Shown piece after piece: positions 1 to 41,292 of a DNA stretch of 41,292 bases. Origin of the DNA: Belliella alkalica. GTDB taxonomy: Bacteria > Bacteroidota > Bacteroidia > Cytophagales > Cyclobacteriaceae. Positions within the stretch are counted from its first letter, which is position 1. Every line of letters begins with the position of its first letter. The stretch spans positions 1 through 41,292 of the forward strand of contig NZ_JAKZGO010000029.1 in assembly GCF_022549785.1 (NCBI RefSeq). Reading direction: 5' to 3'. The translations under genes and the position numbers were made by a program. A model generated the notes under the pieces. The model had not been told where the DNA came from. It worked only from the letters and a program-made list of their open reading frames with translations, and made no database searches.

Positions 1-249
1 CGACGTATGCCGAACTTGAACCTGTATATCGAGGGTCATACCGATCAGCGTGGAAGCGAGGAGTACAACAAGTCCCTGTCAGAGCGAAGATCGGAAGTTG
101 TGATGAAGTACTTGGTGAACAGGGGTGTAGATGCAGCAAGGATGCAGCACGAGTGGTTTGGCAAGACAAGGCCGGTAGTGGACTGTGGAGAGTGCAATGC
201 CGCCCAGCATCAGTTAAACAGAAGGACAGAGTTGAAGCTGAAGAAGTAG
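1..249 (+). CDS. OmpA-family C-terminal domain (5' truncated)
   Basis: This is the C-terminal end of an outer-membrane or periplasmic protein whose start lies before the window; the frame is open from base 1 and ends at TAG 247-249. The visible residues carry the OmpA-like peptidoglycan-binding signature: IEGHTDQRGSEEYNKSLSERR, then RTELKLKK at the end. In this family the domain is non-covalently anchored to peptidoglycan through the diaminopimelate side chain. A Cys pair (DCGEC) near the end is seen in many Bacteroidota versions, which are often Pal-like or fused to repeat domains. The domain is clear, but the full architecture cannot be known here. A strong hairpin terminator follows about 55 bp downstream. 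Confidence 0.9.
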   Translation, partial: RRMPNLNLYIEGHTDQRGSEEYNKSLSERRSEVVMKYLVNRGVDAARMQHEWFGKTRPVVDCGECNAAQHQLNRRTELKLKK

Positions 250-302
250 TATTAAGAAATACGAAAAGCTTAATAGCTTTTTAAAATAATCCTAAATTTA
301 GA

Positions 303-347
303 AAGAGGCTATCTCAAAATTAACAGTTAATTTTGAGATAGCCTCTT
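303..347 (+). terminator. Long perfect hairpin downstream of the ompA-like gene
   Basis: Two 22-bp perfectly complementary arms (303-324 and 326-347) meet at a single central base, and a T-rich stretch follows. This is a strong intrinsic terminator for the OmpA-like gene and could work in both directions. The near-zero loop and arm length are unusual for a plain terminator, so a transposon-end origin is possible. Confidence 0.7.
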
Positions 348-469
348 CTTATGAGAGTCTCCTTAAAGCTCTTTTCCCTTTTTCTGAAATAAGCCATCTG
401 AGCTAGTTTCCGTTTCCTGAACTTGGACCTTGGTCTTTTGATATCAAATTCTGAACGACTGACTCTCAA
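320..469 (-). other. Possible basic mini-ORF or gene remnant in the 250-837 gap
   Basis: The minus strand is open from 499 to the TAA at 320-322, with no ATG but a TTG at 469 that would give 49 residues. The translation is strongly basic (for example KRPRSKFRKRKLAQ and FRKREKSFKE) and ends inside the hairpin arm at 303-347. I do not recognise it. It may be chance, a degraded gene end or an insertion-sequence remnant. Apart from this and two hairpins, I see nothing in the gap from 250 to 837. Confidence 0.2.
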
Positions 470-598
470 AAATCCATTTACTGAACTAATGATGAAAGCT
501 TAAAAAAATGATATTTTGGAGAGGATCCATCAAAATCTTTGAAAATAGGAAGTTGAATAATATCTTATTTTGATTCTGCAATTTTAAAATACAAAAAG

Positions 599-640
599 AA
601 AACCCCGAAAAAAGCTGAATAAAGCCAAATTCGGGGTTTT
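599..640. terminator. Hairpin terminator, probably for the YceI gene
   Basis: Arms AAAACCCCGAA (599-609) and TTCGGGGTTTT (630-640) form an 11-bp stem, with T-rich flanks on both strands. The only nearby gene without its own terminator is the minus-strand yceI-like gene ending at 838, so this is probably the end of its 3' UTR. Confidence 0.6.
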
Positions 641-837
641 TGTGTTGTTTTAATTGTTAAACAAATGATATTCAATTTCTTAATGATTAAGTAAGAAGGT
701 CGAACTTAAAAAATTAGATCTTCTACTTTAGATAGTGTTGATTTTATTACCAAACTTAATTTAAAGAATAATCTTTAATATATGCGAGAGATAAACATAT
801 CAAGGTCTGAAAACAGTCTTAAAACATCAAATTGTTC

Positions 838-1431
838 TTACTTCATCCCTACCAATTTTACATCTAAAGTCACTTCGTCATAGATCATTTTATCTGCAAG
901 GTTTTCGAAGTAATTGCCGGATCTGTATTTGATATCATACTTTGTTCTGTCAAAAGTTATCTTACCTGTAGCAGTCACTTTGTTTCCTGCTTCTGTTACT
1001 AGCGCTGGAAATGTAACTGGGCTACTGATTCCTTTGATGACCAAATCACCTGTGATTTGAAAATCTTTACCATTGTTGGAAGTAGCTTCTGTGATTTTAA
1101 AAGTTGATTTTTTGTGTTTTTCTACCGAGAAGAAATCATCGGATTTCAAATGGTTTACCAATCTTTGGTTTGAGTTAGCATCCTTAATGTCTTCTACGGT
1201 AATGCTTGTCATATCGATTTCAAAAGAGCCTCCTAAGATTTTGCCGCTTTCATAATCTAAGTTAGCATCAGAAATATTTACTTTCCCAAAATGCTCCCCA
1301 GTAACTTTGCTGGCCTTCCAGCTGACCGTACTTTCTGTTTTGTTGACTGCAACTTTTTCAATTTCTGTGTTGGAAAATAGAATGCTGGAAAATAGTCCCA
1401 AAGAAAGGGCTAATGATGTGATTAATTTCAT
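838..1431 (-). CDS. YceI-family periplasmic protein
   Basis: This 197-residue protein has a cleavable signal peptide (MKLITSLALSLGLFSSILFS) followed by one YceI domain filling the rest. YceI-like proteins form an extended lipocalin-like barrel that binds polyisoprenoids or other long amphiphiles in the periplasm. Typical landmarks are visible: an early W (VSWKASKV), SFEIDMTSI in the middle, LKSDDFFSVEKHKKSTF, GDLVIKGISSPVTF, and a late FDRTKYDIKYRSG segment. The length is normal for the family. It is a single-gene unit between mazG and the 599-640 terminator. The family is clear, but the ligand cannot be told from sequence. Confidence 0.92.
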   Translation of the reverse strand: MKLITSLALSLGLFSSILFSNTEIEKVAVNKTESTVSWKASKVTGEHFGKVNISDANLDYESGKILGGSFEIDMTSITVEDIKDANSNQRLVNHLKSDDFFSVEKHKKSTFKITEATSNNGKDFQITGDLVIKGISSPVTFPALVTEAGNKVTATGKITFDRTKYDIKYRSGNYFENLADKMIYDEVTLDVKLVGMK

Positions 1432-1551
1432 TTTTTATGATTGGTTTAAAATATTCTCCTTAGACATTTGAAAAGGGAATTGGTTTAATTTGGTTGGTTC
1501 AAAATACTTGAAGATTTATCAAATAAGGACTAATGTATTGAATTTAATCAA

Positions 1552-2352
1552 TCACCTCCTTTTAGCCTCTTCCCAATAAACATCCATCTCTGCCAAAGTC
1601 ATGTCTTCGATTTTTTTGCCAGAATCCTTGGCTGCATTTTCCAAGTATTGAAATCTTTTGATGAATTTCAAATTGGTTTTTTCCAAGGCTTCCTCAGGAT
1701 TGATTTCAATGAATCTCGCATAATTTATCAATGAAAACAGCAAATCGCCAAACTCTCCAGTGGCTTTTTCCCGATCTATCTCCTGCTCATCAGATACATT
1801 GAATTCAGCTTTGAATTCCTGCATTTCTTCCTCTACCTTTTCCCAAACCTGATTCTTCTCTTCCCAATCGAATCCAACTCCCCTAGCTTTTTCCTGAATC
1901 CGCATGGCTTTGATCAGCGCTGGTAGGGATTTTGGCACTCCCCCCAAGACAGAGGTATTTCCTTTCTCCTTCAATTTGATTTTTTCCCAATTCTGCTTTA
2001 CAGCCTCTTCATCATCGGCAATCGTATCACTGTAGATATGGGGATGCCTTCTGATCAGTTTTTCACAAAGACTATCTATCACTGTACTGATATCGAATGA
2101 TTTTTTTTCAGATCCTATTTTTGCATAAAAAACAATATGTAGAAGAATGTCACCAAGTTCTTTTTTGATTTCATCCATATCATTCTCAAGAATCGCATCA
2201 GAAAGCTCAAAAGTCTCCTCTATGGTCAGATGCCTTAGACTTTCAATAGTTTGCTTTCTGTCCCACGGGCATTGCTCCCGCAGTTCATCCATGATGGTCA
2301 GTAAGCGATCGAAAGCATCTAGCTGTTGTTTTCTATTAGATAATTCAGACAT
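1552..2352 (-). CDS. mazG: Nucleoside triphosphate pyrophosphohydrolase MazG
   Basis: MazG hydrolyses NTPs and dNTPs to monophosphate and pyrophosphate. It cleans damaged nucleotides from the pool and, in E. coli, lowers ppGpp-dependent responses. The 266-residue protein has the full-length double-domain form. The N-terminal half opens with REQCPWDRKQT and the acidic metal-binding helix pair LTIEETFEL and IKKELGDILLHIVFYA. The C-terminal half repeats this with GFDWEEKNQVWEKVEEEMQEF and GEFGDLLFSLINYARF. It starts at ATG 2352, about 70 bp from the divergent small membrane protein gene, so both promoters lie in 2353-2422. Confidence 0.95.
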   Translation of the reverse strand: MSELSNRKQQLDAFDRLLTIMDELREQCPWDRKQTIESLRHLTIEETFELSDAILENDMDEIKKELGDILLHIVFYAKIGSEKKSFDISTVIDSLCEKLIRRHPHIYSDTIADDEEAVKQNWEKIKLKEKGNTSVLGGVPKSLPALIKAMRIQEKARGVGFDWEEKNQVWEKVEEEMQEFKAEFNVSDEQEIDREKATGEFGDLLFSLINYARFIEINPEEALEKTNLKFIKRFQYLENAAKDSGKKIEDMTLAEMDVYWEEAKRR

Positions 2353-2422
2353 ATCAGGGAAACTAATTGGAAAGTATGGGGGTTTTGAAAGTATTGCGTA
2401 AATTTGTAAAAATTAATTCTAT

Positions 2423-2653
2423 ATGGCAACTCTATATTTGACATTGGCATTTGTGGCACTGTTTTTCATCATGATGTCAGTCAGGCTAATATTTCTAAAA
2501 AACGGCGAGTTCAAAGGTACTTGTGCGTCCCAAAACCCATACTTAAATAAGGAAGGTGAGGCTTGTAGCTACTGCGGTAAAACAGTAGATGCTGGTAGTA
2601 GCTGTGGTAATCCTGACAATGAAGTTGACAAAGTGTTGGCGAAATTTAAATAA
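2423..2653 (+). CDS. Small membrane protein with CxxC zinc-ribbon-like tail
   Basis: This 76-residue protein has one N-terminal membrane span (LYLTLAFVALFFIMMSVRLIFL) and a short soluble tail with four cysteines (FKGTCASQNPYL, ACSYCGKTV, SSCGNPD). The spacing suggests a small metal-binding or disulfide-linked knuckle. No enzyme motif is visible. It starts 70 bp from the divergent mazG and ends 59 bp before glmM, so it may be cotranscribed with glmM. It resembles short conserved Bacteroidota membrane proteins of unknown role; I cannot assign a function. Confidence 0.75.
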   Translation: MATLYLTLAFVALFFIMMSVRLIFLKNGEFKGTCASQNPYLNKEGEACSYCGKTVDAGSSCGNPDNEVDKVLAKFK

Positions 2654-2712
2654 ACAATCTTTTAATCATCCAGTGAACTGGGTTTTTTCAATATCACCTA
2701 AAACATTTTCAA

Positions 2713-4101
2713 GTGGCTTTAATTAAATCGATTTCCGGTATTCGTGGCACCATTGGGGGCAAACCTGGAGAGGGTCTGACTCCTCTAGATGTAGTGAAAT
2801 TTTCAGCAGCCTATGGTTCTTGGGTCATTCAAAACACCAATAATCCAAAAATTGTAATCGGAAGAGATGCTCGAATCTCTGGAGAGATGGTTTCCAAGCT
2901 CGTATCAGCGACGCTTCAAGGATTGGGGATTGACGTGATAGACTTAGGCTTGAGTACTACTCCCACTGTGGAGTTGGCAGTTCCTTTGGAAAAAGCTGGA
3001 GGAGGAATCATCCTTACAGCAAGTCACAACCCTATGCAATGGAATGCACTGAAGCTATTGAATGACAAGGGGGAGTTTATCTCAGATGCAGAGGGCAAAG
3101 ATATTCTAGTCAAAGCTGATCAAGATGACTACCATTTTGCTGAAGTAAAAAAACTTGGTTCTTACACAACTATCGATGACTATATTGATAGACACGTCGA
3201 GCATGTCCTAGGTTTGAGACTTGTGGATGTGGAAGCGATCAAAGCGAGAAATTTCAAGGTAGTAATTGATTGTGTTAATTCTACGGGAGGTATTGCCTTG
3301 CCGAAATTGTTACGTGCATTGGGCGTAGAGCATATCGAAGAAATGTTCTGTACGCCTGATGGGCATTTTCCACACAACCCAGAGCCATTGCCAGAAAACC
3401 TCAGAGATATTTCAGAGAAGTTGAAAAAAGGGAAATTTGATCTTGGAATCGTGGTAGATCCAGATGTGGATAGATTGTGTTTCATGAATGAAGACGGTTC
3501 TCCATTTGGTGAAGAATATACTTTGGTAGCGGTAGCAGACTATGTGCTTTCACAGACTCCAGGCAATACAGTTTCAAACTTGAGCTCTACAAGAGCATTG
3601 AGAGACGTGACAGAGAAACGAGGCGGTGTCTATCAAGCAGCTGCAGTGGGAGAGGTGAATGTGGTGAACAAAATGAAAGAAACCAATGCAGTGATCGGTG
3701 GAGAAGGAAATGGAGGGGTGATTTATCCTGAGTCTCATTATGGTCGAGATGCTTTGGTTGGTATTGGTTTGTTTTTGACCCATTTGGCAAAATTCGGGAA
3801 ATCCATATCAAGGCTGAGAGCTACTTACCCAGGCTATCATATTTCCAAAAATAAAATAGAACTAACCCCTGAGATTGATGTTGATGCTGTATTGGAAGCA
3901 ATCAAAAAGAAGTATTCCAAGCAACCTATCAATGACATCGATGGTGTAAAGATAGAATTCGATAAAGAATGGGTTCATTTGAGGAAATCAAATACCGAAC
4001 CGATTATTAGGATATATTCCGAATCGGAAAGCCAAGCAACTGCAGAGCATTTGGCAAAAAAAATCATGCAAGACATCAAAGAAGTGGTAACAGCTTCTTG
4101 A
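2713..4101 (+). CDS. glmM: Phosphoglucosamine mutase
   Basis: This phosphohexomutase probably converts glucosamine-6-phosphate to glucosamine-1-phosphate, the step before UDP-GlcNAc for peptidoglycan and LPS. The 462 residues show the four-domain family landmarks: the phosphoserine loop TASHNP (Ser104), the metal-binding loop DPDVDR (249-254), the sugar-binding GGEGNGG, and the C-terminal phosphate-binding SNTEPIIRIYSES. The start is GTG at 2713, followed directly by the conserved N-terminus ALIKSISGIRGTIGG; no upstream ATG fits. It belongs to the Bacteroidota/archaeal-like branch annotated as GlmM. Phosphomannomutase activity is the alternative, since the family is hard to split by motif alone. 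Confidence 0.9.
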   Translation: MALIKSISGIRGTIGGKPGEGLTPLDVVKFSAAYGSWVIQNTNNPKIVIGRDARISGEMVSKLVSATLQGLGIDVIDLGLSTTPTVELAVPLEKAGGGIILTASHNPMQWNALKLLNDKGEFISDAEGKDILVKADQDDYHFAEVKKLGSYTTIDDYIDRHVEHVLGLRLVDVEAIKARNFKVVIDCVNSTGGIALPKLLRALGVEHIEEMFCTPDGHFPHNPEPLPENLRDISEKLKKGKFDLGIVVDPDVDRLCFMNEDGSPFGEEYTLVAVADYVLSQTPGNTVSNLSSTRALRDVTEKRGGVYQAAAVGEVNVVNKMKETNAVIGGEGNGGVIYPESHYGRDALVGIGLFLTHLAKFGKSISRLRATYPGYHISKNKIELTPEIDVDAVLEAIKKKYSKQPINDIDGVKIEFDKEWVHLRKSNTEPIIRIYSESESQATAEHLAKKIMQDIKEVVTAS

Positions 4102-4109
4102 ATATAAAG

Positions 4110-4143
4110 ACCACCTTGATTATGCAAAAGTGATCAAGGTGGT
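4110..4143. terminator. Hairpin between glmM and the cysteine desulfurase gene
   Basis: Arms ACCACCTTGAT (4110-4120) and ATCAAGGTGGT (4133-4143) form a perfect 11-bp stem with a 12-nt loop. Only a weak T run follows, so it may be a partial terminator or an RNA-processing site between two same-strand genes. Confidence 0.45.
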
Positions 4144-4179
4144 TAAATCTTATTATTACAGCCCAAATATTGAAGAAGA

Positions 4180-5322
4180 ATGAAAGTTTATTTTGACAAT
4201 GCAGCAACTACTGCCATGGATGACGGCGTCATCGATGCAATGATTCCTTACATGAAGGAGCATTATGGTAATCCTTCTTCCGTGCACAGTCATGGAAGAG
4301 AGGTGAGATCTGCCATAGAAAAATCAAGAAAAAAGGTAGCTGAATTGCTGAATGCTTCTCCTTCTGAGATATTTTTCACTTCTGGTGGCACTGAGGCTGA
4401 TAATACAGCGATCGTTTGTGGCATTCATACACATGGAATAAAACATGCAATTACTTCACCTATTGAGCATCATGCGGTGCTTCATACTTTGGAAGAATGT
4501 GAAAAAAAGGGTCATATAAAACTGAGTAAGGTGGAAGTCGATGAGTTTGGATCGATTAACCTTGATCATCTTCAGGAACTTTTGAAAGCGAACCCTAAGA
4601 GCTTGGTCTCCATCATGCATGCAAACAATGAAATTGGTAACATCAATGATTTGAGTGCTATCGGAAATATAGCAAAGGAATATGATGCGTTTTTTCATTC
4701 TGATACAGTTCAAACAATGGGTCACTACCCACATGATTTGAAGAATCTTCCCATTGACGCTGTTGTCGCTGGAGGACATAAGTTTCATGGGCCAAAAGGT
4801 GCTGGTTTCTTGTATGTGAATAAGGCAAAGAAAATCACCCCTTTTATTTACGGTGGTGCCCAAGAGAGAAATATGCGAGGTGGAACGGAAAATGTGATCG
4901 GCATCGTTGGGATTGCCAAAGCATTGGAGCTTGCTTATGAAGATATGGATGGCCATCGCAAGCATATAGAAAAGTTAAAAAGCAGATTTATTGAGCAGTT
5001 GCAGGAAAATATAGCTGGAGTCTCTTTCAATGGTTTGTCTGCCGATATGGATAAGAGTCTATACACAGTTTTGAATGTGAGTTTGCCTCCTTCTGAGGAA
5101 AATAGCGGCATGCTTTTATTCAACCTAGACCTTCACGGGATATCTGCTTCAGGTGGCTCAGCATGCAGTAGTGGTGCTACTGTAGGTTCCCACGTCTTGA
5201 GGGCTTTGGGGGCAAGTGCAGAAAGGGATTCTGTAAGATTCTCCTTCAGTAGATTCAATACTGCGGAAGAAGTAGATTATACCGTAGGAAAATTGAAAGA
5301 GCTATATGGAGTTATTGCCTAA
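4180..5322 (+). CDS. Cysteine desulfurase (NifS/IscS family)
   Basis: This PLP enzyme takes sulfur from cysteine as an enzyme-bound persulfide for Fe-S cluster assembly or tRNA thiolation. The N-terminus MKVYFDNAATT is typical. The PLP lysine is in GGHKFHGPKG (Lys201) and the persulfide cysteine in SGGSACSSG (Cys329), on a short IscS-like/NifS-like loop. HSDTVQTMGHYP and GGAQERNMRGGTENV are also conserved. The length of 380 is normal. No iscU, iscA or tRNA thiouridylase gene is adjacent, so the partner cannot be read from context. It lies 78 bp after glmM, with a hairpin between. Confidence 0.95.
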   Translation: MKVYFDNAATTAMDDGVIDAMIPYMKEHYGNPSSVHSHGREVRSAIEKSRKKVAELLNASPSEIFFTSGGTEADNTAIVCGIHTHGIKHAITSPIEHHAVLHTLEECEKKGHIKLSKVEVDEFGSINLDHLQELLKANPKSLVSIMHANNEIGNINDLSAIGNIAKEYDAFFHSDTVQTMGHYPHDLKNLPIDAVVAGGHKFHGPKGAGFLYVNKAKKITPFIYGGAQERNMRGGTENVIGIVGIAKALELAYEDMDGHRKHIEKLKSRFIEQLQENIAGVSFNGLSADMDKSLYTVLNVSLPPSEENSGMLLFNLDLHGISASGGSACSSGATVGSHVLRALGASAERDSVRFSFSRFNTAEEVDYTVGKLKELYGVIA

Positions 5323-5454
5323 GGCTATTTTGTCAAGTATATAAAAAATTACCAATACCTGACAGGTTTAATGATCAGTAAATCATTAAATACATTCTGA
5401 ACCATATAAAATGGTCAGGTTTGCATCCTCAAGAATTAATCACAAGATGCAGGA

Positions 5455-6165
5455 CTAATATCCAGCATAAATAATAAAGACAGTAGGGATTTTGTGAAGA
5501 TCGATTTTGGTCTTTTTCCAATTCTGTACTGTCTTTGTTTGTATAAATTCATCAGCACCAGTCAGGTTTTTACCGATACAAAGTCTCGTATTTGGATGAA
5601 GTGTGTTTTTCAAATCTTCAAAAAGTGGATTGTTTCGAAATGGTGTTTCCATAAAAATTTGGGTTCGGTTACTCTTGATAGATTCGGCTTCCAGGTTTTT
5701 GATTGCAGCTATCCTATCTTTTTTGTCAATCGGAAGATAGCCGTGGAATGCAAAAGACTGTCCATTGAATCCTGATCCCATCAATGCCAAAAACATAGAG
5801 CTCGGCCCAGAAAGTGGTACTACCTGAACACCTTTCTCATGTGCCCATGCTACAGCAATGGCTCCAGGGTCAGCGATCCCGGGGCATCCTGCCTCAGAAA
5901 TAATGCCCATATCTTGTCCATTGAGGATTGGTTGCATCAGTTCTGCAAGTTGTGGGGTTCGCGTTTTTTTATTTAGTATTTCCAAATGTAAATCCTCTAT
6001 CACAATGCCCAATTTAAGGCTGCTGATATATCTTCTTGCTGTCCTCAGTTCTTCTACAAGATAATGTTTGGTGTTTTTGACCACCTCTTTTATCTGAGGA
6101 GACATGACTGATTGTGAAGTATTCTCAGCTAGGCTAGATGGGATTAGATAGAGTTTTCCTTTCAT
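5455..6165 (-). CDS. SAM-dependent methyltransferase, RsmI-like
   Basis: This 236-residue protein belongs to the tetrapyrrole methylase (Class III) fold, closest to RsmI, the 16S rRNA C1402 2'-O-methyltransferase. The motif IISEAGCPGIADPGA corresponds to the RsmI SAM-binding segment, VPLSGPSSMFLALMGSGFNGQSFAFHGYLP to the next conserved block, and IFMETPFRN to the third. The N-terminus is diverged and the protein is shorter than canonical RsmI, which is about 280 residues. Many Bacteroidota carry this short form alongside a true rsmI, so the substrate may differ. It is a single gene, convergent with the cysteine desulfurase gene. Confidence 0.88.
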   Translation of the reverse strand: MKGKLYLIPSSLAENTSQSVMSPQIKEVVKNTKHYLVEELRTARRYISSLKLGIVIEDLHLEILNKKTRTPQLAELMQPILNGQDMGIISEAGCPGIADPGAIAVAWAHEKGVQVVPLSGPSSMFLALMGSGFNGQSFAFHGYLPIDKKDRIAAIKNLEAESIKSNRTQIFMETPFRNNPLFEDLKNTLHPNTRLCIGKNLTGADEFIQTKTVQNWKKTKIDLHKIPTVFIIYAGY

Positions 6166-6241
6166 GCTGCAAAGATGGGCATAAAATAGTCAATGGTCAA
6201 CAGTTTATTGTTTGTAGGTTTCTTCAGAAAAGTTTACATTT

Positions 6242-6270
6242 AACGAAACAAATACTCTCTTTGTTTCGTT
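6242..6270. promoter_or_regulatory. Candidate operator: 11-bp inverted repeat
   Basis: Arms AACGAAACAAA (6242-6252) and TTTGTTTCGTT (6260-6270) are perfectly complementary across a 7-nt spacer, 22 bp before the regulator's start codon. Antitoxin-type XRE proteins usually bind such palindromes to repress themselves. There is no T tail and no gene ending here on the plus strand, so a terminator is less likely. Confidence 0.55.
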
Positions 6271-6292
6271 TGTTTGTATGATAAAAAAATGA

Positions 6293-6592
6293 ATGGTAAA
6301 GCGATTTGAAACAAAGCTCTTAGAAGAAGCGGAAGACTTTTTGATCGGTAAGATTGGAACACAAGAGAGGGATGAGTATGAATTTGAATTAAAACTTGAA
6401 ATAATTGGTGATATGATTAAAATCGCTCGCAAAAAACGAAAACTGACTCAGGAACAATTAGGAGAATTGGTAGGAGTGAAAAAAGCACAAATATCAAGAC
6501 TAGAGAATAGCACTGGCAATGTGACATTTGAGACTGTAGTTCGGATTTTCAATGCTTTGGGAGCAAAAATTAACGTAAATCTTAAGATGTAA
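6293..6592 (+). CDS. XRE-family regulator, HigA-like orphan antitoxin
   Basis: This 99-residue protein has an N-terminal helical region and a classical helix-turn-helix: IKIARKKRKLTQEQLGELVGVKKAQISRLENSTGNVTFETVVRIFNALGAKINVNL. The layout matches antitoxins that follow RelE/HigB-type toxins in Bacteroidota, where the toxin gene sits just upstream. Here the upstream 130 bp hold no toxin frame and the next gene is on the opposite strand, so it is an orphan or a stand-alone regulator. Start ATG 6293 is used; the ATG at 6278 is followed at once by a stop in another frame. The palindrome at 6242-6270 suggests self-regulation. Confidence 0.85.
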   Translation: MVKRFETKLLEEAEDFLIGKIGTQERDEYEFELKLEIIGDMIKIARKKRKLTQEQLGELVGVKKAQISRLENSTGNVTFETVVRIFNALGAKINVNLKM

Positions 6593-6664
6593 AAAATCAA
6601 TTTTGTCAATAGTTTTTCTTGTCGGAAAAGAAAAACTTATGCATATTTTTTTTCTAAAAGAAAG

Positions 6665-6716
6665 AAAAATCAGAAAAGACCATAGTTTTTTCGAACTATG
6701 GTCTTTTCTGATTTTT
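6665..6716. terminator. Shared bidirectional terminator
   Basis: Two perfect 23-bp arms (6665-6687 and 6694-6716) with a short loop and A/T tails on both sides end both the XRE gene and the convergent minus-strand gene. The right arm overlaps that gene's stop codon (6715-6717). Confidence 0.85.
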
Positions 6717-7134
6717 ACCTAAAAGTATATTTCAATCCAATACCTGCCCTGAAGTAATTTCCATATTCTGTGGGGAAAACAGGAGATGCTTCAAGCAAAA
6801 AACCAAAGTTTCTTGAATTGGCAAATGGCTTAACTAACACGCCCAATGGAATCCCCAAATAGATACCATCTCTGTTGCCTTCAGTCCCAAGATGAAAACC
6901 ACTGTAGAAATTTACATCTTCTTTTTGCACAAAATTATAACCGAAAGTGCCCTCTATACCTACGTTACCTCCTGTAGAGACTCTTGCTTCACCGAAGATT
7001 TTGTTGTCTGGATCAGTACCGATTGATGCAAATGTAGCAGAACTTAATCTATAAACACCTGCACTGATTTGAGCTTGTGATTCTAAAATTGCTGCAAAAA
7101 ACAACAGCATGGAAAATAGCATTAACTTTTTCAT
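6715..7134 (-). CDS. Small outer-membrane beta-barrel-like protein
   Basis: I start this gene at ATG 7134 because MKKLMLFSMLLFFAAILESQAQ is a clean signal peptide; the open frame continues upstream to 7203 without one. The mature part of about 117 residues has alternating short beta-strand patterns rich in Gly and aromatic residues (VGIEGTFGYNF, VNFYSGFHLGTEG, GIYLGIPLGVLVKPF, NYFRAGIGLKYTFR) and ends in Arg after an aromatic, as 8-stranded outer-membrane barrels do. No specific family is recognised. It follows the oxidoreductase gene by about 75 bp and ends at the shared terminator. Confidence 0.7.
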   Translation of the reverse strand: MKKLMLFSMLLFFAAILESQAQISAGVYRLSSATFASIGTDPDNKIFGEARVSTGGNVGIEGTFGYNFVQKEDVNFYSGFHLGTEGNRDGIYLGIPLGVLVKPFANSRNFGFLLEASPVFPTEYGNYFRAGIGLKYTFR

Positions 7135-7210
7135 AGTTTTTAAATAATTGGTTTTAGCATTTTTTAACAAATCACTTTTTAACAAAGACTCTGCCAAAAT
7201 CAATCATCAC

Positions 7211-8239
7211 TCAAAGGTTAATTCTCTTCCCTACTTTATTACTTTCAAAAGCTGATTCGATGATTTTCAGAACAGCTATTGCTTCTGACATTTTAACATC
7301 TAATTCTTCAATTCCTGTGATCGCCTTGGCAATATTTGGATAAAAATGCCTGTAATCTCCTCTCAGTGTTTCGTATTTTTTGGTTTTATTTTCCAAATAC
7401 ACCGTTCCCCATCCTTCTTCTGATTCTATTCCCCAATCATCACCTTGTGGCAATTCTCCAGCTTTGAGTGCTTTCTCTTGGACATCCAATCCATACTTTA
7501 TATATGAACCCAGTTCTCCCATAAGTAAAAACTTGGGCATAGGCGCGTTGGAAAGCACAGATGCTGTGAGTTTGACTTTGATGGAGTCATAGCCTAAAGT
7601 GATATCAAAGTAATCGTCAGCGATTGCGTCTGTTCTTTGGGATCGGATATCTGCATAGACCCATTGTGGATTACCAAATAAGAGATATGCTTGATCTATC
7701 AAATGGGTGCCCAAATCAAAAGTGATTCCATTTCCGGGAATATCTTTTTCTCTCCAATTGTCTACCAATCTAGGTCTGAATCGGTCAAAATGGGATTCAA
7801 AATGTACAAGCCTTCCAAGAATCCCCTCTTTGATAAGTTGCTGAACCGTCTTGAAATCCCCGTCCAATCTTCTATTTTGAAAAACGGAAAGTACTAGTCC
7901 TTTGGATTTGGCAAGGGTGTTGAGTTCCTCGGCTTCTTTGGAAGTTAGCGTCACAGGTTTGTCCACCAATACATGTTTGCCTTTTTCCAAACATAATTTG
8001 GCCTGCTCGAAATGCAGATGATTTGGTGTGACGATCACAATCAAATCTGCAGCATCCGCTTCCAGCAGTTCCTCAATGCTTCTGAAAATTTGGACTTTTG
8101 GGTATTTCTCTTTGGATTTTTCCTTATTTCTTTCGACTACAGCGACTAGTTCAAGCTCTTCGCAGACTGTGATCAAAGGAGCGTGTGTTTTCTCACCTAC
8201 TGATCCATAGCCTACCAAGGCAGTTTTTATTTTATCCAT
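7211..8239 (-). CDS. Gfo/Idh/MocA-family oxidoreductase
   Basis: This NAD(P)-dependent oxidoreductase probably acts on a sugar or an inositol-like compound in the cytoplasm. The Rossmann motif is at the N-terminus (ALVGYGSVGEKTHAPLI), followed by the conserved VTPNHLHFEQAKLCLEKGKHVLVDKPVTLT, in which DKP replaces the common EKP. The C-terminal alpha/beta domain holds GNGITFDLGTHLIDQAYLLFG with the family's conserved Asp and His. I take ATG 8239 (MDKIKTALVG); the longer frame would need TTG at 8260 inside the preceding gene's stop region. It starts 17 bp after the response regulator gene and is probably in its operon. The substrate is unknown. Confidence 0.92.
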   Translation of the reverse strand: MDKIKTALVGYGSVGEKTHAPLITVCEELELVAVVERNKEKSKEKYPKVQIFRSIEELLEADAADLIVIVTPNHLHFEQAKLCLEKGKHVLVDKPVTLTSKEAEELNTLAKSKGLVLSVFQNRRLDGDFKTVQQLIKEGILGRLVHFESHFDRFRPRLVDNWREKDIPGNGITFDLGTHLIDQAYLLFGNPQWVYADIRSQRTDAIADDYFDITLGYDSIKVKLTASVLSNAPMPKFLLMGELGSYIKYGLDVQEKALKAGELPQGDDWGIESEEGWGTVYLENKTKKYETLRGDYRHFYPNIAKAITGIEELDVKMSEAIAVLKIIESAFESNKVGKRINL

Positions 8240-8256
8240 TAGGTCAATTTCGAAAT

Positions 8257-8883
8257 TCAAACATTCATTTCCATTGCTTTCTTTACTAGTTCAAGTGCAG
8301 AGCTGACACCAAGTTTTGAATTGATTTTTTTGCGATGAGATTCTACAGTCAATTGGCTCAAATGTAATTCCTCTGCAATTTCCCTATTGATCTTTCCGTC
8401 TTTGATCATAATCAAAATCTGTAATTCCCTTTTTGAAAGTTTAAACTTTGCCTTGAATGCATCATCGACATAGTCATCTTTGTTTTGTTGCAAAACCTTC
8501 TGGAAACTCATCACATGACTACCATCCAATACTTCTTTGATAGTGTAGATTAATTCATCTGGATCTGCATCTTTCAAAATGTAGGCGCTGGCACCTAATT
8601 TTTGGCATTTTTTAAAAATCGATTCGTCTTCATACATCGATATCACGATTACGCGTGTTCTCGGATGTTTTTTTTTCATGGCTTGAATTACCCCTAGACC
8701 GTCCATATTCGGCATGTTCATATCTGTTAGTACAACATTGACTTTGTTGAACTCCAAATACTCCATAAGTTCTTCTCCATTGGTAAAAGTACCGCACACT
8801 AGAAAGTCCTCTTCCTCTTCAAGTAAGCTTTGAATTCCTTTTGCGAATAATTTATGGTCGTCTGCTATTGCTATTCTTATCAT
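8257..8883 (-). CDS. NarL/LuxR-family response regulator
   Basis: This transcription factor is the partner of the histidine kinase encoded just upstream. From ATG 8883 it has 208 residues: a receiver domain with the acidic pair ADDH near residue 8, the phosphoacceptor Asp54 (VLTDMNMPNMDG), the switch region VIVISMYED and a Lys in YILKDAD, then a LuxR-type HTH (LSKRELQILIMIKDGKINREIAEELHLSQLTVESHRKKINSKL). The open frame runs upstream to 8988, but the family N-terminus MIRIAIADDHK fixes the start. A 61-bp dispersed repeat lies between it and the kinase gene. Confidence 0.93.
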   Translation of the reverse strand: MIRIAIADDHKLFAKGIQSLLEEEEDFLVCGTFTNGEELMEYLEFNKVNVVLTDMNMPNMDGLGVIQAMKKKHPRTRVIVISMYEDESIFKKCQKLGASAYILKDADPDELIYTIKEVLDGSHVMSFQKVLQQNKDDYVDDAFKAKFKLSKRELQILIMIKDGKINREIAEELHLSQLTVESHRKKINSKLGVSSALELVKKAMEMNV

Positions 8884-8987
8884 TTTTTGGGTAATATGCA
8901 TATGCGCTTTCACACCAGTATCCACATTTAATTTGGTACATACTTTGAATTCAGCTGCTGTCGAAAGTCGACAGTCATCTGCCGACA

Positions 8988-9048
8988 ATTATCCGCATGA
9001 TTTGACGTGAAAATTCACTTTCAGGTGTCATTGCGGGGAATCATATTA
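8988..9048. repeat. Dispersed 61-bp repeat, copy 1
   Basis: This 61-bp stretch aligns without gaps to 32555-32615 at 48 of 61 positions by my count. Both begin ATTATCCGCA and end AATCATATTA. In this copy the outer inverted repeat has decayed (the right side reads TGCGGGGAAT). It sits between the kinase and response-regulator genes. Confidence 0.6.
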
Positions 9049-9069
9049 GGTATTATTCCAAAAGATAGC

Positions 9070-9834
9070 CTATGCATTCGAATTAGGCAATAAAAGTTTG
9101 ATTTGTGTTCCATTTCTTTCCGAAGAAATAATATTTATTTCTCCTTCTATAGTTTTCATCCTTGATTTTAAGTTGTGCAGGCCAGATCCATTCTTTTGAG
9201 TGGAGGTATCGAACCCGATTCCGTTGTCTGATATTGATATTTCAGTGACGTCTGATTTAGATGATAGATTTATTGATATCAAACTGGGTTTTGCATGCTT
9301 CACGGCATTGTTGAGACATTCTTGGATGACTCTGATAAGTACCAGTTTTTTGGAGTTGTCAAGGTTGTTAGACTCACCGGAAGTGGTAAACGCTACCTTA
9401 CAAAATTCCAGCTGCTCCAGCTTGGAAAGTTCCTTTTGGATAAAACTCGCTAAATCAATGGATTCGACCCAGTCCAAATTCAGTGATTTGGAAAGCGTTC
9501 GGACTTCTTTGATGATTTGGTTGATGAGTTGTTTGCCTTCGTGGACTTTTTCGGGATTAGGGCTGCTGAGGGTGAGTTTTGCAAGAGAAAGCAATTGTCC
9601 AATATTGTCATGGAGCTCCCTTCCTACATGTTGGAGGGTCTCTTCTTGAATCTCTTTCTCCACATTCAATATTGTCTTTTCAAAGTCAGCTTTGATGCTT
9701 TCCAGCTTTTGCTTGTTTTGTATTTGTCTGTTTCTATGAATCAAGACCAAGGTTACGATAAAACCCACCATCACAACCATCAAAAAAAATCCGGAAAGGA
9801 TCACAAAGAAAATATCAGGTGTAGGTTCAGTCAT
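9070..9834 (-). CDS. Sensor histidine kinase, NarX/DegS type (HisKA_3)
   Basis: This 254-residue membrane-anchored kinase has one span at about residues 9-33, a short coiled linker (residues 40-70), the HisKA_3 box ETLQHVGRELHDNIGQLLSLAKL with phospho-acceptor His75, and a HATPase domain with N box ECLNNAVKHAKP, G1 DNGIGFD and G2 GSGLHNLKSRM. There is no extracellular sensor domain, so the input comes through the membrane span, the linker or a partner. The response regulator gene follows on the same strand, 187 bp away. Kinases of this short type are common in Cytophagales with NarL-type partners. Confidence 0.93.
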   Translation of the reverse strand: MTEPTPDIFFVILSGFFLMVVMVGFIVTLVLIHRNRQIQNKQKLESIKADFEKTILNVEKEIQEETLQHVGRELHDNIGQLLSLAKLTLSSPNPEKVHEGKQLINQIIKEVRTLSKSLNLDWVESIDLASFIQKELSKLEQLEFCKVAFTTSGESNNLDNSKKLVLIRVIQECLNNAVKHAKPSLISINLSSKSDVTEISISDNGIGFDTSTQKNGSGLHNLKSRMKTIEGEINIISSERNGTQIKLLLPNSNA

Positions 9835-10126
9835 CAGGATTGATTTGTATGTCAGAAATTTAGTGAAAATTCATTTGAAGAATTAGTTTTTACTAAATTT
9901 TAAGTAAATATCATTATTTATCAAAACAATCTGTATACCCATCTTACTGCTAAAAATAACTTTTAATAGTGATTCTTGCATCTTTTAAGATCGTTATTGA
10001 AAAGGAAATTTTGATTGCGAACAATTACCTTCCTAATTTCAAATTTGAATATTTGCTATACTTTAGGTAATCAAATCGATTTAAACTTGAATTTGTAAGA
10101 GGGTTGTTAGAATATTTATTTAAAAA

Positions 10127-10795
10127 TTAACTCAATTTAGAAGTTCTATGAACTAGCATAGGGATATAAAATGAAAAGCCCATTCCCAAGTACATAAGTA
10201 CAGCCATAATTCTATTTATAGTTCCCAAAATATAGTTTAATTGTTGATCAATTGAAACTAGGAGATTAAGAGAAGAAAAGTATAAAAAAGTCGCAGAGTA
10301 AAAGAGAAACAAAAATGTAACAATCCAAAAAATTGGATTCGTCAATAAGTTATCATTTGTGTACCATTCTTTTACAAATAGATTTGAGAAAAAATAAATA
10401 CAACATGTAATTATTACAAAACAACCGATGGAAAAAGGAATTGCATGAAATGAATCTAGATCTTTGGTTAAAAAACTGAAAGTTAAACCTAAAATGATAA
10501 AAGTGATAGAAACAATTTTAATGACTTTAAGAGAAATATTTGTTTTTAGAATACTTGAAAAAAACCAAAGAACAAGTAAAGTTTCTGCATATACAAAAAA
10601 CAGATTGTAAGCTATTGTATTATTTATTTTTCTTAAGTAAGTGTATGTGCCATAAAACTCTAATATAGTTGCTACTATTAAAATAAGAAAAGTAATTAGA
10701 TGCTGTTTTTTGTATGGATTTTTAAAAAAAAAGAGGGGTGTGCTTAAAAGCAACCCCACTAAAATTAGTCCATTATACCAATCTATTATTTCCAT
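10127..10795 (-). CDS. Multi-span membrane protein, paralog of the 11241-11918 protein
   Basis: This 222-residue protein has about seven hydrophobic segments and little soluble sequence. It is clearly paralogous to the protein at 11241-11918. The two share an E-x-x-G-x-YT-x-x-R-x-INN block after the second span (EFYGTYTYLRKINNTIAYNL), a P-x-FWI block before the sixth span (LTNPIFWIVTFLFLFY), and an NR-x-x-A-x-x-MYL-x-x-G-x-SF-x-x-P block at the last span (NRIMAVLMYLGMGFSFYIP). I do not recognise the family. The 12-bp gap to the small gene upstream suggests an operon of three. Confidence 0.8.
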   Translation of the reverse strand: MEIIDWYNGLILVGLLLSTPLFFFKNPYKKQHLITFLILIVATILEFYGTYTYLRKINNTIAYNLFFVYAETLLVLWFFSSILKTNISLKVIKIVSITFIILGLTFSFLTKDLDSFHAIPFSIGCFVIITCCIYFFSNLFVKEWYTNDNLLTNPIFWIVTFLFLFYSATFLYFSSLNLLVSIDQQLNYILGTINRIMAVLMYLGMGFSFYIPMLVHRTSKLS

Positions 10796-10807
10796 TTTTC
10801 AATTAAA

Positions 10808-11221
10808 TCAGCAATTTGGAGGACAAATCCTTCCCCCATTCCAGCCTTCTTCTAAATCATCATCTTCTATTTCCGTGTGCTTGGTCAGTGGGGAAGAACT
10901 TACGTCTTGAAGCCCGTCTTCAGTCAAATTACACGGTTTCAAAACTAGTGAAATTCTCCCAATATATGCTTCTCTTTTTTCACGATTTTCTTCGATCATT
11001 TCTATAGTTTCTTTGTCATATTGGCCAAAATACATTTTTAGGCCGCCGACTTTACCGTCTTTATCTGCATCTTTCAATGCATTTTCGATTGTCTCTCTGT
11101 CAAACCAGACCCAATCTGTTTGTTCTTTGATTTGTTCACCTCGAAAATCTTCTCCTGGTTTGTTGATTTTACCATGCGCATGGTAACTGCCTCTAAATTG
11201 TTTTAGTTGTTTTCTGTTCAT
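10808..11221 (-). CDS. Hypothetical soluble protein with EF-hand-like loop
   Basis: This 137-residue protein is hydrophilic and has no signal peptide. It contains DWVWFDRETIENALKDADKDGKVGGLKMYFGQYD, where DADKDGKVGG resembles the first half of an EF-hand or dockerin calcium loop (D-x-D-x-D-G) but lacks the terminal acidic residue. The C-terminus is acidic, then ends GGRICPPNC with two Cys. It lies between two genes for paralogous membrane proteins, with gaps of 12 and 19 bp, so the three probably act together. No function can be assigned. Confidence 0.75.
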   Translation of the reverse strand: MNRKQLKQFRGSYHAHGKINKPGEDFRGEQIKEQTDWVWFDRETIENALKDADKDGKVGGLKMYFGQYDKETIEMIEENREKREAYIGRISLVLKPCNLTEDGLQDVSSSPLTKHTEIEDDDLEEGWNGGRICPPNC

Positions 11222-11240
11222 AGGTTATTAAATTAGGTGA

Positions 11241-11918
11241 TTATTCAGCTATATTTTGAACTTTGCTGCATATAAATAAAGGAAGAAAAAATGAAAGACC
11301 AAAAGTTAGGTACATAATACCTGCTAAGAGTCTATTAAATGTAAAAACTACTTTTACATTTTCAATGATGGTTGCTGGATAAAACTGGAAAGTACTAAAG
11401 AGTAAAATGGCTTCTCCGTAGAAGAATACAATTGAGCAAGCTATCCAAAAATTAGGAACACAAAGGATGTTTTTGTCTGAATAGATTTCGAGCCTAAGAA
11501 TTTTTTTGAGAAAATGAATGCTTAGTACAATGATGATCAGTGCGAATGGCAAAAACGTGAAATACTGGAATTCATAAAAGATGTCTTGAAAGAAAAGGGT
11601 GTTGGCTAATCCTAAAATAACTATGAAAACAGTAAACAATCGAATCCTACTTTTAATGATGGGACTAGATTCTAAACTATAAAAATAGAAAATCAGCAAA
11701 ATAGACTCAATGTAAACCCAACCTAAGTTATAGAGCAGGGAATTATTGATGGACCTTGAAGCAGTATATTCCCCAGCTGATTCCATTACGAAAACCAGTG
11801 CAAGAATAGCTAAGATGATCCATTGATTTTTTATTTGGGGTTTCTTCTTTATTCCCCAAAATACAAGTGAAGCAATCAAACTTATTCCTATAGCAATCAG
11901 ATAAAAATTAGCATTCAT
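11241..11918 (-). CDS. Multi-span membrane protein, paralog of the 10127-10795 protein
   Basis: This 225-residue protein has about seven membrane spans. It shares its conserved blocks with the gene two places downstream: ESAGEYTASRSINNSLLYNLGWVY, VPNFWIACSIVFFY and NRLLAGIMYLTFGLSFFLP. The conserved Glu, Arg and Asn residues within spans suggest a specific role rather than a generic anchor. It is the first gene of the three-gene minus-strand cluster. No kinase or output domain is fused. The family is unrecognised; a sensor or ion-handling role is only a guess. Confidence 0.8.
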   Translation of the reverse strand: MNANFYLIAIGISLIASLVFWGIKKKPQIKNQWIILAILALVFVMESAGEYTASRSINNSLLYNLGWVYIESILLIFYFYSLESSPIIKSRIRLFTVFIVILGLANTLFFQDIFYEFQYFTFLPFALIIIVLSIHFLKKILRLEIYSDKNILCVPNFWIACSIVFFYGEAILLFSTFQFYPATIIENVKVVFTFNRLLAGIMYLTFGLSFFLPLFICSKVQNIAE

Positions 11919-11957
11919 TAAAAGTAGTTTTATTTCCTACAAAGCTACGATGTTTGA

Positions 11958-11999
11958 AAGCCCCAAAAAATACCAACTTGTTGGTATTTTTTGGGGCTT
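11958..11999. terminator. Strong 20-bp-arm hairpin upstream of the membrane-protein cluster
   Basis: Arms 11958-11977 and 11980-11999 are perfectly complementary with a 2-nt loop, and the stem contains an A6/T6 run. It lies about 40 bp upstream of the minus-strand cluster. No gene obviously ends here, so it may insulate the cluster or mark the end of a lost gene. Confidence 0.6.
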
Positions 12000-12138
12000 C
12001 TTTGCCTTGATGTTTAATAAAACCAGTTAGTGATGGTCTTTTGCCCCCCTCCACATGAATCTAATTAATCCCGCATGACAAGGCGGAGGAAAGGGAAAAT
12101 GCAATATCGGTGGATAACTCCCAACCCCGATGTGCCTA

Positions 12139-12287
12139 TCCCGATATTTTCGGGAGGTTGAATCATCCTATTTTATTTCAATACATCAAAATTCAACTCC
12201 GCTGGAGTTGGGAAAGAGGTATTGTTGGATCCTTATTTCCACCGCATTTGCATGCGGGGTATATGAAATTTGTTCCCTTTCGGGAAC
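12139..12287. repeat. Cluster of four short perfect hairpins
   Basis: Four small inverted repeats follow one another in about 150 bp: TCCCGA/TCGGGA (12139-12155), CAACTCC/GGAGTTG (12194-12210), CCGCAT/ATGCGG (12242-12257) and GTTCCC/GGGAAC (12272-12287). This fills the gap between secDF and the membrane-protein cluster. I see no credible gene here; an 81-codon open frame across it is a by-product of the repeats. Confidence 0.6.
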
Positions 12288-12360
12288 AGGTTTCGTATAA
12301 GGAACGGGTATCATATAGGGAGGTGGTTTTTATGGCTATATGTGCCTATGTTTAAAAACA

Positions 12361-12396
12361 AAAAAAGGGAGTCGATTTCTCAACTCCCTTTTTTTT
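12361..12396 (-). terminator. Terminator of secDF
   Basis: Arms AAAAAAGGGAGT (12361-12372) and ACTCCCTTTTTT (from 12383) form a stem with A/T tails on both sides, 15 bp after the secDF stop. Confidence 0.85.
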
Positions 12397-12410
12397 ACTC
12401 AAAATTATAT

Positions 12411-15389
12411 TTAAGCAGGCTTCTTAACTGGCTCTACTTCATTTTCAATCTCACGCTTCATCAAATCCACCACGATTGGTGTCGCAATGTAAATGGATGA
12501 ATATGTACCTACCAATACACCGATAAACAATGCAAAGGAGAATCCTCTCAATACTTCACCACCAAATATCAACAATACAAGTACCACGATCAAAGTAGTG
12601 AATGATGTGATCAATGTTCTAGCCATTGTTTGGTTGATAGCGTCATTGAACATTTTCACCAATTTGGATGTACCTCTATTTTCGATATTCTCCCTGATTC
12701 TATCAAATACAATCACGGTATCATTGATGGAGTAACCAACTACTGTTAGCATCGCTGCAATGAACACTTGGTCAATCTCAAATGTAGCTCCCAATGCACT
12801 GGCAATCGCAAATGCTGCAACTACAAAGAATACATCATGAATCAATGCAATGATAGATCCAAGCGAGAATTGCCATTTACGGAACCTCAATAAGATGTAT
12901 AAGAAGATTGCGATCAAGGCAAAGAACATAGCCTCACCTGAGGATGCTTTGATATCATCTGCAACAGTAGCTCCTACTTTCGATGAACCTGTGATCGAGA
13001 ATTGGTTGTCTTGTAGGTTTGTAGCGTCTTTGGTATATGTCAAACCAGTAACTGTAGCAATCCCTTCTTTCACTTTTTGTTCTACTTCAGTATTCGACGC
13101 ATCGTCGTCTTCATTGATTAGGTAAGAAGTCGTTACTTTCAAAATGTTGTTCCCACCAAAGGTTTTTACTTCAACAGAACCATCAAACTCATTGTCCAAT
13201 CCAACTTTCAAGTCTGAAGTTGCTATTGGTTGATTGAATTCTACGATATAAGATCTACCACCTGTGAAATCAACCCCAAACTTCAAACCACTGATCAATG
13301 CTACTGCAAGACCGATGATAATAAATCCTGTAGAGAAAAGATAAGCTACTTTACGTTTGCTCAAGAAATCAATATTCAGGTTGCTCAATACGTTTTTAGC
13401 AAATGGAGTGGCGAAAGAAATTGAACTCTTATCACCTCCTTTTTTGCTCATCCAGTAAACAATTACTCTTGTAATAAATACAGAAGAGAAGAAAGAGGAA
13501 GCGATACCAATCATCAATACGATTGCAAATCCTTTAACAGGACCTTGGCCCAATGCATAAAGGATAGCACCAGTAAGGAATGTTGTCACATTCGAATCCA
13601 AAATAGCGGAGAACGCCTTGCTGTAACCTTCATTGATTGCTACTAATAATCCAGCTCCATTGCGTAGCTCTTCTTTAATCCTCTCAAAGATCAAGACATT
13701 CGCATCTATCGACATACCGATGGTCAACACGATACCTGCTATACCCGGTAAAGTCAATGCCGCTCCTAGTTGGGCAAGAATACCTAAGATGAAGAAGATG
13801 TTGAAAACCAATGCAGCGATAGCTACAAAACCACCTTTAGCATAATAAGCTACCATGAAAAGCACAACTAGCACTAAACCTGCAATCATTGAAACTACAC
13901 CTTGATTGCTGGCTTCCTTACCTAGTGTAGGCCCTACGAATGCTTCTTCAACGATCTTAGTTGGCGCTGGTAAGCTACCAGACTTCAAGATGTTTGCCAA
14001 ATCTTTTGCTTCTTCCAATGAGAAGTTTCCAGTGATTTCAGATGAACCATTGGGTATTTCACCTTGAATAGTTGGGGCAGTATAGACATAATCATCCAAT
14101 ACAACTGCTATACTTTTACCAATATTTTCAGCAGTAAGTTTTCTCCACTTTCTTGCTCCATCTGCATTCATTTGCATGCTTACGGCAGGACGAGAAGATT
14201 GGTCAAGGACTTGTCTAGCATCAGTGATTACATCACCTTCCAAAAGTGCCATATCAGAGTTTCTTGTCAATTTGATTCCATAAAGCTCCAAAAGCTCCAT
14301 TCCGTCAGCTTTCCGTGGCTTTACAGCCCACAGGAATTTCACGTCTCTTGGCAAGACAGATTTCACATCTTCTCTTGCAAAGATTCTATTGATAGTTACT
14401 GTATCTCTGATTTCATAGATCAGACCATAATTCGCTTTTGTCAATGCAAATATTGGTGAGATTTCAGAAGAAAAATCCGAAGTGCTATCACCATCTGCAA
14501 GTTGCTGCTCTAGTGAGGAGATTTCCTCTTCTTCTTGAGTCTCTCCTTCTTCTTCCGAAGCAAGGACTTCTTCAACACTTGTTCCAGCTTTTTGTGCTTT
14601 GGCTTCTGCTACCAAAAGGGCATTTGCAGCCTCTAATTCACCAGCATAATCGTTGATCTCTGCTACTTCCCAAAACTGCAATTTGGCAACTCCCTGAAGT
14701 AAGTTTCTTACTCGCTCTTGGTTATCAACTCCAGGTAGTTCGATTTGAATTCTTCCAGAACCTTGGATTCTTTGGATGTTTGGCTGTGATGTACCAAAAC
14801 GGTCAACACGGGTTCTTAAGATATTGAAAGATCTTTCGATCGCATTTTCAACTTCAGCATCGATGATTCCCAAAATGTCAGCATCAGATGACTCAAGGGA
14901 AATTCTACCTCTGTTGGCCGCTGTAGCAAATACTGTATTCAGCTTTTTGTCTCCAGCTTTGGACTGCCAAGATCTGTAGAAAGTATCTACAAACTTTTCG
15001 TTGGTAGTTTTTGCTGCTTCTGTGGCTTCTTCCAATGCTGCATTGAACATTGGGTCTTTGCTATTTCCTGAGAGTCCTTTTACGATCTCCACTGGAGATA
15101 CTTCCAAAGTAACATGCATACCACCCTGCAAATCAAGGCCTAAGCCTAATTCTGTTTCTTTGATTTCTTTGTATGTGAAGTCAGCTCCCAAAAATCTGTA
15201 AACTGGCTCTCTGTAGATAGAATCTAAGTATGATTGTTTTTTACCGAAGTCAACATTTCCGACTTCGTCAGTAGCATATTCTACAGCCTTCTGCTGAATA
15301 TTGCTAGATACAAATGTGAATGACAGATAGTACAGACATAGTGCTGTAATGATTACTGTCAAAAACACAATAACACCTTGGTTACGCAT
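12411..15389 (-). CDS. secDF: Protein translocase SecDF (fused SecD-SecF)
   Basis: SecD and SecF use the proton gradient to pull preproteins through SecYEG. Here they are one 992-residue polypeptide, the usual form in Bacteroidota. The SecD half has its first span near residues 7-27, the GLDLQGGMHVTLEV motif, a long periplasmic P1 region with an acidic low-complexity insert (ASEEEGETQEEEEISSLEQQL), and the span motif GMSIDANVLIFERIKEELRNG. The SecF half opens after a span with LKFGVDFTGGRSY and ends with GYSINDTVIVFDRIRENI. It is a full-length gene with no frameshift. A small hypothetical gene precedes it by 88 bp. Confidence 0.97.
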   Translation of the reverse strand: MRNQGVIVFLTVIITALCLYYLSFTFVSSNIQQKAVEYATDEVGNVDFGKKQSYLDSIYREPVYRFLGADFTYKEIKETELGLGLDLQGGMHVTLEVSPVEIVKGLSGNSKDPMFNAALEEATEAAKTTNEKFVDTFYRSWQSKAGDKKLNTVFATAANRGRISLESSDADILGIIDAEVENAIERSFNILRTRVDRFGTSQPNIQRIQGSGRIQIELPGVDNQERVRNLLQGVAKLQFWEVAEINDYAGELEAANALLVAEAKAQKAGTSVEEVLASEEEGETQEEEEISSLEQQLADGDSTSDFSSEISPIFALTKANYGLIYEIRDTVTINRIFAREDVKSVLPRDVKFLWAVKPRKADGMELLELYGIKLTRNSDMALLEGDVITDARQVLDQSSRPAVSMQMNADGARKWRKLTAENIGKSIAVVLDDYVYTAPTIQGEIPNGSSEITGNFSLEEAKDLANILKSGSLPAPTKIVEEAFVGPTLGKEASNQGVVSMIAGLVLVVLFMVAYYAKGGFVAIAALVFNIFFILGILAQLGAALTLPGIAGIVLTIGMSIDANVLIFERIKEELRNGAGLLVAINEGYSKAFSAILDSNVTTFLTGAILYALGQGPVKGFAIVLMIGIASSFFSSVFITRVIVYWMSKKGGDKSSISFATPFAKNVLSNLNIDFLSKRKVAYLFSTGFIIIGLAVALISGLKFGVDFTGGRSYIVEFNQPIATSDLKVGLDNEFDGSVEVKTFGGNNILKVTTSYLINEDDDASNTEVEQKVKEGIATVTGLTYTKDATNLQDNQFSITGSSKVGATVADDIKASSGEAMFFALIAIFLYILLRFRKWQFSLGSIIALIHDVFFVVAAFAIASALGATFEIDQVFIAAMLTVVGYSINDTVIVFDRIRENIENRGTSKLVKMFNDAINQTMARTLITSFTTLIVVLVLLIFGGEVLRGFSFALFIGVLVGTYSSIYIATPIVVDLMKREIENEVEPVKKPA

Positions 15390-15477
15390 AGTAATTGTAT
15401 AATTATAGATTGATTTTTAAAATGAATGATTGGTTCGAATACCTGTGGTATTCAATGGATGGAGAAGTTCTTTGGAA

Positions 15478-15852
15478 TCAGGGTGCGTTGGTAGAAATTA
15501 TTCTTTCAAAAAGTATTTCCCTAAATTCTAGATTTAATAAGACCTGATTGACGGTATTTGAGATAGAAACCGACTCAAAATCGATGATTTCATAAATGAT
15601 GTATAGTGATATTTGCCCTAAGCTTGTCACAAAAGGTACTACAGCATCTACCGCTACATCCAAAAAAGTTTGGTTTTGTCTGGAGTTTTCCTGCTCTGTT
15701 TTTGTCTCTTTTTTGATATGAGAGCTCTCAGAATCCTGATTCGGAAAGTATTCCATACTGGATACAAGCATGCAAAAGAACATCACCATCAACAATGTGA
15801 TGCGCTGTTTCAAAAGGCTTGTATTTCGTTCTTCTCTTCTCACGGGCTGCAA
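15478..15852 (-). CDS. Hypothetical membrane-anchored protein upstream of secDF
   Basis: The frame is open for 124 codons from TTG 15852; GTG at 15843 is an equally possible start, and neither has a clear ribosome site. The N-terminus is basic (RREERNTSLLKQR), then one hydrophobic segment (ITLLMVMFFCMLVSSMEY), a charged linker and a second hydrophobic stretch (FVTSLGQISLYIIYEII). No family is recognised. It lies on the same strand just before secDF and may be cotranscribed. The start is uncertain and the function is unknown. Confidence 0.55.
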   Translation of the reverse strand: MQPVRREERNTSLLKQRITLLMVMFFCMLVSSMEYFPNQDSESSHIKKETKTEQENSRQNQTFLDVAVDAVVPFVTSLGQISLYIIYEIIDFESVSISNTVNQVLLNLEFREILFERIISTNAP

Positions 15853-15947
15853 ATATATAAAAAAATGAAAACTTACATAGTCTATTTTTCTAAAATTTAT
15901 CAGATCTAAACAAAATTAAACAGTTAAATTTCAGTGAATTAGGTTTT

Positions 15948-16562
15948 TTAGAATTTTGCCCTCAAATATGTTTTGATTACATCAAGTGCCTTGTCAAAGT
16001 TTCTGTTGTTGGGAACAATGATGTCTGCATCGTGCTTAAATGGCTCTATGTACTTTTCATATGTAGGCATCACATGGCTTTCGTATCTATAGAGGACATC
16101 ATCTAGGTCATATCCTCTTTCTACTTTATCTCTGACGATTCTCCTTTTCAATTTGATGTATTCCTTTGCATCTATGAATACTTTCAGATCCAAAAGGTTT
16201 GCCAATTCTGGATAATAAAGAACAAAAATCCCTTCCACGACTACAACAGGAGAAGGAACAAACTCCAAAGTCTTTGGCTTTTTGTTTGGATTGTTGAAAG
16301 TATATTCTTGCCTGTAAACAGTTTCTCCAGCTTGGATCTTTTTGATGTCTAAAGCATACTGTTCAAAGTCGATGGAGTTTGGCGTGTCAAAGTTGTGTAC
16401 GCCCTTGTCATCGATCGGCTGTTGGTGTCGAGGTTTGTAGTAATTGTCTTGGGAGATAAGGCATACTTGCTCCTGATCAAAGGAATTGAGTAATTTATCA
16501 AGGAAAAGAGTTTTCCCAGATGCACTTCCGCCTGTAATTCCTACAATGTAAGGTTTGCTCAT
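15948..16562 (-). CDS. udk: Uridine kinase
   Basis: This enzyme phosphorylates uridine and cytidine with GTP or ATP in pyrimidine salvage. From ATG 16562 it has 204 residues with the P-loop GITGGSASGKT, then ISQDNYYKPRHQQPIDDKGVHNFDTPNSIDF, the substrate-binding and lid segments typical of Udk, and VVVVEGIFVLYYPEL followed by KLKRRIVRDKVERGYDLDDVLYRYE. A longer frame to TTG 16571 adds only three residues and is unlikely. It follows rdgB by 19 bp on the same strand, so the two form a nucleotide-metabolism operon. Confidence 0.95.
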   Translation of the reverse strand: MSKPYIVGITGGSASGKTLFLDKLLNSFDQEQVCLISQDNYYKPRHQQPIDDKGVHNFDTPNSIDFEQYALDIKKIQAGETVYRQEYTFNNPNKKPKTLEFVPSPVVVVEGIFVLYYPELANLLDLKVFIDAKEYIKLKRRIVRDKVERGYDLDDVLYRYESHVMPTYEKYIEPFKHDADIIVPNNRNFDKALDVIKTYLRAKF

Positions 16563-16581
16563 AGATGACAAAATTAGGGAT

Positions 16582-17151
16582 TTATTTCAAAAATTGAACA
16601 AGAGACTTTACAGCTTTACCTCTATGGCTGATTTCGTTTTTCTCATCCATGCTTAATTCCGCAAATGTTTTGTCAAATCCCACAGGCTTGAACACCGGAT
16701 CATATCCAAATCCTCCAGTCCCAGTTCTTTCTTTCAAGATTTCTCCATTCGCTATCCCTTCAAATGAATGTTCTTCTCCGTTTAAGAGTAGTGCAATTAC
16801 AGTTCTGAATTTTGCACTTCGGTCTGATGCTCCATTTAAGTTTTTCAGAAGTAGGTCAATATTTCTTTCGTCACTTCTCGGCTCTCCGGCATATCTCCCC
16901 GAATACACACCTGGCGCACCATTCAGTGCATCGACTTCCAATCCTGTGTCATCTGCGAAGCAATCTACCCCATAGTTGTCTTTTACATATCGGGCTTTTT
17001 GAAAAGCATTATGATCAAGAGTGTCGCCAGTTTCTGGAAGTTCTTCACGACAACCTATTTCCTCCAAAGAAACAATAGTAAATGAATCCCCAAGAGCAGC
17101 TTTTACCTCCTCTATTTTCTTTTTGTTGTTAGTAGCAAAGCAAATTTTCAT
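16582..17151 (-). CDS. rdgB: Non-canonical purine NTP pyrophosphatase (RdgB/HAM1)
   Basis: RdgB hydrolyses dITP, ITP and XTP so that deaminated purines are not built into DNA or RNA. The 189 residues show the family blocks: FATNNKKKIEEVKAAL at the start, FADDTGLEVDALNGAPGVYSGRYAG with the catalytic acidic pair, GTGGFGYDPVFKP, and SMDEKNEISHRGKAV at the end. The length is standard. It is the first gene of the rdgB-udk pair. Its promoter lies in the repeat-rich divergent region 17152-17520. Confidence 0.96.
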   Translation of the reverse strand: MKICFATNNKKKIEEVKAALGDSFTIVSLEEIGCREELPETGDTLDHNAFQKARYVKDNYGVDCFADDTGLEVDALNGAPGVYSGRYAGEPRSDERNIDLLLKNLNGASDRSAKFRTVIALLLNGEEHSFEGIANGEILKERTGTGGFGYDPVFKPVGFDKTFAELSMDEKNEISHRGKAVKSLVQFLK

Positions 17152-17194
17152 GTTGCAAAATTAGGGTTTTTATTAATGCGAGTGTGTTTGGAGC

Positions 17195-17500
17195 TTATAA
17201 AGTTGTAAGGTTTCAAGGTTGGAAAGTTAAAAAGTTGGCATATAGCGAGAAATGTTGTTTTTACAAGTTACTTAACCCCGATATCTTCGGGTTTGAATGT
17301 TTCAAGGTTTAAAAGTTACAAAGTTGAAGCTTAGCGAGAGGGACTAGACACTATTCCAAAACTTTTCAACTTTCAAACTTTTTTAACTTTCCATTCCCTA
17401 ACCCCTTGATAACTATTTAAGTGCAAAAATCGTCATCAAGAAACATTTTAACTTTACAACTTTCCCAACCTTTCAACTTTCCAACTCCTTTTCCCTAACT
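17195..17500. repeat. Degenerate AAGTT/AACTT repeat array with central hairpin
   Basis: The divergent region between rdgB and the LOG gene is filled with short motifs. The left part repeats AAGTT or AAGGTT every 7-9 bases (for example AAGGTTGGAAAGTTAAAAAG near 17213). The right part has the complementary form (CAACTTTCCCAACCTTTCAA near 17458), so the whole can fold as a large imperfect hairpin. A second hairpin AACCCCGA...TCGGGTT lies at 17273-17293, and GCGAGA occurs twice (near 17245 and 17334). Confidence 0.6.
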
Positions 17501-17520
17501 TTGGACAAACTAAAAATGGT

Positions 17521-18093
17521 ATGAAGAAAATAACTGTTTATTGTGGTTCGAATAAAGGGAAAAACCCAGTGTATGTAAGTGCAGCACATTTATTGGCAGA
17601 TGAAATGATCCGGAGAGATATGGCTCTTGTGTATGGGGCTGGGAATGTTGGGTTGATGGGAGTCATAGCTGACAGAATGTTGGAAGCTGACAAAAAAGTA
17701 TATGGGATCATTCCTCAGAAGTTGGTTGATATAGAAGTGGCGCACAGGGGATGTACAGAATTGACGATCGTAGAGACGATGCGGGACAGGAAATGGCTAA
17801 TGGCCGAGCGAGGGGATGGTTTTATTGCCATGGCAGGAGGCATTGGGACTTTTGAGGAGCTTTTTGAAATCATGACCCTCAATCAGCTCGCTTATATCAA
17901 AAAGCCATTGGCATTGTATAATGTCAATGGATATTATGACAAATTGATTGATTTTTTGTCATTCAGTTGTCAGGAAGGTTTTCTACACCAAGCTCAATTG
18001 GACTTGTTGATCGTGTCTGACGATCCAGTAGAAATACTTGATAAAATGGAGAAATTTGAACCCAAATACATAGAAAAGTGGGAAGTAAAATAG
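17521..18093 (+). CDS. LOG-family protein (TIGR00730)
   Basis: LOG proteins are nucleotide-hydrolysing enzymes with a lysine-decarboxylase-like fold. The characterised ones release bases from N6-modified AMP (cytokinin nucleotide phosphoribohydrolase) or cleave AMP or other nucleotides. The 190 residues show VYCGSNKG at the N-terminus, YGAGNVGLMGVIADRM, and the active-site motif MRDRKWLMAERGDGFIAMAGGIGTFEELFE. In this protein the usual PGG reads AGG; the R-x-x and GGxGTxxE elements are kept. It stands alone, divergent from rdgB, and its stop directly abuts a structured repeat (18094-18159). Confidence 0.92.
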   Translation: MKKITVYCGSNKGKNPVYVSAAHLLADEMIRRDMALVYGAGNVGLMGVIADRMLEADKKVYGIIPQKLVDIEVAHRGCTELTIVETMRDRKWLMAERGDGFIAMAGGIGTFEELFEIMTLNQLAYIKKPLALYNVNGYYDKLIDFLSFSCQEGFLHQAQLDLLIVSDDPVEILDKMEKFEPKYIEKWEVK

Positions 18094-18159
18094 TCTAATC
18101 GCAAATTTCATATAAAATCAGCGATCATAATCGCAAAATTTATATTAAATTTGCGATTA
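18094..18159. repeat. Structured 66-bp repeat, copy A (upstream of ATPase 1)
   Basis: This copy starts at the base after the LOG stop codon and ends at the A of the ATPase start codon. It matches 19282-19347 at 61 of 66 positions, with the first 37 identical. Its 3' half forms a palindrome with arms CATAATCGCAAA (18126-18137) and TTTGCGATTATG (18150-18161), so the ATG is the last base triplet of the right arm. Within it, TAAATTTG at 18146-18153 fits the Bacteroidota -7 box TAnnTTTG. It probably carries the ATPase promoter and operator. Confidence 0.8.
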
Positions 18160-19286
18160 TGTATATCAATAGAGAAATTCAGATCAAACTAAATAAGAGG
18201 ATTGCTGATGGCAAGGCTATTATTGTATTTGGCCCAAGACAAGTGGGAAAGAGTACTTTGTTGAAAAATCTGAATAGTCAGTTTGAAGCGCCTGTATTGT
18301 GGTGGAATGGAGATGATGCTGACGTCAGGGAAATGCTTTCCAATACAAGTTCTACCAAATTAAGGACATTAATTGGAAAGTCAAAGACAGTTGTCATTGA
18401 TGAAGCTCAAAGAATAGAGAATATAGGTGTTTGCATAAAAATTATTGTGGATAACTTTTCGGAAGTGAAAGTATTTGCAACTGGTTCCTCTGCTTTTGAG
18501 CTATCAAATAAAATCAAGGAACCATTGACTGGGAGGAAATGGGAATATTTTCTTTTCCCCTTTTCGTTTTCGGAAATGGTATCCCATACCAATTTTTTGG
18601 AAGAAAAAAGAATGCTCAATCAAAGGATGGTCTTTGGTTACTATCCAGAAATCGTCCAAAACCCAACTGATGCAGAAGAGAGATTGAGGATGATTGCAGA
18701 TAGCTATTTATTCAAAGATGTGTTTGCTTTGGGAAATTTGAGAAAACCTGATCAGATTCAGAAGTTGCTGCAAGCTTTGGCTTATCAAGTAGGGAATGAA
18801 GTTTCTTACAATGAACTTGGGATGCTTGCCGGATTGGATAATGAGACTGTGGAAAAGTACATCACCTTGCTTGAGCAAACTTTTATTGTTTTTAGGGTAG
18901 GTTCATTTAGTCGAAATCTTAGGAATGAACTCAAAAAATCGAGGAAAATTTATTTTGTGGATAATGGTATTCGAAATAGTTTAATCAACAATTTCCTTCC
19001 ATTGGAAAGCAGAACAGATGTTGGGGCTCTCTGGGAAAATTTTTTGATGGCAGAGCGTTTGAAAAAGAATGCTCTCAATGGCAATTATAATGTTGGATAC
19101 TTTTGGAGAACCCATGCACAGCAAGAGATAGATTATGTTGAAGATATGAATGGCAGTCTTTCGGCTTGGGAGTTCAAGTGGAATCCCAAAGCCAAAGTAA
19201 AGATCCCTGCAACTTTCTTAAATGCTTATCCAAAAGCCAAAGTACAGGTGATAAATCCTGATAATTTGGAGGATTTCATTTTCTAA
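18159..19286 (+). CDS. DUF4143-family AAA-like ATPase (ATPase 1)
   Basis: This 375-residue protein has an N-terminal P-loop ATPase domain (Walker A GPRQVGKST at residues 25-33, Walker B TVVIDEAQ, sensor VFATGSSAFEL) followed by a winged-helix segment (EVSYNELGMLAGLDNETVEKYITLLEQTF). A C-terminal DUF4143 domain has a restriction-endonuclease-like fold whose D...E-x-K pattern is visible (EIDYVED, then AWEFKW). These proteins are very common in Bacteroidota and archaea and have no agreed function. The start codon lies inside a palindrome, and 66-bp near-identical repeats flank the gene on both sides, as if inserted as a cassette. Confidence 0.93.
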   Translation: MYINREIQIKLNKRIADGKAIIVFGPRQVGKSTLLKNLNSQFEAPVLWWNGDDADVREMLSNTSSTKLRTLIGKSKTVVIDEAQRIENIGVCIKIIVDNFSEVKVFATGSSAFELSNKIKEPLTGRKWEYFLFPFSFSEMVSHTNFLEEKRMLNQRMVFGYYPEIVQNPTDAEERLRMIADSYLFKDVFALGNLRKPDQIQKLLQALAYQVGNEVSYNELGMLAGLDNETVEKYITLLEQTFIVFRVGSFSRNLRNELKKSRKIYFVDNGIRNSLINNFLPLESRTDVGALWENFLMAERLKKNALNGNYNVGYFWRTHAQQEIDYVEDMNGSLSAWEFKWNPKAKVKIPATFLNAYPKAKVQVINPDNLEDFIF

Positions 19287-19347
19287 TCGCAAATTTCATA
19301 TAAAATCAGCGATCATAACCGCAAAATTCATATAAATTTTGCGGTTA
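19282..19347. repeat. Structured 66-bp repeat, copy B (downstream of ATPase 1)
   Basis: This copy starts two bases before the ATPase stop codon, which is the TAA of its TCTAATCGC, and ends at the stop codon of the convergent GAF-protein gene. Its stem has 13-bp perfect arms at 19316-19328 and 19335-19347. Compared with copy A, the stem carries CCGC/GCGG in place of TCGC/GCGA, a matched change on both arms. It probably serves as a bidirectional terminator here. Confidence 0.8.
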
Positions 19348-19827
19348 GATTGTTTTTTCAAGAATGGTAATTAGTTTTTCCAGGTAAATTTGATCTGTTT
19401 CATCAAAATCTCCAAGCTTGTCCGAATCAATGTCCAAAACACCTACTACTTTGTCAGCAGTAGAAAATGGAAGAACAATCTCGGATTTTGAATCAGAACT
19501 GCAAGCAATGTGTCCGGGAAATGCATCTACATCTGGGACTAGTTGTGTTTTGTTTTCTTTCCAAGCTGTACCACAGACGCCTTTTCCAAGATTGATCCTA
19601 GTACATGCAATTGGCCCTTGAAATGGACCCAAAACTAACTGATCGTCTTTTACCAAATAGAATCCTACCCATAAAAAACCAAAAGATGCTTTTAAGACTG
19701 CGGATATATTTGCCAAGTTGGCTATAAGATCTTTTTCGCCGCTGATCAGTGCCTCAATTTGAGGAAGGATTGATTCGTACTTTTCAGTTTTTGAATCAGT
19801 TGCGGGTATATATAGTGATTCTGCCAT
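19345..19827 (-). CDS. msrC: Free methionine-R-sulfoxide reductase (GAF domain)
   Basis: This enzyme reduces free methionine-(R)-sulfoxide in the cytoplasm as part of oxidative-damage repair. It is a 160-residue single GAF domain. The three catalytic cysteines of the fRMsr family are present with the right spacing: Cys75 (GPIACTRI), Cys85 (GKGVCGTAW) and Cys109 (FPGHIACSSDSKSEIVLP), spacing 10 and 24 as in E. coli MsrC. It starts 7 bp after ribD ends, so it is the last gene of the DUF4382-ribD-msrC run. Its stop overlaps repeat copy B. Confidence 0.9.
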   Translation of the reverse strand: MAESLYIPATDSKTEKYESILPQIEALISGEKDLIANLANISAVLKASFGFLWVGFYLVKDDQLVLGPFQGPIACTRINLGKGVCGTAWKENKTQLVPDVDAFPGHIACSSDSKSEIVLPFSTADKVVGVLDIDSDKLGDFDETDQIYLEKLITILEKTI

Positions 19828-19833
19828 TTGTTT

Positions 19834-20862
19834 TTATTTAGTGTTTTCCAATATCTTAAGTTCATCGCCAAGAATGTCTGATTTATGGATCATTTTTCCT
19901 TGGATTTTTGGAGCAGAGATTCCATTGCCAAAATTGACTTGACCTGTAAACACCCTTGCTTCATCCCAAAGTTCGGCTTCAATCAGTTTTTGTAGTAAAA
20001 ATGTACCACCTTCTACCAATATACTCTGGATTTTTCTCTTGTATAGTTCTGAAAATATTGCTGAGAGTGGAAAATCAGGTTCTAATTTTATGTACTCCAG
20101 ATTTTCAAATTTTTCATTCTTCACCAAGTTAAAACAGATTGTGTCTTGGCTTTGGTCAAAAAATGAAAGATCAGGACTTAACTGAAGCATCCTGTCTATC
20201 ACGATTCTAATTGGGTTTTTGCCTGTCCAATCCCTTACATTGAGCTTTGGATTGTCATAGCGGGCAGTATTCGTGCCGACCATGATCCCTGCTTCCTCGG
20301 TTCTCCATCGATGTACCAGTTGGCGGCTATATTGGTTGCTGATCCATTTGGAGTCAAAGTTTTCTCTAGCGACAAATCCATCTTGGGTTTGCGCCCATTT
20401 GAGGACAATGTAAGGTCTTTGTTTTTCTATATATGTAAAAAACCTTCTATTTTGATATCTGATTTCCTCTTCCAAAATGCCAGAAATCACCATAACTCCA
20501 GCTTTTCTCAAGATTTCAATTCCTTTTCCCCCTACTAGTGGATTCGTATCAATTGCACCAATTACAACTTGCCTCACCTTTTTATCTACAAGTAAATTGG
20601 CACATGGAGGTGTTTTTCCAAAATGTGCACAAGGTTCTAAAGTTACATAAACAGTAGCTTCCCGAAGGTCAACATGCCCATTCACCTGCCGAATAGCATT
20701 TGGTTCGGCATGGGGTCCACCATAATGTTCATGATATCCTTCTGCAATGATTTTACCATCCACTACGATTACACATCCTACCATTGGGTTTGGGCTAACG
20801 CTCCCTTTTCCCAATTCAGCAAGTTCGATCGCCCTCCGCATGAATTTGATGTGGTTTTCCAA
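19834..20862 (-). CDS. ribD: Riboflavin biosynthesis deaminase/reductase RibD
   Basis: RibD carries out two steps of riboflavin synthesis: deamination of the pyrimidine ring, then NADPH-dependent reduction of the ribosyl chain. The N-terminal deaminase domain has the zinc site HAEPNAI (His51, Glu53) and PCAHFGKTPPC (Cys78, Cys87). The reductase domain follows with PYIVLKWAQTQDGFVA, GTNTARYDNPKLNVR and SILVEGGTFLLQKLI. The start is TTG 20862: the family N-terminus needs the MENHIKFMRRA segment, and an in-frame stop precedes it. It follows the DUF4382 gene by 12 bp. No other rib gene is adjacent. Confidence 0.94.
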   Translation of the reverse strand: MENHIKFMRRAIELAELGKGSVSPNPMVGCVIVVDGKIIAEGYHEHYGGPHAEPNAIRQVNGHVDLREATVYVTLEPCAHFGKTPPCANLLVDKKVRQVVIGAIDTNPLVGGKGIEILRKAGVMVISGILEEEIRYQNRRFFTYIEKQRPYIVLKWAQTQDGFVARENFDSKWISNQYSRQLVHRWRTEEAGIMVGTNTARYDNPKLNVRDWTGKNPIRIVIDRMLQLSPDLSFFDQSQDTICFNLVKNEKFENLEYIKLEPDFPLSAIFSELYKRKIQSILVEGGTFLLQKLIEAELWDEARVFTGQVNFGNGISAPKIQGKMIHKSDILGDELKILENTK

Positions 20863-20874
20863 AGTTTGTAATGT

Positions 20875-21672
20875 TTAGTCCCTTTCTCTGAGAGTGATGT
20901 TTCCTAGTTGGGTGACGGTTTGAGGTTGTACGATCACTGATAGGATTGTATCTGCGATGTAGTCTTCATTTTTTGGAATGACAAAAATTGTATAAGTACC
21001 CTCAAGTCCTCGGAAAAGAAACTGACCAGTTCCTCTTATGTTTACACCTGTTGTGGTTGTGTCATTTTGTTGTATAGCGTAAAGGAAAGCATCTTCACGA
21101 GCAGGGAGGATAGCGCCTGATATTTCCCCTGTATTTGCTTTGGAAAAAGCACTCAGGCTTGGTAGTAGTTCATAACTATCCAAAGGGTCATTTGGAGCTT
21201 TCACAGATTTCAACAAGTCAAAATCTATATAGACATCATGCGAAATCCCAGGTCGTAAATTGAACAGGAAATCAACTTCTAGCCCCTCACGAGCGGATTC
21301 TGTAAGATCAAGATTGATTCTACGGGCATCTTTTATCAAATAGTTTTCATCACCAAGGCGGAGTTTTAATTTGGTCAAGCTACCCGTTCTCACTTCCCCT
21401 CTGCCTATCAAAACTTCTTGTCCTGCGATCAATTGCTTTATGTCCACCATTTTGTTGCCCGCCTGATAAGGAAAGAAAATAGGCTCCGAACTTTCCCCTT
21501 CTTCTGATGCCGATACATACACCTCTACACCGAGCAACTCCACCCACAAAGCATCAATATCAGCAGGGGCATCGACCATAAAAACATTGAGCAAAGAATC
21601 CGAACTTTCTTCAGTTCCGGTACAAGAAAAGAGAGAGAATAATATTAAGTAGAATATGTTGAATTTTTTCAC
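20875..21672 (-). CDS. DUF4382 lipoprotein (paralog 1)
   Basis: This 265-residue protein has a lipoprotein signal with Cys17 in LFSCTG and a DUF4382 domain, recognisable by LNVFMVDAPADIDALWVELLGVEVY and, further on, LIAGQEVLIGRGEVRTGSLTKLKLRLGDENY. After it comes a short carboxypeptidase-regulatory-like beta domain (EISGAILPAREDAFLYAI...FLFRGLEGTYTIFVIP). DUF4382 lipoproteins are frequent in Bacteroidota and have no known function. It lies just before ribD, probably cotranscribed, and is a paralog of the gene at 21816-22643. Confidence 0.9.
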   Translation of the reverse strand: MKKFNIFYLILFSLFSCTGTEESSDSLLNVFMVDAPADIDALWVELLGVEVYVSASEEGESSEPIFFPYQAGNKMVDIKQLIAGQEVLIGRGEVRTGSLTKLKLRLGDENYLIKDARRINLDLTESAREGLEVDFLFNLRPGISHDVYIDFDLLKSVKAPNDPLDSYELLPSLSAFSKANTGEISGAILPAREDAFLYAIQQNDTTTTGVNIRGTGQFLFRGLEGTYTIFVIPKNEDYIADTILSVIVQPQTVTQLGNITLRERD

Positions 21673-21770
21673 GATTTAAAATTAGGAAAAGATTGCGGAT
21701 TGTCTTGCCTTTACATTGATTTGATAGGGAATAATTATGAATTTTAATTTTTTTATCACAAAACAAAAAT

Positions 21771-21793
21771 GCCTGAGAAAAAATTTCTCAGGC
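21771..21793 (-). terminator. Hairpin terminator between the two DUF4382 genes
   Basis: Arms GCCTGAGAAA (21771-21780) and TTTCTCAGGC (21784-21793) form a perfect 10-bp stem with a 3-nt loop and, on the minus strand, a T-rich tail. It ends the upstream DUF4382 gene, so the two paralogs are probably separate units. Confidence 0.75.
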
Positions 21794-21815
21794 TAGTATT
21801 TTGAATGTTTTTTGA

Positions 21816-22643
21816 TTATTCATCAGTAGCAAGTTCGAGTTCTATTGGATCAATTGTTTTGATTTTGCCTCGTTCGGTCATTACATCATCAATAATCATA
21901 GTTTTGTAAAGTTCATTCGGAAGGATTGTTACACTGTAATTCCCTTCAGATAGACCTCTTATCATAAATGAACCGTTTTCACTTGTAAAAGTAGAAACTG
22001 TATCCTCGCCTATAACAGCCAACACCCTTATTGGAGCTGCTTCAAGAGGGGTAATTACTCCTTGTATGGTTGCAGACTCTTCTGCAATTGCCCTTAGGAC
22101 AGGTTTCAGAATATATTGTCCTGAATTACCAGCTCTTACGATTGACTTACCTGCATCAAAATCAAGTATTAAGTCATATGAAATACCTGATTGAAGTGGT
22201 TTATCTATTTTGATTTTCAATCCACTCTGTTGCGCACTTGGGGTGGTTAGATCAATTCTTTGCTCACCTTTCAAAAGGTAATTGTTATCCCCCAAAATTA
22301 ATCTGACTTGAGAAATTTCTCCAGCAGGCACTTCCACTTCACCCAGTTTGGCTGAATTTCCAGCGACAAGATCAAGTAGGTTGATCATATTGTCATCTGC
22401 AGCATCATTACCTAAATTGATCCAAGCAGATCCATTATCTTCGTTTTCACCTTTTGGTAAAATATCCACTCCGATTACCTCTACCCATACTGCATCATAA
22501 TCTGCAGGGGCATCCACCAGAAATACATTCACTTTCGCTTTTCCTTCTGCAATCCCATTTTCTTCTTCGGTATTACATGAAAACGTAAATGCAGCTATTG
22601 CTGCTAGGAACGTTAAACCTAGAATTTTGTGATAATTTTTCAT
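21816..22643 (-). CDS. DUF4382 lipoprotein (paralog 2)
   Basis: This 275-residue protein has a lipoprotein signal with Cys23 (FTFSCNTEEE), then the DUF4382 domain (VNVFLVDAPADYDAVWVEVIGVDIL, LLDLVAGNSAKLGEVEVPAGEISQVRLILGDNNYLL) and a C-terminal carboxypeptidase-regulatory-like beta domain (ATIQGVITPLEAAPIRVLAV...SFMIRGLSEGNYSVTILP). The domain order is the same as in its downstream neighbour, so a tandem duplication is likely. The function is unknown. Confidence 0.9.
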   Translation of the reverse strand: MKNYHKILGLTFLAAIAAFTFSCNTEEENGIAEGKAKVNVFLVDAPADYDAVWVEVIGVDILPKGENEDNGSAWINLGNDAADDNMINLLDLVAGNSAKLGEVEVPAGEISQVRLILGDNNYLLKGEQRIDLTTPSAQQSGLKIKIDKPLQSGISYDLILDFDAGKSIVRAGNSGQYILKPVLRAIAEESATIQGVITPLEAAPIRVLAVIGEDTVSTFTSENGSFMIRGLSEGNYSVTILPNELYKTMIIDDVMTERGKIKTIDPIELELATDE

Positions 22644-22777
22644 GATAATGTTGGTTAATTGTGTTTTCTAAAAAACGTATTGACCAATGAACATGCCAAA
22701 GAGTATTTCTCTGGGAGATTTTGATTGAAAGATCGTTTAAATTACATGATTTTGTCGAATTGATTGTATTTTTGGGC

Positions 22778-24130
22778 ATGATGAATTGGGAAAAATTACT
22801 GACGCCTGGAAGATTTGATCCGAAAGTGAAACAACAACCTGTTGAAAATCAATTTAGAAGCGAGCCTGAAAGGGATTATGATAGGATAGTTTTTTCCGCT
22901 CCGTTCAGAAACCTACAAGACAAAACACAGGTGTTTCCCTTACCTGATAACGACTTTGTACATACCAGATTGACACATAGTCTTGAAGTTTCGTCAGTGG
23001 GTAGGACACTTGGAAAGACGGCAGGAGAGTTTTTACTCAACAAATATCCAAATTTGGAGAAAGCACAAGTAAGTTCTTCGGATATTGGAGCCATCGTTGC
23101 AGCGGCAGCATTGACACATGATATTGGAAATCCACCTTTTGGCCATGCTGGAGAAACGGCGATATCAGATTTTTTCAAATTTCATCCCTATGGTCAGATT
23201 TGGCAGAGAGAGGTGACACCGGAAGAATGGGCAGACCTCTGCAATTTTGAAGGAAATGCTCAAGGATTTAGAATGTTGGTTTCCAAAAATAATGGACTGA
23301 AATTATCATTTGCCACACTTGCTGCATTTACCAAATACCCGAGAGCCTCCCAAGTTTTTGAACGAGATGAGAGAAGGAGAAGTCAGAAGAAATTCGGCTT
23401 TTATTCAGATCAGGCCGAAGACTTTAGGCATTTGGGCGAAATATTGGGCTTAGATAAGTCTGAGAATGGCTGTTATCTAAGGCATCCACTAGCATTTTTG
23501 GTGGAGGCAGCTGATGATATTTGTTATAGCATCATTGATTTGGAGGATGGTTGTACACTTGGTTTGGTGACTTTGGAGGAGACCATTGGGCTTTTGGCGA
23601 TGATATTGAAAGATAGATTTGATCCAGCGAAATTGGAGACTTATCAAACACAAACTCAAAAATTGGCAATATTGAGAGCCATGGCAATCAATCAACTAAT
23701 TCAGGAGACAGTGGCTGCATTTGAGGAGCAAGAGGAAAAGATGCTTACGGGAGAATTTGACCAAGCATTGACAGACATCATTCCATCTGCCCAAGCATTG
23801 GCTGATATTTCTGAATTATCTGTTAAGAAAATCTACAGGTCTAAACCGGTTTTGGAAAAAGAAGCTGCTGGTTTTCAGGTTTTGGAAGGGCTGTTGGAAG
23901 TATTTTCCAAAGCATTGAACCATAAATTTTACCAGACGGATCTTTATTCGGGACAAGACAGAAGCATTCTAAGGTTATTACCAGAAGAGTTTCCATTGGA
24001 AGGCTGGGATTCGGGTGTGAATCCTTATCCAATGCTCAGGATTTTGATGGACTTTATCTCCGGAATGACAGACAAATATGCCCTCAATCTCTATAGAAGG
24101 GTGAAGGGAATTGCCCTTCCAGGGGCTTGA
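22778..24130 (+). CDS. dgt: Deoxyguanosinetriphosphate triphosphohydrolase
   Basis: This HD-domain enzyme splits dGTP, or dNTPs in general, to the nucleoside and triphosphate, which trims nucleotide pools and can limit phage replication. I start at ATG 22778 (MMNWEKLLTPGRF); the frame runs up to a TTG at 22721, but that part is not family-like. The metal-site residues are visible: HTRLTHSLEVSSVGR, then ALTHDIGNPPFGHAGE with the HD pair, and EAADDICYSIIDLEDG with a late Asp. With about 450 residues it has the long dGTPase form used by Bacteroidota. It is divergent from the DUF4382 gene. Confidence 0.94.
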   Translation: MMNWEKLLTPGRFDPKVKQQPVENQFRSEPERDYDRIVFSAPFRNLQDKTQVFPLPDNDFVHTRLTHSLEVSSVGRTLGKTAGEFLLNKYPNLEKAQVSSSDIGAIVAAAALTHDIGNPPFGHAGETAISDFFKFHPYGQIWQREVTPEEWADLCNFEGNAQGFRMLVSKNNGLKLSFATLAAFTKYPRASQVFERDERRRSQKKFGFYSDQAEDFRHLGEILGLDKSENGCYLRHPLAFLVEAADDICYSIIDLEDGCTLGLVTLEETIGLLAMILKDRFDPAKLETYQTQTQKLAILRAMAINQLIQETVAAFEEQEEKMLTGEFDQALTDIIPSAQALADISELSVKKIYRSKPVLEKEAAGFQVLEGLLEVFSKALNHKFYQTDLYSGQDRSILRLLPEEFPLEGWDSGVNPYPMLRILMDFISGMTDKYALNLYRRVKGIALPGA

Positions 24131-24283
24131 GGATTTATACTACGATTATTTTCACGAAGAAATGGAAAGAGTTTTATTTCCCTAAACAGAGAATGTAACT
24201 TCGCTTTCATATTTTAAGTTAACCATCGATAGACTCGTTTTTTTTATTAGACATCACCAAACCAAATAGTGGGTTTGATAAAA

Positions 24284-24332
24284 TGCTATTTTACTTAGCA
24301 AAAAAATACTATATTTGCTAAGTAAAATAGCA
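24284..24332. promoter_or_regulatory. Near-perfect 19-bp-arm palindrome before ATPase 2
   Basis: Arms 24284-24302 and 24314-24332 are perfectly complementary with an 11-nt loop, and the ATG at 24335 is two bases after the right arm. TATATTTG at 24310-24317 fits the TAnnTTTG -7 box and spans the loop/right-arm junction. The sequence is unrelated to the repeat at ATPase 1 but has the same position and form. It is probably an operator or an mRNA hairpin controlling the ATPase. Confidence 0.75.
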
Positions 24333-24334
24333 AA

Positions 24335-25528
24335 ATGGAAAATCTTGTAAATAAATCCAAGTTGATTGTAGGGGGTACAAGCTTGGATATAATCAGAAGC
24401 AAATATGATGAGATAGACTGGGATAGCAGGTTGATTGGGATTCTAGGTGCAAGAGGCACTGGGAAATCAACTTTAGTCTTGCAATATCTCAAAAAAAAAT
24501 ATGGTTTAAGTGATCTTGCAGCTTATTGGTCTTTAGATGATATTTACTTCAGTAATCATACTTTGATTGAGACGATTGAGAATTTTTATCAAGTTGGGGG
24601 TAGGTTTTTGGTTTTGGATGAGGTCCACAAATATCCTTCATGGGCTAGGGAGCTTAAAAATGCGTATGATTTTTATAAAGACTTGAAAGTCGTGTTTACA
24701 GGCTCTTCTGTAATTGATATGTTGAAGTTGGATGTTGATTTGAGCAGAAGAGCAATATTGTACCACCTTACTGGTTTGTCTTTTCGAGAATACTTGAATT
24801 TTGCAAATAAGATGCAGCTGCGTGTTTTTTCTTTAGATGAAATTCTATCAAACCATATAGAATTAGCTAATTCTGTTTTAGTTAAAGTTAATCCTTTGGC
24901 AGAGTTTGAAAATTATCTTAAACATGGATACTATCCGTTCTTTTTAGAAGGAACAAAAACTTATCATCTTCGAATTGAACAAATCATAAGATTGATTATA
25001 GAGACTGAACTTCAATTTATTGAAGGAATGGATATCCACAAGACCAAGAGAATCCATCAGCTACTGGGTCTAATTGCTCAAAGCGTGCCTTTCAAACCCA
25101 ATGTTGCTAAGTTGAGTGAAAAAATTGGAATTCATAGAAATACACTTACTACGTATTTCCATTATCTTGAAAAGGCGAAAATCATCAACAGTCTTTATGC
25201 TGTTGGTAAAAGCACAAGTGTTTTGCAAAAGCCAGACAAAGTATATTTGGAAAATACAAATATCAGCTATGCATTGGCAGGGGCAAAGTTAGACAAGGGG
25301 AACCTTCGAGAGACTTTCTTTTATTCTCAATTGGCAGAAAAACATCAGCTGAGTCTTCCGAATAATGGGGATTTCATGCTTGATGAAAAGTTCACCATAG
25401 AAGTCGGAGGGAAAAATAAGACAGATTTTCAAATCAAAAACCAGCCCGATTCATTTTTAGCTGTTGATGATGTACCTATTGGTTCCTACAATAGGATTCC
25501 TCTTTGGCTGTTTGGATTTGTCAGATGA
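24335..25528 (+). CDS. DUF4143-family AAA-like ATPase (ATPase 2)
   Basis: This 397-residue protein has the same domain order as the one at 18159 but low visible similarity. It has a P-loop (LIGILGARGTGKSTLVLQYL), Walker B FLVLDEVHKYPSW, a sensor motif VVFTGSSVIDM, a winged-helix segment (KPNVAKLSEKIGIHRNTLTTYFHYLEKAKI), then a DUF4143 domain with the E-x-(G)-K part of a nuclease-like site (DEKFTIEVGGKNKTDFQ). It starts two bases after a 19-bp-arm palindrome. The following lipoprotein gene is 62 bp downstream on the same strand. The function of the family is not established. Confidence 0.92.
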   Translation: MENLVNKSKLIVGGTSLDIIRSKYDEIDWDSRLIGILGARGTGKSTLVLQYLKKKYGLSDLAAYWSLDDIYFSNHTLIETIENFYQVGGRFLVLDEVHKYPSWARELKNAYDFYKDLKVVFTGSSVIDMLKLDVDLSRRAILYHLTGLSFREYLNFANKMQLRVFSLDEILSNHIELANSVLVKVNPLAEFENYLKHGYYPFFLEGTKTYHLRIEQIIRLIIETELQFIEGMDIHKTKRIHQLLGLIAQSVPFKPNVAKLSEKIGIHRNTLTTYFHYLEKAKIINSLYAVGKSTSVLQKPDKVYLENTNISYALAGAKLDKGNLRETFFYSQLAEKHQLSLPNNGDFMLDEKFTIEVGGKNKTDFQIKNQPDSFLAVDDVPIGSYNRIPLWLFGFVR

Positions 25529-25590
25529 AAGGTTTTATAGATACTAGGATTTTTAAAACTAATCACTTAATTTGTTTTAAATTCAATTTT

Positions 25591-26724
25591 ATGAAAAATC
25601 CTATTCTCTTTTTGCTTGTAATCCTCATTTGTTCATGCAGTTCTGAAAGCTCAAAATCAAATCAAGGAGCATCGATTTCGCTTCAAATAACACAGGATAC
25701 AGTCTTGGTTGATCCTGGGGACGATATCGTTATGGCAGGGACTAATATTTGGCTTTCTACTTTGAGTGAGGATAAGAAAATGTTCTATAATCTAGACAGG
25801 AAATCCTTAAAGCTCGAAATTTTTGATTTGGATGAGCTTAAGCTTGTCAAAAAAGCACAATTCAATAATGACGGACCAAATGCGCTTTCTGCATACGTCA
25901 TTAGCATAAAGAGTTGGCATGACGAAAATCTGTTTTTACAAGGCTTTGATAAAAGCGGTGTTTTTGATCTCGATGGTAACCTGATCGAAAAAAAGAGTTT
26001 ACATGCTGTAGATTATGCTTCTTCTGCTCCCGATATGGATTTTTCGTTCAAAAGTGAATACGTTTTTCTGAATGACAGCACAGTCATCATTGGTTTGATG
26101 AGTATGTTTGACAATATTCCATCCCTAGCAAAACTTCATCTGAATCAGCAAAAAATGGAGCTGATTGACTTTCCGTATGCAAAAAGGATAGATGAATTTT
26201 CGATTATTCTAGAAGGTGAAATTATGATGGCTTCGATTGGCAGTATTTATAAACACAAATTTGGCGATAAAGTACTTTTGAATTCCAATTATTTCAATGA
26301 TTGCCTGGTATTCGATCCAGAAGCAAGTGATTATGAATTGATCGAATATGAAAGCCAACTGACTTCAAACAAAAAAGAAGGTGGCCACAAGCAAAAAGTA
26401 TCTTCTAGGGATGAATTTACCGAACAACAAAAAATGTTGAGAAAACAGATTGAGTTTGGTAGGTGGGTTTGGGATGAAAGCAGTGAAAAGTTTTTTAGAC
26501 TTTCCTATTTTGATACCACAGATTCAGAAGAATCAGGATCAAACAAAACCCGGGTTTTTCTCACTGTATTTGACAAAGACCTAAAGATGCTAGCCGAAAC
26601 GGAATTGGATAGTTACAAAAAAAGACCTGGAACCTACTTCGCCAAAGATGGAACAGTCTGGATCCATGAAAATGTTGATGATGATTTGGGCTTTGTGAGG
26701 TTGAAGGTTGCTGGGGTTGGTTGA
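25591..26724 (+). CDS. Lipoprotein, probable DUF4221 / beta-propeller-like
   Basis: I start at ATG 25591, which gives a lipoprotein signal (MKNPILFLLVILICSCSSES); the frame extends upstream to 25504 inside the ATPase end but without a signal. The mature part of about 360 residues has repeated beta-strand patterns typical of a six-bladed propeller (MFYNLDRKSLKLEIFDLDELKLVKKAQF, GVFDLDGNLIEKK, DDCLVFDPEASDYELIEYE-like blocks). The opening block resembles DUF4221 proteins of Cytophagales, an assignment made from memory and so tentative. It directly precedes the decayed higBA locus, whose higB remnant begins at its stop codon. Confidence 0.75.
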   Translation: MKNPILFLLVILICSCSSESSKSNQGASISLQITQDTVLVDPGDDIVMAGTNIWLSTLSEDKKMFYNLDRKSLKLEIFDLDELKLVKKAQFNNDGPNALSAYVISIKSWHDENLFLQGFDKSGVFDLDGNLIEKKSLHAVDYASSAPDMDFSFKSEYVFLNDSTVIIGLMSMFDNIPSLAKLHLNQQKMELIDFPYAKRIDEFSIILEGEIMMASIGSIYKHKFGDKVLLNSNYFNDCLVFDPEASDYELIEYESQLTSNKKEGGHKQKVSSRDEFTEQQKMLRKQIEFGRWVWDESSEKFFRLSYFDTTDSEESGSNKTRVFLTVFDKDLKMLAETELDSYKKRPGTYFAKDGTVWIHENVDDDLGFVRLKVAGVG

Positions 26725-26725
26725 T

Positions 26726-26803
26726 GATGAATTTCAAGTGATTTTCATAAGGTTTATTGGTACTCACAAACAGTATGATAAAATTGACGTAAAAACAATT
26801 TAA
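26726..26803 (+). pseudogene. higB toxin remnant (C-terminal end only)
   Basis: In one frame the bases before the antitoxin read ...FQVIFIRFIGTHKQYDKIDVKTI and then TAA (26801-26803). From my knowledge of the HigB_toxin family (PF09907), the C-terminus typically reads VFIRFIGTHAEYDKIDA-TI, so this is a clear relic of the last ~25 residues. The rest of the toxin is missing because the lipoprotein gene occupies the space. The stop lies 2 bp before the ATG of the antitoxin relic, as in an intact higBA operon. Confidence 0.75.
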
Positions 26804-26805
26804 CT

Positions 26806-27156
26806 ATGTAGATAAGACCAATTAAAAATGAACAGGATTTCAAGGATGCTATTGAAAGAATAGAAGAATTGTAGGGAGCAAAAAAGGATAGTTTGGAGGG
26901 GGATGAATTGGACTTGTTAGTGACCCTAGTTGAATCATACGAGATGAAACATTTTCCAATTGCACCACCTGACCCTATTGATGCAATTAAGTTTCGAATG
27001 GAGCAAATGGGGATGACGAGTGCGGACATGGTTGAATATTTGGGCAGCCAAAGTAGAGTAAGTGAGATTCTTAATGGCCAAAGAAAATTGACTTTGGGAA
27101 TGATAAAATCGCTTTATAAAGGACTGAAAATTCCTGCTGATATTTTATTGACCTGA
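26806..27156 (+). pseudogene. higA antitoxin pseudogene with two in-frame TAG codons
   Basis: The frame from ATG 26806 reads as a complete HigA-type antitoxin: I-R-P-I-K-N-E-Q-D-F-K-D-A-I at the N-terminus, GDELDLLVTLVESYEMKHFP, PPDPIDAIKFRMEQMGMTSAD and an HTH (MVEYLGSQSRVSEILNGQRKLTLGMIKSL). It is interrupted by TAG at 26809-26811 (codon 2, where the family usually has Lys) and TAG at 26872-26874 (where the family usually has Trp). The part from TTG 26893 is still open for 87 residues. With the toxin truncated, selection on the antitoxin is probably lost. Confidence 0.75.
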
Positions 27157-27181
27157 TTTTTCCAAAATTGCATACCCTAGG

Positions 27182-27634
27182 TTACAATCCAAACTGCTTC
27201 AAATGATGATCCATATGCTTCCAAACAAACTTACCCCAATAATCATGATCTAGTGCACCGAAAACCGGATGTTGCGCCTCTAACTTATGTTCTAAATTTT
27301 TGAATTGATTTAGAAGGTTCAAAAACTTGGATTTTTCTTCTTCAAATTTTTCTACATCTACTTTACCTTTCACATCAAATCTCTTGGCTCCACGAGCACC
27401 TTTTGGGAAGTCTTTTTTGATGTGGAAAAATATGAATTTAGATATACGTTGTTTTAGAGTAGGTTTTTGATTGCTTTTTTGGGCATTTAGAATTGCTTGA
27501 TTCCCAATATTACAGTGAAAGAGCATTTCTGTGGCATTCATAGAGCCCCAAAGAGGTATTTGCCCTTCTTGGAGTCCTTTTATCCTAATCGAAATGTCTT
27601 CAATTGCGCCATTGTCGTAGATTGATTTACCCAT
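27182..27634 (-). CDS. DUF1569 protein (DinB-like fold)
   Basis: This 150-residue cytoplasmic protein is similar to DUF1569/DinB-like four-helix bundles, which usually hold a metal ion with three histidines. Candidate ligands are the His in EMLFHCNIGNQ and those in the C-terminal block HPVFGALDHDYWGKFVWKHMDHHLKQFGL, which is the strongest family signature. The N-terminus (IKGLQEGQIPLWGSMNATEM) is also typical. It is a single gene, convergent with the higA relic. The family's substrates are mostly unknown; some members are thiol-dependent transferases. Confidence 0.82.
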   Translation of the reverse strand: MGKSIYDNGAIEDISIRIKGLQEGQIPLWGSMNATEMLFHCNIGNQAILNAQKSNQKPTLKQRISKFIFFHIKKDFPKGARGAKRFDVKGKVDVEKFEEEKSKFLNLLNQFKNLEHKLEAQHPVFGALDHDYWGKFVWKHMDHHLKQFGL

Positions 27635-27758
27635 ATTCAGAGGATCGCTTGTTAGTTTAAAATTAAGCTTTTACCATTTCAATTGCCCAATTTAAAGAGA
27701 TTAATCAAGTGGAGAATCGAATTATAGGATTATTTATCCCTAATCCTGTAAAAACTCT

Positions 27759-28043
27759 TAACTTTGTCGCGGCATATCCAAAGAGATATGCTTTCCTATT
27801 TATATAATAAGAGAATCCACAATGTTGTGTCTCATGTAAGAAAAGGCATTATGATTTGCAGATACTCGTCAACCGAAGACAGCCAATACTTGTGCGCCGC
27901 GGTGTAGTCAACAGTATTGAAATCGTTCAATCAACAGTGTAGTTTGGCTACGGGCATTAAACTGGATACTCATATTATATGAAGGGTTATTAATTTAAAA
28001 AGCACGAATTATTCTTTTAGAAGAATATTTTGGTGTCCTTTTT
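27759..28043 (+). ncRNA. Candidate structured RNA upstream of ileS
   Basis: The gap from 27635 to 28110 holds no gene but shows the signs of a transcribed RNA. A TAACTTTG box (27759-27766) fits the Bacteroidota -7 consensus. A hairpin GCATATC/GATATGC (27772-27791) follows, then another with CACAA/TTGTG (near 27817-27829). CGCGGC (27768-27773) can pair with GCCGCG (27896-27901), and ATTGAA/TTCAAT and AGCCAA/TTGGCT lie further on. A terminator-like hairpin with a T tail ends at about 28043. I cannot match it to tmRNA, RNase P RNA or SRP RNA; a 6S-like RNA or an ileS leader are options. The transcript start is estimated. Confidence 0.45.
28000..28043 (+). terminator. Terminator-like hairpin before ileS
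   Basis: A stem built on ATTCTT/AAGAAT (28011-28016 and 28021-28026) extends imperfectly to GCAC/GTGT and AAAAA/TTTTT, with a final T run near 28039-28043. It lies 68 bp before the ileS start. Confidence 0.5.
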
Positions 28044-28110
28044 AAATTTCCAAAAATCACCTTGATCCCAAAGATCAGCATGATTTTCAATTCAAACATT
28101 AAGGAATACT

Positions 28111-31100
28111 GTGAAAAAATATCAGGAGTTTAAACAAGTTGATTATCCCAACATAGGGGAAAGTGTTCTTCAGTACTGGAAAGAGAACAATATTTTTAAT
28201 AAATCTGTGGCCAATCGAGAGGGGGCAGAGACTTTTACCTTTTTCGAAGGACCACCTTCGGCCAACGGCACACCGGGAATCCACCACGTGATGGCCCGTA
28301 CCCTCAAAGATATTTTCTGTAGGTACAAGACCCTCAAAGGATTTCAGGTTAAAAGAAAAGGTGGCTGGGACACCCATGGACTTCCGGTAGAGCTTCAAGT
28401 GGAGAAGGAACTTGGAATCACCAAAGAGGATATCGGAAAGAAAATCACCGTAGAGGAATACAATCGCAAATGCCGCGAGACGGTAATGCGATTCAAGGAT
28501 GAATGGGATGATTTGACAGAAAAAATCGGCTATTGGGTTGATTTGGATGATCCTTATATCACTTTCGATGCGAAATATATAGAGACACTTTGGCATTTGT
28601 TGAAGAGACTCTATGACAAAGATTTACTTTATAAAGGGTATACCATCCAACCTTATTCTCCTGCTGCGGGTACAGGTCTAAGTTCACACGAACTCAATCA
28701 ACCGGGCTGCTACAGAGACGTGAAGGACACTTCAATAACAGCGCAGTTTAAGCTTAAAGGAGAAGAGAATACATACATTCTCGCATGGACAACTACACCA
28801 TGGACCTTGCCTTCCAATTCAGCTTTGGCGATTGGAGAAAAGTTGGATTATGTGAAGGTGAAGACTTTCAATCCATATACTTACCACGCGCAGACGGTGA
28901 TATTGGCAAAATCTAGACTTTCCGCTTATTTCAATCCAAAAGCCAAAGAATTGTCTTTGGCTGAATACAAAGCAGGAGATAAATTGATCCCTTATGAAGT
29001 AGTAGGGGAAATGAAAGGTGCTGATTTGCTTGGTTTGGAATATGAACAATTATTCCCAATCGAAGCGATTTCTCTTCCACACCCTGCTTTCACGGTGGTC
29101 TCAGGAGACTATGTGACTACAGAAGATGGTACAGGGATAGTCCATTTGGCAAAGGCATTTGGTGCAGACGATTTTAGGACCTTGGTTCAAAACAATGTTC
29201 CTGGAGTATTTGTACAGGATGACAAAGGGAATGATATCCCAGTTGTGGATAAGCAAGGAAAATTCCTCCCGATCATCGGAGAATATTTGGCTGCCAAAAT
29301 GAAAGAACATGGAATCACTGCCCATAAAGACTACGGGGTAAATGATTTCTATGTGAAAAATTATACCGATGATAATGAAGATGACAAAGAGTACAAGAAT
29401 ACTGATGTCATTATCTCTATCATCTTAAAAAATGAAAACAAGGCCTTCAAGGTCGAAAAATACGAACACAGCTATCCACATTGTTGGAGAACTGACAAGC
29501 CAATCCTTTATTATCCATTAGAAAGCTGGTTTATCAAAACTACCGCATACAAGGATAGAATGGTGGAATTGAACAAGACGATCAACTGGAAGCCTGAGGC
29601 AACTGGAATCGGTCGTTTTGGAAACTGGTTGGAGAATTTGGTGGATTGGAACTTGAGTAGATCCAGATTTTGGGGAACACCATTGCCTATCTGGAGAACA
29701 AAAGATGGTTCGGAAGAAATCTGTATCGGATCTATTGATGAACTGAAATCAGAAATCAAAAAGTCTATCGAAGCTGGATTGATGGAATCTTCACCGATCA
29801 ATGAAGAAGAAATAGATTTGCACAGACCTTATGTGGATGATGTGATATTGGTTTCGCCAAAAGGTGTAGCCATGTATCGAGAGCCGGATTTGATCGATGT
29901 TTGGTTTGATTCGGGAGCGATGCCGTACGCACAGTGGCATTATCCATTTGAGAATGAGGAGATTTTTAATGCGAATTATCCAGCAGATTATATTGCAGAA
30001 GGTGTGGATCAGACCAGAGGTTGGTTCTTTACACTTCATGCAATTGCTGTGATGTTGTTTGACACTGTTTCATTCAAAAATGTCATCGCCAATGGTTTGG
30101 TATTGGACAAGAATGGAAATAAAATGTCTAAGAGATTGGGCAATGCCGTGGATCCTTTCAAGACTTTGAAAGAATATGGACCGGATGCCTTGCGTTGGTA
30201 TATGCTGAGCAATGCCAATCCTTGGGACAACCTGAAATTCAGCCTAGATGGAGTAGCTGAAGTACAAAGAAGGTTCTTTGGTACACTCCAAAACACTTAT
30301 AATTTCTTCGCACTCTATGCAAACTTGGATGAGTTTGTTTATGACAAATCAAAAAGTATCCCAGTAGCACAAAGGACGGAATTGGATCAATGGATCATTT
30401 CCAAGCTGCAGTCTTTAATCGGAGATGTAGAGTCTTCGATGGATAACTATGATGCGACCAAAGCTACTCGGGCGATCATGAATTTCACAGTGGATCAGTT
30501 GTCAAACTGGTATGTGAGATTGGCGAGAAAGAGATTCTGGAGAGGAGAAATGAATGCTGATAAGCAGGCCGCTTACGAAACTTTGTATGAATGTCTGATG
30601 TCATTGAGTCAATTGATGTCTTCATTCGCACCGTTTTATTCAGATTGGTTGTACAAAAACCTCACAGATTCTTCGGAAAATCAAATGGAGTCCATCCACT
30701 TGACAGACTGGGTTGGTGTAGATGCTTCCTTGATCAATAAGGACTTGGAAGAAAGCATGGATTTGGCACAAAGAATATCTTCTTTGGTTCATTCCTTGAG
30801 AAAAAATCCAAAAATCGGAATCAAAGTCCGTCAGCCATTGCAACGTATTTTGATCCCTGTTTTGAGCGAAAAGTCTAAAGTTCAAATCCAGCATGTAGAA
30901 GACCTGATCAAATCTGAAGTAAATATCAAGGCTATAGAATACATTGATGACGCTTCAGACGTTTTGGTAAAGAGTGTGAAGCCTAACTTACCTGTTTTAG
31001 GTAAGAAATTGGGTCCAAAAATGAGGTTTGTTGTTGCAGCTATCAATACTTGGGGTAAAGAGCAGATTTCTGAGATAGAGAGAAACGGCAAAATCAACGT

Positions 31101-31494
31101 TGATGTAGATGGAGAGTCATTGGAGTTGCTTTTGGAAGAGGTATTGATCAGTTCACAAGATATTCCAGGCTGGTCCGTAGCGACAGATCAGGAGTTGACT
31201 GTGGCATTGGATGTTACTTTGACAGATGAGTTGAAGCAAGAAGGGATCGCAAGGGATTTGGTCAATAGGATACAGAATCTAAGAAAAGATATGGGTCTTG
31301 AAGTTCAGGATAAGATTCATATTCAGATCGCCAAGCACGATGATTTAGTCAATGCTTCATTTGAAAATTTCGGTTCATATATCAAAACAGAAACCCAAGC
31401 CTTAAGTTTGGAAACGTTAGAAACAGTTTCTGATGCTATTGCCTTGGATATGGATGAATTTGAGTTGTCCGTTAAAGTTTTGAAAGCTAATTAG
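28111..31494 (+). CDS. ileS: Isoleucyl-tRNA synthetase
   Basis: This class I synthetase charges tRNA-Ile with isoleucine and edits valine. The 1127 residues include the HIGH-type motif region PSANGTPGIHHVMART, the editing CP1 domain (YILAWTTTPWTLPSNSALAIG, GTGIVHLAKAFGADDF), DVWFDSGAMPYAQWHYPF, and GNKMSKRLGN at about residues 669-678. KMSKR instead of KMSKS and the overall length place it with the eukaryote-like type, which is usual in Bacteroidota and which, as a group, is less sensitive to mupirocin. The start is GTG 28111; no upstream ATG fits. lspA follows by 70 bp. Confidence 0.97.
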   Translation: MKKYQEFKQVDYPNIGESVLQYWKENNIFNKSVANREGAETFTFFEGPPSANGTPGIHHVMARTLKDIFCRYKTLKGFQVKRKGGWDTHGLPVELQVEKELGITKEDIGKKITVEEYNRKCRETVMRFKDEWDDLTEKIGYWVDLDDPYITFDAKYIETLWHLLKRLYDKDLLYKGYTIQPYSPAAGTGLSSHELNQPGCYRDVKDTSITAQFKLKGEENTYILAWTTTPWTLPSNSALAIGEKLDYVKVKTFNPYTYHAQTVILAKSRLSAYFNPKAKELSLAEYKAGDKLIPYEVVGEMKGADLLGLEYEQLFPIEAISLPHPAFTVVSGDYVTTEDGTGIVHLAKAFGADDFRTLVQNNVPGVFVQDDKGNDIPVVDKQGKFLPIIGEYLAAKMKEHGITAHKDYGVNDFYVKNYTDDNEDDKEYKNTDVIISIILKNENKAFKVEKYEHSYPHCWRTDKPILYYPLESWFIKTTAYKDRMVELNKTINWKPEATGIGRFGNWLENLVDWNLSRSRFWGTPLPIWRTKDGSEEICIGSIDELKSEIKKSIEAGLMESSPINEEEIDLHRPYVDDVILVSPKGVAMYREPDLIDVWFDSGAMPYAQWHYPFENEEIFNANYPADYIAEGVDQTRGWFFTLHAIAVMLFDTVSFKNVIANGLVLDKNGNKMSKRLGNAVDPFKTLKEYGPDALRWYMLSNANPWDNLKFSLDGVAEVQRRFFGTLQNTYNFFALYANLDEFVYDKSKSIPVAQRTELDQWIISKLQSLIGDVESSMDNYDATKATRAIMNFTVDQLSNWYVRLARKRFWRGEMNADKQAAYETLYECLMSLSQLMSSFAPFYSDWLYKNLTDSSENQMESIHLTDWVGVDASLINKDLEESMDLAQRISSLVHSLRKNPKIGIKVRQPLQRILIPVLSEKSKVQIQHVEDLIKSEVNIKAIEYIDDASDVLVKSVKPNLPVLGKKLGPKMRFVVAAINTWGKEQISEIERNGKINVDVDGESLELLLEEVLISSQDIPGWSVATDQELTVALDVTLTDELKQEGIARDLVNRIQNLRKDMGLEVQDKIHIQIAKHDDLVNASFENFGSYIKTETQALSLETLETVSDAIALDMDEFELSVKVLKAN

Positions 31495-31564
31495 GAAAAA
31501 TAATTGTCACAGATGAGGGGCTTATGCGAAAAAATCCTTAAATCTGTGGCTTTAATATGAATAC

Positions 31565-32200
31565 ATGAAGTATCTAAAATATTTTGGAATTGCCTTGGCA
31601 GTGATCATATTGGATCAGGTTGTCAAATTACTGGTCCATTATCAGATGGATTTTGGAACTCCTGGACAGATCAAGATTTTCGGCGATTGGTTCAAACTGC
31701 ATTACACGACCAATCCTGGGATGGCTTTTGGAATGAAACTACCATTCGAATATGGTAAAATAATTTTGACATCTTTCAGGCTTGTAGCGATGTTTGGTAT
31801 TGGTTATTATCTCTACTATATCATTGAGAAAAAGATGCATGTTGGATACATCATTTGCATTGCGATGATCTTGGGAGGAGCGATTGGGAATTTGATAGAT
31901 AGTATTTTCTATGGTGTGTTTTTGAACAACGCACCCTATGATGCCACTACTCCATGGTTTCATGGGCAAGTAGTGGATATGTTTTATATTGATATTTGGG
32001 AAGGTTACATTCCTGACTGGGTTCCATTGTGGGGTGGAGGATATACAGCGCTATGGCCGATATTCAATATTGCTGATGCTTCGATTTTTGTAGGCGTAGC
32101 CATTATCCTCGTATTCCAAAGCCGTTTTTTCCAAGAAGAAAAAAAGGAAGAGGAAGAAGATGAAATCCAAAAGCAATTCATAGAAGAAAGCAAAGAATAG
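31565..32200 (+). CDS. lspA: Lipoprotein signal peptidase (signal peptidase II)
   Basis: LspA is an inner-membrane aspartyl protease that removes the signal peptide of prolipoproteins; this window itself encodes at least three such lipoproteins. The 211 residues have four spans and the family motifs LDQVVKLLV, TTNPGMAFGM, GAIGNLIDSIFYGVF with the first catalytic Asp, VVDMFYID, and FNIADASIFVG with the second. The extra segment between the last two motifs and an acidic tail (EEKKEEEEDEIQ) are Bacteroidota features. A terminator (32221-32250) follows. The ileS-lspA pair is a known arrangement. Confidence 0.96.
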   Translation: MKYLKYFGIALAVIILDQVVKLLVHYQMDFGTPGQIKIFGDWFKLHYTTNPGMAFGMKLPFEYGKIILTSFRLVAMFGIGYYLYYIIEKKMHVGYIICIAMILGGAIGNLIDSIFYGVFLNNAPYDATTPWFHGQVVDMFYIDIWEGYIPDWVPLWGGGYTALWPIFNIADASIFVGVAIILVFQSRFFQEEKKEEEEDEIQKQFIEESKE

Positions 32201-32220
32201 AATGAATCTTAGGCAAATGG

Positions 32221-32250
32221 GCCCTTTCAGAAATCTGGAAGGGCTTTTTT
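32221..32250 (+). terminator. Terminator of ileS-lspA
   Basis: Arms GCCCTTTCAG (32221-32230) and CTGGAAGGGC (32235-32244), with one G-U pair, are followed by six T residues. Confidence 0.85.
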
Positions 32251-32351
32251 AGTATTTGTCTTTTTGAATGGATTTGAATGCAGGGACACAATCCATGGTG
32301 TTTTAATTTAGGAACAGATTATCTTTTTTTATCGGGAAAAAGCCAATAATT

Positions 32352-32408
32352 ACATTTTTTCCCTCGAAAAAGTGTGGTGTTAATACATTTTTTCGGTTGA
32401 AAAAATGT
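32352..32408. repeat. Tandem twin hairpins in the lspA-pnuC gap
   Basis: Two related hairpins lie 33 bp apart. The first is ACATTTTTTC / GAAAAAGTGT (32352-32361, 32366-32375, one G-U pair) and the second ACATTTTTTC / GAAAAAATGT (32385-32394, 32399-32408, perfect). The loops differ (CCTC versus GGTT), so the stems and not the loops are shared. Confidence 0.6.
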
Positions 32409-32554
32409 GTTTATTAAAGCTAAAGAAAACCTTAAATCAAAAAGCCTTAAAATTATTAAATATGTATATCCGCCTTCTTACCAGTAGCTAAATAAATTGA
32501 TACATCTTTAGTCAATTGATGCACTATTAACTTATTGACAAATAACCAATAACG

Positions 32555-32615
32555 ATTATCCGCATTGTTTTATTGGTAAATTCACCTACTGGTGTCGTTG
32601 CGGATAATCATATTA
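32555..32615. repeat. Dispersed 61-bp repeat, copy 2
   Basis: This is the second copy of the repeat at 8988-9048, on the same strand. Here the outer palindrome is intact: GATTATCCGCA (32554-32564) and TGCGGATAATC (32598-32608), with an inner CACC/GGTG hairpin. It has the form of a small palindromic mobile or regulatory element. The rest of the gap to the pnuC start shows nothing I can name. Confidence 0.6.
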
Positions 32616-32781
32616 TTAAATTACTAGTTTTTGGATGGATGATCTGAGCATTTTAGAAAGTAGCCTTTAGTCAGTTGTCGAGTAGCCACATGTGGTAGCG
32701 TCTCTTCTTTCCCAACGAGCAAGATATCGAGCACCTATAATTTCTTTTGTTCCAAAGAGAAATATTCCCTTAATTCGCCCC

Positions 32782-33402
32782 ATGGATTTTGAATGGATTA
32801 TGGAAAGCTTACGTCAAGGCATCACTGAAATGACTTGGCTAGAGGCAATAGCTGTATTTTTTGGCATATCAAGCGTTTATTATTCTATCAAAAAAAATAT
32901 CATGGTATTTCCTACGGGCATGGTCAGTACATTGATTTATGTGTACCTCTGTCTGAAATACAAGCTTTATGCAGACATGGGCATCAATGCCTATTATTTT
33001 GGAATGTCAATCTATGGATGGTATCTCTGGAGTAGGCCAGCTACTGGAAAGGAGGAATTGCCAGTTACTTGGTTGTCAAATGTGGGGATTTATAAATCAG
33101 TCATTTTGTTTTTGCTGTCTTACGGAGTATTGTTTCTTGTTTTGTCCAAATTCACTGACAGCGACGTTCCTTATTGGGATTCTTTCACCACTTCTTCAGC
33201 ATTTGTAGGAATGTGGCTGATGGCCAAAAAGAAAGTTGAAAACTGGATTGCTTGGATCATTACTGATTTGGTTTCAATTCCCTTGTACTTCTACAAAGGT
33301 TTGATGTTGACTTCTTTTCAGTTTATTTTCTTCACAGTATTAGCCGTAATTGGCCTGGTCTCTTGGATGAAATCATCTAAAAAAGTATCGAATGGATATT
33401 AA
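32782..33402 (+). CDS. PnuC-family transporter (nicotinamide riboside or thiamine)
   Basis: This is a membrane transporter of the PnuC family, which carries nicotinamide riboside or, in the PnuT branch, thiamine; the facilitated uptake is pulled by phosphorylation inside the cell. I start at ATG 32782 (MDFEWIMESLRQG); the frame is open from 32692 but without family residues. The 206 residues have about seven spans, with typical blocks ISSVYYSIKKNIMVFPTGMVSTLIYVYLCLKYKLYADMGINAYYFGMSIYGWYLW and ENWIAWIITDLVSIPLYFYKGL. The next gene, a NadR-like kinase, overlaps it by 11 bp, which favours nicotinamide riboside. The nearby TPP riboswitch keeps thiamine open. Confidence 0.88.
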   Translation: MDFEWIMESLRQGITEMTWLEAIAVFFGISSVYYSIKKNIMVFPTGMVSTLIYVYLCLKYKLYADMGINAYYFGMSIYGWYLWSRPATGKEELPVTWLSNVGIYKSVILFLLSYGVLFLVLSKFTDSDVPYWDSFTTSSAFVGMWLMAKKKVENWIAWIITDLVSIPLYFYKGLMLTSFQFIFFTVLAVIGLVSWMKSSKKVSNGY

Positions 33403-33919
33403 AAAAGTAGTAATAATCGGACCGGAGTCCACTGGGAAAAGTACACTTTCGAAAGCCTTGGCGGCTACATTTGGTGAATTGTGGGTTTATGAATATGCAA
33501 GGCAATACATTAATGATTTGGGTAGACCATATCAGTATGATGATTTACTTCAGATAGCCAAGAAACAGGTCGAATTGGAAGAAAAGAAGTTGAAGAAATC
33601 CAAAAACATACTTTTTATCGATACAGATCTACATGTCATCAAAGTATGGAGTGATCACAAGTTTGGTAAAACTGATCCTTGGATTTTAGAACAAATAGAA
33701 AAAAGGAAATATGATTTGTACCTTTTGACAGATGTAGATATCCCTTGGGAAGATGACCCTCAGAGAGAACATCCAAATCCTGAAATGAGGAAATATTTTT
33801 TTAAAATTTACCAAGAGTTGATTCAAAATTCAGGAGTGCCATTTGAGGTTATTCGTGGAGGATATGATGAAAGATTTATTTCTGCAATGAAAGCATTGAA
33901 AAGGAATGATATTTATTAG
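33392..33919 (+). CDS. NadR-like ATPase / ribosylnicotinamide kinase
   Basis: This 175-residue P-loop kinase matches the C-terminal kinase domain of NadR, which phosphorylates nicotinamide riboside to NMN. Visible motifs are VVIIGPESTGKSTLSKAL (P-loop, residues 10-17), VYEYARQYINDLGRPYQYDDLLQIAKKQ, and IDTDLHVIKVWSDHKFGKTDPWI. There is no N-terminal HTH or adenylyltransferase domain, so it is a single-function kinase. It overlaps pnuC by 11 bp, which implies translational coupling and a joint uptake-and-trap function. A role in thiamine-precursor trapping cannot be excluded. Confidence 0.88.
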   Translation: MDIKKVVIIGPESTGKSTLSKALAATFGELWVYEYARQYINDLGRPYQYDDLLQIAKKQVELEEKKLKKSKNILFIDTDLHVIKVWSDHKFGKTDPWILEQIEKRKYDLYLLTDVDIPWEDDPQREHPNPEMRKYFFKIYQELIQNSGVPFEVIRGGYDERFISAMKALKRNDIY

Positions 33920-34089
33920 TCTTTTTCTAATTGTTAAAATTGCTTAAATCAAACAGAGTCAAATAGATGATCTTTGTCAGTTTTTGATTTTCTAAATTTA
34001 TTTAACGTATCTTTATAGAGGAATTTGAAATACTTTACACCCAATTTATTTTTTCTTCCTTAGTAATCAGTATCATTAAATAATTTATC

Positions 34090-35154
34090 ATGCGTCCCCC
34101 TAGATTCAGTGCCGCATCTTCGTTTCATTCAGATTTGAAATTGAGGATCAAAAATTACTTTACAGAAAAAAATCTTAAACAAACAGGAAATTTCTCTCTT
34201 TACTTCAAAGCCATCATATTGGTAGCCGGTTACATTGCTACTTATGTTACATTAGTCTTTTTTACACCCCATTGGTCTTTAGCACTCCTTGGTTGTGTAC
34301 TGCTAGGTGCTCTCGCTGCTACCATCGGTTTCAATGTGATGCATGATGGTGCCCACGGGAGTTTTAGCAAAAAATCTTGGATCAACGAACTTGCTGGTGT
34401 TTCCATCAATTTTCTTGGGGCCAATGTATTCATGTGGAAAACAAAGCACAATGTAGTCCACCATTCATTCACAAATATAGATGAAGTAGATGATGACATG
34501 AATGCAAGGCCTTTTTTGAGACTTTGTCCAAATCAGAAATTCTACAGTATTCATAAATATCAACACAAATACTTCTTGTTTGTGTACTCGCTTCTTTATT
34601 TATATTGGGTTTTTGTGACAGATTATAAAAAATATGCAACCAAAAAAGTAGGCATAGTACCAATTCAGAAGATGACAGTTGCAGACCATTTTTCTTTTTG
34701 GGGTTTCAAAATACTTCACATTGGTCTATTCGTAGTTTTGCCAATTTATTTCGTTGGTGTATTGCCATGGATTGTTGGGTTTTTGGTATATGGAATTGCT
34801 ACAGGGATCTTGTTGAGTGTCGTTTTCCAACTTGCCCATTCAATTGAAGAGACCTCATTTCCAATGCCAAATGTTGAGACAAATAAATTGGATGATGATT
34901 GGGCTATTCACCAATTGAAAACTACCGCGAATTTTGCTACGAATAACAAGCTGCTTTCTTGGATAGTTGGAGGGTTGAATTTTCAGGTTGAACATCATTT
35001 GTTCCCAAATATTTCCCACGTTCACTATCCTGCAATCAGCAAAATAATCAAAGAAACTTGTCTAGAATATGGGATTCCATACCTCGAGCATCCAAAATTG
35101 AGATTGGCTTTTGCTTCACATGTGAATCATCTGCGATCTTTAGGCCGTCCATAG
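34090..35154 (+). CDS. Membrane fatty-acid desaturase
   Basis: This is a di-iron membrane desaturase, 354 residues, acting on acyl-lipids or acyl-CoA. The three His boxes are present: HDGAH (residues 85-89), KHNVVHHSFTN (H120-H125), and QVEHHLFPN near the C-terminus. Hydrophobic segments at about 40-80, 150-180 and 200-240 anchor it. The Gln in the third box (Q-x-x-HH) is seen in front-end desaturases, so a front-end type is possible. It is a single gene with its own terminator downstream, and a likely membrane-fluidity function. Confidence 0.93.
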   Translation: MRPPRFSAASSFHSDLKLRIKNYFTEKNLKQTGNFSLYFKAIILVAGYIATYVTLVFFTPHWSLALLGCVLLGALAATIGFNVMHDGAHGSFSKKSWINELAGVSINFLGANVFMWKTKHNVVHHSFTNIDEVDDDMNARPFLRLCPNQKFYSIHKYQHKYFLFVYSLLYLYWVFVTDYKKYATKKVGIVPIQKMTVADHFSFWGFKILHIGLFVVLPIYFVGVLPWIVGFLVYGIATGILLSVVFQLAHSIEETSFPMPNVETNKLDDDWAIHQLKTTANFATNNKLLSWIVGGLNFQVEHHLFPNISHVHYPAISKIIKETCLEYGIPYLEHPKLRLAFASHVNHLRSLGRP

Positions 35155-35175
35155 CCGAAAAGGAATTTTATTTTT

Positions 35176-35207
35176 CCCGCTGTTCACTTGAGCAGCGGGT
35201 TTTTTTA
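35176..35207 (+). terminator. Terminator of the desaturase gene
   Basis: Arms CCCGCTG (35176-35182) and CAGCGGG (35193-35199), with an inner TCA/TGA, are followed by eight T residues (from 35200). Confidence 0.88.
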
Positions 35208-35254
35208 TGCCTTTTTTGGATATTAGCCTTTTCCACTTACATTTGTATCAAAGA

Positions 35255-35335
35255 TCATTAGGGGTGCCTTAAAATTTCGGGCTGAGATCATACCCACAAT
35301 ACCTGATCCGGGTAGTGCCGGCGAAGGGAAATGAG
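35255..35335 (+). promoter_or_regulatory. TPP riboswitch (THI element)
   Basis: The conserved THI-box elements are all present in order: GGGGTGCC (from 35261), GGCTGAGATCATACCC (35280-35295), ACCTGATCCGGGTAGTGCCGGCG (around 35300-35322) and AGGGAAATGAG at the end. The element binds thiamine pyrophosphate. It lies about 180 bp before the TonB receptor gene and should switch it off when thiamine is plentiful. Confidence 0.95.
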
Positions 35336-35516
35336 TAACCAACGAAATAGATGCAATCAGAAGTCAATATTTAGACTTCAATAAATCAATTCATTAAAAG
35401 CTGTAGCTTTTTTGTATGCATTTCAGCTTGTGTCTATGAAGTAGGTGAAAGGGTGAATAAATGTAAGAAAATCATCCCCTTGATTTTCTATAATTCAACC
35501 AAGCTGCTTTGGCAGT

Positions 35517-37931
35517 ATGTCAACAATTAAAATGAAATACTTAGGATTTACATTGGTGTTTTTACTGATGTGTTTTGCGGCTCAAGCTCAAAGTAAAATC
35601 AACGGGCAAGTAAAAGATGCTGCTTCAGGAGAACTTTTGGTAGGGGCGAACCTCATTCTGGAAGGGACAGGTCGAGGTACGATCACAGACTTTAAGGGAA
35701 GTTTTGAGTTTACCAATATCCCCGCTGATACTTATAATTTGATTGTTTCATTTCTGGGTTTCGAAACCCAAAGAGTACAAGTTCAAGTCCCTCTAAAGGC
35801 TGAACTCATGATTTCTTTGGAGCAAAGCAGTTTGTTCACGGAAGAATTCGTTGTTTATGGAACTAGAGCTACCGATGTCACTCCGACTACTTTTCAAAAT
35901 ATCAAAAAAGAAGATATTGCCAAGCTTAACCTTGGTCAAGATATTCCTATGCTTTTGAATTATACGCCATCAGTTGTCAGTTTCTCAGACGCAGGTGCAG
36001 GAGTAGGCTATACAGGTTTGAGAATCCGTGGATCAGATCAATCAAGAATCAACGTCACTGTCAATGGAATACCAATGAATGATGCTGAGTCTCATGGGGT
36101 GTTTTGGGTAAATATGCCTGATTTTGCATCTTCGGTGGACAACATGCAGATCCAAAGAGGGGTAGGTACTTCTACAAATGGTGCTGCTACTTTTGGTGCA
36201 AGTATCAATATCCAAACAGATACTAGGAAAGAAGAAGCTTACGGTGAAGTAGATAATTCTTTTGGTTCTTTCAATACAAGAAGACATACTGTCAAGGCTG
36301 GTTCTGGATTGTTGAATAACCGATGGACTATAGACGCAAGATTGTCACAAATAACATCCGATGGTTATATGGATAGGGCTTCTTCAAATTTGAGGTCTTA
36401 TTTTCTCACCGGAGGTTATTACGGTGAAAATCATGTTTTCAAATTGAATGTATTCTCAGGTGCTGAAAAAACTTACCAAGCTTGGGAAGGTGTACCTGAG
36501 GCATTGTTGGAGACGAACAGGACATTTAACCTTTACACTTATGACAACCAAACTGACAATTATCAGCAAGATCATTATCAGTTTATCTATACGGGTAAAA
36601 TTAATAGAAACTGGAAGGCGAATGCTGCTTTGCATTATACCTACGGACGAGGATATTATGAGCAATTTAGAGAAAATGACAGGCTAAGTAATTATAATCT
36701 GCCACCTGTAGTTATTGGAGAAACTAGCATTGCAAGAATGGATATCATTCGCAGAAGATGGTTGGACAATGATTTCTATGGAGGAGTTTTCTCGTTTAAT
36801 TATGTCTCTGATGATGCAAAATGGGATGTAGTGCTTGGTGGAGGAGCAAATAGATATGACGGAGATCATTTTGGTGAAATCATCTGGATGCAGTATGCAG
36901 CTGACGTGAACATACGAGATAGATATTATGATAATGTAGCTGTCAAAGATGATAGAAATATTTACTTAAAAGGTACTTTTGAAGCCACCGAAGGTCTCTT
37001 TCTTTACGGTGACTTGCAATATAGAGGTGTGGATTACAGGTTTGATGGAATCAATAATGACCTAAGAGATATCTCTGGTCAAGTAAGCTACAATTTCTTC
37101 AACCCCAAATTTGGTCTCACTTATCAGACTCGCACAGGAAAATCTTGGTACGCATCTTATGCCGTAGCCAACAGAGAGCCAGTAAGAAGGGATTTTACGG
37201 ATTCTCCTATAATCGACCGAGCGCCACAAGCAGAAAATCTCCAAAATATAGAAGCCGGGATCAAAGCAAACCATAGCAAATATTCATACAATGTAAATCT
37301 CTACTATATGAATTACAACAATCAACTTGTACTTACGGGACAGCTGAATGATGTAGGTGCATACGTAAGAGATAATGTGGCCGATTCTTATCGTGCAGGA
37401 ATAGAAATAGATGGAGCTTATAAAATCACCCCGAAATTTACATTGGGAGGGAATCTGGCAATCAGTAGGAACAAAATCGCCGAATTCACAGAATTTATTG
37501 ATGATTATTCAACTGATGAATTCTTCCAAGAAGAAATCAATTATACAAATACAGATATTGCATTTTCTCCAAACATAGTAGGTTCAGCAATATTGGATTA
37601 TAAGCTTTTCAAGAATTTTGAGATTAGTTTACTCAATAAATATGTAGGCAGTCAGTACATGGACAATACCATGAATGACAACAGGAAGCTTGATGCTTTT
37701 TGGACTACAGATTTGAGGTTGAATTATGCACTGGAGCCTAGTTTTGTCAAGAATATAGATTTCACATTGATGGTGTACAATGTTTTCAATAGGCTCTATG
37801 AGCCAAATGGTTATACTTTTTCTTATTTCCTTCCAGGGGAAGGAGGGGCAGGGAGAGTACTTGCCACAGAGAATTTTTACTACCCAATGGCAGGAACCAA
37901 TTTCTTAGCAGGAGTAAAGATAAGATTTTAA
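35517..37931 (+). CDS. TonB-dependent receptor, probable thiamine uptake
   Basis: This 804-residue outer-membrane receptor has a signal peptide (MKYLGFTLVFLLMCFAAQAQ, after a short MSTIK lead), a carboxypeptidase-regulatory-like domain (about residues 28-105), a plug domain (about 115-230, GLRIRGSDQSRINVTVNGIPMND), and a 22-strand barrel ending in GVKIRF, with the terminal Phe that outer-membrane proteins need. The TPP riboswitch upstream indicates uptake of thiamine or a precursor. ATG 35517 or the internal ATG at 35532 could be the start. It is a single gene with a terminator downstream. Confidence 0.94.
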   Translation: MSTIKMKYLGFTLVFLLMCFAAQAQSKINGQVKDAASGELLVGANLILEGTGRGTITDFKGSFEFTNIPADTYNLIVSFLGFETQRVQVQVPLKAELMISLEQSSLFTEEFVVYGTRATDVTPTTFQNIKKEDIAKLNLGQDIPMLLNYTPSVVSFSDAGAGVGYTGLRIRGSDQSRINVTVNGIPMNDAESHGVFWVNMPDFASSVDNMQIQRGVGTSTNGAATFGASINIQTDTRKEEAYGEVDNSFGSFNTRRHTVKAGSGLLNNRWTIDARLSQITSDGYMDRASSNLRSYFLTGGYYGENHVFKLNVFSGAEKTYQAWEGVPEALLETNRTFNLYTYDNQTDNYQQDHYQFIYTGKINRNWKANAALHYTYGRGYYEQFRENDRLSNYNLPPVVIGETSIARMDIIRRRWLDNDFYGGVFSFNYVSDDAKWDVVLGGGANRYDGDHFGEIIWMQYAADVNIRDRYYDNVAVKDDRNIYLKGTFEATEGLFLYGDLQYRGVDYRFDGINNDLRDISGQVSYNFFNPKFGLTYQTRTGKSWYASYAVANREPVRRDFTDSPIIDRAPQAENLQNIEAGIKANHSKYSYNVNLYYMNYNNQLVLTGQLNDVGAYVRDNVADSYRAGIEIDGAYKITPKFTLGGNLAISRNKIAEFTEFIDDYSTDEFFQEEINYTNTDIAFSPNIVGSAILDYKLFKNFEISLLNKYVGSQYMDNTMNDNRKLDAFWTTDLRLNYALEPSFVKNIDFTLMVYNVFNRLYEPNGYTFSYFLPGEGGAGRVLATENFYYPMAGTNFLAGVKIRF

Positions 37932-37960
37932 GTAAAGTTTAAGTTTAGTTGAGCATAAAG

Positions 37961-37990
37961 ACACCCTTGGCATCAAGGGTGTTTTTTTTG
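37961..37990 (+). terminator. Terminator of the TonB receptor gene
   Basis: Arms ACACCCTTG (37961-37969) and CAAGGGTGT (37974-37982) are followed by a T run (to about 37989). Confidence 0.9.
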
Positions 37991-38260
37991 ATAGAAGATT
38001 TTAGAAGCAAAAAGCTAGATATAAGAAACAAGAGAATATCAAGCAAGTGATGTTCTGAAAACCACAAATAAACTGGCCAGAAACCTATTTTTATCAGCAC
38101 GGGAGTTTGAACTTGCTATATTAGTAGAAAAAAATCGGTTTTCACAAAAGAAATAGGTTCAAGTACTAGATAATTTACCAAGGAGAATAATTCCCATAAA
38201 TAGCGTTTTTTCAGCTTGAAGATTTAACTTACATGCCTTTTCAAAATACAATTAAGCAAA

Positions 38261-39313
38261 ATGCGCGTATTCACCCTGATATTGTGTGCCATAGTACTGT
38301 TAGCTACAGGTCTGCCCTTGATAGATACAGCAACTTGGTGGATTAGAATATTTGATTTTCCCAGAGTTCAGATTGCATCACTTACCTTTTTGGCAGTCAT
38401 ACTTGGGTTTGTCTATATCGATTTCAAGCTGAAATTCAAGATTTCGATTTTAGTGATTTTGATTATTTCCTTGATTTACCAATTGCAGCTTATAATAGTC
38501 TATACTCCACTTTACAGAACACAGGCAAAGGACAGCAATAAGGAAAGTGAGGAAAACAGCTTGAGCCTTTTGGTTTCGAATGTTCGAATGGAAAATGAAG
38601 ATAAAGAGAGTTTTCATTCACTAGTGATCGAGATTGATCCTGATATCTTGCTTATCAATGAACCTGATGAACTTTGGGCTGAGTCAATCGCTAGGTTAGA
38701 TAAAAAATTCCCATATTCTATCAAATATCCTTTGGACAACACCTATGGAATGATGCTTTTATCAAAACTGCCTTTGATAGAAAGTTCTGTTAATTTTTTA
38801 GTTCGGGATGATGTCCCATCAATCTTTACAAAGATTACCTTGCCATCAGGAAGTAAGATTGATTTTTATGGAGTCCATCCAGAGCCTCCAAAGCCAGGAA
38901 CAGATACCTACGAAAGAGATACGGAGCTGTTGATTATAGGCAAAGAAATCAGAGAAACCAAAAATCCAACAATCGTGGCTGGTGACTTGAATGATGTAGG
39001 GTGGTCAGGCACTTCGAAGCTTTTTAGGAAATACAGTGAGTTGGTAGATCCAAGAGAGGGTAGAGGCTTTTATAATTCATACAGTGTTTTTGTACCGTTG
39101 TTTCGCTACCCTTTAGACCATATTTTCTATTCCAAAGAATTCGGACTTTTGACACTCGAAAAGCTAGAGGGAATAGGATCAGATCATTTTCCTCTTTTGA
39201 TAAAACTAAATTTTGAGCCAGATGAAGATAATACGGAAGGAAAAGAAAAAGCTGACCCAAAAGAAGAAAAGGATGCAGAGGATAAAATTGAAGCAGGAAA
39301 ATCTGAGAAATGA
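38261..39313 (+). CDS. Membrane-anchored endonuclease/exonuclease/phosphatase-family protein
   Basis: This 350-residue protein has three N-terminal spans (about residues 4-23, 35-55, 63-85) followed by an EEP-superfamily domain. The visible motifs are LVSNVRMENED at its start, DILLINEPDELW with the catalytic Glu, GVHPEPP, VAGDLNDVGWSG, and GSDHFPLLIKL with the final Asp-His. A basic/acidic tail rich in Glu and Lys ends it. Members cleave phosphodiesters in nucleic acids, lipids or small molecules; the membrane anchor suggests a periplasm-facing substrate. It is a single gene, after a 320-bp gap with interleaved short inverted repeats. Confidence 0.9.
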   Translation: MRVFTLILCAIVLLATGLPLIDTATWWIRIFDFPRVQIASLTFLAVILGFVYIDFKLKFKISILVILIISLIYQLQLIIVYTPLYRTQAKDSNKESEENSLSLLVSNVRMENEDKESFHSLVIEIDPDILLINEPDELWAESIARLDKKFPYSIKYPLDNTYGMMLLSKLPLIESSVNFLVRDDVPSIFTKITLPSGSKIDFYGVHPEPPKPGTDTYERDTELLIIGKEIRETKNPTIVAGDLNDVGWSGTSKLFRKYSELVDPREGRGFYNSYSVFVPLFRYPLDHIFYSKEFGLLTLEKLEGIGSDHFPLLIKLNFEPDEDNTEGKEKADPKEEKDAEDKIEAGKSEK

Positions 39314-39478
39314 ATATGGTTAAAAACTGTCTTATTTTTACCGTGGATTTAAAAAGAAAAGCTTCGGGTTTTTTCGGAGCTGTATTTTTCACAAACTATC
39401 CGCTTTCTTCCACTAGGTCAAACAATATAGTTTTGGGTGAGCGATTTGAGTTTCTGTTGACAAAAATTTTTACATAAT

Positions 39479-39679
39479 TCAACTCTTCTTCTTCCCCTTC
39501 TTATACTTCCACTTTGCCCGAGAATATTTAAGAATGGATCTGAGGGACTGAAGGATTACTAAGATTAGCATAAATGCCGTAACGGCAAATACTACATTGA
39601 ATCCCAAGCCCGAATCCAAAAGGGCCCCATACAGTGCTGGTCCTACAGCCGAACTCAACACCATGATGGACGTAAACAA
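39479..39679 (-). pseudogene. MFS transporter remnant (C-terminal end)
   Basis: This 66-codon minus-strand frame reads as the last two spans of a major-facilitator transporter: FTSIMVLSSAVGPALYGALLD, then FNVVFAVTAFMLILVILQSLRSIL, and a basic tail (KWKYKKGKKKS). An in-frame TGA just upstream and the lack of the other ten spans show it is a relic. Nothing else in 39314-40093 looks like a gene; the 78-codon frame at 39751 has no family or codon signs. Confidence 0.6.
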
Positions 39680-40093
39680 ACTTCTTCAATACAATCAACC
39701 TTCTTTTTCTCAACGGTGTATTTGTTTTTTCTGGTAAAAAGTGAGCTATTTTGCGGGAATTGATTTTTTCGACAACTATTTACGCCAAAACAGAATATTT
39801 TTCCCCTCAAAAGGACTTTTTATTTTTTTTAAACCGTATCTTCAATAAATTTGTATTAAATAACAAATATAACTCACTTGGATTCGCCTTATTATCAGAT
39901 GCATTTTTTTCTCTTAGCATGCTGATCTATCCGATAAAATTTGTTAAACATGTCACCAAAAAACACCAATTCTTGCAGAAAGCTTGAGTTGAAATGAATT
40001 TGTTTTATTGGTCACGAAAAGAAAAACAGTAAATAAAATAGCTTATAAGTCAGAAGTCTTATAAGGAGATTTGAAAATAAGAAGTAATAGTAT

Positions 40094-41143
40094 ATGAGCC
40101 AAGAAGCAATCGATCAAAACGTAGAGTCAACAAAAGCAGAATTTCAAAATAAAGTACTTTTGGTATCTTTCGAAGATCAATCGAAAATAGCGAAAAAACT
40201 TAAAAAGGAGGTTCAAGTACTCGATCAGTTCGTGCTGGAGTCTATCTCTGAAGATCGTACATTCAATTTTATTACTCTCAAACCAGCCATAGATAAGGCA
40301 AAAGAAGAAGGGCACAATCTTTTGATTGCCATAGATCCAGCAAATAACAGGGTTTCTCTTGTGGTAAGGAAAGAAAAAGATGGGCTGATGATGGTCTTGA
40401 ATAGCCATCAGGTTGCGGCAATTTTGTTTTACAGATGGTCTAATTCAGGTAATTACAATGATTTGCTGTTGCTTAAGTCTGTACTTATTTCTGATTTGAT
40501 GGATAATCTAGCTCACAAAGCTGGTGTCAATACCATAGACGAAGTGATAGACCATGGAGATCTGAGTACAGCTTTCCAAAGAGTGAAAAAAGAGAATGTG
40601 GATAACCCAGTTATCGGTTTTAATATTGATCAGCAAGTGATGCACTCAGACTTGGAGTTTGAAGATGTTGTTGCCGAGTTGATCCAAATAGAATCAGAAC
40701 AAGGAGCGTTGGAAAAGACGATGTTTGATTACTTGCTTGAAATCTATTTCTACAATGGATTCTACAAAGAAAAAACTGTGTCCCTAGATATCGCTACAAA
40801 AGCACAAGCAAAGCAGTTGGCGACTTTTATGGATTCGATCAGAAAAAATCCAAAGTCATTGGAAGCTACATTTCCACTGAGCACAATTACAGATTATACC
40901 AAAGGAAAGAAAATAAATGTATTGACAGATAAGGTTTACCCTTTTGCGTCAAGTACGACCAATATGCTGAAGATAGAAGGTACAAACTATGTGTTTATCA
41001 CCTTCGCTCCAACTGCAGAAAAGATGACATACTATATCAGTATTAGGGAATCTGTAAACTCAAAACAACGCTTTGAAGTAGTCAACAAAATGCTCGATCA
41101 AGAGATCATGAAAGTTGTACAGATGTTGAATAGAGGGATTTGA
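40094..41143 (+). CDS. Conserved-looking protein of unknown function
   Basis: This 349-residue protein is soluble, has no signal peptide or membrane span, and starts at ATG 40094 (MSQEAIDQNVESTKAEF). It is mostly alpha-helical by composition, with many charged residues, and has two parts: an N-terminal region with ITLKPAIDKAKEEGHNLLIAIDPANNRVSLVVRKEKDGLMMVL, and a C-terminal region with TNMLKIEGTNYVFITFAPTAEKMTYYISIRES. No catalytic motif stands out and I do not recognise the family. A terminator follows, and the previous 780 bp hold no gene, so it has its own promoter. Confidence 0.8.
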   Translation: MSQEAIDQNVESTKAEFQNKVLLVSFEDQSKIAKKLKKEVQVLDQFVLESISEDRTFNFITLKPAIDKAKEEGHNLLIAIDPANNRVSLVVRKEKDGLMMVLNSHQVAAILFYRWSNSGNYNDLLLLKSVLISDLMDNLAHKAGVNTIDEVIDHGDLSTAFQRVKKENVDNPVIGFNIDQQVMHSDLEFEDVVAELIQIESEQGALEKTMFDYLLEIYFYNGFYKEKTVSLDIATKAQAKQLATFMDSIRKNPKSLEATFPLSTITDYTKGKKINVLTDKVYPFASSTTNMLKIEGTNYVFITFAPTAEKMTYYISIRESVNSKQRFEVVNKMLDQEIMKVVQMLNRGI

Positions 41144-41211
41144 TTTGAGTTAAAAAAAAATCTAGCAGGAAATTGGATTTGATTATCTGAGTTTTCAAGT
41201 GTCATTTACAT

Positions 41212-41247
41212 AAAAAAACCACCTTCAAAATTGAGGTGGTTTTTTTT
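41212..41247 (+). terminator. Terminator of the 40094-41143 gene
   Basis: ACCACC and GGTGGT pair, with an inner TCAA/TTGA and a one-base bulge, flanked by an A7 run on the left and an eight-base T run on the right (41240-41247). Confidence 0.85.
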
Positions 41248-41292
41248 ATGGTTTTTGAAAAATGATTACTCTTTTTTCATCAGTGTAGATAG

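Follow-up and report, generated by a model that had tools for sequence, protein, structure and literature searches.

The window, a stretch of 41,292 nucleotides from Belliella alkalica, carries an AAA_14-DUF4143 ATPase-nuclease gene between a LOG-type gene and a convergent GAF-domain gene, and a second, divergent gene of the same type farther to the right (Table 1). The right neighbour had been called msrC in the preliminary description; the NCBIfam scan of this gene gave no match. The ATPase scores 103.5 bits against Pfam AAA_14 (cut-off 27) and 136.9 bits against DUF4143 (cut-off 28.1), the domain pair of the PADLOC defence candidate PDC-S01, and the PDC-S01 model covers it from end to end. 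It is thus a member by sequence of a family for which phage defence has candidate status. The Walker A/B and PD-(D/E)XK-like residues K31, D81, E82, D325, E338 and K340 are all retained; among 203 aligned proteins, D325 is conserved in 202, E338 in 199 and K340 in 200, and K31, D81 and E82 in at least 199 each.

Table 1. Features of the window; position 1 is its first base
Feature	Position	Strand	Evidence
LOG-type gene (TIGR00730), left neighbour	17521..18093	+	ORF; NCBIfam TIGR00730, E = 4.6e-52, over cut-off
Upstream repeat copy (candidate cognate array, two dyad units)	18094..18159	+	Sequence, repeat comparison, copy alignment
Half-sites of upstream copy, TAATCGC / GCGAT(C/T)A	18096-18102, 18121-18127, 18128-18134, 18153-18159	+	Copy alignment
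TAAATTTG, fits the Bacteroidota -7 box TAnnTTTG, inside second dyad unit; predicted promoter	18146..18153	+	Sequence
AAA_14-DUF4143 ATPase-nuclease gene, PADLOC candidate PDC-S01	18159..19286	+	Pfam; PADLOC PDLC04789, E = 2.9e-168; AlphaFold2, mean pLDDT 91.1
Residues 228-240, predicted recognition helix of winged-helix-like part; 228/229 covary with half-site	18840..18878	+	Model, column scans
Residues 319-320 (HA), beside nuclease motif QQEID; covary with dyad-centre spacer	19113..19118	+	Column scans
Nuclease-like motif E323-I-D325 ... E338-F-K340	19125..19178	+	Alignment of 203 proteins
Downstream repeat copy, spanning ATPase stop (19284-19286) and GAF stop (19345-19347)	19282..19347	+	Sequence, ORFs
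GAF-domain gene (msrC in the preliminary description), right neighbour	19345..19827	-	ORF; Pfam GAF_2, E = 1.3e-10
18-bp perfect inverted repeat (24285-24302 / 24314-24331), 3 bp before ATG of second DUF4143 gene	24285..24331	.	Sequence
Second AAA_14-DUF4143 gene of the window, divergent	24335..25528	+	Pfam AAA_14, E = 1.3e-27, and DUF4143, E = 2.5e-7, both above cut-off

The ATPase gene is bracketed by a direct repeat of 66 bp, as had been described from the sequence: the two copies are identical at 61 of 66 bases (92%, E = 1.2e-21). The upstream copy begins immediately past the LOG stop codon (TAG, 18091-18093) and ends on the A of the ATPase ATG, and the downstream copy begins 2 bases ahead of the ATPase stop codon TAA, its last 3 bases being the stop codon of the convergent GAF gene. 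The hairpin noted at the end of each copy was recovered as a dyad (18126-18143/18144-18161, 89% complementary; 19316-19331/19332-19347, 94%), and the first half of each copy forms a second dyad, which is less perfect. A 66-bp copy is accordingly composed of two units TAATCGC-N18-GCGAT(C/T)A, the 18-base spacer being AT-rich. The paired stem change, T to C at repeat position 38 together with A to G at position 63, is also as described. When 20 copies from 16 genomes (19 distinct rows) were aligned, 15 rows had U-A at this pair, 2 had C-G and 1 had U-G, and 1 row was unpaired there. Two-sided changes were also seen at one further pair of the second stem, in 3 of the 19 rows, and at one pair of the first stem, in a single row. 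Covariation in this alignment is thin, as two-sided changes counted per pair were not above those of shuffles (132/500), whereas those counted per cell were (0/500). Since 7 of the 17 stem pairs are invariant and the others vary little, the covariation of the 66-bp copies says little. A search of the whole assembly (4.95 Mb, 105 contigs) with the repeat found two places, both at the window locus, and a dispersed repeat family in this assembly was rejected.

The locus was compared in eight genomes of the genus, the GAF gene lying within the fetched stretch at nine of 28 LOG loci only. A full ATPase gene stands between LOG and GAF in three of the genomes (G000, G002 and G005). Four others (G001, G004, G006 and G007) possess at this place a C-terminal ATPase tail of 29-42 codons (tblastn) followed by one repeat, which has decayed to about one unit in G006, and G003 has one repeat together with about 12 weakly matched tail codons (E = 0.065). 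Outside the genus, the only genome with LOG beside GAF (G008, of another genus) has neither tail nor repeat. The preliminary description had proposed that the repeat and the ATPase may have inserted as a cassette, for which empty sites with a single repeat were to be sought in relatives. Five of the eight genomes are gene-less and have one repeat; the tail is present in them as well, and G008 has no repeat. A simple cassette with a clean one-repeat empty site was thus rejected for LOG-GAF. The part of the cassette claim that stands is that the repeat and the ATPase behave as a unit, as evident from a genome of a further genus (G028), in which an 82%-identical ATPase bears the repeat on both sides and neither LOG nor GAF was found in the stretch fetched. 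The window copies themselves are the gene's own promoter-proximal array rather than a simple target duplication, and probably remain from an element that was earlier or tandem. The simplest history of LOG-GAF would be an insertion that predates the diversification of the genus, a second or tandem element at the same array, and then repeated loss; recombination between the direct repeats may account for the losses in the sister species. All events observed within the genus are losses. At two other loci (L053 and L061), losses and decayed remnants were observed and no insertions.

A tandem duplication of ATPase and repeat, the first copy of which has since decayed, could also explain the window repeats and would require no insertion mechanism; such a history is compatible with the main explanation given below for the family. 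It would account for the order LOG-tail-repeat-ATPase-repeat-GAF in G005, where the direct repeat extends to 160 bp (96%) and takes in the last 33 codons of the gene, and for the tails of the relatives starting, as judged by eye, within about 20 bp of the LOG stop codon. The bracketed ATPase of G028, at a place where no LOG was found, argues against it. This duplication is held possible for the window, at rather less than even odds.

The bracketing was then considered across the family. Relatives were gathered from 59 genomes, 40 stretches, repeat matches in 295 family genomes, and named genomes, where the best 80 of 576 confirmed places were taken. The gene set comprises 142 non-identical genes, 140 of them with 150 clean upstream bases; orthologues are included, so that not all of these genes are independent. 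An array was taken as significant when no more than 1 of 100 dinucleotide shuffles attained its direct or palindromic repeat. Such repeats are found in 116 of the 140 upstream regions (24 genes being without a significant array), as compared to 33 of 139 downstream regions and 29 of 217 control upstream regions. Direct and palindromic repeats are both significant in 80 upstream regions of these genes, 13 downstream regions and 4 control upstream regions. By eye, an array has 2-3 units of about 30-34 bp each near the ATG. Among loci taken to lie outside Bacteroidota, 7 of 16 have a significant array, and none of the 7 proteobacterial ones does. Solo array copies, in other genera (L095, L096) and at LOG-GAF, stand between convergent genes.

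The similarity of the arrays tracks the identity of the proteins. The upstream local score is at least 20 in 91-100% of pairs that are at least 70% identical, and in 0-0.3% of pairs below 45%. There are 117 pairs of at least 70% identity, of which 38 share a neighbourhood and 79 lie in different neighbourhoods; upstream matches occur in 74 of the latter and nearly always fall in the 200 bp or so next to the ATG, and beyond the stop codon 71 of the 79 show no detectable match. When ten of the 11 AAA_14-DUF4143 genes of the window genome were compared with one another, the best of the 45 array scores was 16.5 and the next 13.5. As established by sequence comparison, the AAA_14-DUF4143 genes of this branch mostly bear dyad repeats against their ATG, and the sequence of the array follows the protein. 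The two 150-bp flanks of a gene match each other in 20 of 140 genes, as compared to 2 of 286 control pairs; by reading, 14 of the 20 matches involve the array and the other six are host sequence (L160, L199, L025, L184, L144 and L062). This recurrence of own-array bracketing with unrelated arrays, at about 14 of the 140 genes, also speaks against a mere tandem relic at the window. The repeats are very probably the cognate DNA site of the ATPase-nuclease that they surround, a candidate site well supported by the correspondence between array and protein.

The preliminary description had taken the hairpin to be under selection. The dyad is indeed conserved; the stem, however, appears to be selected as a two-fold DNA site and not as an RNA hairpin. 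Among 364 dyads from 131 of the 140 genes, G-T mismatches number 189 and A-C mismatches 177, a ratio for which composition alone predicts 1.04. Selection on RNA would favour G-T, and its absence in excess suggests a DNA site; selection for an RNA hairpin is unsupported by these counts. The distribution of the Bacteroidota -7 box TAnnTTTG bears on the same point. The motif is present in 80 of the 140 genes with its start 12-75 bp ahead of the ATG, as compared to 6.45 expected from mononucleotide shuffles, its commonest start being 25-29 bp ahead of the ATG. Of these 80 genes, 57 have the box over a dyad and 19 have it downstream of every dyad. A function of the RNA as translational switch, terminator or array like that of a type III toxin-antitoxin system would nevertheless gain from the hairpin that each copy can form and from the solo copies between convergent genes, where a terminator would be useful. 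Against such a function of the RNA stand the mismatch counts and the placement of the -7 box, since a box over or after the dyads leaves much of the array untranscribed from that box; moreover, the Rfam scan of 17000-20500 gave no match at gathering strength. A role as RNA is considered very improbable.

The arrangement found is that of an autoregulatory operator, namely a cognate dyad over the gene's own predicted promoter. As the -7 box lies in the second dyad of the upstream copy and overlaps a dyad in most of the genes that have the box, autorepression is likely, and the ATPase-nuclease likely represses its own promoter via the array.

The structure of the window ATPase was modelled with AlphaFold2 from 70 sequences (mean pLDDT 91.1, pTM 0.90). 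The model consists of an AAA+ domain, a helical region and a C-terminal nuclease-like domain; helices 197-209, 217-224 and 228-240, together with strands, may be read as winged-helix-like. SSO1545 (2fna) was the top Foldseek match, followed by RuvB, Cdc6/Orc1 and clamp loaders, and a sequence search of solved structures with the ATPase found none. When the overall identity of 109 genes was held constant, array similarity followed residues 220-243 and 301-333 best, and columns 319, 320 and 229 most of all. Separately, 375 columns were scanned against repeated 6-mers among 84 representatives (less than 72% identical); columns 319, 228, 102, 229 and 320 ranked highest, in this order, and in a permutation test the top score (319) was reached in 0 of 200 permutations and the second (228) in 3 of 200. 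Column 102, third in the scan, has no structural reason to be there. The scan associates K319 with AAAGTT (7/11 as compared to 0/73 for other residues) and N228 with ATCGCA (9/22 as compared to 0/62).

Half-site classes and AAAGTT were picked on the 84 representatives, and the counts in this first set are of classes chosen after inspection: AAAGTT accompanies K319 in 9/11 as compared to 5/73, and residue 229 accompanies the half-site as E with CG in 16/21, Q with CG in 8/15, K with CC in 16/18 and N with CAC in 7/16. The unchanged classes were scored on a held-out set of 69 loci, which yielded 63 usable genes (of the six loci dropped, one had too little upstream sequence and five were interrupted or had no usable ATG) and, after restriction to proteins at least 40% identical to the window protein and less than 85% identical to any earlier one, 51 genes. 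Here K229 occurs with CC in 7/8 as compared to 6/43 (p = 1e-4), and N229 with CAC or GTCA in 13/16 as compared to 3/35 (p = 5e-7), GTCA having been pooled with CAC as both were seen with N in the first set, in which GTCA was also seen with Q; CAC alone gives 7/16 as compared to 1/35. The corresponding values are 6/13 and 5/38 for E229 with CG (p = 0.02), 4/8 and 4/43 for K319 with AAAGTT (p = 0.015), and 3/5 and 1/46 for N228 with ATCGCA. The K229 and N229 rules held well in the 51 new genes, and the E229 and K319 rules in about half. Both parts of the correspondence are combined in one gene (L295), which has N229 and K319 in the protein and a CAC half-site and an AAAGTT spacer in the array. 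Alignment of proteins and arrays thus demonstrates that residues 228/229 track the half-site and residues 319/320 the spacer; the winged helix would then read the half-site and the nuclease side the dyad centre.

Possible insertion marks were sought in the 600-bp flanks of 168 elements, of which 166 were usable, and of 273 control genes from these loci. In 39/166 elements, as compared to 6/273 controls (p = 1e-12), the best repeat between the flanks is a direct one, the controls being mostly genes not recently acquired and orthologous loci being counted separately. The best repeat is inverted in 6/166 as compared to 4/273 (p = 0.19), which is no excess, one of the controls counted as inverted (L072) being itself a family member. 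Eleven of the 39 direct repeats overlap the array and 28 end at least 50 bp before the ATG, among which L067, L054, L070, L023 and perhaps others still take in array units. Direct repeats outside the array range in length from 20 to 235 bp; several of the 28 are short, lie at a distance from the element or are only 72-83% identical, and older dispersed repeats may be among them. Among the 20 stronger cases, the median end of the upstream copy is -108 and the median start of the downstream one +22; the downstream copy sets in 1-56 bp past the stop codon in 13 and at +75 to +357 in 7. No duplication of host sequence was found around the window ATPase, which has the arrays alone, and no flank repeat around the second gene of the window.

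Five of the repeats, of 57-144 bp and 93-99% identical, consist of host sequence and look as if insertion had duplicated a long target. In this altered form, the insertion idea of the preliminary description comes back for other members of the family. They comprise the start of an S4/pseudouridine synthase gene (L296, 73 bp, 98.6%) and of a glycosyltransferase gene (L025, 100 bp, 98%), each gene being intact downstream, the 3' end of a 921-codon open reading frame (L199, 144 bp, 96%), a segment having no other copy among the stretches compared (L160, 57 bp, 98%), and a repeat of 77 bp (L028, 93.5%); a shorter one measures 23 bp (L144). An empty-site search for L296 gave no match in the only other genome of its genus, so that this case rests on the duplicated gene start. 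Gene-less sites were found for two further elements. At the L141 site of Algoriphagus aquaeductus, two of five relatives (G361 and G203) have one copy of the repeat at the junction and the other three (L247-L249) have none; the segment is terminator-like, and G361 bears a further copy about 540 bp away. At the L067 locus, G006 lacks the gene but retains the two flanks, with a single shortened copy in place of the two of G005, and G001 and G007 have one copy beside the right flank, the left flank not being found. Insertion would be the simpler polarity for L141, and loss by recombination explains L067 equally well. Near-identical elements at unrelated loci were not found among the relatives gathered, and the case for recent movement therefore rests on the flanking duplications. 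One-gene mobility with duplication of a long target is supported by them, and is judged somewhat more probable than not.

The array could instead be a mere autoregulatory operator, with a defence gene lacking mobility of its own being spread by transformation or larger elements and the flank repeats arising as joining accidents. The -7 box, which overlaps or lies downstream of the dyads in 76 of the 80 genes having it, is what such an operator would show; the family is a PADLOC defence candidate; and its gene positions are common to the genus, with repeated loss. A Bacteroides plasmid relative also adjoins an RteC-domain gene, a neighbour that we take to be typical of large conjugative elements. 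An operator does not, however, need residues beside the nuclease motif to track the site, and accidents of joining are argued against by flank repeats that are direct and not inverted and whose copies, in the clean cases, closely adjoin the outer edge of the array and the stop codon. This account of the family is considered rather unlikely.

The explanation preferred here combines the cognate array with a one-gene mobile element that copies long targets, and is given a probability of about 0.6. The ATPase-nuclease would bind its own array as a symmetric oligomer, with the winged helices reading the half-sites and the nuclease domains the dyad centre, and this binding would silence the gene's own promoter. 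The array would serve as the left end of the element; the right end would lie shortly beyond the stop codon, as the downstream starts of the stronger cases suggest, and would have no conserved sequence. Insertion would duplicate a long target, 23-144 bp in the clean cases, and owing to this long copy the element could land in the starts or ends of genes and leave the gene unbroken. At the window locus, an older element may have entered the LOG-GAF interval ahead of the diversification of the genus, and the gene now present would stand between two arrays derived from successive or tandem elements; recombination between the arrays, or simple deletion, would have removed the gene in the sister species and left the tail and one repeat. 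More tentatively, and at a little short of even odds, PDC-S01 may consist at least largely of one-gene transposons, whose two-part residue-to-base code and one-ended insertion, duplicating tens to more than 100 bases, would be unlike known bacterial transposition.

A survey that counted 9,986 instances of PDC-S01 in archaea and 29,494 in bacteria describes it as an ATPase with a fused member of the PD-(D/E)-X-K group, ranks it fourth in frequency among prokaryotic defences, and states that validation is pending for most such candidates (PMC12988326); in rumen genomes it is reported as the most frequent individual locus (PMC13356809). The available passages of these two accounts contain no repeats, recognition code or insertion ends of the kind described here. 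Likewise, no account of repeats, of a code, or of insertion ends and long duplications for DUF4143/PDC-S01 was found in a literature search made mostly at the level of listed records. Prokaryotic NTPase-REase proteins, which similarly join a P-loop NTPase to a restriction-endonuclease-like domain, have a published association with transposable elements (Zhang et al. 2016, summarised in PMC5289972); the arrays, the recognition code and the long duplications are described here for the window family from its sequences.

The gene resembles REP/RAYT and IS200/IS605 systems in being bracketed by imperfect palindromes of its own. It differs from these in that the Pfam scan of the window ATPase reveals no Y1/HUH transposase domain, and in that its palindromes occur at the two window places and are not dispersed over the assembly. 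The flanking duplications are a further difference from both systems, for which, to our knowledge, such duplications are not known. The family also departs from classical DDE insertion sequences, the inverted repeats not being in excess and the direct repeats varying in length (20-235 bp). Palindromic boxes beside the gene are familiar from autoregulatory operators and from the origin boxes of archaeal Orc1/Cdc6, and the window family shares with these the palindromic boxes beside an AAA+ winged-helix gene; it differs in having a fused nuclease domain, the residues of which also track the site.

The self-specific array, the residue-level code and the insertion marks make the function of PDC-S01 directly testable by assays of binding, cutting and movement. 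If the family were a selfish element, the counts of defence genes in many genomes would need revising, and a code in which recognition-helix and nuclease-side residues serve separate parts of the site would be a useful example of a self-contained DNA-recognition module.

Relatives (27% identity) on Acinetobacter plasmids lie within a shared block of about 1.8 kb that has common ends on many plasmids. This block may be a pdif-type module, and these relatives were left out of the insertion evidence. Relatives also occur on plasmids of Moraxella, Sinorhizobium, Thermus and Bacteroides, and these relatives were viewed by eye; viral contigs yielded one partial relative.

Copies of the 66-bp repeat that brackets the window's AAA_14-DUF4143 ATPase gene also occur singly, with 85-88% identity, at the loci L094, L095, L096, L097 and L098, with no full gene of the ATPase's subfamily adjoining. 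These solo copies, found in four genera, adjoin a conserved lipoprotein-like gene, and in L095 and L096 the copy lies between two genes that converge on it. A possible reason for their retention is a role as terminators, or as sites that another paralogue reads.

At the L053 locus, a decayed upstream array of dyad repeats is still present where the gene has been lost (L230, L231 and L232 in genomes G004, G007 and G001, respectively); about 22 N-terminal codons of the gene remain in G005 (L234). A separate AAA_14-DUF4143 subfamily has TTAGGC-type arrays both upstream and downstream of the gene at L054, L067, L070 and L019 (genomes G000, G005, G004 and G027, respectively). The duplicated segment at L054 and L067 carries a AACTTTTCC...GGAAAAGTT hairpin, and the L067 site of G006 lacks the gene and holds one shortened copy.

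Around the second AAA_14-DUF4143 gene of the window, no flank repeats were found in the 600 bp searched. The repeats upstream of LOG (TIGR00730), the left neighbour of the ATPase gene, bear no relation to the 66-bp repeat.

Positions of features in the window and in the compared loci
Feature	Location	Strand	Remark
Second AAA_14-DUF4143 gene	window 24335-25528	+	divergent
Inverted repeat, 18 bp, perfect	window 24285-24331		ends 3 bp before ATG of second AAA_14-DUF4143 gene
Imperfect direct and inverted repeats	window 17194-17513		based on (A)AGTTGAA / TTCAACTT; situated upstream of LOG
Solo 66-bp copies	L094-L098, about 1501-1566
Start of further AAA_14-like gene	L296 (G363) 3464-4102		directly after intact host gene
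Block with DUF4143 relative	L222, about 3535-5349		1.8 kb

Inspection of L296 by eye revealed the start of another AAA_14-like gene directly after the intact host gene; therefore, such elements (gene plus array) may cluster. A distant DUF4143 relative lies inside a block on the Acinetobacter sp. plasmid pACI-df08 (L222), the ends of which are common to many Acinetobacter plasmids, and which may be a pdif-type module.
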